From positions 1 through 42,372 of the forward strand of contig CAJXRF010000050.1 in NCBI GenBank assembly GCA_913058575.1: 42,372 bases of DNA. The letters run 5' to 3'. Shown here piece by piece: positions 1 to 42,372 of the stretch; the first letter of the stretch is position 1; every line of letters starts with the position of its first letter. The DNA is from an uncultured Bermanella sp. Its GTDB lineage: Bacteria > Pseudomonadota > Gammaproteobacteria > Pseudomonadales > Oceanobacteraceae. The translations under genes were made by a program, and so were the position numbers. Under the pieces are notes generated by a model that worked only from the letters and a program-made list of their open reading frames with translations, made no database searches and was not told where the DNA came from.

Positions 1-1155
1 GTTGGCATGACCAAGTTTGCCAAGCCCGGTGCCAGTGATGAATATTTTGAAATGGCCCGTGACGCAGGTTTAATCGCATTAAAAGATGCCGGTATTCAAT
101 ACAGTGATGTGCAGCAGGCTTACACGGGTTATGTATACGGTGATAGCACCTGCGGTCAGCGTGCCGCTTACGAATTGGGTTTAACCGGCATTCCGGTATT
201 AAATGTGAATAGTAATTGCAGTACCGGTTCATCGGCCTTGTATTTAGCGCGTCAGGCCATTGAGGGTGGCATGGCCGAATGCGTATTAGTTTTAGGTTTT
301 GAAAAAATGGAAAAAGGCGCACTGGGTTCATATTTTAATGACCGTGAATCCCCCATGGGTAAACACATGGAAGTGATGATAAGCGAACAAGGCTTTAACC
401 AAGCGCCAGTAGCAGCACAAATGTTTGGCGGAGCCGGGCGCGAATACATGTGGCAGCACGGTACCAAGCGTGAAACCTTTGCTAAAATTGCCGAGAAAGC
501 CCGCGATCACGCCAGCCGTAATCCTTATGCTTTGTTTAGCGAAAAGCTCTCGGTAGAAGAAATTATGGCATCCCCTGATGTATTTGATCCGCTTACCCGT
601 TTTCAATGTTGCCCACCTACGTGCGGGGCAGGGGCTGCGGTTTTGTGTAGCGATGCCTTTGCAAAAAAACACGGCATTAAAAATCCGGTGTACATTGCCG
701 CGCAATCCATGACCACAGATTTTGAATCTACTTTTAATGATAAAAGCATGATGAAAATGGTGGGCGTAGACATGACTCGCGCCGCTGCTAAAGAAGTGTA
801 CGAGCAATCGGGCATTGGCCCAGATGATGTACAAGTGGTCGAGCTACACGATTGCTTTACCGCCAATGAATTACTTACCTATGAAGGGTTAGGATTGTGT
901 GATGAAGGACAAGCAGAGCAATTTATTTGGGATGGCGACAATACTTATGGTGGCAAGTATGTAACCAATCCATCTGGGGGCTTGTTATCAAAAGGGCATC
1001 CGTTGGGCGCTACGGGTTTAGCGCAATGTACTGAACTTGTTTGGCAATTACGTGGTACGGCAGACAAACGTCAAGTAGAGGGCGCGCGTATTGCCTTGCA
1101 GCATAACTTGGGTTTGGGTGGCGCTTGTGTGGTTACCATGTACAGAAAGGATTGA
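1..1155 (+). CDS. SCP-x-type thiolase / lipid-transfer protein (5' end outside window)
   Basis: Thiolase-fold acyl-CoA enzyme of the sterol-carrier-protein-x type, expected to cleave or condense 3-ketoacyl-CoA in lipid or sterol side-chain metabolism. The frame is open from base 1 (Val-Gly before the first Met at 7), and thiolases of this family usually have several residues ahead of that point, so the true start lies upstream of the window. Counting from the Met at 7, the nucleophile Cys is at residue 71 (NSNCSTGS). Further downstream are ELHDCF, the KGHPLGATG histidine loop and the C-terminal GLGGACVV block. No SCP2 sterol-binding domain follows: the stop comes directly after the thiolase C-terminus. 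Two hairpins follow the stop. Family assignment is firm; substrate is unknown. Confidence 0.9.
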
Positions 1156-1196
1156 TGTGTAGAAAAATAAAGAGCAGGAAAGATTAGAAATGATAA

Positions 1197-1255
1197 AGCC
1201 CTTTTTATTAAGGGCTATTAAAACAAAAAGGCCAGCTGATTTAAGCTGGCCTTTT
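1197..1255. terminator. Two tandem hairpins between convergent genes
   Basis: The first hairpin has arms AGCCCTT (1197-1203) and AAGGGCT (1210-1216). The second is stronger, with 12-bp arms AAAAGGCCAGCT (1226-1237) and AGCTGGCCTTTT (1244-1255) around a 6-base loop. The A/T-flanked second stem can end transcription from both the thiolase and the facing DUF808 gene. Confidence 0.8.
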
Positions 1256-1280
1256 CGTTGGTTAATTAAATAAGAATTAA

Positions 1281-2219
1281 CTAAGCATTAGTTTCAGTTT
1301 TTTTTTCACCTTTTATTTTAAGGACAACCAAGCTTGCTAAATATATGGCGATGCCTGCCAATATTCCCACTAAAGCACCTACTAGGCTGGGAACCATCCA
1401 CGCTACAAAGGGCACACCTTGTACAGCATGCAGTGTGCTTTCTACCCAGTGATGTCCCATGGGAATACCATGCAACAAAATGCCACCGCCCACTAAGAAC
1501 ATGGCGGCTGTACCTACAATAGAAAGGCTTTTCATTAAGAAGGGGGCAAACCATAAAAGGCCACGGCCAGCCATATTCATAAGGCCCTTGCCAGCGCTTT
1601 TTTCTACAAAGTACAACCCTACATCATCAATTTTTACAATGGCCGCCACTAAACCATACACTGCCACGGTAATGCCCAGTGCCACGGCGCTTACTACCAA
1701 ACATTGAGTTAAAAAGGGGCTGTGTGATACGGCGCTTAACGCGATAACGATGATTTCGGCCGATAAAATAAAATCGGTACGAATGGCCCCTTTTATTTTT
1801 TGTTTCTCTAATTCAACGAAATCTATGGAAGGATCTTTAAGGGCTTGAGTGATCTGCTGGTGCTCTTGTTCTTTTTCGTCTTTATGAAAGAAAACATGGG
1901 CCAGTTTTTCAATGCCCTCAAAACACAAATAAGCGCCACCCAGCATTAATAGCGGAGTGATTAACCAAGGAATAAAGGCACTGATTAATAGTGCTGCAGG
2001 AACCAATATAAATTTATTTAAAAAGCTGCCCTTGGCCACAGCCCACACAACTGGTAATTCACGCTCGGCGCGCACACCGCTTACTTGTTCGGCGTTTAGG
2101 GCAAGGTCATCTCCCAATACCCCGGCGGTTTTTTTGGCAGCCACTTTAGAAAGAACCGCAACGTCATCTAATAGGGTGGCAATGTCATCAATGAGGGCGA
2201 GTAAACTGCTGGAGGCCAC
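1281..2219 (-). CDS. yedI: DUF808 / YedI-family inner-membrane protein
   Basis: Integral membrane protein of the DUF808 (YedI) family, about 312 residues, close to the usual family length of about 300. The N-terminus ([18 protein letters not shown], then [20 protein letters not shown]) is characteristic of the family. It is followed by several hydrophobic segments and a charged stretch ([11 protein letters not shown], about 113-123) between membrane parts. The start codon is GTG, read at 2219, preceded on the minus strand by AAGGAA at good spacing. Molecular function of the family is not established. It faces the thiolase gene across the hairpins at 1197-1255. Confidence 0.88.
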
Positions 2220-2473
2220 AGGTCATTCCTTTTTATGTGTATTTATACGTCAAGCTATAGGTTTAGTAATAACAGTGGATGGTAACAGGATATGGCATAA
2301 ATGTGGTGGGGTGATTAGATGAAATGCCGTTAATGTTAATTGCTTCAAATAGAAGGGGGGCTTACACTGTGGCCGAAATTTTATGCAGGGTTATCAAGGG
2401 GAATTTGTAAGCTTTATACAGATAATATTCCTATGCAGATCATTAATCAGTTTGAACAGGTTGTAGGTAGAAA

Positions 2474-3442
2474 ATGGCAGAAGTACAAGAAAATTATATA
2501 GCCGGTTTTTGGAAAAGGCTCTTTGCTTTATTGATAGACCTTTTAATACTAAGTGGGGTTGGTTTTTTATTAGGGCTATTTTTTGAAAGTACATTTGTAG
2601 AAATTGGTAATCTAGGAAAGCTCATGGGTTTTGTCATAGCCCTGAGCTATTTTGGTGTGATGAATAGCCAAATTGCTAAAGGGCAGACAATTGGTAAGCG
2701 AATAGTGAAGATTCAGGTGGTAGATGCAGAAGGCTCGCACATTAATATCCTTAAGTCTTTATTAAGATACAGTGTTTTATCAATTCCATTTTTTCTAAAT
2801 GGTACTTATATTTCTTTTGAAAGTGACTTGATTAACCTAGACTATTTTATACTTCCTATAGTCTTGGGTGGTACGTTATCTATTTCATACCTGTATTTAT
2901 TTAACCGTAGCACTCGGCAATCCTTGCATGATTTAGCTGTTGGTAGCTATGTGGTTAATAGTGAATCAACGGTGATAGCCATTTATTCAATATGGAAACC
3001 TCATTTGGCAGTAGTTGCTGCCTTTTATTTTGCTTTAGCGGTGGCGCCGGTATTTTTGGAGGATACCTTCTCTGAGTTAGCTAAAAGCATACCAATTAAA
3101 GAAATGGCAATAACACAAGAAATTTTAAGCAGTGAGCCATTAGTAAAATCTGTCAGTGTTATGGATAGAACGTCAACTATTTCGTCCTCGGTTCATGGAG
3201 AAAGCACTGCAAACTACACTAATATTCATATTTATTTAATGGCTAACGATGTTGCTAATCCTGTATTAGCTGAAAGGTATGCTCAGATTGTTATAGACAG
3301 TTATGTAGAAGCTATAAATAAAGATTCAATAAATATAACCTTATCATATGGTTTTGATATTGGAATTTGGTCCCAGTGGTATAGTCACACTCATGTATTT
3401 AATCCAGCTGAATTGCGGGCTATTAAAGCTAGCAGTATTTGA
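2474..3442 (+). CDS. RDD-family membrane protein with C-terminal extension
   Basis: Membrane protein of the RDD family. The RDD signature is visible in the first segment (WKRLFALLIDLLILSG: Arg, Ala and Asp at family spacing), then GQTIGKRIVKIQVVDAEG and a TRQSLHDLAVGSYVV motif that normally ends the domain, around residue 160. After one more hydrophobic segment (about 175-195) comes roughly 120 residues predicted to be soluble and unlike the core domain (PIKEMAITQEILSSEPLV onward). RDD proteins are usually about 150-200 residues, so the 322-residue length is notable. The role is unknown; some RDD proteins act in ion transport. Translation starts at ATG 2474 with only a weak upstream GGTAG. 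Confidence 0.8.
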   Translation: MAEVQENYIAGFWKRLFALLIDLLILSGVGFLLGLFFESTFVEIGNLGKLMGFVIALSYFGVMNSQIAKGQTIGKRIVKIQVVDAEGSHINILKSLLRYSVLSIPFFLNGTYISFESDLINLDYFILPIVLGGTLSISYLYLFNRSTRQSLHDLAVGSYVVNSESTVIAIYSIWKPHLAVVAAFYFALAVAPVFLEDTFSELAKSIPIKEMAITQEILSSEPLVKSVSVMDRTSTISSSVHGESTANYTNIHIYLMANDVANPVLAERYAQIVIDSYVEAINKDSINITLSYGFDIGIWSQWYSHTHVFNPAELRAIKASSI

Positions 3443-3467
3443 TTAGCCTCTAAAAACTATAAGTTAT

Positions 3468-3491
3468 GCTTGGTGATATAATTCACCAAGC
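3468..3491. terminator. Bidirectional hairpin between convergent genes
   Basis: Perfect 9-bp arms GCTTGGTGA (3468-3476) and TCACCAAGC (3483-3491) with loop TATAAT, placed between the RDD gene end and the end of the facing FetB-like gene. The flanking T-tracts are loose. Confidence 0.6.
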
Positions 3492-3520
3492 TTAGCCCGA
3501 AAATAACTTTTTTGTTTACT

Positions 3521-4249
3521 CTAACTTTTTTCCTTCTTTTCATTCTGAAGATTCTCAAACACCCCGTTCACCAGCCACAAAAACAACGCCGCACAAATCA
3601 CGGCCGAAGCAAAGGTCATACACATCACCATAATCTGGTAACGCACTGCAATAAGTGGCGACACCCCAGAGAGTATTTGCCCTGTCATCATGCCAGGTAA
3701 TGAAACCAATCCTACGGCAAATAAGGAATTGGTAATGGGTATTAGCGCCGTTTGCAAAGCAATGTGCCTGGCTTGCGCTAGTGCTACGCCCCGTTGTAAT
3801 TCAGCGTTTAAGCGCTCGGCCGCAAGACTCACACTGTTCATGGCATTGGCGAAAATCATTCCAGCTAAGGGAATCATATATTGTGGCCAGTACCAGGGCT
3901 TTAATTCCAGTACTAACTGGGTGATTAGAGCAAGGGTCAAGCCACCACCAATCAATGTAGCCAGCAAGGCACTTTTATAAAGGGCAAAGCGGTGCTGTGG
4001 CACATTGCCTAACGCAATCCAACTGGAGGCGAGTACCATTACGGTTAGCACCGCGATGATGATGCCTGCGCCCTGCGCATTAAAAATGTACGTTAAAAAA
4101 TAACCGATCAATAACAGCTGAATGAGCATACGGCACAGGGCATATAACGCTTTACCCGGTTTTAGAGCTACCTTCACCATAATCGCCATGGCAATGGCCA
4201 CCGGAATAAAGGCTAGGGCGAGGTTGAAAATGGGAATATTTTGAATCAT
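3521..4249 (-). CDS. fetB: FetB / YbbM-type ABC permease (UPF0014)
   Basis: Polytopic inner-membrane protein of the UPF0014 (YbbM/FetB) family. E. coli FetB pairs with the ATPase FetA and has been linked to iron export and oxidative-stress resistance. The family-defining block SLPGMMTGQILSGVSPLIA followed by VRYQIMVM is near residues 180-205, and NAMNSVSLAAERL in the middle is also typical. Length 242 residues is slightly below the usual 255-265, but all segments appear present. No FetA-like ATPase gene is adjacent: the neighbours are the RDD gene and the oxidase/cupin pair on the other strand. Either the ATPase lies elsewhere or this is a lone copy. Confidence 0.82.
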   Translation of the reverse strand: MIQNIPIFNLALAFIPVAIAMAIMVKVALKPGKALYALCRMLIQLLLIGYFLTYIFNAQGAGIIIAVLTVMVLASSWIALGNVPQHRFALYKSALLATLIGGGLTLALITQLVLELKPWYWPQYMIPLAGMIFANAMNSVSLAAERLNAELQRGVALAQARHIALQTALIPITNSLFAVGLVSLPGMMTGQILSGVSPLIAVRYQIMVMCMTFASAVICAALFLWLVNGVFENLQNEKKEKS

Positions 4250-4438
4250 GGCGCGCTACTGTAAAAAGAGTAAGGATTGTGCGAATGGGAGTATCTTAGC
4301 AGGGTCATTCTATTTGTTGAAAGGGCAAGCTTTAAAGCGCTAATAGTCAGGGCTTGGCTGTCAGGGGTTAATCCATTACATTAAGTCAGTCACTAAAAAA
4401 AGCTGCTCGTTAATAGCGCATCATAAGGAACTGTGTGT

Positions 4439-4930
4439 ATGGATATCAAACAACATTGGCCAGAAATATTAAATGTTTTACAAAATGGTAAAAAATCCAA
4501 TCGGTACTTCTCCATCGCCACGGTGGATAAAAACGGTAACCCTCATGTGACGCCCATAGGGCATGTGTTTTTCCGTGACGACATGACCGGTTTCTACTTC
4601 GATGCATACTCAAAAGCCATGCCTGAAAACTATCAAACCAATCGCAATATTTGTTTAATGTCAGTCAACAGCAGTACTGGCTTTTGGTTAAAATCATTAT
4701 TTAAAGGAAAATTCAGCTCAGCCCCTGCGGTTCGCTTGATGGGGGAGGTGAATGATGCAAGGCAGGCTACAAGCCAAGAAATTACCCAACTTAAAAACAG
4801 CATAAAAATTACCCGCGCCCTAAAGGGCCATAAATTGTTGTGGGGTGATTTATCTCGTGTAAGAGACATGAGGTTTACAGAATTTTCACCTGCTAAATAT
4901 CCAGTCATGTGTGAAGACTTATGGTCGTGA
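4439..4930 (+). CDS. Pyridoxamine 5'-phosphate oxidase-like (split-barrel flavin-binding) protein
   Basis: Small split-barrel protein of the PNPOx-like superfamily, which binds FMN, F420 or heme in its relatives. The motif SIATVDKNGNPHVTPIGHVFF (about residues 22-42) is the usual first strand pair, and residues YFDAYSKAMPENYQTN sit where the phosphate-binding strand lies. The frame could open at GTG 4433, but ATG 4439 has AAGGAA (4425-4430) at proper spacing, so it is preferred (163 aa). The cupin gene starts 3 bases after the stop, indicating co-transcription. Substrate and cofactor cannot be told from sequence. Confidence 0.78.
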   Translation: MDIKQHWPEILNVLQNGKKSNRYFSIATVDKNGNPHVTPIGHVFFRDDMTGFYFDAYSKAMPENYQTNRNICLMSVNSSTGFWLKSLFKGKFSSAPAVRLMGEVNDARQATSQEITQLKNSIKITRALKGHKLLWGDLSRVRDMRFTEFSPAKYPVMCEDLWS

Positions 4931-4933
4931 TAA

Positions 4934-5263
4934 ATGGTGATTGAAAATAAAAACCTACTAAAATCTATACCCACAGATTTAAAAGACGAAGTCTTTGAAA
5001 CTCTGGCTGAAGGCTCAAATATTAAAATAGAGCGGATTATTTCCAAGGGGCACTTTTCTCCAGAGCATGGCTGGTACGATCAAAGCCAGTGCGAATGGGT
5101 GCTGGTCTTGAAAGGCCATGGTCTGTTGGAGTTTGAAACAGGTGAAATCGTGGAGATGAAAGCCGGGGATTCTATTAATATCCCCAAGCATTGTCAGCAC
5201 AAGGTTAAATGGACCGACCCCCAGCAAGAAACCATTTGGTTAGCGATTTTTTATGACACCTAA
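4934..5263 (+). CDS. Cupin-domain protein
   Basis: Single-domain cupin of 109 residues. Motif 1 is seen around HFSPEHGWYDQSQCEWVLVL, where His and Glu could ligate metal, and motif 2 around AGDSINIPKHCQHKVKW, which supplies the last His. The predicted product is a soluble beta-barrel that may bind a metal or small molecule. The ATG at 4934 lies 3 bases after the preceding PNPOx-like gene, so the two form a probable two-gene operon. No specific reaction can be assigned. Confidence 0.78.
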   Translation: MVIENKNLLKSIPTDLKDEVFETLAEGSNIKIERIISKGHFSPEHGWYDQSQCEWVLVLKGHGLLEFETGEIVEMKAGDSINIPKHCQHKVKWTDPQQETIWLAIFYDT

Positions 5264-5362
5264 ATTTATTTATGCGTAAGGTAAACGAGAAATTAAATAG
5301 GGCTATACTGATAATAATTGCCGAGTAAATAGGTGATTTAATTTTCAAGAAAAGGATCTGTT

Positions 5363-5743
5363 GTGCCGATTATAAGTGTTACCTCGTTACCATTTTCTCC
5401 CGCTATTGAAGTTAAACAGATATTAACTGAGCTTAGCCTTGGGTTTGCTCAGCAATTTACCATCGATATTGCTCACATCAGCGCCAGCTGGCGTTACTTT
5501 GAAGCCCATCACTATGTGGTAGCAGGGACATCTCTTAAGTATCAAGCCGTCGATTCCCATCCCATTATGGTGGGGCTAGTGGCTCCTGACTTTACAAACA
5601 CTGAAGAGCTTCAAAATATGATGGCGTTTATCGCCAGCGAACTGTCCAATCTTACAGGCATCAATAAAACCAATATCTTTATAGAATATCGCTGCGCTAA
5701 AAGTGGCTGGGTATTTGATAAAGGTGAGATTGTGAATTGGTAA
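5363..5743 (+). CDS. Tautomerase-fold DUF1904-like protein
   Basis: Small protein of 126 residues starting at GTG 5363, with AAAGGA just upstream. The second residue is Pro (MPIISVT), as in tautomerase-superfamily enzymes that use the N-terminal proline as catalytic base once Met is removed. The pattern VGLVAPDFTNTEELQNMMAF, followed by a helix and a strand (NIFIEYR), and the ending WVFDKGEIV, resemble DUF1904 proteins, which adopt a tautomerase/MIF-like fold. This is a resemblance judged by eye. It stands alone, with no obvious operon partner. Confidence 0.62.
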   Translation: MPIISVTSLPFSPAIEVKQILTELSLGFAQQFTIDIAHISASWRYFEAHHYVVAGTSLKYQAVDSHPIMVGLVAPDFTNTEELQNMMAFIASELSNLTGINKTNIFIEYRCAKSGWVFDKGEIVNW

Positions 5744-5925
5744 TGTGATGGTAGAAATTGTATTAACATGGTCATAATAAAACGAAGTTAGCAAAAGCGT
5801 TTTAATAAATGTTACGGCTATTACTCATGAATGGAGAATGGCAAAAGTTCACAATACCGACAAATAGACTATACAAATAGAGCGATTGCTTGTTAGCCTT
5901 TATTGAAAAATAGCAGGAAGCCCTT

Positions 5926-6381
5926 ATGTATTTAGCTCAGCTTAATATTGCCAAAGCAAAAGCCCCCATGGAAGACCCTAAGCTAAAAGAATTTGTCGAT
6001 AACCTGGACCCCATTAATAAACTGGCCGAACAAAGCTCTGGTTTTATTTGGCGCTTGCAAGATGAATCGGGTGCGGCCACGTCGTTTCAAGCCTTTGATG
6101 ACCCATTGATCATTAGCAATATGTCGTTGTGGGAGTCGGTTCAGCATTTAAAAGATTTTATTTATAAAACTCATCATTTAGATTTTTTAGTGCGCAAAGA
6201 AGACTGGTTTGAGCGCTTGCCGGAAGGCAACCAAGTTATGTGGTGGGTAGAAGAAAATCATCGTCCTGATTTAGAAGAAGCCATACAGCGTTTAACCCAT
6301 TTACGCGAGCAGGGCGAAAGCCCGTATGCTTTTACCTTTAGGGGCAATTTTACGGCAATGGATGCTCAAGAGTTTAAATAA
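5926..6381 (+). CDS. DUF3291-domain protein
   Basis: 151-residue soluble protein matching DUF3291: opening YLAQLNIAKAKAPMEDP, the GFIWRLQDE segment, MSLWESVQHLKDFIYKT and the WWVEENHRPDLEEAIQRL stretch are typical. The family belongs to the dimeric alpha/beta-barrel (ABM-like) class of small proteins; function is undetermined. ATG 5926 is preceded by AGGAAG. A good terminator hairpin follows at 6393, shared with the convergent redox gene. Confidence 0.82.
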   Translation: MYLAQLNIAKAKAPMEDPKLKEFVDNLDPINKLAEQSSGFIWRLQDESGAATSFQAFDDPLIISNMSLWESVQHLKDFIYKTHHLDFLVRKEDWFERLPEGNQVMWWVEENHRPDLEEAIQRLTHLREQGESPYAFTFRGNFTAMDAQEFK

Positions 6382-6392
6382 ACCTCAATGTA

Positions 6393-6421
6393 AAAAGGGC
6401 TAGCGTATGGCCAGCCCTTTT
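6393..6421. terminator. Bidirectional Rho-independent terminator
   Basis: Arms AAAAGGGCT (6393-6401) and AGCCCTTTT (6413-6421) with an 11-base loop, followed by ATTTTT. It sits between the convergent DUF3291 and reductase genes. Confidence 0.8.
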
Positions 6422-6440
6422 ATTTTTCCCTTTCCATTAT

Positions 6441-8027
6441 TTATATGTCTAAGGTTAAGCTATCGCTAAGGGCCCGTGATACACAGGGGCACATGAGTTT
6501 CTGTTGTGTTTTCTCATCATCTGATAAGGCCATGTCTTTATGATCGGCTTTTCCTTCAACCACTTTCACCACACAACTTTTACAGGCACCGGTTTTACAG
6601 CTGTAAGGGGCATGAATGCCAGCATCTAACATGGCGTCTAGAATACTTTGATCTTTTGCCACCTCTAAACTCACATCGCTGCGTTGTAAATGCACTGTCA
6701 CCGCTTTGGCTGAATTAGCAATGTCAGAATTAAAACGCTCGAAACGAATATTATCGGCATCAATGCCTAACCCTTCGGCGATTTCTAATACTTGGCTAAT
6801 TAACGATAACGGACCACACACATAAAACACGGTGTTTGCTTCGGCTTGTTGCAGGATATTTTTTATATCCATACGCTGTTTTTTCTCTGAGCTGTAAACG
6901 GTTAAATCGTCACCAAACTCTCGCGCCAGTCTGTCTTGAAAGGCCATTTGCTGATGGCTGCGCCCTGCATAATGTAAATGTAATTGGCTGCCACGGGCCT
7001 TTAAACTTTGCGCCATGGACTTAATAGGGGTAATACCAATGCCAGCAGCCATTAAAACCGCAGGGCGATCATCCTTGTGCAGTTCAAAGTGGTTTTCAGG
7101 GTAAGCGCAATGCAACACCTGGCCCATATGTAAATTATCGTGCAAAGCAATGGAGCCGCCTTTGCCGTTGTCTTCTTTTAAAATGGCTACTTCATACATG
7201 TCACGACGGTTAGGGTTAGAGCAAATGGAATAATGGCGGTGAATAATCTCACCATTTTCCAGTTGCACCGGTAATTGAATGTGCGCGCCCGATTCTATTT
7301 TGGGCACTTCTCCTCCATTCGCATCACGTAACTCATAGGCGCGCACTCTTGGGGTTAATTGCCGTACGCCGGTGATTACCAGTGCCAGTGGGCCGTTTCC
7401 TAATGAGCTATTAGCTGTTGCTATTTCATCAGCAGGTGCTTGATTGGCCTTAAGAGCGGCGTTTTCTTCAATGAGCGGCGCAATCATTTCTTGAATTTGT
7501 TCTACCGTATACCTTGGGGTGATGTGCTGTGGGCAGTTCCAATCAAAGCCTTCTAAATGAATTAAAAATCCCCGTTCTATTTTGGCTTGGTAATCGTCTA
7601 TGGCCAATTGCTCAAGGGTGTCGTGATCGTCCATCGCCACAACACTAATACGGCCCATGATTTTCATGCGAGTTTGGGTGGGGTAGTCTACTAAGATAAG
7701 TGACACGCGGTCGTTATTACGAAAGTTACCTGTGCTGACGTATTGGCGATTGCCACTGTAGTCGGCAAAGCCTAGAGTTTTGGCATCGAGCACTTTTAAA
7801 AAACCAGCTGGGCCACCACGGTGTTGGACGTAGGGCCAATGGGTTTCACTAACACTTGCCATGTAAAAGCTATCGCGTTTTTCAATGAAGCTGGCTTCCC
7901 GTGGGCTAATAAAATGATTGTAGTCGCCGCCGTGCTCCATACCTTCATACCCTTGGCGGCTGTTGTTTTCTTCTTGAACTTGTTTAACGGTTGGGGTGAA
8001 AGCAATTTCTACGTATTTATGGCCCAT
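6441..8027 (-). CDS. Three-domain redox enzyme: PNPOx-like + FAD/NAD(P) reductase + 2Fe-2S ferredoxin
   Basis: 528-residue fusion. Residues about 35-190 are a PNPOx-like split barrel (VSETHWPYVQHRGGPAGFLK, then GNFRNNDRVSLILVDY). Residues about 210-435 are a ferredoxin-NADP-reductase module with the FAD motif RHYSICSNP, the nucleotide motif GIGITP and a CGPLSLI end. The C-terminus is a plant-type 2Fe-2S ferredoxin with Cys477, Cys482, Cys485 (CKTGACKSC) and Cys515 (PCVSRA). The layout suggests NAD(P)H -> FAD -> 2Fe-2S electron flow, with the N-terminal barrel as a flavin-binding or acceptor module. The AhpD-like gene lies 60 bp upstream in the same direction, and both face a divergent LysR gene that probably controls them. 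Such fusions are known in proteobacteria; the physiological substrate is not. Confidence 0.85.
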   Translation of the reverse strand: MGHKYVEIAFTPTVKQVQEENNSRQGYEGMEHGGDYNHFISPREASFIEKRDSFYMASVSETHWPYVQHRGGPAGFLKVLDAKTLGFADYSGNRQYVSTGNFRNNDRVSLILVDYPTQTRMKIMGRISVVAMDDHDTLEQLAIDDYQAKIERGFLIHLEGFDWNCPQHITPRYTVEQIQEMIAPLIEENAALKANQAPADEIATANSSLGNGPLALVITGVRQLTPRVRAYELRDANGGEVPKIESGAHIQLPVQLENGEIIHRHYSICSNPNRRDMYEVAILKEDNGKGGSIALHDNLHMGQVLHCAYPENHFELHKDDRPAVLMAAGIGITPIKSMAQSLKARGSQLHLHYAGRSHQQMAFQDRLAREFGDDLTVYSSEKKQRMDIKNILQQAEANTVFYVCGPLSLISQVLEIAEGLGIDADNIRFERFNSDIANSAKAVTVHLQRSDVSLEVAKDQSILDAMLDAGIHAPYSCKTGACKSCVVKVVEGKADHKDMALSDDEKTQQKLMCPCVSRALSDSLTLDI

Positions 8028-8087
8028 GATATTTTCCTCGAATTTTTTAATAAGTGTAAAAATGAATGACGCTAAAACGCCCTTTAT

Positions 8088-8711
8088 TTAGGCTGTGCTG
8101 GGGCCCTTCACTTGCTCACCACTTACCGTTACTTTTTTTGATTCTATTAACTTATTTACTTTTGAATTTTGATTTAAACCAACAGGAAATAAATGATTAT
8201 TCATAATTCCCATACTGATTAATCGATTGCCCAGTATATTCATACCCACATGGGAAATAATTTCTAATACCTCACAGTCGCTGTAACCGGCGCGGCGAAT
8301 ATCTTGCCACTGTTGTGCACTTACCTTGCTGTGGCTTGCAAGGTGGCGGGCAAATTGTACCGCTATCGCACCTTTGGCATCTTGGCTGGTGCCTGCCCGA
8401 TTACTGTCTATTTCGCTGCTGTTTAAGCCTGCTTGCCGGGCGCTTGCGGTATGCAACGCGAGGCTGGTTTGGCATTGATTAAGCTCAGCCAGTGTTAATG
8501 CAATGCGCAGTACCGTGAATGCATCTAGCTGGCCGTTAAAATTTAAGCGCTGTAGCTGGTCATAATCTTTTAGTGCGCAAGGGGTTTGGGCCAGCTCTTG
8601 TAGGCAATCGCTTAGGCTCGTTGATGTATCGTTCATATTGGCAAAAATTGCTTTTTGTAAGTCTTGGGCTTTTTCAAGAACCATGGGAGTAATGGTACTG
8701 GCTTGGTTCAT
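8088..8711 (-). CDS. AhpD-like / carboxymuconolactone-decarboxylase-family protein
   Basis: 207-residue protein of the AhpD/CMD family. The core helix reads AELNQCQTSLALHTASARQAG: family members with peroxidase activity carry CxxC followed by His, whereas here it is Cys80-x-x-Ser83 with His87. The second redox cysteine is missing, so classical AhpD peroxidase chemistry is doubtful. A second region, DCEVLEIISHVGMNILGNRL, matches the C-terminal CMD helix. The start used is ATG at 8711, which has AAGGAG 6 bases upstream; the frame is open further to 8798 but lacks a comparable site. It probably forms an operon with the downstream reductase. Confidence 0.8.
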   Translation of the reverse strand: MNQASTITPMVLEKAQDLQKAIFANMNDTSTSLSDCLQELAQTPCALKDYDQLQRLNFNGQLDAFTVLRIALTLAELNQCQTSLALHTASARQAGLNSSEIDSNRAGTSQDAKGAIAVQFARHLASHSKVSAQQWQDIRRAGYSDCEVLEIISHVGMNILGNRLISMGIMNNHLFPVGLNQNSKVNKLIESKKVTVSGEQVKGPSTA

Positions 8712-8849
8712 GGTGTGCTCCTTGATAGCCACGGGGCTTTGGTTAATGAAGCCAGTTTGCCTAATTCCACTTGAATAAAGAATAATCATGAATAACAATT
8801 AATTATTTCGATAAATGGAATAATGATTGGGCGCTTGTGGGAGCCGTAA
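8712..8849. promoter_or_regulatory. Divergent promoter region with ATTCCA/TGGAAT dyad
   Basis: 138-bp AT-rich region between the divergent AhpD-like and LysR genes, where an autoregulating LysR protein would be expected to bind. Inverted hexamers ATTCCA (8764-8769) and TGGAAT (8816-8821) flank an AT-rich core. No box is close enough to consensus to call a promoter. Confidence 0.4.
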
Positions 8850-9770
8850 ATGGACCAGTTACATCTTATGAAGGTTTATGTGGCAGTGGCTGAAGAACAA
8901 GGCTTTGCCGCCGCTGCACGCCGTTTGGCCCTGTCACCCCCTGCGGTGACTCGCGCGGTTGCTGCCCTTGAAGAAAATTTAGGGGTGAAGCTGCTTAATC
9001 GCACCACACGATTTGTGCGCACCACTGAATCGGGGGCGCGCTATCTTGAAGATGCGCGGCGTATCTTAGGGCAAGTACAACTGGCCAACGAGGCAGCCGC
9101 TGGCATCAATGCCGATCCCGCCGGCAACCTAGTGGTCACAGCCCCTGTCATGTTTGGGCAAATGTTTGTGATGCCGGGCATTGTGGATTACTTACAGCGC
9201 TACCCAAAAACCCAAGTAGATGCTGTGTTTTTAGACAGAGTAGTAAACATGCTAGAGGAAGGCGTGGATGTGGGCATACGCATTGGCGAGTTGCCAGATT
9301 CCACCATGCGGGCCATTAAGGTGGGTTCGGTGCGGCGTATTTTGGTGGCCTCGCCTGATTACTTAAAGCGCCACGGCATCGTGCAAAGCCCAGATGCCTT
9401 ACATGAACACAGCCTTATTTCCTCTAGTGCAGGTAAGCTGGTGCAAGAGTGGCGTTTTGATCGACCGGCTAAGGTGGGCATTGCAAAAGACAGTTCGTTA
9501 ATGGTTCGTATTCAACCTCGGCTTACCGTCACCACCAATGATGCCGCCATTAAAGCAGCCTGTGCTGGCTTTGGTATTGCCCGCTTATTGTCGTACCAAG
9601 TGAGTGAGCAATTGGCCAAAGGAGAGTTGAAAATTCTGTTAGAGCATTTTGAACCCACCGCCATGCCAGTACAAATTGTTCACCGGGAAGGGCGCTTGGC
9701 ATCGGTTAAGGTGCGGGCGTTTATTGATTTAATGAGCCAGCGCTTACAGTCGAACAAGTCGTTAAATTAA
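8850..9770 (+). CDS. LysR-family transcriptional regulator
   Basis: 306-residue LysR-type regulator. The N-terminal winged helix-turn-helix is clear (MDQLHLMKVYVAVAEEQGF, AAAARRLALSPPAVTRAVAAL, LGVKLLNRTTRFVRTTESG; residues 1-60). The effector-binding domain runs from about 90 to 300 (GNLVVTAPVMFGQMFVMPGI, then GVDVGIRIGELPDS). It is transcribed away from the AhpD-like/reductase pair across a 138-bp region, the usual arrangement for a LysR protein and its target operon. The inducer is unknown; a redox-active aromatic or peroxide would fit the target genes, but that is inference. Confidence 0.9.
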   Translation: MDQLHLMKVYVAVAEEQGFAAAARRLALSPPAVTRAVAALEENLGVKLLNRTTRFVRTTESGARYLEDARRILGQVQLANEAAAGINADPAGNLVVTAPVMFGQMFVMPGIVDYLQRYPKTQVDAVFLDRVVNMLEEGVDVGIRIGELPDSTMRAIKVGSVRRILVASPDYLKRHGIVQSPDALHEHSLISSSAGKLVQEWRFDRPAKVGIAKDSSLMVRIQPRLTVTTNDAAIKAACAGFGIARLLSYQVSEQLAKGELKILLEHFEPTAMPVQIVHREGRLASVKVRAFIDLMSQRLQSNKSLN

Positions 9771-9866
9771 CCGTGATATCTACTTTTATATAGAGCTAAA
9801 AGAACTAGTCTATAAAAGACACTTCAATTAACCGAGGTGCCTTAGGTTATCTTTATTGGTAGATAG

Positions 9867-10631
9867 GTGAGCCTGGTGTATAAGTTACCCACATTCAGTT
9901 CCTTGGTTTTATTCATAAGCTTATTGTTGAATTCAAATTGGCTTATGGCTGAAATGAAAAGCTTTAGCCTCATTACCGGGCCTTGGTCGCCTTATGTTGG
10001 GGATGATTTGAAGAATCAAGGCTGGACCATGGAAGTGGCCAAAGCAGCACTAGAGTCACAAGGTTACCAAGTGACGTTACGTTTAGTGCCTTGGCAGCGA
10101 GCGGTTGAGGAATCTAAACAAGGCATGGCTGATGCGTTATTTCTTTCTTATTATGTGAAAGAGCGTGAACAATGGTACGTGTTTTCTGATGCCATAGGCC
10201 AAGCTCGTACCGGTTTCTTTGCGTTAAAATCTCGCCATATTCGCTTTCAGAGTTTGCAGGATTTAAAAGATTTACGCATAGGTTTAACGCGAGGGGCGGC
10301 GGTAAGTCCAGAATTTGATAGCGCAGACTTTTTAAAAAAGGAAGAAACCGCAGAAGACCTGGGCAGCATTAGAAAGCTATTGAAAAAACGCATAGATTTA
10401 TTTGCGGGCCCTGAATTGGTGGCCAAGCATTTTATGCAGTTTGAATTAACCATTGATCAACGAGAAAAAATTGAATTTATAGAGCCTCCCTTAGCCACCC
10501 ATAACTTATATTTGGCTATTTCTAAAAATGCCAAAAACTTTCAACAAAAGCGCAAAGATTTTAATAAGGGTTTTAAACACATAACAGAAAGTGGCCAGTA
10601 CAAAAGAATCATCAATAGCCATGGTTTTTAA
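9867..10631 (+). CDS. Orphan periplasmic solute-binding protein (SBP family 3-like)
   Basis: 254-residue exported protein with the fold of family-3 ABC substrate-binding proteins: hydrophobic signal segment ending near WLMAEMKSF, then ITGPWSPYVGDD, GWTMEVAKAALESQGYQV, PWQRAVEESKQGMADALF and QDLKDLRIGLTRGAA. The frame opens at GTG 9867, but a second GTG at 9876 has AGGTGA (9865-9870) ideally placed and may be the real start. No permease or ATPase gene is near. Proteins like this are frequent stand-alone genes in marine gammaproteobacteria and may act as binding or sensing proteins. Ligand unknown. Confidence 0.8.
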   Translation: MSLVYKLPTFSSLVLFISLLLNSNWLMAEMKSFSLITGPWSPYVGDDLKNQGWTMEVAKAALESQGYQVTLRLVPWQRAVEESKQGMADALFLSYYVKEREQWYVFSDAIGQARTGFFALKSRHIRFQSLQDLKDLRIGLTRGAAVSPEFDSADFLKKEETAEDLGSIRKLLKKRIDLFAGPELVAKHFMQFELTIDQREKIEFIEPPLATHNLYLAISKNAKNFQQKRKDFNKGFKHITESGQYKRIINSHGF

Positions 10632-10722
10632 TGGTTAATATGAATGTCTTTTCATCCTGATAACAGTTCACTTAAATCATTTAAAGGTTACTTTCAGAAA
10701 TACACCTTCCATAGAGCTACTC

Positions 10723-11082
10723 TTACAAAACCACTTGGCCGCGATAAATACGTTTGGTGATTTGCGCATTTTGTGGGGATACCGTTTCTTTAGACTTTTT
10801 ATCATGAACCACTTGACCACGATATATACGTTGAATATTGTCATTACTATGGCTTTCATGAAGATCATTGTGGATGGTGGAACTGAGTTCTAACCCCATC
10901 ATGTCTTCCAAATCAGCAAACAATAATAATGATCGCTGGTCATGACTTTTCTCAATCAAATTCGTGAGTTGTTGTACGATATCGACTTGGCTTAATTTAA
11001 TTTCAACTCCAAACTCACTGCGCAAGCGTTTACGTAATTGCTGCAGAATATCGATCATTTCTTTGGAAAGGTTTGGAATCAT
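10723..11082 (-). CDS. Hypothetical protein with duplicated RIYRGQVV motif
   Basis: 119-residue protein I do not recognise. The first ~75 residues look helical and soluble (MIDILQQLRKRLRSEFGVEI, DIVQQLTNLIEKSHDQRS). The C-terminal part holds two exact copies of RIYRGQVV, at residues 85-92 and 111-118, separated by a polar linker; the second copy is followed only by Leu and the stop. The repeat is also visible in the DNA (around 10727-10750 and 10805-10830) but with synonymous differences, which supports it being a selected protein motif. ATG 11082 has GGAG about 7 bases upstream, supporting a real gene. No signal peptide or membrane segment; no operon partner. Confidence 0.6.
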   Translation of the reverse strand: MIPNLSKEMIDILQQLRKRLRSEFGVEIKLSQVDIVQQLTNLIEKSHDQRSLLLFADLEDMMGLELSSTIHNDLHESHSNDNIQRIYRGQVVHDKKSKETVSPQNAQITKRIYRGQVVL

Positions 11083-11226
11083 GCAACGTCTCCTTTAGTG
11101 CATCACATAGCAATATGAGCAAGGGCTGTACCATATCCAATATCAGGGTTTTAATAAGGTTTATTGTTGTTTTTCTTTTTATTGTGCACCAAATTGAGCC
11201 TTAAATGGAATTGGCGCACTAAAAAA

Positions 11227-11246
11227 TAGTTTCTGTTGAAAAACTA
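11227..11246 (-). terminator. Rho-independent terminator of the sugar-binding pseudogene
   Basis: On the minus strand TAGTTT - 8-base loop - AAACTA followed by six T (plus-strand A run 11221-11226). It lies about 40 bases beyond the stop of the disrupted binding-protein gene. Confidence 0.6.
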
Positions 11247-11284
11247 AAGTCTAATAACTCAGTGAGCATAACTACATCTATGGG

Positions 11285-12285
11285 TTAATTTTTAGTGCAA
11301 GAACTCGCATTCTTTTGGGTGCAGTAATGAAAATCTAGGTAGTAGAACTGTTTGTTAGGCACACTTTTATGCTTAATCACATCGTACAATAATTGCGTGC
11401 CTAGTCGTCCCATTTCAAAGGGGCGCTGCCCTATGTTTGCAGTGGATAAACCTTGCTTAAGCGCCTCGAGCTGTATGGCTTCAGTATCAGCAGAAATAAT
11501 GACGATGTCTTGTGACGCGATGGCTTTTTTATAGGGAGAAGTAGTTTCAATGTAGTCAGGGGAGAATTGAGCAAAGCCAGCCACCGCCAAATACAAGGGC
11601 GGTTTTTTCTGATTTAAAATGTATTTTAACTGCAATATGGCTTTGTTTCTTTTTCCTTCAGTGTATAGCGGGCAACGGGCTACTTCCATCCAGCCATTAT
11701 TTTGCTTTACTTTGCTATTCTCCTTATTTCCAGAAAGAGAATAGCGCACTCCTGTGATGCGTTTGTTTAAATTAGGCGTCGTTTTGTGGCCCGACTGAAT
11801 GCATATGTCGGTTGTTCCTGGGCCTTTAAATTTTTAGCATAATTACCCAGTGCCACACCGTAATCAAAATTATTCGTGCCCACATAAGCGAGGCGATATT
11901 CGTGATGTTTGGGTAATAAATCGGAATCAAAAGTAATTACCGGAATGTTATGCTGTTTGGCAATGTTCAGTGCTTCATTGGCCAAAAAATCAGAATCAGT
12001 TATGGATATTAAAAGGCCATCGATTCCCTTATTGATAGCCGCAACAACAATGTCCTTTTGACTGCGTATATCTTGGTAATTATTGGGGCCATCATAGATG
12101 CAGGTTAGGGCTGGATGTTTTTTGGCGAATGCCTCACAGCCTTTAAAGGATTGTTCGTAAAAGCTATCATTTTTGGTTTTTCCAATTACGGCAATAACCA
12201 TAGAGTCTTGCGCCATGCTCAGTTGAGCTAGCAGTGTACAGGGCACGATGAAACCCAATAGATAAGTAATAGGCAATAATTTCAT
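11285..12285 (-). pseudogene. Frameshifted periplasmic sugar-binding protein (type 1 PBP)
   Basis: A ribose/galactose-type periplasmic binding protein broken into two frames. The 5' piece starts at 12285 with a signal peptide (LLAQLSMAQDS) and the PBP opening MVIAVIGKTKNDSFYEQSFKG, NKGIDGLLISITDSD and IPVITFDSDL. It reads on to a stop at 11767 after a nonsense tail (SRATKRRLI). Dropping one base at 11796 restores VGPQNDA, and dropping one more at 11774 restores NLNKRITGVRYSLSGN, joining the 3' piece (VIISADTEAIQLEALKQGL, RPFEMGRLGTQLLYDVI). GPxNDxNxxxR is what intact family members carry here. Two single-base insertions 22 bases apart therefore explain the break. Rebuilt length is about 333 residues. 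No sugar ABC transporter is adjacent. A sequencing error cannot be excluded. Confidence 0.8.
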
Positions 12286-12670
12286 CTATGTACCTCTTTG
12301 GCTAAACTGAGATGCCTATTTTCGCCCACTAGGCATTTTTACATAACATTTGCTGGTATCTATTTATCGTAGAGAAACGACTATACAAGTCGATGACGTG
12401 ATTGGCGTATCCAAATTTTAGCAAAGCTTATGGACTTAGATAGTTTCTGGGTTATTTAATTGGTTAGAGTTGATTACATCTCACCGTTCGGCAAAGGCAA
12501 ATCATTAAGAAGGAGTGCCGTCAGAATAAACAGCCAAGCCAATGAATTGTGATGATTTCAGATATTATTCCCCTTAAATAATGAAACGCTAAGGGGCGGG
12601 GTGTTATTATGGGACAGGAATGAGTGTTTATCAGCCCACGGGCTGGCTAGAAATCTGAATATAGGCAAGC
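12286..12670. promoter_or_regulatory. Divergent intergenic region with structured leader before the metallo-beta-lactamase gene
   Basis: 385 bp without a gene. It holds a dyad ATGCCTA (12312-12318) / TAGGCAT (12330-12336) next to the binding-protein pseudogene start. Two stem-loops lie upstream of the lactamase gene: CCCCTTA (12570-12576) with TAAGGGG (12590-12596), and CAGCC/GGCTG around 12632-12645 with a CACG loop, ending about 25 bases before the ATG. No known riboswitch was recognised. Confidence 0.4.
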
Positions 12671-13450
12671 GTGATGAAACAATTTTATAACTACTTGTGT
12701 TGCTGGCTGTGTGTGATCAGTTTAAATGCCATGGCGGTGAGTGATCACGCGGTTCAGGATTTATCTATCGCTATTAAACAAATAGCCCCAGGGGTATGGA
12801 GCCATACCTCTTATTACCTTTATCCTAATGGTGTTAAATTCCCTTCCAATGGTTTAATTGTTCGAAATGGCGAAACTTTAACCTTGGTAGATACGGCTTG
12901 GGGAGAAGTTAAAACCCAAAAGTTATTGAATGAGATAAAAAAACAAATTAATTTGCCTGTAAGTCATGCAGTGGTGACACATGCGCATAGTGATCGAGCG
13001 GCCGGTGTGGATATATTAGAAGCGCAGGGTATTGAAGTATGGGCCCATCCGTTAACGAAAAAGCTCACTGTAGAATATGGTTTACCGGTGCCCAATCACG
13101 TTTTCAGTGAATTAGAAAAAAACAATAGCCAAGTGGCGTTTAACAACCTGCAGGTATTATTTCCAGGCCCCGGTCATGCCATGGATAATTTAATGGTGTG
13201 GATTGCCGAGCAAAAAATATTATTTGGTGGCTGTGCGGTGCGGGCTACTTCTGCAAAATCAGTGGGCAATGTAAAACATGGTGACGCTCACTCTTGGTTG
13301 GCGGTGACTGAAAATATTATCAAGCAATTCCCACAAGCTACATTAGTGGTACCGGGCCATGGCGATGTGGGGGGCATTGAATTATTAAGCCACACTCAAT
13401 CATTATTGCATGTGCATTTAAATACCCATGCCCTTAACAAAAGACAATAG
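12671..13450 (+). CDS. Subclass B1 metallo-beta-lactamase
   Basis: 259-residue exported zinc hydrolase expected to open beta-lactam rings in the periplasm. A signal peptide ends near LNAMAVSD. All B1 zinc ligands are present: His104, His106 and Asp108 (THAHSDR), His169 (GPGHAMDN), Cys188 (LFGGCAV) and His230 (VPGHGD), matching standard H116/H118/D120/H196/C221/H263. The B1 Asn (N233 equivalent) is Asn200 in SVGN. Flanking blocks KFPSNGLIV, LVDTAWG and the GGC motif closely follow VIM/IMP-type enzymes rather than generic MBL-fold hydrolases. GNAT and LysE-family genes follow at 9 and 7 bp, suggesting one operon. ATG 12671 is preceded by AGGCAAGCG; ATG 12674 is also possible. No integron or mobile element is visible, so this looks like a resident chromosomal enzyme. 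Activity is inferred. Confidence 0.9.
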   Translation: MMKQFYNYLCCWLCVISLNAMAVSDHAVQDLSIAIKQIAPGVWSHTSYYLYPNGVKFPSNGLIVRNGETLTLVDTAWGEVKTQKLLNEIKKQINLPVSHAVVTHAHSDRAAGVDILEAQGIEVWAHPLTKKLTVEYGLPVPNHVFSELEKNNSQVAFNNLQVLFPGPGHAMDNLMVWIAEQKILFGGCAVRATSAKSVGNVKHGDAHSWLAVTENIIKQFPQATLVVPGHGDVGGIELLSHTQSLLHVHLNTHALNKRQ

Positions 13451-13459
13451 GACACCGTT

Positions 13460-13951
13460 TTGAAAAACCCTATTAAAGAAAAAATAACCATCTCTTTATT
13501 AGAAAAACACCATTCTGCTGATATTGCGCAGCTGGCGGTGTGTTTAACACAAGAAATTGTTGAGCGAACCGGTGTGAATCAGTTTGATGTGGATGCACCC
13601 TTGGCCACCTCATTGTGTGAACGCTATATTGAAAATGGCCAGTATCATGTGTTGGCGGCGCAATTTGAAAACCATATTATCGGTTTTGGTGCATTATGCG
13701 AAAGCCATTCGTTATATGCTGAAGGCACCTTTGGTATTCTTCAAGAATTTTATGTGCTGCCAGAGTATCGCAGCGAAAATGTGGGGAAACGATTGATTAA
13801 TGCTATCGCCATGTATGCCAAACAAAAAAATTGGAAGCGTTTAGAATTATGCACACCACCGATCCCAGAGTTTGATCGTACCGTAGCATTTTATAAAGAC
13901 AATGGCTTTGAAATAACCGGTGGTTATAAAATGAAGCGTTTAATAAAGTAG
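13460..13951 (+). CDS. GNAT-family N-acetyltransferase
   Basis: 163-residue single-domain GNAT enzyme that would move an acetyl group from acetyl-CoA to an amine. The acetyl-CoA binding region is QEFYVLPEYRSENVGKRLIN (about residues 94-113; the usual Q/RxxGxG/A loop appears as R-S-E-N-V-G-K), followed by AVAFYKDNGF near the end. The start is TTG with AGGA about 8 bases upstream, 9 bases after the metallo-beta-lactamase stop; the LysE-family gene begins 7 bases after its stop. The position between a lactamase and an exporter would suit an antibiotic- or amino-acid-modifying role, but no substrate can be read from the sequence. Confidence 0.82.
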   Translation: MKNPIKEKITISLLEKHHSADIAQLAVCLTQEIVERTGVNQFDVDAPLATSLCERYIENGQYHVLAAQFENHIIGFGALCESHSLYAEGTFGILQEFYVLPEYRSENVGKRLINAIAMYAKQKNWKRLELCTPPIPEFDRTVAFYKDNGFEITGGYKMKRLIK

Positions 13952-13958
13952 TTAAATC

Positions 13959-14582
13959 ATGAATTACGAAACCCTCGTCCCCTTTTTTAGTGCAGCTTTG
14001 ATATTGGGAATTATTCCAGGCCCTGATAATATTTTTGTGTTAATGCAATCGGTCATGCATGGCAGAAAAGCAGGTTTGTTGGTGGTATTGGGATTATGTA
14101 CTGGTCTATTGGTACACAGTTCCTTCGTGGCATTTGGTGTCGCGGCGGTATTTCAATCCTCCAGTTGGGCGTTTAATGGCCTTAAAGTGCTTGGCTGTGG
14201 TTACCTTTTATATTTAGCGTGGCAATCTTTTAAAGCACCAGCCAATCAATTAGAAAGCGGTGAGTGTCCTGCACTGACCTCCAGCCAGTTGTATGTGCGT
14301 GGTTTTATCATGAACGTATCCAATCCTAAGGTGGCCATATTCTTTTTGGCCTTCTTGCCTCAATTTACTCAACCGCAATTAGGACATCTTACTTGGCAGC
14401 TATTGTTGTTAGGTGGATTATTTATTGTGGCCACTATTATAGTGTTTAGTTCGATCGCTTTAATGTCTGCCACCCTAGCCAGAGGCTTTAAAGAATCCTT
14501 ACTCGCTCAAAATTTACTGCACAAAACGGCTGCTATTATCTTCTTATTGTTGGCCTTTAAACTGGTATTCACTTCTCTTTGA
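13959..14582 (+). CDS. LysE/RhtB-family exporter
   Basis: 207-residue inner-membrane protein of the LysE/RhtB translocator family, which exports amino acids or related small molecules. The N-terminal signature LGIIPGPDNIFVLMQSV (about 16-32) with the GPD/GPN motif, KAGLLVVLGLCTGLLVH, and the second-half block FIMNVSNPKVAIFFLAFLPQF are all typical. About six membrane segments are evident. It is the third gene of the tight lactamase-GNAT-LysE run. An unusual hairpin/pseudoknot-capable stretch lies just after its stop. Confidence 0.88.
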   Translation: MNYETLVPFFSAALILGIIPGPDNIFVLMQSVMHGRKAGLLVVLGLCTGLLVHSSFVAFGVAAVFQSSSWAFNGLKVLGCGYLLYLAWQSFKAPANQLESGECPALTSSQLYVRGFIMNVSNPKVAIFFLAFLPQFTQPQLGHLTWQLLLLGGLFIVATIIVFSSIALMSATLARGFKESLLAQNLLHKTAAIIFLLLAFKLVFTSL

Positions 14583-14655
14583 TTTAACTTCTGTTAAAGC
14601 CCATTGGCTTGAGTTTTTTATACATTGAATGGGCTGGCCTAAACAGTCCAATGTA
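14583..14655 (+). promoter_or_regulatory. Pseudoknot-capable structured region downstream of lysE-like gene
   Basis: Four interleaved arms: AGCCCATT (14598-14605) pairs with AATGGGCT (14628-14635), and TACATTG (14621-14627) pairs with CAATGTA (14649-14655). The order 5'-S1-S2-S1'-S2'-3' is that of an H-type pseudoknot with perfect 8- and 7-bp stems. A competing small hairpin AGCC/GGCT (14598-14609) followed by TGAG and six T looks like a terminator. It may simply be the end of the lactamase operon, or a switch before the GMC gene. Confidence 0.4.
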
Positions 14656-14778
14656 TTTTAGTAGATTGTCTTAATCCGTCACTTTTATCACTCTAAATGA
14701 CGTATTAAGCGAGGTGGTTTCCATCTAGTATGAGGAAAATAATAAAAATTCGTATTCCATGGGTTCGGAGACACTTCT

Positions 14779-16452
14779 ATGTATGACTACCTAATAGTAG
14801 GCGGCGGCTCAGCCGGCTGTGTATTGGCTAACCGATTATCCACTGACCCCAATGTAAAAGTATGCTTAATTGAAGCAGGTCCCGCCGACAAGCACCCAGC
14901 CATTCATTTTCCATTTGGTGTGTTATGGATGATGAAAAGTAAGGCTCTAAACTGGAACTACAATACCGAGCCTGAGAAAAACTTAAATAACCGCAAGCTA
15001 TTTTGGCCTAGGGGCAAAACCCTAGGGGGGTCCAGCTCCAGTAACGCCATGATCTACATGCGTGGCCATGAAAAAGATTACGATCACTGGAGCGCGCTAG
15101 GCAATAAAGGTTGGAGCTTTAAAGAGATACTGCCCTATTTTAAAAAAGGCCAACATCAAGAACGGGGTAGCGATGAATTTCACGGCACCAACGGGCCTTT
15201 AAATGTACAAGACATAGAAGTCAGAAATCCATTATGCAGTGCTTTTGTAGACGCCGGTGTGCAAGCGGGTCTTAAAGAAAACAAGGACTTTAACGGCGCC
15301 CAGCAAGAAGGTGTGGGCTTTTATCAGGTGACACAAAAGTTAGGTAGGCGATGGAGCTCGGCCATGGCGTATTTACGTCCAGCGGAACCCAGAAAAAATC
15401 TCACCATTATTAGCGATGCGCATGTTTGCCATGTGGACTTTAACGATAGTGAAAATCCTAAGCGGGCAACAGGGGTGACTTATCGCGCTAAAGGCTTTAC
15501 GACAAGTGCCAGTGCGCAACGAGAAGTGATTTTATGCGGTGGTGCATTAAACAGCCCGCAGTTATTAATGTTGTCTGGTATTGGTGAAAAACAGGAGTTA
15601 GAAAAGCATGGCCTACAAGTGAAGCATGAGCTAAATGGCGTGGGTAAAAACCTACAAGACCATTTAGATATTATGCTCATTTATAAATGCACTAAGGCGG
15701 TCTCTTATGGCATTACCTTTCGTAATTTGGTGACTCACCCTCTGTATAACTTGTATGAACATTTTGTAAAGCACCGCGGTTATTTAAGCTCTAACGGTAC
15801 GGAGTCGGGGGGCTTTTTTAAATCCGACCCATCACAAGACATTCCTGACATGCAGTATCATTTTTGCTGTCTTAAAATGCGTGACCATACCCGCGACTGG
15901 AAATTTTTATTAGGTGAGGGTTATTCATTACATGTCTGTGATTTACGCCCGAAAAGCCGCGGTAAAATATCGCTAAACAGCAGCAACCCTATGGATCATG
16001 CCCGTATAGATGCTAACTACTTAAGTGACCCGCAAGACATGGAGAAAATGATTAAAGGGGTGAAGGCAGGCTTGGAGTTACTGGGGCAACCAGCCCTAGA
16101 TCAGTATAGGGGTAAGCGTTTGGTGCCCAGCTATGAATTAAATGATGATGAGGATATTCGCCAATTTATTCATGAAGCGGCGGAAACCATTTATCACCCA
16201 GTAGGTACCTGCAAAATGGGTAACGATGACATGGCAGTGGTGAACGATAGGCTGCAAGTTCATGGCATAGAGGGTTTGCGAGTGGTAGATGCCTCTATCA
16301 TGCCCACTTTAATTGGTGGCAATACTAACGCGCCCACTATGGCCATTGCCGAAAAAGCCGCAGATATGATTTTAGAGGATGCTTTTTCATCTAAGTTGGC
16401 TGAAACCAATTTACTTTCAAGGAATAAATCTGAAGACGTGGTAGCGGTTTAG
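14779..16452 (+). CDS. GMC-family FAD alcohol/choline dehydrogenase (AlkJ-like)
   Basis: 557-residue flavoprotein of the glucose-methanol-choline family. The N-terminal FAD Rossmann motif is YLIVGGGSAGCVLANRLS. The first GMC signature is FWPRGKTLGGSSSSNAMIYM (about 75-94), the second is GGALNSPQLLMLSGIG (about 254-269). The catalytic His lies in IYHPVGTCKMG, and GGNTNAPTMAIAEKAADMI closes the FAD site. The sequence tracks membrane-associated alkanol dehydrogenase AlkJ and BetA-like enzymes: FNGAQQEGVGFYQVTQK and RWSSAMAYLRP are shared features. A role in oxidising medium-chain or other alcohols to aldehydes, feeding beta-oxidation, fits the neighbourhood but is inference. GGAG lies 9 bases before the ATG. 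Confidence 0.9.
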   Translation: MYDYLIVGGGSAGCVLANRLSTDPNVKVCLIEAGPADKHPAIHFPFGVLWMMKSKALNWNYNTEPEKNLNNRKLFWPRGKTLGGSSSSNAMIYMRGHEKDYDHWSALGNKGWSFKEILPYFKKGQHQERGSDEFHGTNGPLNVQDIEVRNPLCSAFVDAGVQAGLKENKDFNGAQQEGVGFYQVTQKLGRRWSSAMAYLRPAEPRKNLTIISDAHVCHVDFNDSENPKRATGVTYRAKGFTTSASAQREVILCGGALNSPQLLMLSGIGEKQELEKHGLQVKHELNGVGKNLQDHLDIMLIYKCTKAVSYGITFRNLVTHPLYNLYEHFVKHRGYLSSNGTESGGFFKSDPSQDIPDMQYHFCCLKMRDHTRDWKFLLGEGYSLHVCDLRPKSRGKISLNSSNPMDHARIDANYLSDPQDMEKMIKGVKAGLELLGQPALDQYRGKRLVPSYELNDDEDIRQFIHEAAETIYHPVGTCKMGNDDMAVVNDRLQVHGIEGLRVVDASIMPTLIGGNTNAPTMAIAEKAADMILEDAFSSKLAETNLLSRNKSEDVVAV

Positions 16453-16466
16453 AACTTTCTTTATGG

Positions 16467-16497
16467 AATTGCACAAACTTAACGAGTTTGTGCAATT
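16467..16497 (+). terminator. Terminator of the GMC gene
   Basis: Perfect 13-bp arms AATTGCACAAACT (16467-16479) and AGTTTGTGCAATT (16485-16497) with loop TAACG, 15 bases after the GMC stop and followed by TTTA. Confidence 0.75.
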
Positions 16498-16677
16498 TTA
16501 TGAACACTATTTTGTTTGTTCGCCTCAGTGTATTCAGCTTGGTTTATTCAATACAGATATTATTTTTGGTTAAAATTTTAAATAGAATAAGGCATAAAGC
16601 TCAGTAACAGACTGAGCAGGTGCTGTTAGTATTTACTTGATAAAATAGCAGTTGAATACTACTTACAAGGTGAAAAC

Positions 16678-17280
16678 ATGGCTGACTTTCCAGTTATTCA
16701 AACCCAGCAGTTAATATTAAGGGCGCTTACTTCAAACGATGCTCCTGCTGTGTTTGATATCTTTTGCCGTGATGAAGTAACCGAGCATTATGATTGCTAC
16801 TCTTATTTACATGAAAGCCAAGCCAGTGAGCAAGTTCGTAAATGGATGGCCTCCTATTCCGACAAAGGGTTGAAAGGGTTTCGTTGGGCCATCGCCCTAG
16901 CGGAATCACCAGATAAACTTATTGGCACATGCGGCATTCATAGAGTCAGTGCTCATAATAAATCGTTTGATATCGGTTATGAGTTACACCCTGATCACTG
17001 GGGCAAGGGCATAGCCACTCAAGCCATTTCTGCCTTACTTGACTACTGTTTTAATCAGCATTTTCCTTTTAAGGTAAACCGCATTACCGCTATGACGGAT
17101 GTGGTGAGCCCTAGATCTATTTCGGTATTGGCCAAGTTAGGTTTTCAACAGGAAGGCATCTTGCGCGAAAGCGAGTATTGGAAAGACAGGTTTAATGACT
17201 CAAGGTTGTTTTCATTGTTAAGGCGCGACTGGCTAGCGGCACACAATGAAACAAAAGCTAGGGTTAATTCGTCATTTTAA
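16678..17280 (+). CDS. RimJ/RimL-type GNAT N-acetyltransferase
   Basis: 200-residue GNAT enzyme of the RimJ/RimL subgroup. Opening TQQLILRALTSNDAPAVFDI is the standard first strand and helix. The acetyl-CoA site is GYELHPDHWGKGIATQAISA (about 100-119), and the C-terminal part has NRITAMTDVVSPRSISVLAK, GFQQEGILRESEYWKDRFND, typical of enzymes acetylating protein N-termini or small amines. ATG 16678 is preceded by AAGGTG at 8 bases. It stands alone between two terminators. Confidence 0.87.
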   Translation: MADFPVIQTQQLILRALTSNDAPAVFDIFCRDEVTEHYDCYSYLHESQASEQVRKWMASYSDKGLKGFRWAIALAESPDKLIGTCGIHRVSAHNKSFDIGYELHPDHWGKGIATQAISALLDYCFNQHFPFKVNRITAMTDVVSPRSISVLAKLGFQQEGILRESEYWKDRFNDSRLFSLLRRDWLAAHNETKARVNSSF

Positions 17281-17319
17281 GTTTTTTACTTTAGCCATTG
17301 GCCATTAGCCAGTTGATTA

Positions 17320-17353
17320 AAAAAGCCTACACAATTTATTGCGTAGGCTTTTT
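17320..17353. terminator. Bidirectional terminator
   Basis: Arms AAAAAGCCTAC (17320-17330) and GTAGGCTTTTT (17343-17353). It separates the RimJ/L-type gene from the thiolase pseudogene that runs toward it. Confidence 0.8.
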
Positions 17354-17366
17354 ATGTGTTTAAATA

Positions 17367-18139
17367 TTAGGCTATTTCAAATAATCCAGCAGCCCCCATA
17401 CCGCCACCTACGTACATGGTCACGACCACATATTTAACACCGCGGCGTTTGCCTTCTATTAAAGCATGACCCACTAAACGCGCGCCGGTCATTCCATAAG
17501 GGTGGCCGATGGAAATACCGCCACCGTTTACATTAAAAATACTTGGGTCTATGCCTAATTTGTCGCGGCAATAAATGGCCTGACACGCGAAGGCTTCGTT
17601 TAATTCCCAAAGACCCACATCATTAATACTAAGACCATGCTGTTTAAGCAATTTGGGCACAGCGTAAATAGGTCCTAACCCCATTTCTTCTGGCGCATTA
17701 CCTGAGACTGTCATGCCTCGGTATATACCTAAAGGGGCCAAGCCACGTTGTTCAGCCAGTTTTCTGTCCATGACCACACAAGCGCAGGCCTCATCTGAAA
17801 GTTGACTAGCATTGCCTGCAGTAATGCTACCTTCACTAATCACGGGCTTAAGACCCAATAAACTTTCTAATGTGGTGGAAGGGCGGTTGCCTTCATCTTG
17901 AGTGAGGGTCACTTCCTCATAGGTGACCTCTTGGGTTTCTTTATTGATTACTTTTTTAGTGCTGGTAAGGGGCACAATTTCATCATTAAATTTACCCGAT
18001 TTTTGAGCTTCAGCAGTGCGTAATTGCGACTGTAAAGAATATTGGTCTTGAGCTTCTGCGCTAATGTTGTATTTATTGGCAATATTTTCCCCTGTGTATA
18101 GCATGGGCATGTAAGCATGCTCAGCCTGTTTGATCACAT
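17367..18139 (-). pseudogene. Thiolase 3' fragment, catalytically dead
   Basis: The 3' two-thirds of an acetyl-CoA acetyltransferase, closely similar to the intact thiolase at 23595-24779. Homology begins at [13 protein letters not shown], equivalent to about residue 139 of the intact copy, so the N-terminal part with the nucleophile Cys90 is gone. The second catalytic Cys (Cys380 in [10 protein letters not shown] of the intact copy) is Tyr here ([10 protein letters not shown]; codon TAC at 17412-17414), and SDGASACVV has become SDEACACVV. The frame remains open from 18191 only because unrelated sequence upstream supplies an ATG. It is joined to a short-chain dehydrogenase remnant at about 18140. 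It cannot be a working thiolase. Confidence 0.85.
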
Positions 18140-18170
18140 CCCACAATAGAGCCCACAATAGAGCCCACAA
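18140..18170. repeat. 12-bp tandem duplication at the pseudogene junction
   Basis: Unit CCCACAATAGAG occurs at 18140-18151 and 18152-18163 with a partial third copy to 18170. In the SDR frame it encodes a duplicated GSIV. It lies exactly where SDR homology gives way to thiolase homology. Confidence 0.85.
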
Positions 18171-18553
18171 AGAGAATTTGACTGCTGCCATTACTGACCA
18201 TTTTTTCGCTAAAGTGGCGGGTGAGCAGCATGGGTGCTGAACAATTTAGGGCTATGGAGCTGAGAATGTCTTGGCTAGAAAGCTTTAAAAAATCCCCGAC
18301 TCTTCCTTGCCTGCATTAATAACCTTATCAATACCATCTTGTAGCGACAAATTGGCAGGTATGACTTTTGTTATAACACCATATTCCTTGTTAATGTCAG
18401 CACTTATTTCATTTAACTTAGACTCATTACGGGCCACTAAAATGATGGCGCGTTGCTGTTTTGCCAGTTCTTTAACGTAAGATAAACCAATGCCGCCAGA
18501 GGCGCCGGTGACTAAGGCCCCTGAGTATTAGTAGGTGTATTTGTTGTATTCAT
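18140..18553 (-). pseudogene. Short-chain dehydrogenase/reductase 5' remnant
   Basis: Minus-strand remains of an SDR gene. ATG at 18551-18553 is followed within a dozen codons by a one-base frame change into GALVTGASGGIGLSYVKEL, the TGxxxGIG dinucleotide-binding motif. ILVARNESKLNEISADI and VIPANLSLQDGIDKVI follow. The frame then stops at 18285-18287, while the adjacent frame continues [47 protein letters not shown], as expected for SDR residues about 95-145. The NNAG region is partly lost between these pieces. The catalytic Tyr-Lys half is missing: the sequence runs straight into thiolase code at about 18140. It is not a simple copy of the SDR at 22592-23365. Confidence 0.75.
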
Positions 18554-18702
18554 TATCGCCTCGATTTTTTATTTAAATGTATATAAGTTATGCATATGCA
18601 TGTTATATGTCAAATAGTGATGGTAGAGTCGCCGTGATCTATCCCGTTTTCCTGTGAGGGGCCGTACCCTCGTAAATGGCATGCTCTAACCTCTTAAGCT
18701 AT

Positions 18703-18719
18703 GCTTTAAAGGTTAAAGC
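18703..18719. promoter_or_regulatory. Dyad upstream of solute-binding protein gene
   Basis: Perfect 7-bp dyad GCTTTAA-AGG-TTAAAGC, 48 bases before the ATG at 18767; a possible operator. The rest of 18554-18766 shows a GAGGG/CCCTC hairpin near 18656 and nothing else recognisable. Confidence 0.3.
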
Positions 18720-18766
18720 TTGTCTGCGCTTGATTTTAATCATTTTTAATTATGTGATGAAACATA

Positions 18767-19495
18767 ATGAAGCCATTGAAAACCCTAGTATTTTTGGTCT
18801 TGTTGGCTAATTTTAGCAGCCCCTGTTGGGCGCAATCTTATGTAGTAGGAGGGTATGATTACCCTCCTTTTATTTATGCCAAGGCGACGCAGGGTATTTA
18901 TGTTGAATTGATGAAAGAGTTAGCCTTAGTAAGCCAGCAAACATTTAAGTGGGAGCATTATCCCTATGCGCGATTAGATGCGCTTTTTACCAAAGCCAGT
19001 GTGCACGTTGAGGTGGGAAGCTCCCCCTTATGGACAAGTTCAAAAAGAGTCCCTGGTTTTTACACGGTACCTTTTTACACGTTGAAAGATGTGGTGGTAT
19101 TTCGGCGAAGTGAAGAAACTAGCATGAAATCTTTTTCTGACTTAATAGGAAAACGAGTTGGGCTTGTGAGGGGGTATTCATTTCCCCAGTTTCAAAAAGC
19201 ATTTGATGATGGCATTGCGACTCGAATAGATGCAGCTAACGAATTGGGGCTTATGAAACTGCTCATTAATAAACGAGTTGATCAAATATTTGTTAGCCAA
19301 GATTTATTTTTGTATCACCAGAAAGCCAATAAGGAATTCATTGACTTAATATCAGGGGATGTTGTTGGATCATACGAAGTGGCTATTCGCGTACACCCCA
19401 ACTATAAATCATTGGTTGGCACTTTAGATAAAGGCATTAAAACCCTTAAAGAAAAAGGCGTAATCAAAAAAATTATTGATAAGCACCTTCACTAG
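18767..19495 (+). CDS. Orphan periplasmic solute-binding protein (SBP family 3-like)
   Basis: 242-residue exported binding protein. Signal peptide KTLVFLVLLANFSSPCWAQS with likely cleavage after WAQ. Family-3 features follow: VVGGYDYPPFIYAKATQGIY, VELMKELALVSQQTFKWEHY, PYARLDALF, then SFSDLIGKRVGLVRGYSFPQ and a C-terminal LDKGIKTLKEKGVIKKIIDK helix. No permease or ATPase is adjacent. It is one of four such stand-alone genes in the window and is diverged from the others. Ligand unknown; an amino acid or small cation would be usual for the family. Confidence 0.83.
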   Translation: MKPLKTLVFLVLLANFSSPCWAQSYVVGGYDYPPFIYAKATQGIYVELMKELALVSQQTFKWEHYPYARLDALFTKASVHVEVGSSPLWTSSKRVPGFYTVPFYTLKDVVVFRRSEETSMKSFSDLIGKRVGLVRGYSFPQFQKAFDDGIATRIDAANELGLMKLLINKRVDQIFVSQDLFLYHQKANKEFIDLISGDVVGSYEVAIRVHPNYKSLVGTLDKGIKTLKEKGVIKKIIDKHLH

Positions 19496-19611
19496 TGGTG
19501 TCATTATCCTATCTTTTTTGTATTCTCATTTTTTTTGCAAAATCTTGTTTAAGAAAGAGCCGCTTTTATTGAAAATAACGACTCTATGTCATTTAGTTCG
19601 CTAATTTAAAA

Positions 19612-21027
19612 TTAAGCAGCATCAATGGCCTTTTCGTTAAGTTCTGAGCCTTCAATGGAAGAGTCCTGTGTCGTTTCGTCACTTTCAGGCATGGGCAACA
19701 ACAAGCTCATTAATATGGCAGATAAACCTGCCACCGTAACCGAAGAGCTTAATAGATTTTTCAATAATGGTGGCATAAAGTTTGTCACTTCAGGAACTGC
19801 AGTCACGCCTAGACCTAAACCAAATGCAACGGCCATGATTAATAAGTCACGACGTCCTAATTCCGCCGTTGACAGGATGCGAATCCCCGCAGCCGCTACG
19901 GTGCCAAACATGACAAGGGTGGCGCCACCTAATACTGGCTTAGGCATGGTTTGTAAAAACGCACCAATGATGGGAAACAAGCCCAGCAAAATAAACATGC
20001 CGGCTATGAAGAACGCCACATAGCGACTGGCCACACCCGTTAATTGAATAACGCCGTTATTTTGACTAAAGGTCGACATGGGAAAGCTGCCCATGATGGC
20101 TGCGATAGTAGAGTTGGTGCCATCGGCTAATACGCCCGCTTTAATTCGTTTCATATACAAAGGCCCTTTAACAGGCTCGTTAGACACCATGGAGTTGGCC
20201 GTTAAGTCTCCAGTGGTTTCGATGGCTGTCACCACAGAAATAATGGCAACGGGAATGAAGGCAGCAATATCAAAATCTAAACCAAATTTAAAAGGGGTAG
20301 GAATGGTCATGATGGCTACGTCGGCAATGTCATAATTAACCATGCCCATCAATGCCGCACTTATATAACCCACCACCATGCCAATCATAATGGCCGAAAG
20401 ACGTAAGGTTTGATTACTAAAGCGATTTAGAAAAATAATGGTACCCAGTGTAATGCCGCCCACCGCTAAATAATTAAGTGCGCCTTTGTCTTCAGTATTA
20501 AAGCCTCCTGCTAAATCCGTCATGCCCACTTTAATAAGCGATAAACCGATTGTGGTAATAACGATACCAGTTACCACTGGGGTAATAATGCGCCCTAGCT
20601 TGTGCATGAAACGGCTTAATACTATTTCAATGAAAGCAGAGGCTAAACACACGCCAAAGATCATGGCTAAAATATCCTCGGAGCTGCCACCTCGGCTTTT
20701 TACTAAAAAACCGGCTGCTAAAATGGCACTTAAAAATGCAAAGCTGGTGCCTTGCACACACAATAAGCCAGAGCCAATGGGCCCCACTTTTTTAGCCTGA
20801 ATAAAGGTGCCCACGCCCGATACCATTAACGACATACTAATTAGGTAAGGCAGGTGTTCACCTAAACCTAATACTCCGCCAATGATTAGCGCCGGGGTGA
20901 TGATGCCCACAAAACTGGCCAATATATGTTGGAAGGCTGCAAATAAAGCCTTGAGTGGTGCAGGGCGATCATTAAGCCCGTAGATTAATTCGTTCTTGCC
21001 GGAAGCCGGCTGGCTGTTAGTACTCAT
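19612..21027 (-). CDS. NCS2-family xanthine/uracil (purine) permease
   Basis: 471-residue secondary transporter of the nucleobase:cation symporter-2 family, importing xanthine, urate or uracil with H+ or Na+. Opening LIYGLNDRPAPLKALFAAFQHILASF is typical of XanP/XanQ-like members. The NCS2 signature STFSQNNGVIQLTGVASRYV is near 325. About 12-14 membrane segments are evident. Residues GTSFAFLSA (segment 3) and VTAIETTGDLTANS (segment 8) are the substrate-contact regions of the family; the Glu in AIETTGD is conserved. ATG 21027 has CGGAG 7 bases upstream. It is monocistronic with a long upstream region containing a dyad at 21093-21111; no purine-catabolism genes are near. Confidence 0.9.
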   Translation of the reverse strand: MSTNSQPASGKNELIYGLNDRPAPLKALFAAFQHILASFVGIITPALIIGGVLGLGEHLPYLISMSLMVSGVGTFIQAKKVGPIGSGLLCVQGTSFAFLSAILAAGFLVKSRGGSSEDILAMIFGVCLASAFIEIVLSRFMHKLGRIITPVVTGIVITTIGLSLIKVGMTDLAGGFNTEDKGALNYLAVGGITLGTIIFLNRFSNQTLRLSAIMIGMVVGYISAALMGMVNYDIADVAIMTIPTPFKFGLDFDIAAFIPVAIISVVTAIETTGDLTANSMVSNEPVKGPLYMKRIKAGVLADGTNSTIAAIMGSFPMSTFSQNNGVIQLTGVASRYVAFFIAGMFILLGLFPIIGAFLQTMPKPVLGGATLVMFGTVAAAGIRILSTAELGRRDLLIMAVAFGLGLGVTAVPEVTNFMPPLLKNLLSSSVTVAGLSAILMSLLLPMPESDETTQDSSIEGSELNEKAIDAA

Positions 21028-21092
21028 ATTGTTGCTCCGTTTATATTGTTATTCCGAGATATATACAAAATTGAGTTGTGTTTATTTTTTAG

Positions 21093-21111
21093 GGTTTATT
21101 AAAAATAAACC
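21093..21111. promoter_or_regulatory. Dyad upstream of the purine permease gene
   Basis: Perfect 8-bp dyad GGTTTATT-AAA-AATAAACC, 66-84 bases before the permease start on the minus strand. There is no T-tract, so an operator is more likely than a terminator. Confidence 0.4.
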
Positions 21112-22039
21112 AGATGTTTTTTAGTATGAAAATATTGATTAATTTCATGTTTCCTACTTTCTAAATAATTAAAATATTATTTTATGGATTAAATAAAGAG
21201 CTGGCCTCCATACAAGGTATTTGAATTGGTTCTAAATGAATTAGCTATAAATGAAATGGTTGTAAAAAAGCAATGTACATTTGTGTTTAAAGGAAGGGGG
21301 GGTCTATAAAAAAATTGTTGCTGCCGAATACGCCCTTTAAAAGAGCGTTTTTGGTTGTGAAATTGAGACGCAAGGTTAAAGATGGTGCACGCAGAATTAA
21401 ACTGGCTAAATAATTTATAAAAAATATTAAAAAAGTGGGGAAAAAGAAAAGAGAATAATATTAAGGGAATAGATTTTGTCATGTCATGCACTCTTGTTAA
21501 AGGTGCATGGAATAACTCAACCACGCACCCATAGCGATAGGTACATGGCAGTGACTTGCGTGTTGATCTACCAAAGTAATGCTTGCATCTTAGCAAGGAG
21601 AATTTCAAGAGTCATGCTTTTATAAAGATTAATTTGCTCTAAAAGTGCCATATCTTTCATTTTTCAATTGAAGCTGAGGGAAATTCCTCAGTTTTAGCTC
21701 TTTAATTTTAATTTATGGGGAAGGTTTCATAGGGTGAAATATTTCAAAATAACCAATAGGGATTGTTTTCTCAACCTAAAAGCGTCAAATGCTCACCCTT
21801 TTTCTGCTTTGCGATATTTAGGCCTATGAAAAATTACAGTAATGATCGATGGCTGCTACCAATGCTTCAGGGTTCTAATCTAATTCTGTCTTAAGGGATA
21901 GCTAATGTGCCAAGAGGATTGATAGTACTTGCATGTGTGAAATATTCACACTAATATATTAATTGTCATGAAGAGTAGAAAATAGCTGTCTTTTGGCGAG
22001 TCACATAATCACTACTCAATAATATAGAAGAGTCATTAA
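21112..22039. other. Long non-coding stretch with several hairpins
   Basis: About 0.9 kb with no credible gene. The open frame at 21189-21608 (minus) is rich in Phe and Arg with no domain, and is rejected. Structures on the plus strand are: a terminator-like hairpin at 21330-21348 followed by TTTT; a perfect 7-bp dyad CATGCAC (21485-21491)/GTGCATG (21503-21509); a hairpin CTGAGG/CCTCAG at 21674-21691 followed by TTTT; and a dyad GTGTGAA-ATA-TTCACAC at 21935-21951, 89 bases before the lipoprotein gene. Two plus-strand terminator-like hairpins without an upstream gene suggest small RNAs, not identified. Confidence 0.45.
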
Positions 22040-22516
22040 TTGAAAAATTTATTTATTGGGGTTCTGCTGCTACTATTTTTATCTGCTTGTGAGCTTGATA
22101 TAGATACAGATGATGAAAATGTAAATAAAGAGGTGCCAGCAGGACCATGTGTTCAAATTGAGAGGGAGCCTGTTATTAAATTACAGAGCGTATCTGATTC
22201 TGTTAATGAAGAAAATATTCTGCAGGTTCAAATCAGTAATTTAGTCTATGAAGACGAAACTGTCATTTTTCAAGAAGATCATAACCAGTTTGCCACGAAC
22301 ATTTATATTGACTACGAATTAGATTCCTTATTTTGTACTTTGCCTTGTGCTTTTTTAACAGGTGAAGGGAATTATCAATTTACTATAAGTGCCGATGACT
22401 ATAATGATATAGCAATAAATATCGATGCCAGTTATTCGATTTTTGATGGTGGTTGCCCATCATACGTAGATGGAGGCAGCGAATTTAATTTTAAGCTATC
22501 TAAAGAACAAGAATAA
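22040..22516 (+). CDS. Hypothetical lipoprotein
   Basis: 158-residue lipoprotein starting at TTG 22040. The signal peptide LFIGVLLLLFLSACELD ends in a clear lipobox (LSAC), so the mature protein begins with acylated Cys17; Glu at +2 is compatible with outer-membrane sorting. The mature part is acidic, with a further pair of Cys in LFCTLPCAF and others near PCVQ and GGCPS, and a predicted beta-rich body (NYQFTISADDYNDIAINID). No domain recognised. The TTG start has only weak AGAAGAG upstream. Sharp terminator follows at 22547. Confidence 0.72.
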   Translation: MKNLFIGVLLLLFLSACELDIDTDDENVNKEVPAGPCVQIEREPVIKLQSVSDSVNEENILQVQISNLVYEDETVIFQEDHNQFATNIYIDYELDSLFCTLPCAFLTGEGNYQFTISADDYNDIAINIDASYSIFDGGCPSYVDGGSEFNFKLSKEQE

Positions 22517-22546
22517 TTTGGCAAGTATTAAAGGTTAAAAAATATT

Positions 22547-22572
22547 AAAAGGCTCAATTATGAGCCTTTTTT
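22547..22572. terminator. Bidirectional terminator
   Basis: Arms AAAAGGCTCA (22547-22556) and TGAGCCTTTT (22561-22570) with loop ATTA and further T. It serves the lipoprotein gene and the convergent SDR gene. Confidence 0.85.
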
Positions 22573-22591
22573 ATACCCTATAATTTTAGTA

Positions 22592-23365
22592 TCAATGAAT
22601 CGTCGTTGCCGAAATTGCCCCATCCACACTAATAACACTGCCATTAACAAAAGACCCAGCCTCACCAGCTAACATCACAATAGGCCCCAGTAATTCTTGC
22701 ACTTGTCCTAGTCGTCTCGCTGGCATACGGCTGATGTAATCAAGGCCAGCGGGTGAATCAAAATATTCTTCGTTCATTTCTGTTTTAAACCAACCCGGCG
22801 CAATGGCATTAACACGAATTTTATTTTTCATTAAATCCAGTGCCATGGAGCGGGTAAGCTGAATCACGGCACCTTTAGAGGCACAGTAAGCGGTTTGACC
22901 AGGTGCCACCACTAAACCTAATACCGAGGCAATATTTATGATGCTGCCAGGTTTCTTGGCGGCTATTAAACGTTTAGCGGTTTCCTGTGCCACGTTCCAT
23001 ACGCCGTTAAAATTGGTGCCCATTACAAAATCTAACGATTCGTCATCCACCTTCGTAAAGTTTTTAGCATCGGCTACCCCTGCGTTGTTCACTAAAACAT
23101 CGACTGTGCCAAAGGTTTGCTCGGCCAAATCGAATGCAGCACGAATGCTGTCTTTATCACGCACATCCATTTGCACAGCTAAGGCTTGGCCGTCTTGCTT
23201 TTCTATGTCGCTCACTAAATCTTGTAAGCGGTCTTTACGACGGGCGGCCACCACCACACGGGCCCCGGCTTTGGCCAAACCCAATGCGATGCAAGCACCT
23301 ATGCCACTGGACGCGCCCGTGACTAAGGCGATTTTACCTTTAAGAGAAAATAAATCTTGGCTCAT
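22592..23365 (-). CDS. Short-chain dehydrogenase/reductase
   Basis: 257-residue classical SDR. NAD(P) motif TGASSGIG (about 16-23), the AARRKDRL stretch after the second strand (Arg-rich, favouring NADP), NNAG (about 93-96), and the catalytic Ser-Tyr-Lys in IASVLG ... YCASKGAV. The C-terminal part, VNAIAPGWFKTEMNEEYF, fits 3-hydroxyacyl-CoA or oxoacyl reductase-like members. It is the last gene of the minus-strand beta-oxidation cluster, after the hydratase/dehydrogenase and thiolase genes. A strong hairpin plus T-tract lies just upstream, so it may be partly independent of the thiolase transcript. A 3-hydroxyacyl-CoA dehydrogenase role is inferred from context. Confidence 0.87.
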   Translation of the reverse strand: MSQDLFSLKGKIALVTGASSGIGACIALGLAKAGARVVVAARRKDRLQDLVSDIEKQDGQALAVQMDVRDKDSIRAAFDLAEQTFGTVDVLVNNAGVADAKNFTKVDDESLDFVMGTNFNGVWNVAQETAKRLIAAKKPGSIINIASVLGLVVAPGQTAYCASKGAVIQLTRSMALDLMKNKIRVNAIAPGWFKTEMNEEYFDSPAGLDYISRMPARRLGQVQELLGPIVMLAGEAGSFVNGSVISVDGAISATTIH

Positions 23366-23398
23366 AAATATTTATCCTGAAGATGACTAAAAAAGAAA

Positions 23399-23439
23399 TA
23401 AAAATGCCAGCTGGATGAGCAAACATCAACAGCTGGCAT
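23399..23439 (-). terminator. Terminator between thiolase and SDR genes
   Basis: Perfect 10-bp arms ATGCCAGCTG (23404-23413) and CAGCTGGCAT (23430-23439), extended inside by GATG/CATC. On the minus strand it is followed by TTTTTATTTCTTTTTT, so it should terminate the thiolase message about 30 bases before the SDR start. Confidence 0.75.
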
Positions 23440-23461
23440 GTAATTAATAGTTCATAGATAG

Positions 23462-23586
23462 TTTAAAAACCTAGGTGGCGAAGGACTGGCAAGGCAACAA
23501 TAGACAAAAATGCGGAATTTATAATTATAAATGAGCAATTTGAGTCTATTTTTAACGCTGGCAGAGCGAGCAAACTAGTTTTTAAA
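23462..23586. repeat. 125-bp dyad element, copy A
   Basis: Near-perfect inverted repeat centred between 23524 and 23525. Outer arms are TTTAAAAAC (23462-23470) and GTTTTTAAA (23578-23586); middle arms include AATAGAC/GTCTATT; the centre is ATTTATAATTATAAAT (23517-23532). The same layout at 24878-25000 shares about three quarters of bases, with paired (compensatory) differences. It lies between the thiolase and SDR genes. No target-site duplication was seen. Confidence 0.75.
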
Positions 23587-23594
23587 GTGTCTGT

Positions 23595-24779
23595 CTAGGC
23601 GACTTCAAACAACCCTGCTGCACCCATGCCACCGCCCACACACATAGTGACAACAACATACTTAACACCGCGACGCTTGCCTTCAATAAGCGCATGGCTC
23701 ACTAAACGAGCACCGGTCATGCCGTATGGGTGACCAATGGAAATGCCGCCGCCGTTCACGTTAAATATATCAGGGTCTATGCCCAGTTCATCGCGACAAT
23801 AAATAGCTTGGCATGCAAACGCTTCGTTTAATTCCCATAAACCAATATCGTTAACCGATAAACCATGCTGTTTAAGCAGTTTGGGCACGGCTAATACCGG
23901 GCCTATACCCATTTCTTCTGGGGCGTTACCGGCAACGGCCATGCCACGGTAAATACCCAACACAGGCAGGCCACGTTGTTCGGCAAGCTTACGCTCCATT
24001 ACCACACAGGCCGAAGCCCCATCAGACAATTGGCTGGCATTGCCGGCAGTGATGCTGCCACCTTCTACAATGGTATTTAAAGACTGCAAACTCTCTAAGG
24101 TAGTAGAAGGGCGGTTGCCTTCATCTTTGCTGAGGGTTACTTCTTGGTAAGTGACTTCTTTCGTTTCACGATTCACCACTTTTTTAGTGGCGGTTAACGG
24201 CACGATTTCATCGTCAAACTTACCGGCTTGTTGGGCGGCGGCGGTTCTTTGTTGTGAACTTAACGCGTATTCGTCTTGCGCTTCGCGGCTAATGTTAAAT
24301 TTATTGGCAACATTTTCGGCGGTTAACAACATGGGCATGTAAGCAAATTCAGCATTCTTAATAACATTGCTGTCTTCTTCGGCTTTGGCCCATTCAAAAT
24401 ACTGTTGCTGAACAGCCGATACGTTTTCTTGGCCACCGGCTACCACCACATTCATGCCGTCTACAATAATTTGTTTGGCAGCAGTGGCAATGGCCATTAA
24501 ACCAGAGGCACATTGGCGATCAATAGTTTGACCTGCCGCGCTGTAACCCAAGCCACCGGCTAAAGCAGAGGTGCGAGCAATGTTAGTCCCAGCTGTACCG
24601 GCAGTTAGTACCGCACCGGCTATAACGTCATCAATTTCGGCAACATCAATACCGGCACGTTTAACGGCGTGGTGCATGGCATGGCCAAGAAAGGTCGGTG
24701 ATTTAATATTGTTAAAGGCACCGCGAAAGGCTTTGCCAATGGGAGTACGAGCGGTGGATACGATGACGGCTTCTTTCAT
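23595..24779 (-). CDS. Acetyl-CoA acyltransferase (thiolase)
   Basis: 394-residue biosynthetic/degradative thiolase that cleaves 3-ketoacyl-CoA with CoA in the last step of beta-oxidation. Catalytic residues are intact: Cys90 in DRQCASGLM, His350 in GHPYGMTG, Cys380 in [12 protein letters not shown], plus NEAFACQ. N-terminal [16 protein letters not shown] is typical. It lies between the bifunctional hydratase/dehydrogenase gene and the SDR gene, all on the minus strand, giving a full set of beta-oxidation activities apart from the acyl-CoA dehydrogenase. A decayed paralogue lies at 17367-18139. ATG 24779 has AAGGAA upstream. Chain-length preference cannot be told. Confidence 0.92.
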
Positions 24780-24799
24780 TTTTGTATTCCTTCTTTACA

Positions 24800-24826
24800 A
24801 ACAAGCCGCGAAAATCACGGCTTGTT
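24800..24826 (-). terminator. Intercistronic stem-loop upstream of thiolase gene
   Basis: Perfect 9-bp arms AACAAGCCG (24800-24808) and CGGCTTGTT (24818-24826), 21 bases before the thiolase start. On the minus strand only a short T stretch follows, so it may be a weak terminator or mRNA-stabilising hairpin. Confidence 0.5.
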
Positions 24827-24877
24827 GTTATCGAGTTTGCTTTCACTTAATGCGTAAATTATTTAGCTTCAGGTTGA

Positions 24878-25000
24878 TTAAAAACGTTTATGGCGCTGAC
24901 CTGGCAAGGTAAAAATTAACGAACAAGCGGAGTTAATAATTATTAATGAGCATTGTGAGTTCATTTTTAACGCCGCCAGTGCAAGCTAATTAGTTTTTAA
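24878..25000. repeat. 123-bp dyad element, copy B
   Basis: Second copy of the element at 23462-23586. Outer arms TTAAAAAC (24878-24885)/GTTTTTAA (24993-25000), a core beginning CTGGCAAGG at 24901, and the central palindrome TTAATAATTATTAA (24933-24946). The right outer arm contains the stop codon of the hydratase/dehydrogenase gene (24997-24999). Confidence 0.75.
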
Positions 25001-27114
25001 CTACCTGTTTGGTAGTCTTTAAAGGATTTACCTTCGGCAACTAATTTCTCAAGCAGTGGCGCAGGCTTAAACCAGTTGTCCCCATGAGAACCCAATTCGC
25101 TTTGGTATTTTTTAATGGCGGCCAATACATTATCTAAACCTACTTCATCGGCGTACTGCATGGGGCCACCTTTATGTACGGGAAAGCCATAACCATTAGT
25201 GAAGACCAAATCGATGTCGCTTGAACGGTAAGAAACCCCTTCTTCAAGAATTTTAGCCCCTTCGTTAATCATAGAATAAATGGTGCGCTCGATGATTTCT
25301 TTGTCGCTAATTTCACGCTGGGTAATATTTAATTCTTGGGCGGTCTTACTAGACATCTCAATCACTTCAGGGTCTTCTAAGCGATCTCGGCCTTCATAAA
25401 TATAGAAGCCACGGCCAGTCTTTTGACCAAAGCGCCCCATGTTATTTAGTTGATCACAAAGCACTTGGTAACTTGGGTCGTGAGCCAATTGATCACGAAT
25501 GCCTTCACGGGCAAAGAAACCCACATCAATACCGGCCAAATCAATCACTGAACAAAAACCCATGGCCCAGCCAAAGTCGGTTAAGGCTTTGTCTACTTGG
25601 GCAGGTGCCGCCCCTTCCAAGACTAAACGTGTGGCTTCACGGCCATAGGGTTCAAACATGCGGTTGCCAATGAAGCCCCAACAAATGCCTGATACCACAG
25701 GGGTTTTCTTAATGCGTTGTGCGGTTTTTAAAACAGTAACCAATACATCGTCGGCGGTTTTAGTGGCGCGTACAATTTCAAGCAGCTTCATAACGTTAGC
25801 AGGGCTAAAGAAATGCAAACCAATCACGTCTTCTGGGCGTTTAGTTTGGGCGGCGATTTCATCCACATCTAAATAAGAGGTGTTGGTGGCTAAAATGGCA
25901 CCGGGCTTACACACAGCATCCAGTTGTTTGAAAACGCTTTTCTTGATGTCGATATTTTCAAATACCGCTTCGATGACCATGTCTACATCGCCTAGGTCAT
26001 CGTAAGACAAGGTGCCTTGAATCAGCGCCAAGTTGGCATCCATTTGTGCTTGCGTTAACTTGCCACGCTTGGCAGAAATTTCGTAATTCTTTTTAATGGC
26101 GTTTAGGCCGCGCTCTAACGCGTCGCCTTTTATTTCTAATAATTTAACTTCAATGCCGGCGTTGGCGAAGTTCATGGCGATGCCACCACCCATGGTACCC
26201 GCGCCAATGATGCCCACTTTCTTAATATCGCGAATGGCCATTTTAGGATCTAGGCCAGGAATACGACCAGCGGCGCGCTGCGCAAAAAACAAATGTTGCT
26301 GGGCGCGAGCTTGTGGGGTTACCACGCACTCTTGGAACAATTGGTTTTCTTTTTCAAGGCCTTCTTTTAAAGGTAAGGCAATGGCAGCTTCAACGGCTTG
26401 AATGCATCGCTCTGGGGCAAAGAAACCTTTAGTGCGACGAGCGATGGATTTGCGGAATTCCGCAAAGAAATCGCTTGGTAAATCAGAGGTGTCTACACTC
26501 AAATCGGCGCAAGTTTTCACAGGCGCATTGCTTTCAATTAGCGCATTGGCGTAGGCAATGGCTTCTTCAAGGAAGTTATTACCAGTGGCTATCTTATCCA
26601 GTAAACCCAACTCTAGAGCTTCTTGTGCGCCAATGGGCACACCAGAGGTAATCATTTGTGTGGCTTTTTGCGCGCCAACAAGGCGTGGCAAACGCTGAGT
26701 ACCACCGGCACCCGGTAAAATACCCAAGTTCACCTCAGGAAGTCCCAATTTGGCTTGTGGTAAAGCAATACGATAATCACAGGCCAAGGTCAGTTCCATG
26801 CCGCCACCCAGTGCAACACCGTTAATGGCCGCAATTAGGGGTTTTTGTGACGCTTCAAAAGTCACCAATAAAGAAGGCAAGTCAGGTTTGGCAAAAGCTT
26901 TGTCACTGTCAAATTCACTAATGTCGGCGCCACCACAAAATAACTTGGCTGAAGAGGCAATCACCATGGCTTTAACCGCTTTATCCTGAGTGGCTGTTTC
27001 ATAGGCTTCTAAAAGCCCTGCGCGCAAGCCATTGCCCAAGCCATTTACCGGGGGAGAATTAAGGGTAATAACGGCCACAGGGCCTTGAACTTCGTACTTT
27101 ACCAATGCAGTCAT
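24997..27114 (-). CDS. Bifunctional enoyl-CoA hydratase / 3-hydroxyacyl-CoA dehydrogenase (FadB/FadJ-like)
   Basis: Multifunctional beta-oxidation enzyme. The N-terminal crotonase domain (about 1-190) has SAKLFCGGADISEF, the oxyanion-hole loop NGVALGGGMELTLACDYRI and the catalytic Glu in GLPEVNLGILPGAGGTQRL. The NAD-binding dehydrogenase half starts near 297 (VGIIGAGTMGGGIAMNFANAG), with the catalytic His in IGLHFFSPANVMKLLEIV, then two C-terminal 3HCDH domains (GFIGNRMFEPYGREA; GYGFPVHKGGPMQYAD). The start chosen is ATG 27114 (MTALVKYEVQGPVAV), giving 705 residues, the size of peroxisomal-type multifunctional enzymes. The open frame reaches 27249, but the extra 45 residues do not match the family. 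It is first in the minus-strand cluster and faces a divergent solute-binding protein gene. Confidence 0.9.
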   Translation of the reverse strand: MTALVKYEVQGPVAVITLNSPPVNGLGNGLRAGLLEAYETATQDKAVKAMVIASSAKLFCGGADISEFDSDKAFAKPDLPSLLVTFEASQKPLIAAINGVALGGGMELTLACDYRIALPQAKLGLPEVNLGILPGAGGTQRLPRLVGAQKATQMITSGVPIGAQEALELGLLDKIATGNNFLEEAIAYANALIESNAPVKTCADLSVDTSDLPSDFFAEFRKSIARRTKGFFAPERCIQAVEAAIALPLKEGLEKENQLFQECVVTPQARAQQHLFFAQRAAGRIPGLDPKMAIRDIKKVGIIGAGTMGGGIAMNFANAGIEVKLLEIKGDALERGLNAIKKNYEISAKRGKLTQAQMDANLALIQGTLSYDDLGDVDMVIEAVFENIDIKKSVFKQLDAVCKPGAILATNTSYLDVDEIAAQTKRPEDVIGLHFFSPANVMKLLEIVRATKTADDVLVTVLKTAQRIKKTPVVSGICWGFIGNRMFEPYGREATRLVLEGAAPAQVDKALTDFGWAMGFCSVIDLAGIDVGFFAREGIRDQLAHDPSYQVLCDQLNNMGRFGQKTGRGFYIYEGRDRLEDPEVIEMSSKTAQELNITQREISDKEIIERTIYSMINEGAKILEEGVSYRSSDIDLVFTNGYGFPVHKGGPMQYADEVGLDNVLAAIKKYQSELGSHGDNWFKPAPLLEKLVAEGKSFKDYQTGS

Positions 27115-27211
27115 GATGCGATCCACTATGTCTGGAAAACGGAAGGGGTAATCAAAGGCCCATAGACTAGCAGCGAAACAGAGCAGCTTGAAATCATAAC
27201 TGGTGATAGCT

Positions 27212-27251
27212 GTATTCACTGTGTGAATACTTAAGGTATTAGTATTCATAC
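27212..27251. promoter_or_regulatory. Dyads in the divergent promoter region of the beta-oxidation cluster
   Basis: Perfect dyad GTATTCAC-TGT-GTGAATAC (27212-27230), with a second smaller dyad GTAT-TC-ATAC (27242-27251) sharing the GTATTCA half-site. They lie about 100 bases upstream of both the hydratase/dehydrogenase start and the facing binding-protein start. A TetR- or GntR-type fatty-acid regulator would be a natural binder, but no such regulator gene is in the window. Confidence 0.45.
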
Positions 27252-27332
27252 TCTCATTAGTGGGGGCAGAATTTGACAGCCCTTAAGCACCACCTAGGCT
27301 TTAATTGACTATTAATAAATTAAGGTGAGAAC

Positions 27333-28046
27333 ATGAAAGCAAGTTACCTAGGGGCGTGCTATTTAGCGTTATTTAGCAGCGTACTGTGTGCTGAAGTGAC
27401 CATAATTGGTACCGATATCCCCGGTTTGCATCAACAGGATGGCAAAGGGGTTTACGATGTTATTGTCAATCAAACCTTGGTAAGTAAGGGCTTGGGGGCG
27501 TTAAAAGTATTGCCCCCTGCCAGAGCCGAGGCTGAGTTTAAAAGTTGTCAAAATTGTTGTTTCAGCCCTGCCAATAAAAACCCAGAATTTTATGATTTTG
27601 GCGGCGATGTGAGTGTCAGTGAGCCCATGAATGTGGCCAAGGTGTATATTTTTAGTGCGCCAGGAAAAAGACCCTTTACCAGTTATGCCGATTTAAAAGG
27701 CAAAAAGGTAGGGGTTCGCCGTGGCATGATTTACGGTAATTCATTTGATGCAGCCAATTTAAAAGCCAGCGAAGCCAATAGCCTAGAGCAAAATATTAAG
27801 AAACTAGAGACGGGTCGTATTGATGCCATGGTGGCCTATGTGCCCGATGCTTATTTGGCATTAAGCGGTATGGGCAAGGGGGAATTCCCCCATACAAAAG
27901 ATCAGCCTACGGCGATACATAACGATGCCTTGGTGTGTCGTGGGGTACCAGCAGGTTTCCTTGATCAATTTAATCAAAACTTAAAGGCCCTTTCATCCTC
28001 TGGAAAACTTAACAGTATTTTAGGGGATTCGTATGTAGCGCCTTAA
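27333..28046 (+). CDS. Orphan periplasmic solute-binding protein (SBP family 3-like)
   Basis: 237-residue exported protein with signal peptide (YLALFSSVLCAEVT). The body fits a family-3 type binding protein: VTIIGTDIPGLHQQDGKGVY, DVIVNQTLVSKGL, LPPARAEAEF, then YADLKGKKVGVRRGMIYGNS, NIKKLETGRIDAMVAY. Two cysteines in SCQNCCFSP are unusual and could form a disulfide. AAGGTGAGAAC precedes the ATG. Divergent from the beta-oxidation cluster, with which it shares the dyad at 27212, so joint regulation and a lipid-related ligand are conceivable but unproven. No transporter partner. Confidence 0.78.
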   Translation: MKASYLGACYLALFSSVLCAEVTIIGTDIPGLHQQDGKGVYDVIVNQTLVSKGLGALKVLPPARAEAEFKSCQNCCFSPANKNPEFYDFGGDVSVSEPMNVAKVYIFSAPGKRPFTSYADLKGKKVGVRRGMIYGNSFDAANLKASEANSLEQNIKKLETGRIDAMVAYVPDAYLALSGMGKGEFPHTKDQPTAIHNDALVCRGVPAGFLDQFNQNLKALSSSGKLNSILGDSYVAP

Positions 28047-28053
28047 TAGCCAT

Positions 28054-29172
28054 TTAGAGCAGTGATTTTATTTCAGTTGGTCTATTACTTTTTTTAAATT
28101 CTGATGGACTCATTTTCGTCCACTTTTTAAAGGCTTTGGTAAAAGCCGAGGTATCGCCGAAGCCTAAAAGAAATGCAATATCGGTTATATTTTTTTCAGC
28201 ATCGCCTAGCAGCTCCTTTGCTAGCTGGGTGCGCACTTCATTTAACACCGCTTGGTAGCTGCTGCCTTCATCAGATAAGCGCCTTCTTAACGTTCGCCCG
28301 CTCATGCCAAGGGTCTCGGCGGCTGACTCTAATGAAGGGAAAACACCATTACTGTGCAGGATTATTTTACGCAGTTTAATGGGCAGCATGTTTAAACCAC
28401 TCACTGGCACGCTATCAAATACATTTTTTTGTGCGTTGCTGGCCATGAAGCGATTGGCCAACGATAAAACTTGATTACTGTATTCAGTAGGAATAGCTAA
28501 TTCTGAAACATCGGCATTGAATTCAATGGGGCACTTAAAATAGTTTTTATAAAGATGACTGTAACTGGGCTGTGAAAAAGAAAACCGTACAAAAGCCGCT
28601 TCTTTATCTGGGCCGCATAGGTGTTTGAAAATATGGTAATAACTGGTGATTTTAATTTCTACAAAGAATTGATGAAGGTCTTCGATATTGCAATTCTGGG
28701 CAAATTCAATGCTGCAATGTTGTTGATTTTTTTTATAACGGTATTTAAGAGCAGGGAATAACAACTCGCCAAACTGGCAAGCCATTTTCATGGCTTTTTC
28801 TAGAGTATCTTGTGTCATCACTGCAATGCCTGCTTGACCATGATGTGAAAGAGTCATGAGTTTCCCTAAGGCCAAGCCTAAATGTTTGATGGGTATCACT
28901 TGTTGTGTCCAACGTACTAATTGCATGCATTGGCGTGTGGAAATAAGAGTGTCGTCATAGGGTTGGCTAATATCGATGCCCACGTGTTGATATATGCTAT
29001 CGGGTTCTACGCCTTGAGCAATTTCTAATATATTTGGGCTGCAAATCCAAGCAGGAGCTTGGTTAAAAGGACTTTGTGAAAGCTCGTGGGAAGCCACAAT
29101 GGATTTTCGTATATTAAAATAATTATTTATGTGGCTTAACGGAATGATTGCTTGGTCAATGTTGATGGTCAT
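28054..29172 (-). CDS. AraC-family transcriptional regulator
   Basis: 372-residue regulator with an N-terminal arabinose-binding-like (OruR/ArgR-type) ligand domain (VGIDISQPYDDTLISTRQ, LGLALGKLMTLSHHGQAGIA) and a C-terminal AraC double helix-turn-helix (about 280-365). In the latter, ESAAETLGMSGRTLRRRL is the first HTH and NITDIAFLLGFGDTSAFTKA the second, followed by FKKWTKMSPSEFKK. It lies just downstream of, and on the same strand as, the lipase/chaperone pair, separated by a terminator-like dyad. Relatives regulate lipase or fatty-acid genes in other bacteria, so the adjacent lipase is the best candidate target; TGGACA direct repeats stand before it. Confidence 0.88.
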   Translation of the reverse strand: MTINIDQAIIPLSHINNYFNIRKSIVASHELSQSPFNQAPAWICSPNILEIAQGVEPDSIYQHVGIDISQPYDDTLISTRQCMQLVRWTQQVIPIKHLGLALGKLMTLSHHGQAGIAVMTQDTLEKAMKMACQFGELLFPALKYRYKKNQQHCSIEFAQNCNIEDLHQFFVEIKITSYYHIFKHLCGPDKEAAFVRFSFSQPSYSHLYKNYFKCPIEFNADVSELAIPTEYSNQVLSLANRFMASNAQKNVFDSVPVSGLNMLPIKLRKIILHSNGVFPSLESAAETLGMSGRTLRRRLSDEGSSYQAVLNEVRTQLAKELLGDAEKNITDIAFLLGFGDTSAFTKAFKKWTKMSPSEFKKSNRPTEIKSLL

Positions 29173-29299
29173 GAAAAAAAACCTACTGCTTCCAATTTTA
29201 CCAAGAGCTTCAGGTTTGAAGCCATATCCATTTAGGCGCGAATTCTAGTATTAGAGTATAAGCTCTAGCAAGTGTCATTTAAGGATAAAAAGCCTTTTT

Positions 29300-29328
29300 A
29301 AAAAAATAGACGCAAACTGTCCAGTTTG
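29300..29328 (-). terminator. Terminator of the lipase/chaperone operon
   Basis: Dyad CAAACT-GTCC-AGTTTG (29313-29328) just past the chaperone stop; on the minus strand a run of seven T follows after six bases (plus-strand A run 29300-29306). Confidence 0.55.
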
Positions 29329-29336
29329 AAGTGTGA

Positions 29337-30383
29337 CTATTTTTTAATACTGCTCATGGAAGCTTGCGCGGCTAATTGACTAATTTGTAATTCAGTTAAG
29401 CCATGGTTTTGGCTAAAAGTGGCATTGAGTTGTAAAGAAATTTGTTGAGGGCTCATATTGGTTTGTATAAGTTGCTGATTAAGTGACTGATAGTTTACTA
29501 AGTGCTGATTCCATTGAGCCCTTTGGGTATCTAATTTTTGCAAACGTAATGCGGCCTCAGCCGAGTATAGCTGTGTACGTAAAACTTGTAATTCTACGTT
29601 GCTAGCCCCTTCCTTAAGCGCCTTATTAATTGTTTGTTTAGAGCGTGAATAGCTTAACGTGGCTTGCTGATTTATTTTTAAGTCTTCGGGTAATTCGGTT
29701 GTTGTGGAGAATTGATGCAAATTATTCTCTGTGGCTAGCCTATTTAATGATTGGTTTCGTAACGCTTGAGATTTTTCAAAAAAAATCTCGCTTACTTGTT
29801 CTCCTAGTATGTCGGTGCGTAACTGAGATATGTATTCAGCGAGCTGGTAAACATTATGGTTATCTTTCGGGCTATGGCTTTCTAATAGAGCGTTGTACTG
29901 TTTAAAATAATCCACATAATCAATCAGAAGATCATTAGCAGTACTTAAAGCCGGTTCAGTTAGTTCATTATATAAGTGCCCTTGAATGATTTTGATTATA
30001 TCGGGCAAGGGAATGTGGTTGGTCATTAAGAAAAAGTAATCGAAGCGCTTCTTAATACTAGGAGTAATAATTAAATCTTTCTGTTCATTTAAATAAAATC
30101 CTCCTCGTATGTCAGTGTTTTTAAGGTAACTTGGGGGAGTAAGCAAAAATTTTTTGTAAGCGGCGACTATCGCTTCATTATTTTGTATAACTGTAGATTG
30201 AGGTGTGTTTTCAGATACATTTTCTATAATGATATGTGGCGCTATTCCTTTTGCTTTTTCAAAATCGTTAATAGTGACTTCTTGATTAGCTTGTAAATCA
30301 GTGGCGGTAAAATGATTGAGTACAGCCAGAATACAAAAAAATAGGCTGGCAAAAATCATAGCTGCAATAGAGTTTCTATTCAT
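29337..30383 (-). CDS. lifO: Lipase-specific foldase / chaperone
   Basis: 348-residue membrane-anchored steric chaperone that folds the cognate lipase in the periplasm before type II secretion. One N-terminal membrane segment (AAMIFASLFFCILAVLNHF, about 8-26) is followed by a variable linker. The Lif signature RFDYFFLMTNHIPL (about 113-126) corresponds to RxxFDY(F/C)LSxxGE, though Gly-Glu is replaced. The region ITPSIKKRFDY and a long helical remainder ending in LAAQASMS are also typical. It follows the lipase gene by 71 bp on the same strand, the standard lipA-lifO order. Confidence 0.87.
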   Translation of the reverse strand: MNRNSIAAMIFASLFFCILAVLNHFTATDLQANQEVTINDFEKAKGIAPHIIIENVSENTPQSTVIQNNEAIVAAYKKFLLTPPSYLKNTDIRGGFYLNEQKDLIITPSIKKRFDYFFLMTNHIPLPDIIKIIQGHLYNELTEPALSTANDLLIDYVDYFKQYNALLESHSPKDNHNVYQLAEYISQLRTDILGEQVSEIFFEKSQALRNQSLNRLATENNLHQFSTTTELPEDLKINQQATLSYSRSKQTINKALKEGASNVELQVLRTQLYSAEAALRLQKLDTQRAQWNQHLVNYQSLNQQLIQTNMSPQQISLQLNATFSQNHGLTELQISQLAAQASMSSIKK

Positions 30384-30454
30384 GAGTCATTGTCTTGATT
30401 TTATTTAATATTATTACAGCTTACAGGGCAGCTTTCGCTGCCTTGTAAAACCGG

Positions 30455-31477
30455 TTAAAGCCCGATATTTTTAAGGCGGTTAGCCTGTGTCACAAAGATA
30501 GAAGGCACATCAACAAACAACCTTGTGATGCCCGCGGTTTGGTTAATGGCATCATAATGATTGGTGGGATAGTCATCCCGTAATAACGTACCTAGTGCTT
30601 GGCCGCAACCGGGTACTAGGCCATCCCAAATGACACCTTCAGGCATGAAAGCCCCTACAATAGGAATAAGAGTAATATCCAAAGGGTCTAAAAGGTTTGT
30701 TACGGTGGCGTTACCACCCCATGAGAAATAACGTACACCGTTTACTAACTCTTGACCGCCACCGGTGTGACCAGCAATGCCGTTATTAATTTGGCTGCAA
30801 TCTACGGCTGGCATACCGGCAGGATATTCGGCATTAAAGCGGTCATAATCCTCAAGACTTGCTGCGACTAATAAGGCTTCAGAGCTTTGAGTGCCACGAT
30901 AATCGCTGTTGAAATCACCATCGCTTGGGTAAGTGGAACCGGCTTCAATAAAATTAAATAAAGTATCCATCAAAGTGACAGTGAGTAAATTCAATAATGA
31001 ATTACTTTGAATAAATTCAGAAAAATTGCCAGCAAAATGAGTGCCTTCATTCATGCAGTTACTGCAGCTAATAGAGGCAATTAAATCAGGACGGTGCTTT
31101 GCCACATAACGAGAAGCACTGGCCCCTTGACTATGTGCCATTAGGTTTACTTTTTGTGCACCGGTTATAGCAATAATTTCTTCCACATCACTCAAAAGTT
31201 CAGTCCCGCGAACCTCATGGAGAGCCAATGAGCTTAGGTTTACCACGTACACTTGCGCCCCTTCGTCACGAAGTTCCTCTGTGATGCCATGCCAGTAATC
31301 TATCAGACCTAGCGTATTATCAAACGCAAAAGCACCGGGTACCATCACAATAGGGTGTTGGGTTTGTGCGTAGGTGGATTTGGGGAAAAGCCAATCTAAT
31401 AAGCCTGCCTGAGTGGGAGCTATAGATGATATAGATATTAATACAGTACTGGCTAGCCAGCGGGTTAGTTTTGCCAC
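30455..31477 (-). CDS. Secreted triacylglycerol lipase (family I, foldase-dependent)
   Basis: 340-residue alpha/beta-hydrolase, exported (signal to about PTQAG). The oxyanion region is HPIVMVPGAFAFDN. The nucleophile elbow is AHSQGAS, with Ser116 (Ala in place of the usual first Gly). Catalytic Asp285 lies in WDGLVPGCG and catalytic His307 in NHYDAINQ, matching the DHxDxVNQ block of Pseudomonas-type lipases. A Cys pair (CSNC) sits after the elbow. With the foldase gene next to it, this is a classical lipase operon acting on long-chain triglycerides outside the cell. The AraC-type gene beyond the foldase and TGGACA direct repeats upstream suggest activator control. Confidence 0.9.
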   Translation of the reverse strand: MAKLTRWLASTVLISISSIAPTQAGLLDWLFPKSTYAQTQHPIVMVPGAFAFDNTLGLIDYWHGITEELRDEGAQVYVVNLSSLALHEVRGTELLSDVEEIIAITGAQKVNLMAHSQGASASRYVAKHRPDLIASISCSNCMNEGTHFAGNFSEFIQSNSLLNLLTVTLMDTLFNFIEAGSTYPSDGDFNSDYRGTQSSEALLVAASLEDYDRFNAEYPAGMPAVDCSQINNGIAGHTGGGQELVNGVRYFSWGGNATVTNLLDPLDITLIPIVGAFMPEGVIWDGLVPGCGQALGTLLRDDYPTNHYDAINQTAGITRLFVDVPSIFVTQANRLKNIGL

Positions 31478-31560
31478 GTGATCACCATCATATTATTTAT
31501 TTGTTTTGGATTAAAAGCCCATCCATTGAAGCAAACGTGAAAAAACGAACATGTCATATC

Positions 31561-31587
31561 TGGACATTAAATGGTTGAATGTGGACA
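31561..31587 (-). promoter_or_regulatory. TGGACA direct repeats upstream of the lipase gene
   Basis: TGGACA at 31561-31566 and again at 31582-31587, 21 bp apart (two helical turns), both followed by similar TTAA-containing sequence. They are 84-110 bases before the lipase start. Direct repeats at this period are typical of AraC-family binding sites; the local AraC-type protein is the candidate. Confidence 0.4.
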
Positions 31588-31737
31588 AGTTAATCACTGA
31601 CGATTTAGTTTTTGTGATAATTTATAACTAAACGTTCTTGATTTAATTAGGTTTCGCCATAGATAAGCCCAAATGACACCATTAACAAAAAAGTGTGAGC
31701 TATACTTTTAATACCTATTCTTCATGATCAGTTTGTT

Positions 31738-32727
31738 ATGGACACCCAAAACATTTCTCATGTTTCTTTTCTAGAAAAGCTACCCGAAGGAATCTCGTTA
31801 GAAAAGTGGCAAAAGCTGGTGGATTTGATTGCTCGAATTTACCATTCCTCTGGGGCATGGTTGATGCAGGCCAGCAATAATGGCATTGAAGCCATTGTGG
31901 CCAGCAGCAGTCGCGATGATAGTTATCAGGCTGGCAATTTGGTGAATAAAGACATTCATATTTATTGCCAAAAAGTAATTTCAACTAATAAATCCCTGTA
32001 TGTACCCGATTCCCAGAATGATGATCAATGGCATAACAATCCAGACTTTATTGTGAATGGCTATTGCTCGTATTTAGGGGTGCCGTTATGTTGGCCCGAC
32101 GGCAGTGTATTTGGCACGCTTTGTACTCTAGCGCGAAGCCCCAGTGATTATTCGCAAGATTTCATTGAGCTAATGAACCAGCTGAAGCTGGTCATAGAAG
32201 CTGACTTATTATCGTTACAGCAGATTCAGTTACTCAGTGATATCAGCATTAAAGATGAAAGCACAGGTTTGTATAACCGCCGAGGGTTGAATATCTTATT
32301 TGAAGAAAAAATGACGCTGGCTAAGCGTCAAGAGCTGAATGTCTCTGCCGCTTATTTTGATTTAGACAATTTGAAAAGTGTTAATGATCGCCATGGCCAT
32401 TTAATGGGAGATTTATACATTAAGCACTTTGCTACGATTTTAAGTAAAACCTTGCGTGATGAAGACTTATTATGCCGAGTGGGAGGAGATGAGTTTTTGG
32501 CAATTATGCTGCAAAATCACGGTTATGATAAAGCCACATTATTAAAGCGTTTACATGAATCTTTTTATCAATATTTACCCGCTGAATTAACTGCGTTTAA
32601 TCCTGGATTTTCCATGGGTTATAAAGAATACAGCGTATTTCAGTCGTTGGATTTACAGAAAATTTTAGAGCAAACCGATGAGCTTATGTATAGAGAAAAA
32701 ATATTGAAGAAAAAAAGGGCTGTTTAG
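31738..32727 (+). CDS. GAF-GGDEF diguanylate cyclase
   Basis: 329-residue cytosolic signalling enzyme predicted to make cyclic di-GMP. The GAF-type sensor covers about residues 20-160 (VNGYCSYLGVPLCWPDGSVF, GTLCTLARSP). The GGDEF domain runs from about 172 (DESTGLYNRRGLNILFEE) with the active-site loop RVGGDEF at 247-253 intact. The inhibitory I-site RDED is at 240-243, five residues before the loop, so product feedback is expected. No membrane segment or signal peptide. Divergent from the lipase gene across 260 bp. The GAF ligand is unknown. Confidence 0.9.
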   Translation: MDTQNISHVSFLEKLPEGISLEKWQKLVDLIARIYHSSGAWLMQASNNGIEAIVASSSRDDSYQAGNLVNKDIHIYCQKVISTNKSLYVPDSQNDDQWHNNPDFIVNGYCSYLGVPLCWPDGSVFGTLCTLARSPSDYSQDFIELMNQLKLVIEADLLSLQQIQLLSDISIKDESTGLYNRRGLNILFEEKMTLAKRQELNVSAAYFDLDNLKSVNDRHGHLMGDLYIKHFATILSKTLRDEDLLCRVGGDEFLAIMLQNHGYDKATLLKRLHESFYQYLPAELTAFNPGFSMGYKEYSVFQSLDLQKILEQTDELMYREKILKKKRAV

Positions 32728-32854
32728 CTCACTGAAAGTACGTACCATTAATTTGTGTATTTCGGATGTTAAGCTGCTCAATTTCCCTTCCTTTTTATGT
32801 TCTTGCCGTAATTGTTGTCAGGTATTCATCTTCACCCAAATGGGAATATTAGCC

Positions 32855-33304
32855 ATGGAAGTTTCAACAAGCATAGAAATATTAAAGCCTAAAGAGAATG
32901 TTTGGAAAGCGATTACTGATATAGAGGATTCTGCCAAAATGATCTCAAGCATTATCGCAATTGATGTATTAGAGAAGCCCCAAGTCGGTTTCCTAGGCTT
33001 CAAGTGGCAAGAAACACGGAAAATGTTTGGTAAAGAAGCAACAGAGATAATGTGGGTAACTGATTCACTTGAAAACGAATACTACTCTACCCGTGCTGAA
33101 AGTCATGGCTCGGTCTATATTTCGCGATTGTCATTGGTGGACTCAGGTGCAAATACCATATTGACCATGTCTTTTTCCGGTGAGGCATCATCATTGATAG
33201 CCAAGATTATTTCAACTCTCATGAGCTTCATTATTAAAGGATCAATTGAGAAAGAACTTCAGAAAGATCTGGTGGATATAAAGCAATATGTTGAGAAAAA
33301 TTAA
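32855..33304 (+). CDS. SRPBCC-family (polyketide cyclase/START-like) protein
   Basis: 149-residue soluble protein of the SRPBCC fold. Opening MEVSTSIEILKPKENVWKAI, TDIEDSAKMISSI is the standard first strand and helix, followed by strands (GFKWQETRKMFGKEATEIMW) and a long C-terminal helix (SIEKELQKDLVDIKQYVEK). The open frame extends upstream to 32753, but that Cys-rich part has no similarity to the family; ATG 32855 with GGGAA before it is the likely start. Members bind hydrophobic ligands; nothing specific can be said here. Confidence 0.78.
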   Translation: MEVSTSIEILKPKENVWKAITDIEDSAKMISSIIAIDVLEKPQVGFLGFKWQETRKMFGKEATEIMWVTDSLENEYYSTRAESHGSVYISRLSLVDSGANTILTMSFSGEASSLIAKIISTLMSFIIKGSIEKELQKDLVDIKQYVEKN

Positions 33305-34023
33305 AAATATAATATCCGGACCGAGGGTTGGCTCTATGGTGCTATTATCGTCACACAAGGATTCCTTGGGAATAAAGGCTTAATGAAATGAAGTAATTGT
33401 TTTAGTGGAGGGCTTAGATCTTTTGCCTACTTCACGGCAAGTGGCTTTCAAATTTTCTAAAGGGAATTAATTATGCCAAATGAAAGGAGCGATTTCCGAG
33501 GGCGAGACTTCAAGCAGGCATGATTGGTATTGCGCGACACGCTTGGAGTCGTGCAGAGAAAGTAATCCATTATTAGAAATCCTTTACACAGTAAACCGAT
33601 TGGCTGGGTTGCTAATCTAGCTTGGCACTAGGCCAATTAAAACATTTAATTTTAATCAAACTTGTAGTAGTGCCTTTTTTGGTGTTTCACATGGTGGTTG
33701 TGAATTGATTTTAGCTAATTTTAAAATAGAGTAATCACATTAAATGCCTGATTTTAAACAATAATATTTCATGGGCTTGTTATTTTTTTCATTTCATTTT
33801 TTAAAAATGTTTTCTAATTTCTTTATTTTTAAATATTCGTTTTTCAACGATAATTCTAAGCATTAGCCAATAACATGAAGTGTCCTTGATAGATGTATTT
33901 TGACATGAATTGTGTATGAGCAATTTATCCCTTATGGCTATACTGAAAAGGCTACTCAAGCTGAATTGATAAACGCTTTTTGTTTCACTTGCTTTCAAAC
34001 AATAATAAATAAGAGCACTTCTC
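33305..34023. other. Non-coding gap upstream of the lectin-phospholipase gene
   Basis: 719 bp without a credible gene. It contains a plus-strand terminator-like structure: outer arms GGCACTA (33624-33630) and TAGTGCC (33668-33674) followed by six T, enclosing an inner ATTAAAA/TTTTAAT hairpin. The last 300 bp are strongly AT-rich. A short frame (ATG 33473) with AAGGGAATT before it codes only 16 residues and is not called. No promoter could be singled out. Confidence 0.5.
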
Positions 34024-36438
34024 ATGAGAAAAAAAATACTTGCCGCCGCCATGGTGTCCGCCATGACTCTTTCAGGGCCTGCCCATGCGGGTTGGTTTAG
34101 TGATGCCTGGGATGATGTAACCGATTGGGTTGGAGGGGCCGCCAGCGATACGGTTAGTTGGTTAGGTGGCGCCGCTTCCGACAGTGTTAGCTGGGTGTCG
34201 GGTGCTTGGGAAGACTCTGTAGATTGGACCGAGGGGGCTTGGAACACGGTAGAAGATTTTTACGGGGACGTACGCGATGCCGCCGGTACGGCCATTAGTT
34301 ATGGGGAATCTGGCATTCAAACGGTGTCTCTAATTGTGGGCAATGCCGTTCAAGCCACCGTGAATAATTACGATTACGGGCTGAATACCAATGATTGGCG
34401 TATTAAAGCATTAAGACTTCAAAACAAAATAGACAACCAAGAATTACTGGGCAATGCCTTATTTGTGGGCACCCATAATTCTTACAATGCCAAAGAGTAT
34501 TCCACCGCTTTCTCTTATTTAGATCCCAATCATAAAATGTCGTTATACGATCAGCTTGATGCGGGCATGGTGGCGCTGGAAATAGACGTGCATAAATTTA
34601 CCAAGGCCAACAGCTTTTGGATATGGGAGTGGGATAGCGAATTAATGTTGTGTCATGGCCAAAGTAACCATACCGGCTGCTCAACGTACGATCGTTCCTT
34701 TATTGAAGGTTTAGCCGAAATAGAATTATGGTTGAAAGGCAACTCTGAAGATGTGATTTTCATTTATCTTGAGGACCATATGGATGGTGATTACGATCAT
34801 GCCATAAGCTTCATTGAAGAAACCATAGGTGATTATGTTTATCGCCCCACGGGCAATAGTGGCTGTGAAGGCATGCCCATGGATGTTTCCAAGCAAGATA
34901 TTCTTAATAGCGGCAAGCAAGTCATTTTGTGGGGAGCAGGGGATGTTTGTTCTGCCAGTTCTGAATGGCAAAGTATTGCCTTTGGTGGCAGTGGTTGGAA
35001 CGGCGCGAATGTGGAAGAAGCGCGGGTGGGCATTTGTGAAACCTCAAGCGATGATCAATGGTTAAGGTATTTTGAAGACCGCACTGGCATGTCGTATATC
35101 TGGGGCGCGTCAGACAGCGATGAAAATATAGAGGCCGATGATATGCATGCTATGTATGCCTGCGGTGCTAACTTTATTGGTTTGGATATGCTGGGTTATG
35201 GAGACACCGACAGAATTAGCGGTGCAATTTGGAGCTGGAATGACAATGAACCCAATGACTCAGGTGGTAATGAAGATTGCGCCATGCAACGCAGCGACGG
35301 TCGTTTCAACGATGGTAACTGTGCCAGCACGTTAAACTTTTCTTGTGAAAACGAAAATGGCGATTGGTACATTACCGATACCGCGGGTGCTTGGAATGAA
35401 GGCTTTGATGCTTGTAGTGACGAAACCAATGGCCAATATACTTTTTCGGTGCCCACTAACTACCTTGAAAACCAGAAACTACTCACTGCAAAAGTAAATG
35501 CGGGGGTAAATTCCGCTTGGATGTTTTATTCCGATCTAGCCGAAGAAGGCAACTGGGTGGCCAATGTAGAATATGTGAACCTTACCGCTAATGGCGTGGC
35601 CTCCCAAAAAAGCACTGGCTGGAGCGGCGATGCATCCCGTGCCATTGATGGCAATACAGATGGCACCTATAACAATGGTTCGGTGACGCACACCAACTCT
35701 CAATCGCAAGATTGGTGGCAAGTAGATTTAAGTTCTTACGCTTATATTAACAGTGTAAAGCTTTATAACCGTACCGATTGCTGCACTTCTCGTTTGCAAA
35801 ATTTTTGGGTGATGATATCGGATACGCCGTTTAGCGGAGATGATTTAGATAGTGCACTGGCGCAGGCCAGTTGGAGTGATTATTACCAAGGAGAAATGCC
35901 CAGCGAAAGCGCTGTCATGGTGCAAGCTCATGGACGTTATTTACGTATTCAGCAAAGTACCAATAATTATTTAAGCCTTGCCGAAGTGCAAGTAATGGGC
36001 ACTCAAGGGTTAGGGTATTCTGCTACATTGGGCGGTAGCGGTGGTGGCAGCTTTGATGATACCAACGCTTATCAAACCAGTGGTGAGCAAAGTATTGCAA
36101 CGGTAAATATTCGCGCCGGTTCTCGTATCGATGCCATTGGTGTGAGTTACGCTAACGGTGACAGCGTTAATCACGGCGGCGGTGGTGGTAATGCATACAG
36201 CCTAAATTTAGCCAGTGGTGAATTCATTAGCCAAGTTGAAATTTGCGCAAGCTATACCTCTAATTACAACTCCGACACTGTACATTACGTGAAACTAGAC
36301 ACCAATTATGGCAATAGCTTATCTGGTGGAAATTCAGGATCTGGCACTTGCAGTGTGGTGGTTAGCGGTGTGGAAGTGGTGGGCTTTTATGGTGGCGCAG
36401 GCAGTGAGCTAGATCGTTTGGGTGTAATATATAAATAA
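34024..36438 (+). CDS. Secreted PLC-type TIM-barrel protein with three lectin-like regions
   Basis: 804-residue exported protein (signal peptide ending AHAG, about residue 23). Residues 24-80 form Trp-rich 11-residue repeats (GGAASDTVSWL, GGAASDSVSWV, SGAWEDSVDWT). Residues about 140-395 are a PI-PLC-X-like barrel: His151 in VGTHNSY, LEIDVH at 186-190, and His211 in LCHG as the second catalytic His. Residues about 398-512 look like C-type lectin with its halves in reversed order: EPN (409-411), EDC and FNDGNC come before AWNEGFDAC and VPTNYLENQKLL. Residues about 515-660 are an F-type lectin with the full fucose motif H-x26-R-x-D-x4-R (His556, Arg583, Asp585, Arg590) and the CC pair. Residues 664-804 are jacalin-like. 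It probably binds glycans and cleaves a phosphodiester lipid or GPI-like substrate. No linked genes explain the target. Confidence 0.85.
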   Translation: MRKKILAAAMVSAMTLSGPAHAGWFSDAWDDVTDWVGGAASDTVSWLGGAASDSVSWVSGAWEDSVDWTEGAWNTVEDFYGDVRDAAGTAISYGESGIQTVSLIVGNAVQATVNNYDYGLNTNDWRIKALRLQNKIDNQELLGNALFVGTHNSYNAKEYSTAFSYLDPNHKMSLYDQLDAGMVALEIDVHKFTKANSFWIWEWDSELMLCHGQSNHTGCSTYDRSFIEGLAEIELWLKGNSEDVIFIYLEDHMDGDYDHAISFIEETIGDYVYRPTGNSGCEGMPMDVSKQDILNSGKQVILWGAGDVCSASSEWQSIAFGGSGWNGANVEEARVGICETSSDDQWLRYFEDRTGMSYIWGASDSDENIEADDMHAMYACGANFIGLDMLGYGDTDRISGAIWSWNDNEPNDSGGNEDCAMQRSDGRFNDGNCASTLNFSCENENGDWYITDTAGAWNEGFDACSDETNGQYTFSVPTNYLENQKLLTAKVNAGVNSAWMFYSDLAEEGNWVANVEYVNLTANGVASQKSTGWSGDASRAIDGNTDGTYNNGSVTHTNSQSQDWWQVDLSSYAYINSVKLYNRTDCCTSRLQNFWVMISDTPFSGDDLDSALAQASWSDYYQGEMPSESAVMVQAHGRYLRIQQSTNNYLSLAEVQVMGTQGLGYSATLGGSGGGSFDDTNAYQTSGEQSIATVNIRAGSRIDAIGVSYANGDSVNHGGGGGNAYSLNLASGEFISQVEICASYTSNYNSDTVHYVKLDTNYGNSLSGGNSGSGTCSVVVSGVEVVGFYGGAGSELDRLGVIYK

Positions 36439-36471
36439 TAAACGTCTTTACTTTCTAATTACGTAACCTAA

Positions 36472-36499
36472 ATTCAGCCCATAAATATATGGGTTGAAT
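36472..36499. terminator. Bidirectional terminator
   Basis: 12-bp arms ATTCAGCCCATA (36472-36483) and TATGGGTTGAAT (36488-36499), one G-U pair, loop AATA, between two convergent genes. Confidence 0.7.
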
Positions 36500-36514
36500 C
36501 TTAGAAGTTAAAAA

Positions 36515-37363
36515 TCAATTTGGAGTTTTTAAGTACAATTTTGTTCTATTTTTAAAGTCTAATTTTTCGATATTTTCCCCCCAGTATTTATTTACAAGCT
36601 TATCGATTAAGCCACTTTTCTTGGCCTGCTCTAGGGCCTTTTCTATAATGTCTTTATATTTTTTACCTGCTTGCTCACCGTGTTTACTTAAATAAAAACG
36701 AAAATCACGATTGTAAATAAATACTAGGTTTTTCTCTATAGACAGGCCCGGATATTGGGGGGCTTCATTGACTATTTCATTAATACCCCTAGAGAAGTAG
36801 TCATAGTCTCTGCCTGCAGCAACTTGATTAAAAATAGCCCGCCAATTGCCATGCTGTTCGATATAGCCCAATTGATTCATCTTCCAAACTTCTACATCAA
36901 ACCAATTGTGTCCTATGCCGCCCAGTAAATTTAGTTTTCGAAAATCCTCAAGTGTTTTTGTATTATTAAATTTGTATTGATTACCCGAGCGAATTAACAA
37001 TATTCTTTTACCAATTAAGCCATTGGTTAACCCCATTTTAATGGGGGTGTATTGTTCATTCCTAGCAGAGGATTCCACCATCCAGAATATGGATATACGG
37101 CCACTGTCTAAATAATACTTAATGCGAAGATGAGGCAATTCTTGGGTAACTAGCTTAGCTGTGTGTCCAATATCAGTAATTGAACGTTTTAACAACTCAT
37201 GGAAATAAAGATAAAGCTTTGGACTGTCGGTTAAAATAGGAACGTGTAGGGTAATACTAGCTCCATAGGCAGGTGAGAATACCGCTAGGGTCAGTAAACC
37301 TATATTCATTACAGTGCATAAAATATATTTTTTTATGAAATCTGCCATATAGGTCTTCAGCAT
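36515..37363 (-). CDS. Orphan periplasmic solute-binding-like protein
   Basis: 282-residue exported protein. The hydrophobic signal segment lies at about 15-35 (ILCTVMNIGLLTLAVFSPAYG). The body is a diverged family-3 type binding protein: ASITLHVPILTDSPKLYLYF, LDSGRISIFWMVESSARNEQ, LEDFRKLNLLGGIGHNWFDV, then a C-terminal ALEQAKKSGLIDKLVNKYWG helix of the usual SBP ending. ATG at 37363 is used; a second ATG is at 37348. The chemoreceptor gene starts further upstream on the same strand, and the 75-bp gap has a hairpin, so the two may share a message. A binding-protein-to-chemoreceptor relay is possible but speculative. No ABC transporter nearby. Confidence 0.72.
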   Translation of the reverse strand: MLKTYMADFIKKYILCTVMNIGLLTLAVFSPAYGASITLHVPILTDSPKLYLYFHELLKRSITDIGHTAKLVTQELPHLRIKYYLDSGRISIFWMVESSARNEQYTPIKMGLTNGLIGKRILLIRSGNQYKFNNTKTLEDFRKLNLLGGIGHNWFDVEVWKMNQLGYIEQHGNWRAIFNQVAAGRDYDYFSRGINEIVNEAPQYPGLSIEKNLVFIYNRDFRFYLSKHGEQAGKKYKDIIEKALEQAKKSGLIDKLVNKYWGENIEKLDFKNRTKLYLKTPN

Positions 37364-37406
37364 GGCGATGCCCCATTGTCTTTAATGCTCCGCCTTTGAT
37401 ATTTTA

Positions 37407-37435
37407 GTTTCGTTATTGAAAATTATTAATGAAAC
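37407..37435 (-). terminator. Hairpin after chemoreceptor gene
   Basis: 9-bp stem GTTTCGTTA (37407-37415)/TAATGAAAC (37427-37435) with one G-T pair, directly after the chemoreceptor stop on the minus strand; the following T-tract is weak. Confidence 0.4.
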
Positions 37436-37438
37436 CTC

Positions 37439-39385
37439 TTAGGTTTTAAACCGCCCCATAAGGCCAGATAGCTCTGCCGACAACTGGCTCAGTTGGGCGG
37501 AGTTTTCTTCTACCTTTTCAGAGCTTTCTTGCGCCGTAATGGCATCGGTATGAATAGACACAACGTTACGATTGATGTCTTCCGCCACCGAGGTTTGTTG
37601 TTCAGCGGCGGTGGCAATTTGTGTGGTCATGTTACGAATGGTAGATACCGATTGCTCTATGGACTCAAACACAGCCTGAGTTTGTTGAGTGGCCAATACG
37701 GTTTTTTCAGAATGGGTAATGCTGCCTGAAATTTTATTGGATACATCTTGCGTACTTTTTTGAAGGCCCGATAATAACTGGTCAATTTCACCGGTGGATT
37801 CAGCGGTTTTTTGTGCCAATGTGCGCACTTCATCTGCCACCACAGCAAAGCCTCGCCCTTGTTCACCAGCACGTGCTGCTTCAATGGCAGCATTTAACGC
37901 GAGCAGGTTAGTTTGTTCAGCGATGCCTTTAATGGTATCTAAAATGGATGTGATGTTACTGGATTCTTCAGTGAGAGATTCCATGGCGTGATTACAGTCG
38001 CTCAATACTTCTTGTAAATTTTGAACCAAGTTTACGGTTTCGGTTATGTTGTTGCGCCCATTCACCACTTGCTCCTGACTGTCATCGGCGGCGTTGGCGG
38101 CTTGGGAGCAATTAGTGGCCACTTCGTTGGAGGTGGCCACCATTTCATTAAAGGCCACAGATACTTGATCGATGGATTCTGATTGATTACTGGCGACGGT
38201 TTTCACCTGTTGGGAAACACTCAGCACTTCAGAGGAAATATTGTCTATGTTAGCGCCTTTTTCTTTTACAGCGATCACTAAGTCACTGATGGTGCTAATG
38301 AATTGGTTAAACGAATGGGCCATGACGCCGGTTTCATCTTTACTTTTATCGGGCAAGCGTTTGGTTAAATCCCCATCGCCGCTCGATAACGCCACCATAT
38401 CTTTGGTCATGGTCCCCATGGGAATGGTAATGCGTTTTACTAATAGCCAAGCCAGCAAAGTAAATAAACCTGCCAGCAATACACTGCCCAATAGAATCTC
38501 GTAGGTTAAAACATTGGCTTGGTAATACACCTCGCTTGTGGGGACTAACCCAATAAAGCGCCAGCCTAATTGCGGTGAAACAAATACATTTACATACCAT
38601 TTGCCACTGGGGGTTTCTAATGCGTGAAGCCCGGGTTTGAATTCACTTAATCCTGGGTATTGCTCTTCAAGAGTATTGAGGTATTTGAAATTATTTTCAG
38701 GGTTTGAAGGGTCGGCTAATACGTTGCCAGTGTCTTCAATTAGCATCACATAACCGGTTTCACCAAATACTACATTTCTGACCATTTCGGTGAGCTTGGT
38801 GAGAGTAACATCTACCCCTACTACGCCAAACACGCCGTTTTTCCCTTCAAAGCGTTTGAGGTAATCCACATAGGGCACCCCTGACGTATCACCATAAGCG
38901 GGCACCCTAACCACATCACGTTCATTGATTGAGTTGGTATACCAAGGGCGCACACGGGAATCAAAATCCTGGCTGCTGTCTCCAGTGGGCCACTGTAAAT
39001 AACCCCCAGTGCTGGTGCCTAAATACACATAAGCCAAATCTGGATGTGTTTCTCCAAAGTCCTTCATTACCATGAAAGCTTGTTTTTCAATTTCACTGTT
39101 TTCCATGGGCGTCATTTTGGCGATGGGCTTGCCCATGTAAGTCATGATGGAGTCATCAATATTGGTAATAGCGGGCAAAGTGGCCATGTATTTTGCATCT
39201 TCGGCTAAACCGTTTAGATACAAGCTAAAGGTTTGATTCACCTGCTCTATTTGCCCTTGGCTCATATTGGTAAATGACTCTAGCGCGGTAGTACGAGCGC
39301 GGGTAATGCTTAAAAAGGCAATGATAATAATGGGCAGCAAAACACCGGCCAGGGAAGCCAGCAGAAATTTATTACGAATGGTCAT
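37439..39385 (-). CDS. Methyl-accepting chemotaxis protein (dCache-HAMP-MA)
   Basis: 648-residue chemoreceptor. Membrane segment 1 is at about 8-28 ([18 protein letters not shown]). The periplasmic double-Cache sensor is at about 35-295 ([59 protein letters not shown]). Membrane segment 2 is at about 303-325, then HAMP, then the long signalling coiled coil with the CheA/CheW-binding tip [20 protein letters not shown] and [20 protein letters not shown]. There is no C-terminal CheR-docking pentapeptide. dCache domains commonly bind amino acids, polyamines or organic acids; the exact ligand motif was not resolved. Confidence 0.92.
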
Positions 39386-39607
39386 GAAGCCACCTTTATA
39401 TAACGAACAAGTTCAAACTTCGTTAAGCATAGTTCAGTTAAGCAATTATGAGATGGACATATAGGCACTGGGGTCTCAGCTATAGATATTTAGCTCAACC
39501 ATGTTGGTATTGCAGGTATTAGATAAAGGTTTAAGGTCAGTAAAAGGTGAAGACAAGTGAACTCTGTCTTCGCCAAGTTAGTGCCAGCTTTCTTTCAGTT
39601 TGAAAGC

Positions 39608-42355
39608 TTATTGATTTAACAGGGTGTCATTCCAATCATCAGGCAGTTCCATCATGAACACCTCTCGGTGGTCTAATTGCCCCCCCCAGTTAGACGACCA
39701 GTAAATTCGGTTACCCGATAAATTAATGGCCGCTGGTGCTTCATCGCGATAATCACCGTTATAAACATTGTAAGCTGGAGAGATGCGCCAAATAATGGGG
39801 TCTTCCTCTTCAGGTTTAATCTGAATCATCATGAATTGATTAGCCCCCCACAGGCTGTCATCTTTTGAATAGGTATTCATGAAAATCCAGCCGGGTTTGC
39901 TTTGTGGCATTTTTCCATAATGAAAACTCATGGCCCAACCAAGGTCGCTATGACTGGCCACTTCTATGCGGTTGTCATAACCGGCGTTTGTACCGTTTAC
40001 ATTAATTGCATCAAGGCGGTCAGTGCGATTATTTTGGCTGATAAACATTTCTTGTTCGTTCATATCAAATGACCAACCGGAATGGGTTTCGCCAATGGAA
40101 ATTTTTACTGGAGTTTGTGCTTGGTAATCAAAGTCCACGGGCCATAAGTGTGGGCCATCAAACCAAGTGCCCACATACCCTAATGAAGATTGATGGTCGG
40201 CATCGGTCCATTTGCGGCCCATATGAATCACCACACCGGTTCCCAAAGGTGACATCTCGATCATGTTGGGACGGAATTTAAAAAAGACGTTGTCTTTTTC
40301 TAAGTCTAGTGGTGAACCAGCCAAATCCTGTGGAGTAAGACTATGAGTGGTGTCGGTGGATACTTGGTAATGAATAAAGGCATCCACCAAGTAGGTTTGC
40401 ATGTTGTTGAAGTTCTCACCGTAATGCACGGCCATCCACGCCCAGTGATCGCTGTCGTTGGAAGAATCACCTTCTACATCATTGTAAATTTTATTCGCGT
40501 TAGGAAATTGCTCGCTAAAGTCTTTAATGAGTTCGCGTGAGGCTTCTTGATTGGTAATGTCATCAATCATGTGAAACTGCATGCCTTGCACATAATAAAC
40601 ACGATTAGGGTGGCGACCCGATGTGTCCCAACGTACCTCTTGGTTTTCCCCAATGCTGGCACCTGAGCCATTTTCTAATTGGGCAATGATGTCACCGCTC
40701 TCACGATCCATGACCCAACTGGAAGTGGAATTACTCCCAAATACCAATATGTATTGGCCGCTGGAGTTTTCTGGCGAATAGCGCGAGTAAACTATGAGGG
40801 CGTCGTTGCTTTCAATCATGGCGGTATTGGTTAAGCGTTTTATTTTAGCCCCTGTGGTGGGGTCTATATGAAACTCGCCTACAGCAGGAGGCAGTTCCGT
40901 ATACACAGGATTAATGACATTTTTGTTTTGTACAAACAAGCTTTGGCCTTGGGTACTGGCAGGCTGTGTGACCACAATAATTTTATGATTTTCACTGCTA
41001 CCATTTAGACTGTAATTAACGGTTAATAATTGAGTGCCGGTATCGCTGCTGGCGAACAGACACATATTATTGGCAACCGAATTGTCACAGGCTTCATTGC
41101 CAGTGACCGAGTATTCTATGGCAAGGCCACTGGCATCGTTTAAGTTGCCCAAAGTTATGGCAAGGGTTTGATTCACGTTGGTGTATAGAGTTTTCACCAC
41201 GTCATTAGTGTTTAAACCGGGTAATAAGTCTTGTTGTGAGCCTCCCGTTCCACCGCCTGTGCCGCCATCGGTTCCACCGTCAGTTCCTCCGTCAACAAGA
41301 CATTCATCACCGTCGTCTACATCTGTGGTGGTAAACGTAAAGACATGGGCGGTTTGCGTTGCATTGCCTAGTTCATCCATACACTTGCTGTAGATTTGGT
41401 AAGGGTGATTATACAAGGCCGCTTGCCAAGTTTTGCTGTGGGTTAAGCCATCAATTGTATTTAGGCTAAAGCGCATTTGTTCGAAGTCTAGGGTCGGTGA
41501 GTAATCAAAACGACAGGAAGCGATTTCGTTGGTGCTGATGGCTAACGGTACACGATTATCCAAGGTATAAATGGCGTGGTTACTGGGAAATGAACTCACT
41601 ACTAAAGGCTCTAGGGTGTCTTCATAAGGGGCGTAGCTAATTACCAGCTTGGGCCGATACTGCACTTCTGGGTAGTTGGATGTGGCGGTGGTATTTTGTA
41701 TGTTGGTGTTATCTTGCTGATGGTACAAGGCCCAACCTTGATTGCTACAAAGACGACTTTGTATGCACTGAACATCACTTGTTACATCCACCTCATAAGC
41801 GTGTCCCGCGTCAACGCCGCGTTCCGAGAAAAAGCTGGGGGAATCATTAATACTTTTAAGTACTCCAGAGAAATAATCGGCGTTTAAATCATCAGGGGAA
41901 TCGGGGTCTGACAGTTGCCATTTTACATCGCTGCTACCCGAGTCATCTCTAGACTCATTATTGGCACCTGCCCTAAAGCCTGTGCCTACTTGCCAGCCAT
42001 TAGCGTAAGCCGCACCAAGGTTATCAGGGTCTAGAATTTGCCGTACTGAAATTTCTGACTCAGTATAACTGTACCCGCCTACGTGATAGAAAATAATTTT
42101 GGCTGACTCCACTGCGCCTTTTTGTGTTAAGTCTCCTAATTGAAAGTGTTCAAGATTGTAATATCGCTGGGTACCTGTGTAGCGGAAGAAATGGGTTTCT
42201 CGTTGTGAGTGTTGATGACGTGAGCCGCTGAACGTAACTGAAGTGGCCCCTGTGTACTGATTGTTTCCTTGTTGGTACTCAATTATCTCACTAGCCTGAG
42301 CACTTGCTTGCATAAAGCAAAGGGCACACAGGGTGCTGGAAAATTGTTTTAACAT
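39608..42355 (-). CDS. Secreted DNRLRE-domain protein with beta-propeller-like C-terminal half
   Basis: 915-residue exported protein (signal peptide ending SAQAS, about residue 22). Residues about 40-245 match a DNRLRE/CBM96-like beta-sandwich (VESAKIIFYHVGGYSYTESE, VDVTSDVQCIQSR, WALYHQQDN, YRPKLVISYAPYED). A Cys-containing beta region at about 250-345 follows, then a Gly/Asp/Thr linker (DGGTDGGTDGGTGGGTGG). Residues about 480-912 are rich in short repeats like WVMDRESGDIIAQLENG, VYYVQGMQFHMIDD, WSFDMNEQEMFIS and NRIYWSSNWGGQLD, as in beta-propeller enzymes or binding proteins. CBM96-type modules bind uronic polysaccharides, so a role at algal polysaccharide is plausible but unproven. Upstream GAGAGG sits 5 bases before the ATG, at the window edge. 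Confidence 0.8.
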   Translation of the reverse strand: MLKQFSSTLCALCFMQASAQASEIIEYQQGNNQYTGATSVTFSGSRHQHSQRETHFFRYTGTQRYYNLEHFQLGDLTQKGAVESAKIIFYHVGGYSYTESEISVRQILDPDNLGAAYANGWQVGTGFRAGANNESRDDSGSSDVKWQLSDPDSPDDLNADYFSGVLKSINDSPSFFSERGVDAGHAYEVDVTSDVQCIQSRLCSNQGWALYHQQDNTNIQNTTATSNYPEVQYRPKLVISYAPYEDTLEPLVVSSFPSNHAIYTLDNRVPLAISTNEIASCRFDYSPTLDFEQMRFSLNTIDGLTHSKTWQAALYNHPYQIYSKCMDELGNATQTAHVFTFTTTDVDDGDECLVDGGTDGGTDGGTGGGTGGSQQDLLPGLNTNDVVKTLYTNVNQTLAITLGNLNDASGLAIEYSVTGNEACDNSVANNMCLFASSDTGTQLLTVNYSLNGSSENHKIIVVTQPASTQGQSLFVQNKNVINPVYTELPPAVGEFHIDPTTGAKIKRLTNTAMIESNDALIVYSRYSPENSSGQYILVFGSNSTSSWVMDRESGDIIAQLENGSGASIGENQEVRWDTSGRHPNRVYYVQGMQFHMIDDITNQEASRELIKDFSEQFPNANKIYNDVEGDSSNDSDHWAWMAVHYGENFNNMQTYLVDAFIHYQVSTDTTHSLTPQDLAGSPLDLEKDNVFFKFRPNMIEMSPLGTGVVIHMGRKWTDADHQSSLGYVGTWFDGPHLWPVDFDYQAQTPVKISIGETHSGWSFDMNEQEMFISQNNRTDRLDAINVNGTNAGYDNRIEVASHSDLGWAMSFHYGKMPQSKPGWIFMNTYSKDDSLWGANQFMMIQIKPEEEDPIIWRISPAYNVYNGDYRDEAPAAINLSGNRIYWSSNWGGQLDHREVFMMELPDDWNDTLLNQ

Positions 42356-42372
42356 GTTTACCTCTCATCAAA

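What the first reader, a model, noticed from the sequence alone, without database searches (positions are those of the whole stretch)
34024..36438. One secreted protein joins a PLC-type catalytic barrel to C-type-, F-type- and jacalin-like lectin regions
The reading frame shows a PI-PLC-X-like barrel with both catalytic His in place (GTHNSY, LCHG), a C-type-lectin-like segment (EPN, EDC, WND-like motif), an F-type lectin whose fucose-binding motif H-x26-R-x-D-x4-R is met exactly by His556, Arg583, Asp585 and Arg590, and a C-terminal jacalin-like fold with HGGGGG and GSELDRLGVIY. Three unrelated lectin folds on one phospholipase-like enzyme would give high-avidity targeting to fucose/mannose-rich surfaces such as algal or animal mucus. 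It could be a colonisation factor, a toxin or a scavenging enzyme.
Basis: partly seen in the sequence, partly recalled or inferred. Interest (0 to 1): 0.78.

Follow-up and report, generated by a model that had tools for sequence, protein, structure and literature searches.

The report
Phospholipase with circularly permuted C-type lectin
A probably marine bacterium encodes a secreted-looking phospholipase-like enzyme fused to three sugar-binding modules, and one of them, a C-type lectin, appears to be built in swapped order: its second half comes first in the chain, yet the two halves are predicted to form one normal-looking calcium- and sugar-binding fold.

Summary
In detail: window 34024-36438 encodes 804 residues with a signal-like start, a PI-PLC barrel, and C-type, F-type and jacalin-like lectin regions.

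Support: (1) the native profile hits solved C-type lectins in two stretches (49 of 60 rows shown), reversed in the one alignment printed; (2) the re-ordered profile hits them in one stretch, best 7.1e-17; (3) a rotation scan peaks at the junction, 46.2 against 27.1 bits; (4) AlphaFold2 gives order b3-b4-b5-b1-a1-a2-b2; (5) 34 of 80 homologous frames end within 2 residues of the module; (6) of 13 giant proteins with about 4-12 tandem copies, 12 start with the C-half and 13 end with the N-half; (7) four cysteines and D504/E508 are invariant in 78 of 78 rows.

The enzyme shows the residue pattern of Ca2+-dependent PLCs. Function (glycan-guided cleavage of inositol lipids) is inferred. The searches run found no report of a permuted C-type lectin domain.

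The parts
34024..34089 (+). signal-peptide-like N-terminus (aa 1-22, MRKK...AHA)
   Evidence: read by eye from the translation; no predictor was run; a type II secretin gene is in the genome
34090..34287 (+). 11-residue repeats (aa 23-88), possibly amphipathic
   Evidence: aa 23-95: 23 of 62 identities at offset 11 and 12 of 51 at offset 22; the other offsets from 3 to 24 give 0.14 or less
34387..35199 (+). PI-PLC-type catalytic barrel (aa 122-392) with H151, N152, E186, D188, H211, E250
35212..35352 (+). first half of the permuted C-type lectin domain (aa 397-443) = canonical C-terminal half: E409-P-N411, E417-D-C419, N429-D430, C433, C441
   Evidence: Lectin_C positions 71-106 of 107; this stretch of the family profile maps to residues 78-124 of the CL-11 chain 9srk
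35356..35562 (+). second half of the permuted C-type lectin domain (aa 445-513) = canonical N-terminal half: C464, W499, D504, E508-G-x-W511
35563..36003 (+). F-type (fucolectin-like) domain (aa 514-660), fucose-motif residues H556, R583, D585, R590, adjacent Cys586-Cys587
   Evidence: motif text from PMC5712786 passages
36025..36435 (+). jacalin/griffithsin-like lectin domain (aa 668-804)
   Evidence: Pfam Jacalin 9e-17, 9.8e-18; 7kmv, griffithsin and plant lectins

Best explanation
A secreted-looking PI-PLC of the Ca2+-dependent residue pattern, fused to a naturally circularly permuted C-type lectin domain and then to an F-type and a jacalin-like lectin. In the permuted domain the chain enters at the long loop beside the Ca2+/sugar site, runs b3-b4-b5, passes through about five residues (443-447) into b1-a1-a2-b2, and leaves at the long loop again. 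The window protein has a residue of the right kind at each canonical Ca2+ ligand position examined. The permutation moves both chain ends from the pole far from the sugar site (recalled) to the sugar-binding side, so the PLC barrel and the next lectin should sit beside the glycan site. Proposed action (inferred): the lectins hold glycan-rich membrane surfaces or glycosylated inositol lipids while the barrel cleaves the inositol phospholipid. Shown: gene anatomy, homology, reversed order of the halves, conserved residues. Predicted: the fold. Inferred: sugar binding, catalysis, secretion, biology.
For: Native-order profile: two stretches on 49 of the 60 rows shown, in reversed order on the one alignment printed, CL-11. 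Re-ordered profile: one stretch, up to positions 4-115 of 115, best 7.1e-17 on SP-D (11-114); 156 distinct sequences at E <= 1, 60 shown. Rotation scan peaks at the junction for 4 of 4 canonical targets. Re-ordered window sequence matches Lectin_C 4-106 at 32.7 bits, native 71-106 at 26.4. AlphaFold2: module pLDDT 84, core blocks mostly 91-98; PLC plus module pLDDT 92.2, pTM 0.91; seven elements in permuted order. 34 of 80 frames end at the module. Arrays read (CN)n. E409/N411/E417/N429/D430 have the spacing of SP-D Glu321/Asn323/Glu329/Asn341/Asp342 (PMC6005524, passages). D504, E508 invariant in 78 of 78. E417/N429 exchange as a pair with Q417/D429 in 74 of 78. Barrel.
Confidence: 0.82

Rival explanations
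1. Swapped assembly: the C-half of one chain (or one array repeat) pairs with the N-half of another chain or neighbouring repeat, so each fold is a canonical lectin made by segment exchange rather than an intrachain permutation.
For: Array register is cyclic; segment swapping is recorded for collagen IV NC1 in the C-type lectin-like superfamily (PMC3779223, passages).
Against: Single-chain models are confident across both halves. In arrays the C-to-N gap is short (median 1 by profile ends, 91 of 113 at 8 or less) while N-to-C is longer (median 10, 41 of 101 at 8 or less; some arrays are near-copies of each other). In 34 of 80 frames the chain ends with the N-half.
Confidence: 0.1
2. Truncated lectin: only the EPN/ND half is C-type-like and the following 70 residues are an unrelated linker.
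For: Pfam sees only positions 70-106 in chain order, and the N-half of the window sequence alone gave no Pfam match.
Against: N-half profile hits C-type lectin N-halves; rotation scan; predicted fold; four invariant cysteines spread over both halves.
Confidence: 0.03
3. One reading: an ordinary C-type lectin segment in a three-lectin colonisation factor or toxin.
For: All three lectin families are present; secretion is likely.
Against: The order of the halves is reversed. By record title, relatives come from marine, root, sponge and other sources, and their tails vary, which does not single out a toxin role.
Confidence: 0.05
4. Functional rival, not exclusive with the permuted fold: a scavenging enzyme that cleaves inositol lipids of dead algal or animal membranes, with lectins that only anchor it.
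For: Relatives include Thalassolituus and Oleispira (known as oil-degrading marine genera, recalled); eight paralogues in this genome; a hydrolase gene and a lipase-chaperone gene 2.5 and 3.6 kb upstream.
Against: No substrate shown.
Confidence: 0.45

Closest known systems
C-type lectin domains of collectins (SP-D, CL-11, MBP) and DC-SIGN
   Same: Both halves recognisable in sequence; four core cysteines and the EPN...E...ND positions with the spacing of SP-D; D...E pair in the other half
   Different: Halves in reverse chain order; chain ends in the long loop beside the sugar site; fused to an enzyme in bacteria
Bacterial and eukaryotic PI-PLC catalytic domains (Listeria 1aod/2plc, Pseudomonas sp. 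Ca2+-dependent 5fyo/5fyp, PLC-gamma/delta)
   Different: Distant sequence (12-17% identity rows); lectin modules attached
F-type lectins (FBP32 3cqo, fucolectin-related protein 2j1r, platelet aggregation factor 3le0)
   Same: Domain and fucose-motif residues
   Different: Here a module of a PLC protein; Shewanella surugensis L051 has PLC, permuted lectin and F-type tail, no jacalin found
Jacalin-related lectins and griffithsin
   Same: Jacalin profile over 668-802
   Different: Fused to an enzyme; Chitinimonas L089 has PLC, two permuted lectins and jacalin
Known permutations in sugar-acting proteins: two Ca2+-dependent carbohydrate-binding module families (Montanier 2010, seen only as a reference) and GH70 against GH13 barrels (PMC11046441, passage)
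   Same: Precedent for natural circular permutation in carbohydrate-active proteins
   Different: Not the C-type lectin fold

Membership tests
C-type lectin domain (Lectin_C / CTLD) | whole-domain profile match in normal chain order | tested here: not met
   native window module matches only positions 71-106 of 107; whole protein below cut-off
C-type lectin domain (Lectin_C / CTLD) | whole-domain profile match after circular re-ordering | tested here: met
   window: positions 4-106, 32.7 bits; 24 of 24 re-ordered members match at E <= 0.001, best 1.9e-13. Note that 78 of 78 native members also match at E <= 0.001, best 1.8e-11 (the matched model positions were shown only for the first member)
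C-type lectin domain (Lectin_C / CTLD) | four core cysteines | tested here: met
   C419, C433, C441, C464 in 78 of 78
C-type lectin domain (Lectin_C / CTLD) | principal Ca2+/sugar site: EPN, E, ND | tested here: met
   E409, N411, E417, N429, D430; family: EPN 75 of 78, E417 47 (Q 31), N429 46 (D 30), D430 78; spacing as in SP-D
C-type lectin domain (Lectin_C / CTLD) | double-loop fold | tested here: inconclusive
   predicted elements agree in permuted order; no permutation-aware superposition possible; weak
C-type lectin domain (Lectin_C / CTLD) | Ca2+-dependent sugar binding | not testable with these tools
   needs protein
PI-PLC (X domain) | curated Pfam cut-off for PI-PLC-X | tested here: not met
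   18.2 bits against 23.1
PI-PLC (X domain) | sequence-profile relation to solved PI-PLCs | tested here: met
   1aod, 2plc 1.4e-8
PI-PLC (X domain) | PLC barrel fold | tested here: met
PI-PLC (X domain) | two catalytic His plus Ca2+ ligands N, E, D, E (roles recalled from PLC-delta1) | tested here: met
   H151, N152, E186, D188, H211, E250; each in 69 to 76 of 76 rows, five partial rows left out; aligned with PLC-gamma1
PI-PLC (X domain) | hydrolysis of phosphatidylinositol | not testable with these tools
   needs protein
F-type lectin | domain and fucose motif H...RxDx4R | tested here: met
   spacing 26, printed motif 24, FBP32 has 26 in the alignment
Jacalin-like lectin | curated Pfam cut-off | tested here: met
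   62.2 bits against 22

The most novel reading that the evidence does not exclude
[quoted passage not shown] It is used singly behind PLC barrels and in strings of up to about 12 in giant proteins. It arose through tandem duplication followed by loss of the outer halves. It turns the lectin round, so that the sugar site faces the fused enzyme and the pair reads glycan and inositol lipid together, for example glycosylated inositol lipids or GPI anchors.
Probability: 0.3. Interest if true: 0.82.

Novelty: new variant of a known kind. Interest (0 to 1): 0.72.

Why it matters
C-type lectins are among the best-studied sugar-binding folds (general knowledge), and a 2014 review lists them as expressed only in animals (PMC4444583, figure legend seen as a passage). 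A natural permuted version with its Ca2+ ligand positions kept would show that the fold tolerates opening at the binding loop, explain why profile annotation sees only a half-domain in the window protein, and give a ready-made scaffold in which sugar site and enzyme sit side by side. The (CN)n arrays offer a record of how such a permutation can arise. It also gives a testable hypothesis: bacterial PI-PLCs steered to glycosylated membranes by interchangeable lectin tails.

Tried and rejected
It was set aside after the half-by-half searches, the rotation scan and the models. The first re-ordered sequence tried gained only 2.7 bits over native (27.7 against 25.0). A differently cut version gave 32.7 against 26.4, so the single-sequence gain is modest and depends on the cut; the family profiles carry the case.

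NCBIfam gave no match at E <= 1, PHROGs none at 0.01, and plasmid and phage records none for the core at 1e-5. A phylum sample of 398 genomes had 2 with a match: the window's own genome, and one canonical lectin matched only at profile positions 21-61. In the window's family 24 of 44 genomes have a match. So the module is patchy. Foldseek listed 41 matches for the module at E <= 10, none at 0.001, and no whole-domain match; VIA listed the N-half only. As both appear to align in chain order, that absence shows nothing by itself.

Mutual information gave mostly weak pairs. The E417-N429 pair ranked first, but it lies within one half, so it does not test the permutation, and it may partly reflect shared descent.

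Literature: searches for a permuted C-type lectin and for bacterial PLC-lectin, F-type or C-type lectin reports. Passages were opened in PMC4444583, PMC3779223, PMC8206207, PMC7824862, PMC8195603, PMC10076258, PMC11046441 and PMC6868369; none of these passages describes a permuted C-type lectin domain. The other listed papers were judged by title and start of abstract only. One search had 26 papers, of which 8 were listed. Subscription papers and preprints are mostly not held.

Rows dropped: the scan of genome contigs kept 80 of 85 confirmed stretches, 78 distinct loci. Alignment A2 used 77 of the 82 distinct module rows plus the window; left out were L089's second module, L082, L111, L117 and L120. 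A6 used 73 of the 79 rows plus the window. A3 used 24 of the 42 re-ordered rows. A4 used 17 rows plus the window, and most of its rows begin with a few residues of the preceding half. Five partial PLC rows were left out of the counts. The tails are ten that I picked from the 46 frames with more than 2 residues after the module.

Full report
WHAT WAS CHECKED. The reading frame 34024-36438 (+) encodes 804 residues. Jacalin and F5/8-type profiles pass their cut-offs; PI-PLC-X and Lectin_C are below cut-off on the full chain. The F-type region matches solved F-type lectins with E down to 2e-24, and the jacalin region matches jacalin-related lectins and griffithsin. On its own the C-terminal part gives Jacalin 9.8e-18 and F5_F8_type_C_2 3.2e-16. 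The fucose motif has 26 residues between His and Arg. A review prints 24 (PMC5712786, passages), but solved FBP32 shows the same 26 in the ungapped part of the alignment (counted by hand).

THE UNEXPECTED PART. The Lectin_C match covers only the last third of the model (positions 70-106 of 107). Directly after it, about 70 residues read like the first part of a C-type lectin (W...C...F..P...EN..L...W....D...EG.W). I tested whether the domain is circularly permuted.

(a) Profile of 78 homologous modules in native order against solved-structure sequences: 132 sequences at E <= 1, 60 shown, 49 of these with two stretches. In the one alignment printed, CL-11 chain 9srk, query 16-62 falls on residues 78-124 and query 61-133 on residues 5-75, that is, in reversed order. 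For the other rows only the best stretch is listed; it is the C-half on most, and the N-half on the three tetranectin rows. Three rows are multi-domain chains (mannose receptor 2), where two stretches need not come from one domain. (b) Profile of 24 re-ordered modules: 156 sequences at E <= 1, 60 shown, continuous matches up to positions 4-115 of 115, best SP-D at 7.1e-17 (positions 11-114). The native profile's best total score is nearly as high (60.7 against 64.7 bits), so the difference lies in order and contiguity. (c) N-half profile, 18 rows: best hits are the N-terminal halves of DC-SIGN and tetranectin, best 2.9e-4; of 30 sequences at E <= 10 the weak tail includes non-lectins (alpha-protein kinase 1 at 0.38 and 0.39, synaptotagmin-7 at 1.3). 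(d) Rotation scan: the 78-row profile rotated to 20 start points, six residues apart, and scored on four canonical-order C-type lectins (SP-D, two mannose-receptor domains, one bacterial lectin). The mean best single-stretch score is 27.1 bits at the native start and 46.2 at residue 445, the junction of the halves; all four have their best value there, SP-D and one mannose-receptor domain tied with the next start point, 451. (e) Pfam on single sequences: 24 of 24 re-ordered and 78 of 78 native members match Lectin_C at E <= 0.001; for the window the match grows from positions 71-106 (26.4 bits) to 4-106 (32.7 bits).

IS THE UNIT REALLY C-HALF THEN N-HALF? First, in 78 named loci the module was found in 80 reading frames, and 34 of 80 stop within 2 residues of its end. 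These include Thalassolituus, Microbulbifer, Chitinimonas, Shewanella, Marinomonas and two Mycobacterium species (in the last two the match ends at profile position 106-107 of 129, so the module is shortened). Two of the 80 frames run off the end of the fetched stretch. Second, 13 very large proteins of the same bacterial family (open frames 1,535-2,652 aa in the fetched stretches) hold strings of modules. Scored half by half, 12 of 13 start with a C-half and 13 of 13 end with an N-half, with equal numbers of both (12, 10, 9 or 4 pairs) in 12 of 13. The thirteenth (L045, 3 C and 4 N) shows a first C-half by eye but below threshold. The C-to-N gap is short (median 1, 91 of 113 at 8 or less); the N-to-C gap is longer (median 10, 41 of 101 at 8 or less). 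Some arrays are near-copies of each other, so these are not independent counts. Because a string is cyclic, pairing with a neighbour is not strictly excluded there.

CALCIUM AND SUGAR SITES. SP-D uses Glu321, Asn323, Glu329, Asn341 and Asp342 for Ca2+ and sugar, and a loop starting at Asp297 for further Ca2+ (PMC6005524, passages). The window has E409, N411, E417, N429, D430 with identical spacing. D504 and E508, in the other half, correspond to the second site (inferred from the alignment and recalled numbering) and are invariant in 78 of 78. D418 is D in 58 of 78; D412 is D in 19 and N in 57 of 78. EPN is present in 75 of 78, the four cysteines in 78 of 78. E417/N429 is exchanged for Q417/D429 as a pair: 45 and 29 of 78, 4 others, which looks like a charge-balanced swap at a working metal site.

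FAMILY AND CONTEXT. The window's genome carries eight such modules, each with a PLC-region match. In the same family 24 of 44 genomes match; in the phylum sample 2 of 398, one of them the window's genome and the other a canonical lectin. Tails vary. Of ten tails picked for scanning, three had ricin-B, two jacalin, one F5/8 type, two B_lectin (one of them just below its cut-off), one PPC, and one FRG1/fascin-like matches. The core thus looks like a chassis to which different tails, most of them of glycan-binding families, are joined. A type II secretin is present in the genome, fitting export of a protein with a signal-like N-terminus (not predicted by a program).

MECHANISM. In the canonical fold both chain ends lie together away from the sugar site (recalled). 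Here they lie in the long loop, and the PLC barrel (last barrel strand 384-387 in the model) ends about 20 residues before EPN. The likeliest effect is to put enzyme and sugar site on one side, so that binding of surface glycans orients the barrel to the membrane. This is inference. A plain anchoring role for scavenging lipids is equally open.

PRIOR REPORTS. Four searches for permuted C-type lectins and five for bacterial PLC-lectin, F-type or C-type lectin reports turned up none among the papers opened as passages or judged from listings. Nearest precedents seen: segment swapping in collagen IV NC1 (PMC3779223, passages), circular permutation between two Ca2+-dependent carbohydrate-binding module families (reference only), the GH70/GH13 barrel permutation (PMC11046441, passage), and an F-type lectin domain that directs a bacterial fucosidase (reference only).

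Noticed in passing
L037-L049 (relatives of the same family): Giant proteins with strings of about 4-12 permuted C-type lectin modules; 12 of 13 start with the C-half by profile and 13 of 13 end with the N-half.
   Followed up: yes
window 34090-34308: Eleven-residue repeats (DWVGGAASDTV-like) after the signal region, 23 of 62 identities at offset 11; possibly an amphipathic helix. One weakly related stretch in another genome, G023:C136, E 1.5e-4.
   Followed up: partly
window 35272-35310 (residues E417 and N429): The pair E417/N429 is replaced as a pair by Q417/D429 across the family, 45 and 29 of 78, 4 others.
   Followed up: partly
window 29337-31477 (-): Lipase-chaperone gene next to an alpha/beta-hydrolase gene, a likely secreted lipase pair near the PLC gene.
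   Followed up: no
window 39608-42355 (-) and 36515-37363 (-): Two ORFs (915 and 282 aa) near the finding without any Pfam match at 0.001.
   Followed up: no
L028: Jacalin-like region behind what looks by eye like an endonuclease/exonuclease/phosphatase-type enzyme, another possible enzyme-lectin fusion.
   Followed up: no
L128, L129, L133: A small bacterial protein with a C-type lectin domain in normal order (L128); and flagellin-like proteins (by eye) with a C-type lectin match inside (L129, L133).
   Followed up: partly
L117, L120: Mycobacterium gastri and M. innocens carry PLC plus a shortened permuted module at the C-terminus.
   Followed up: no
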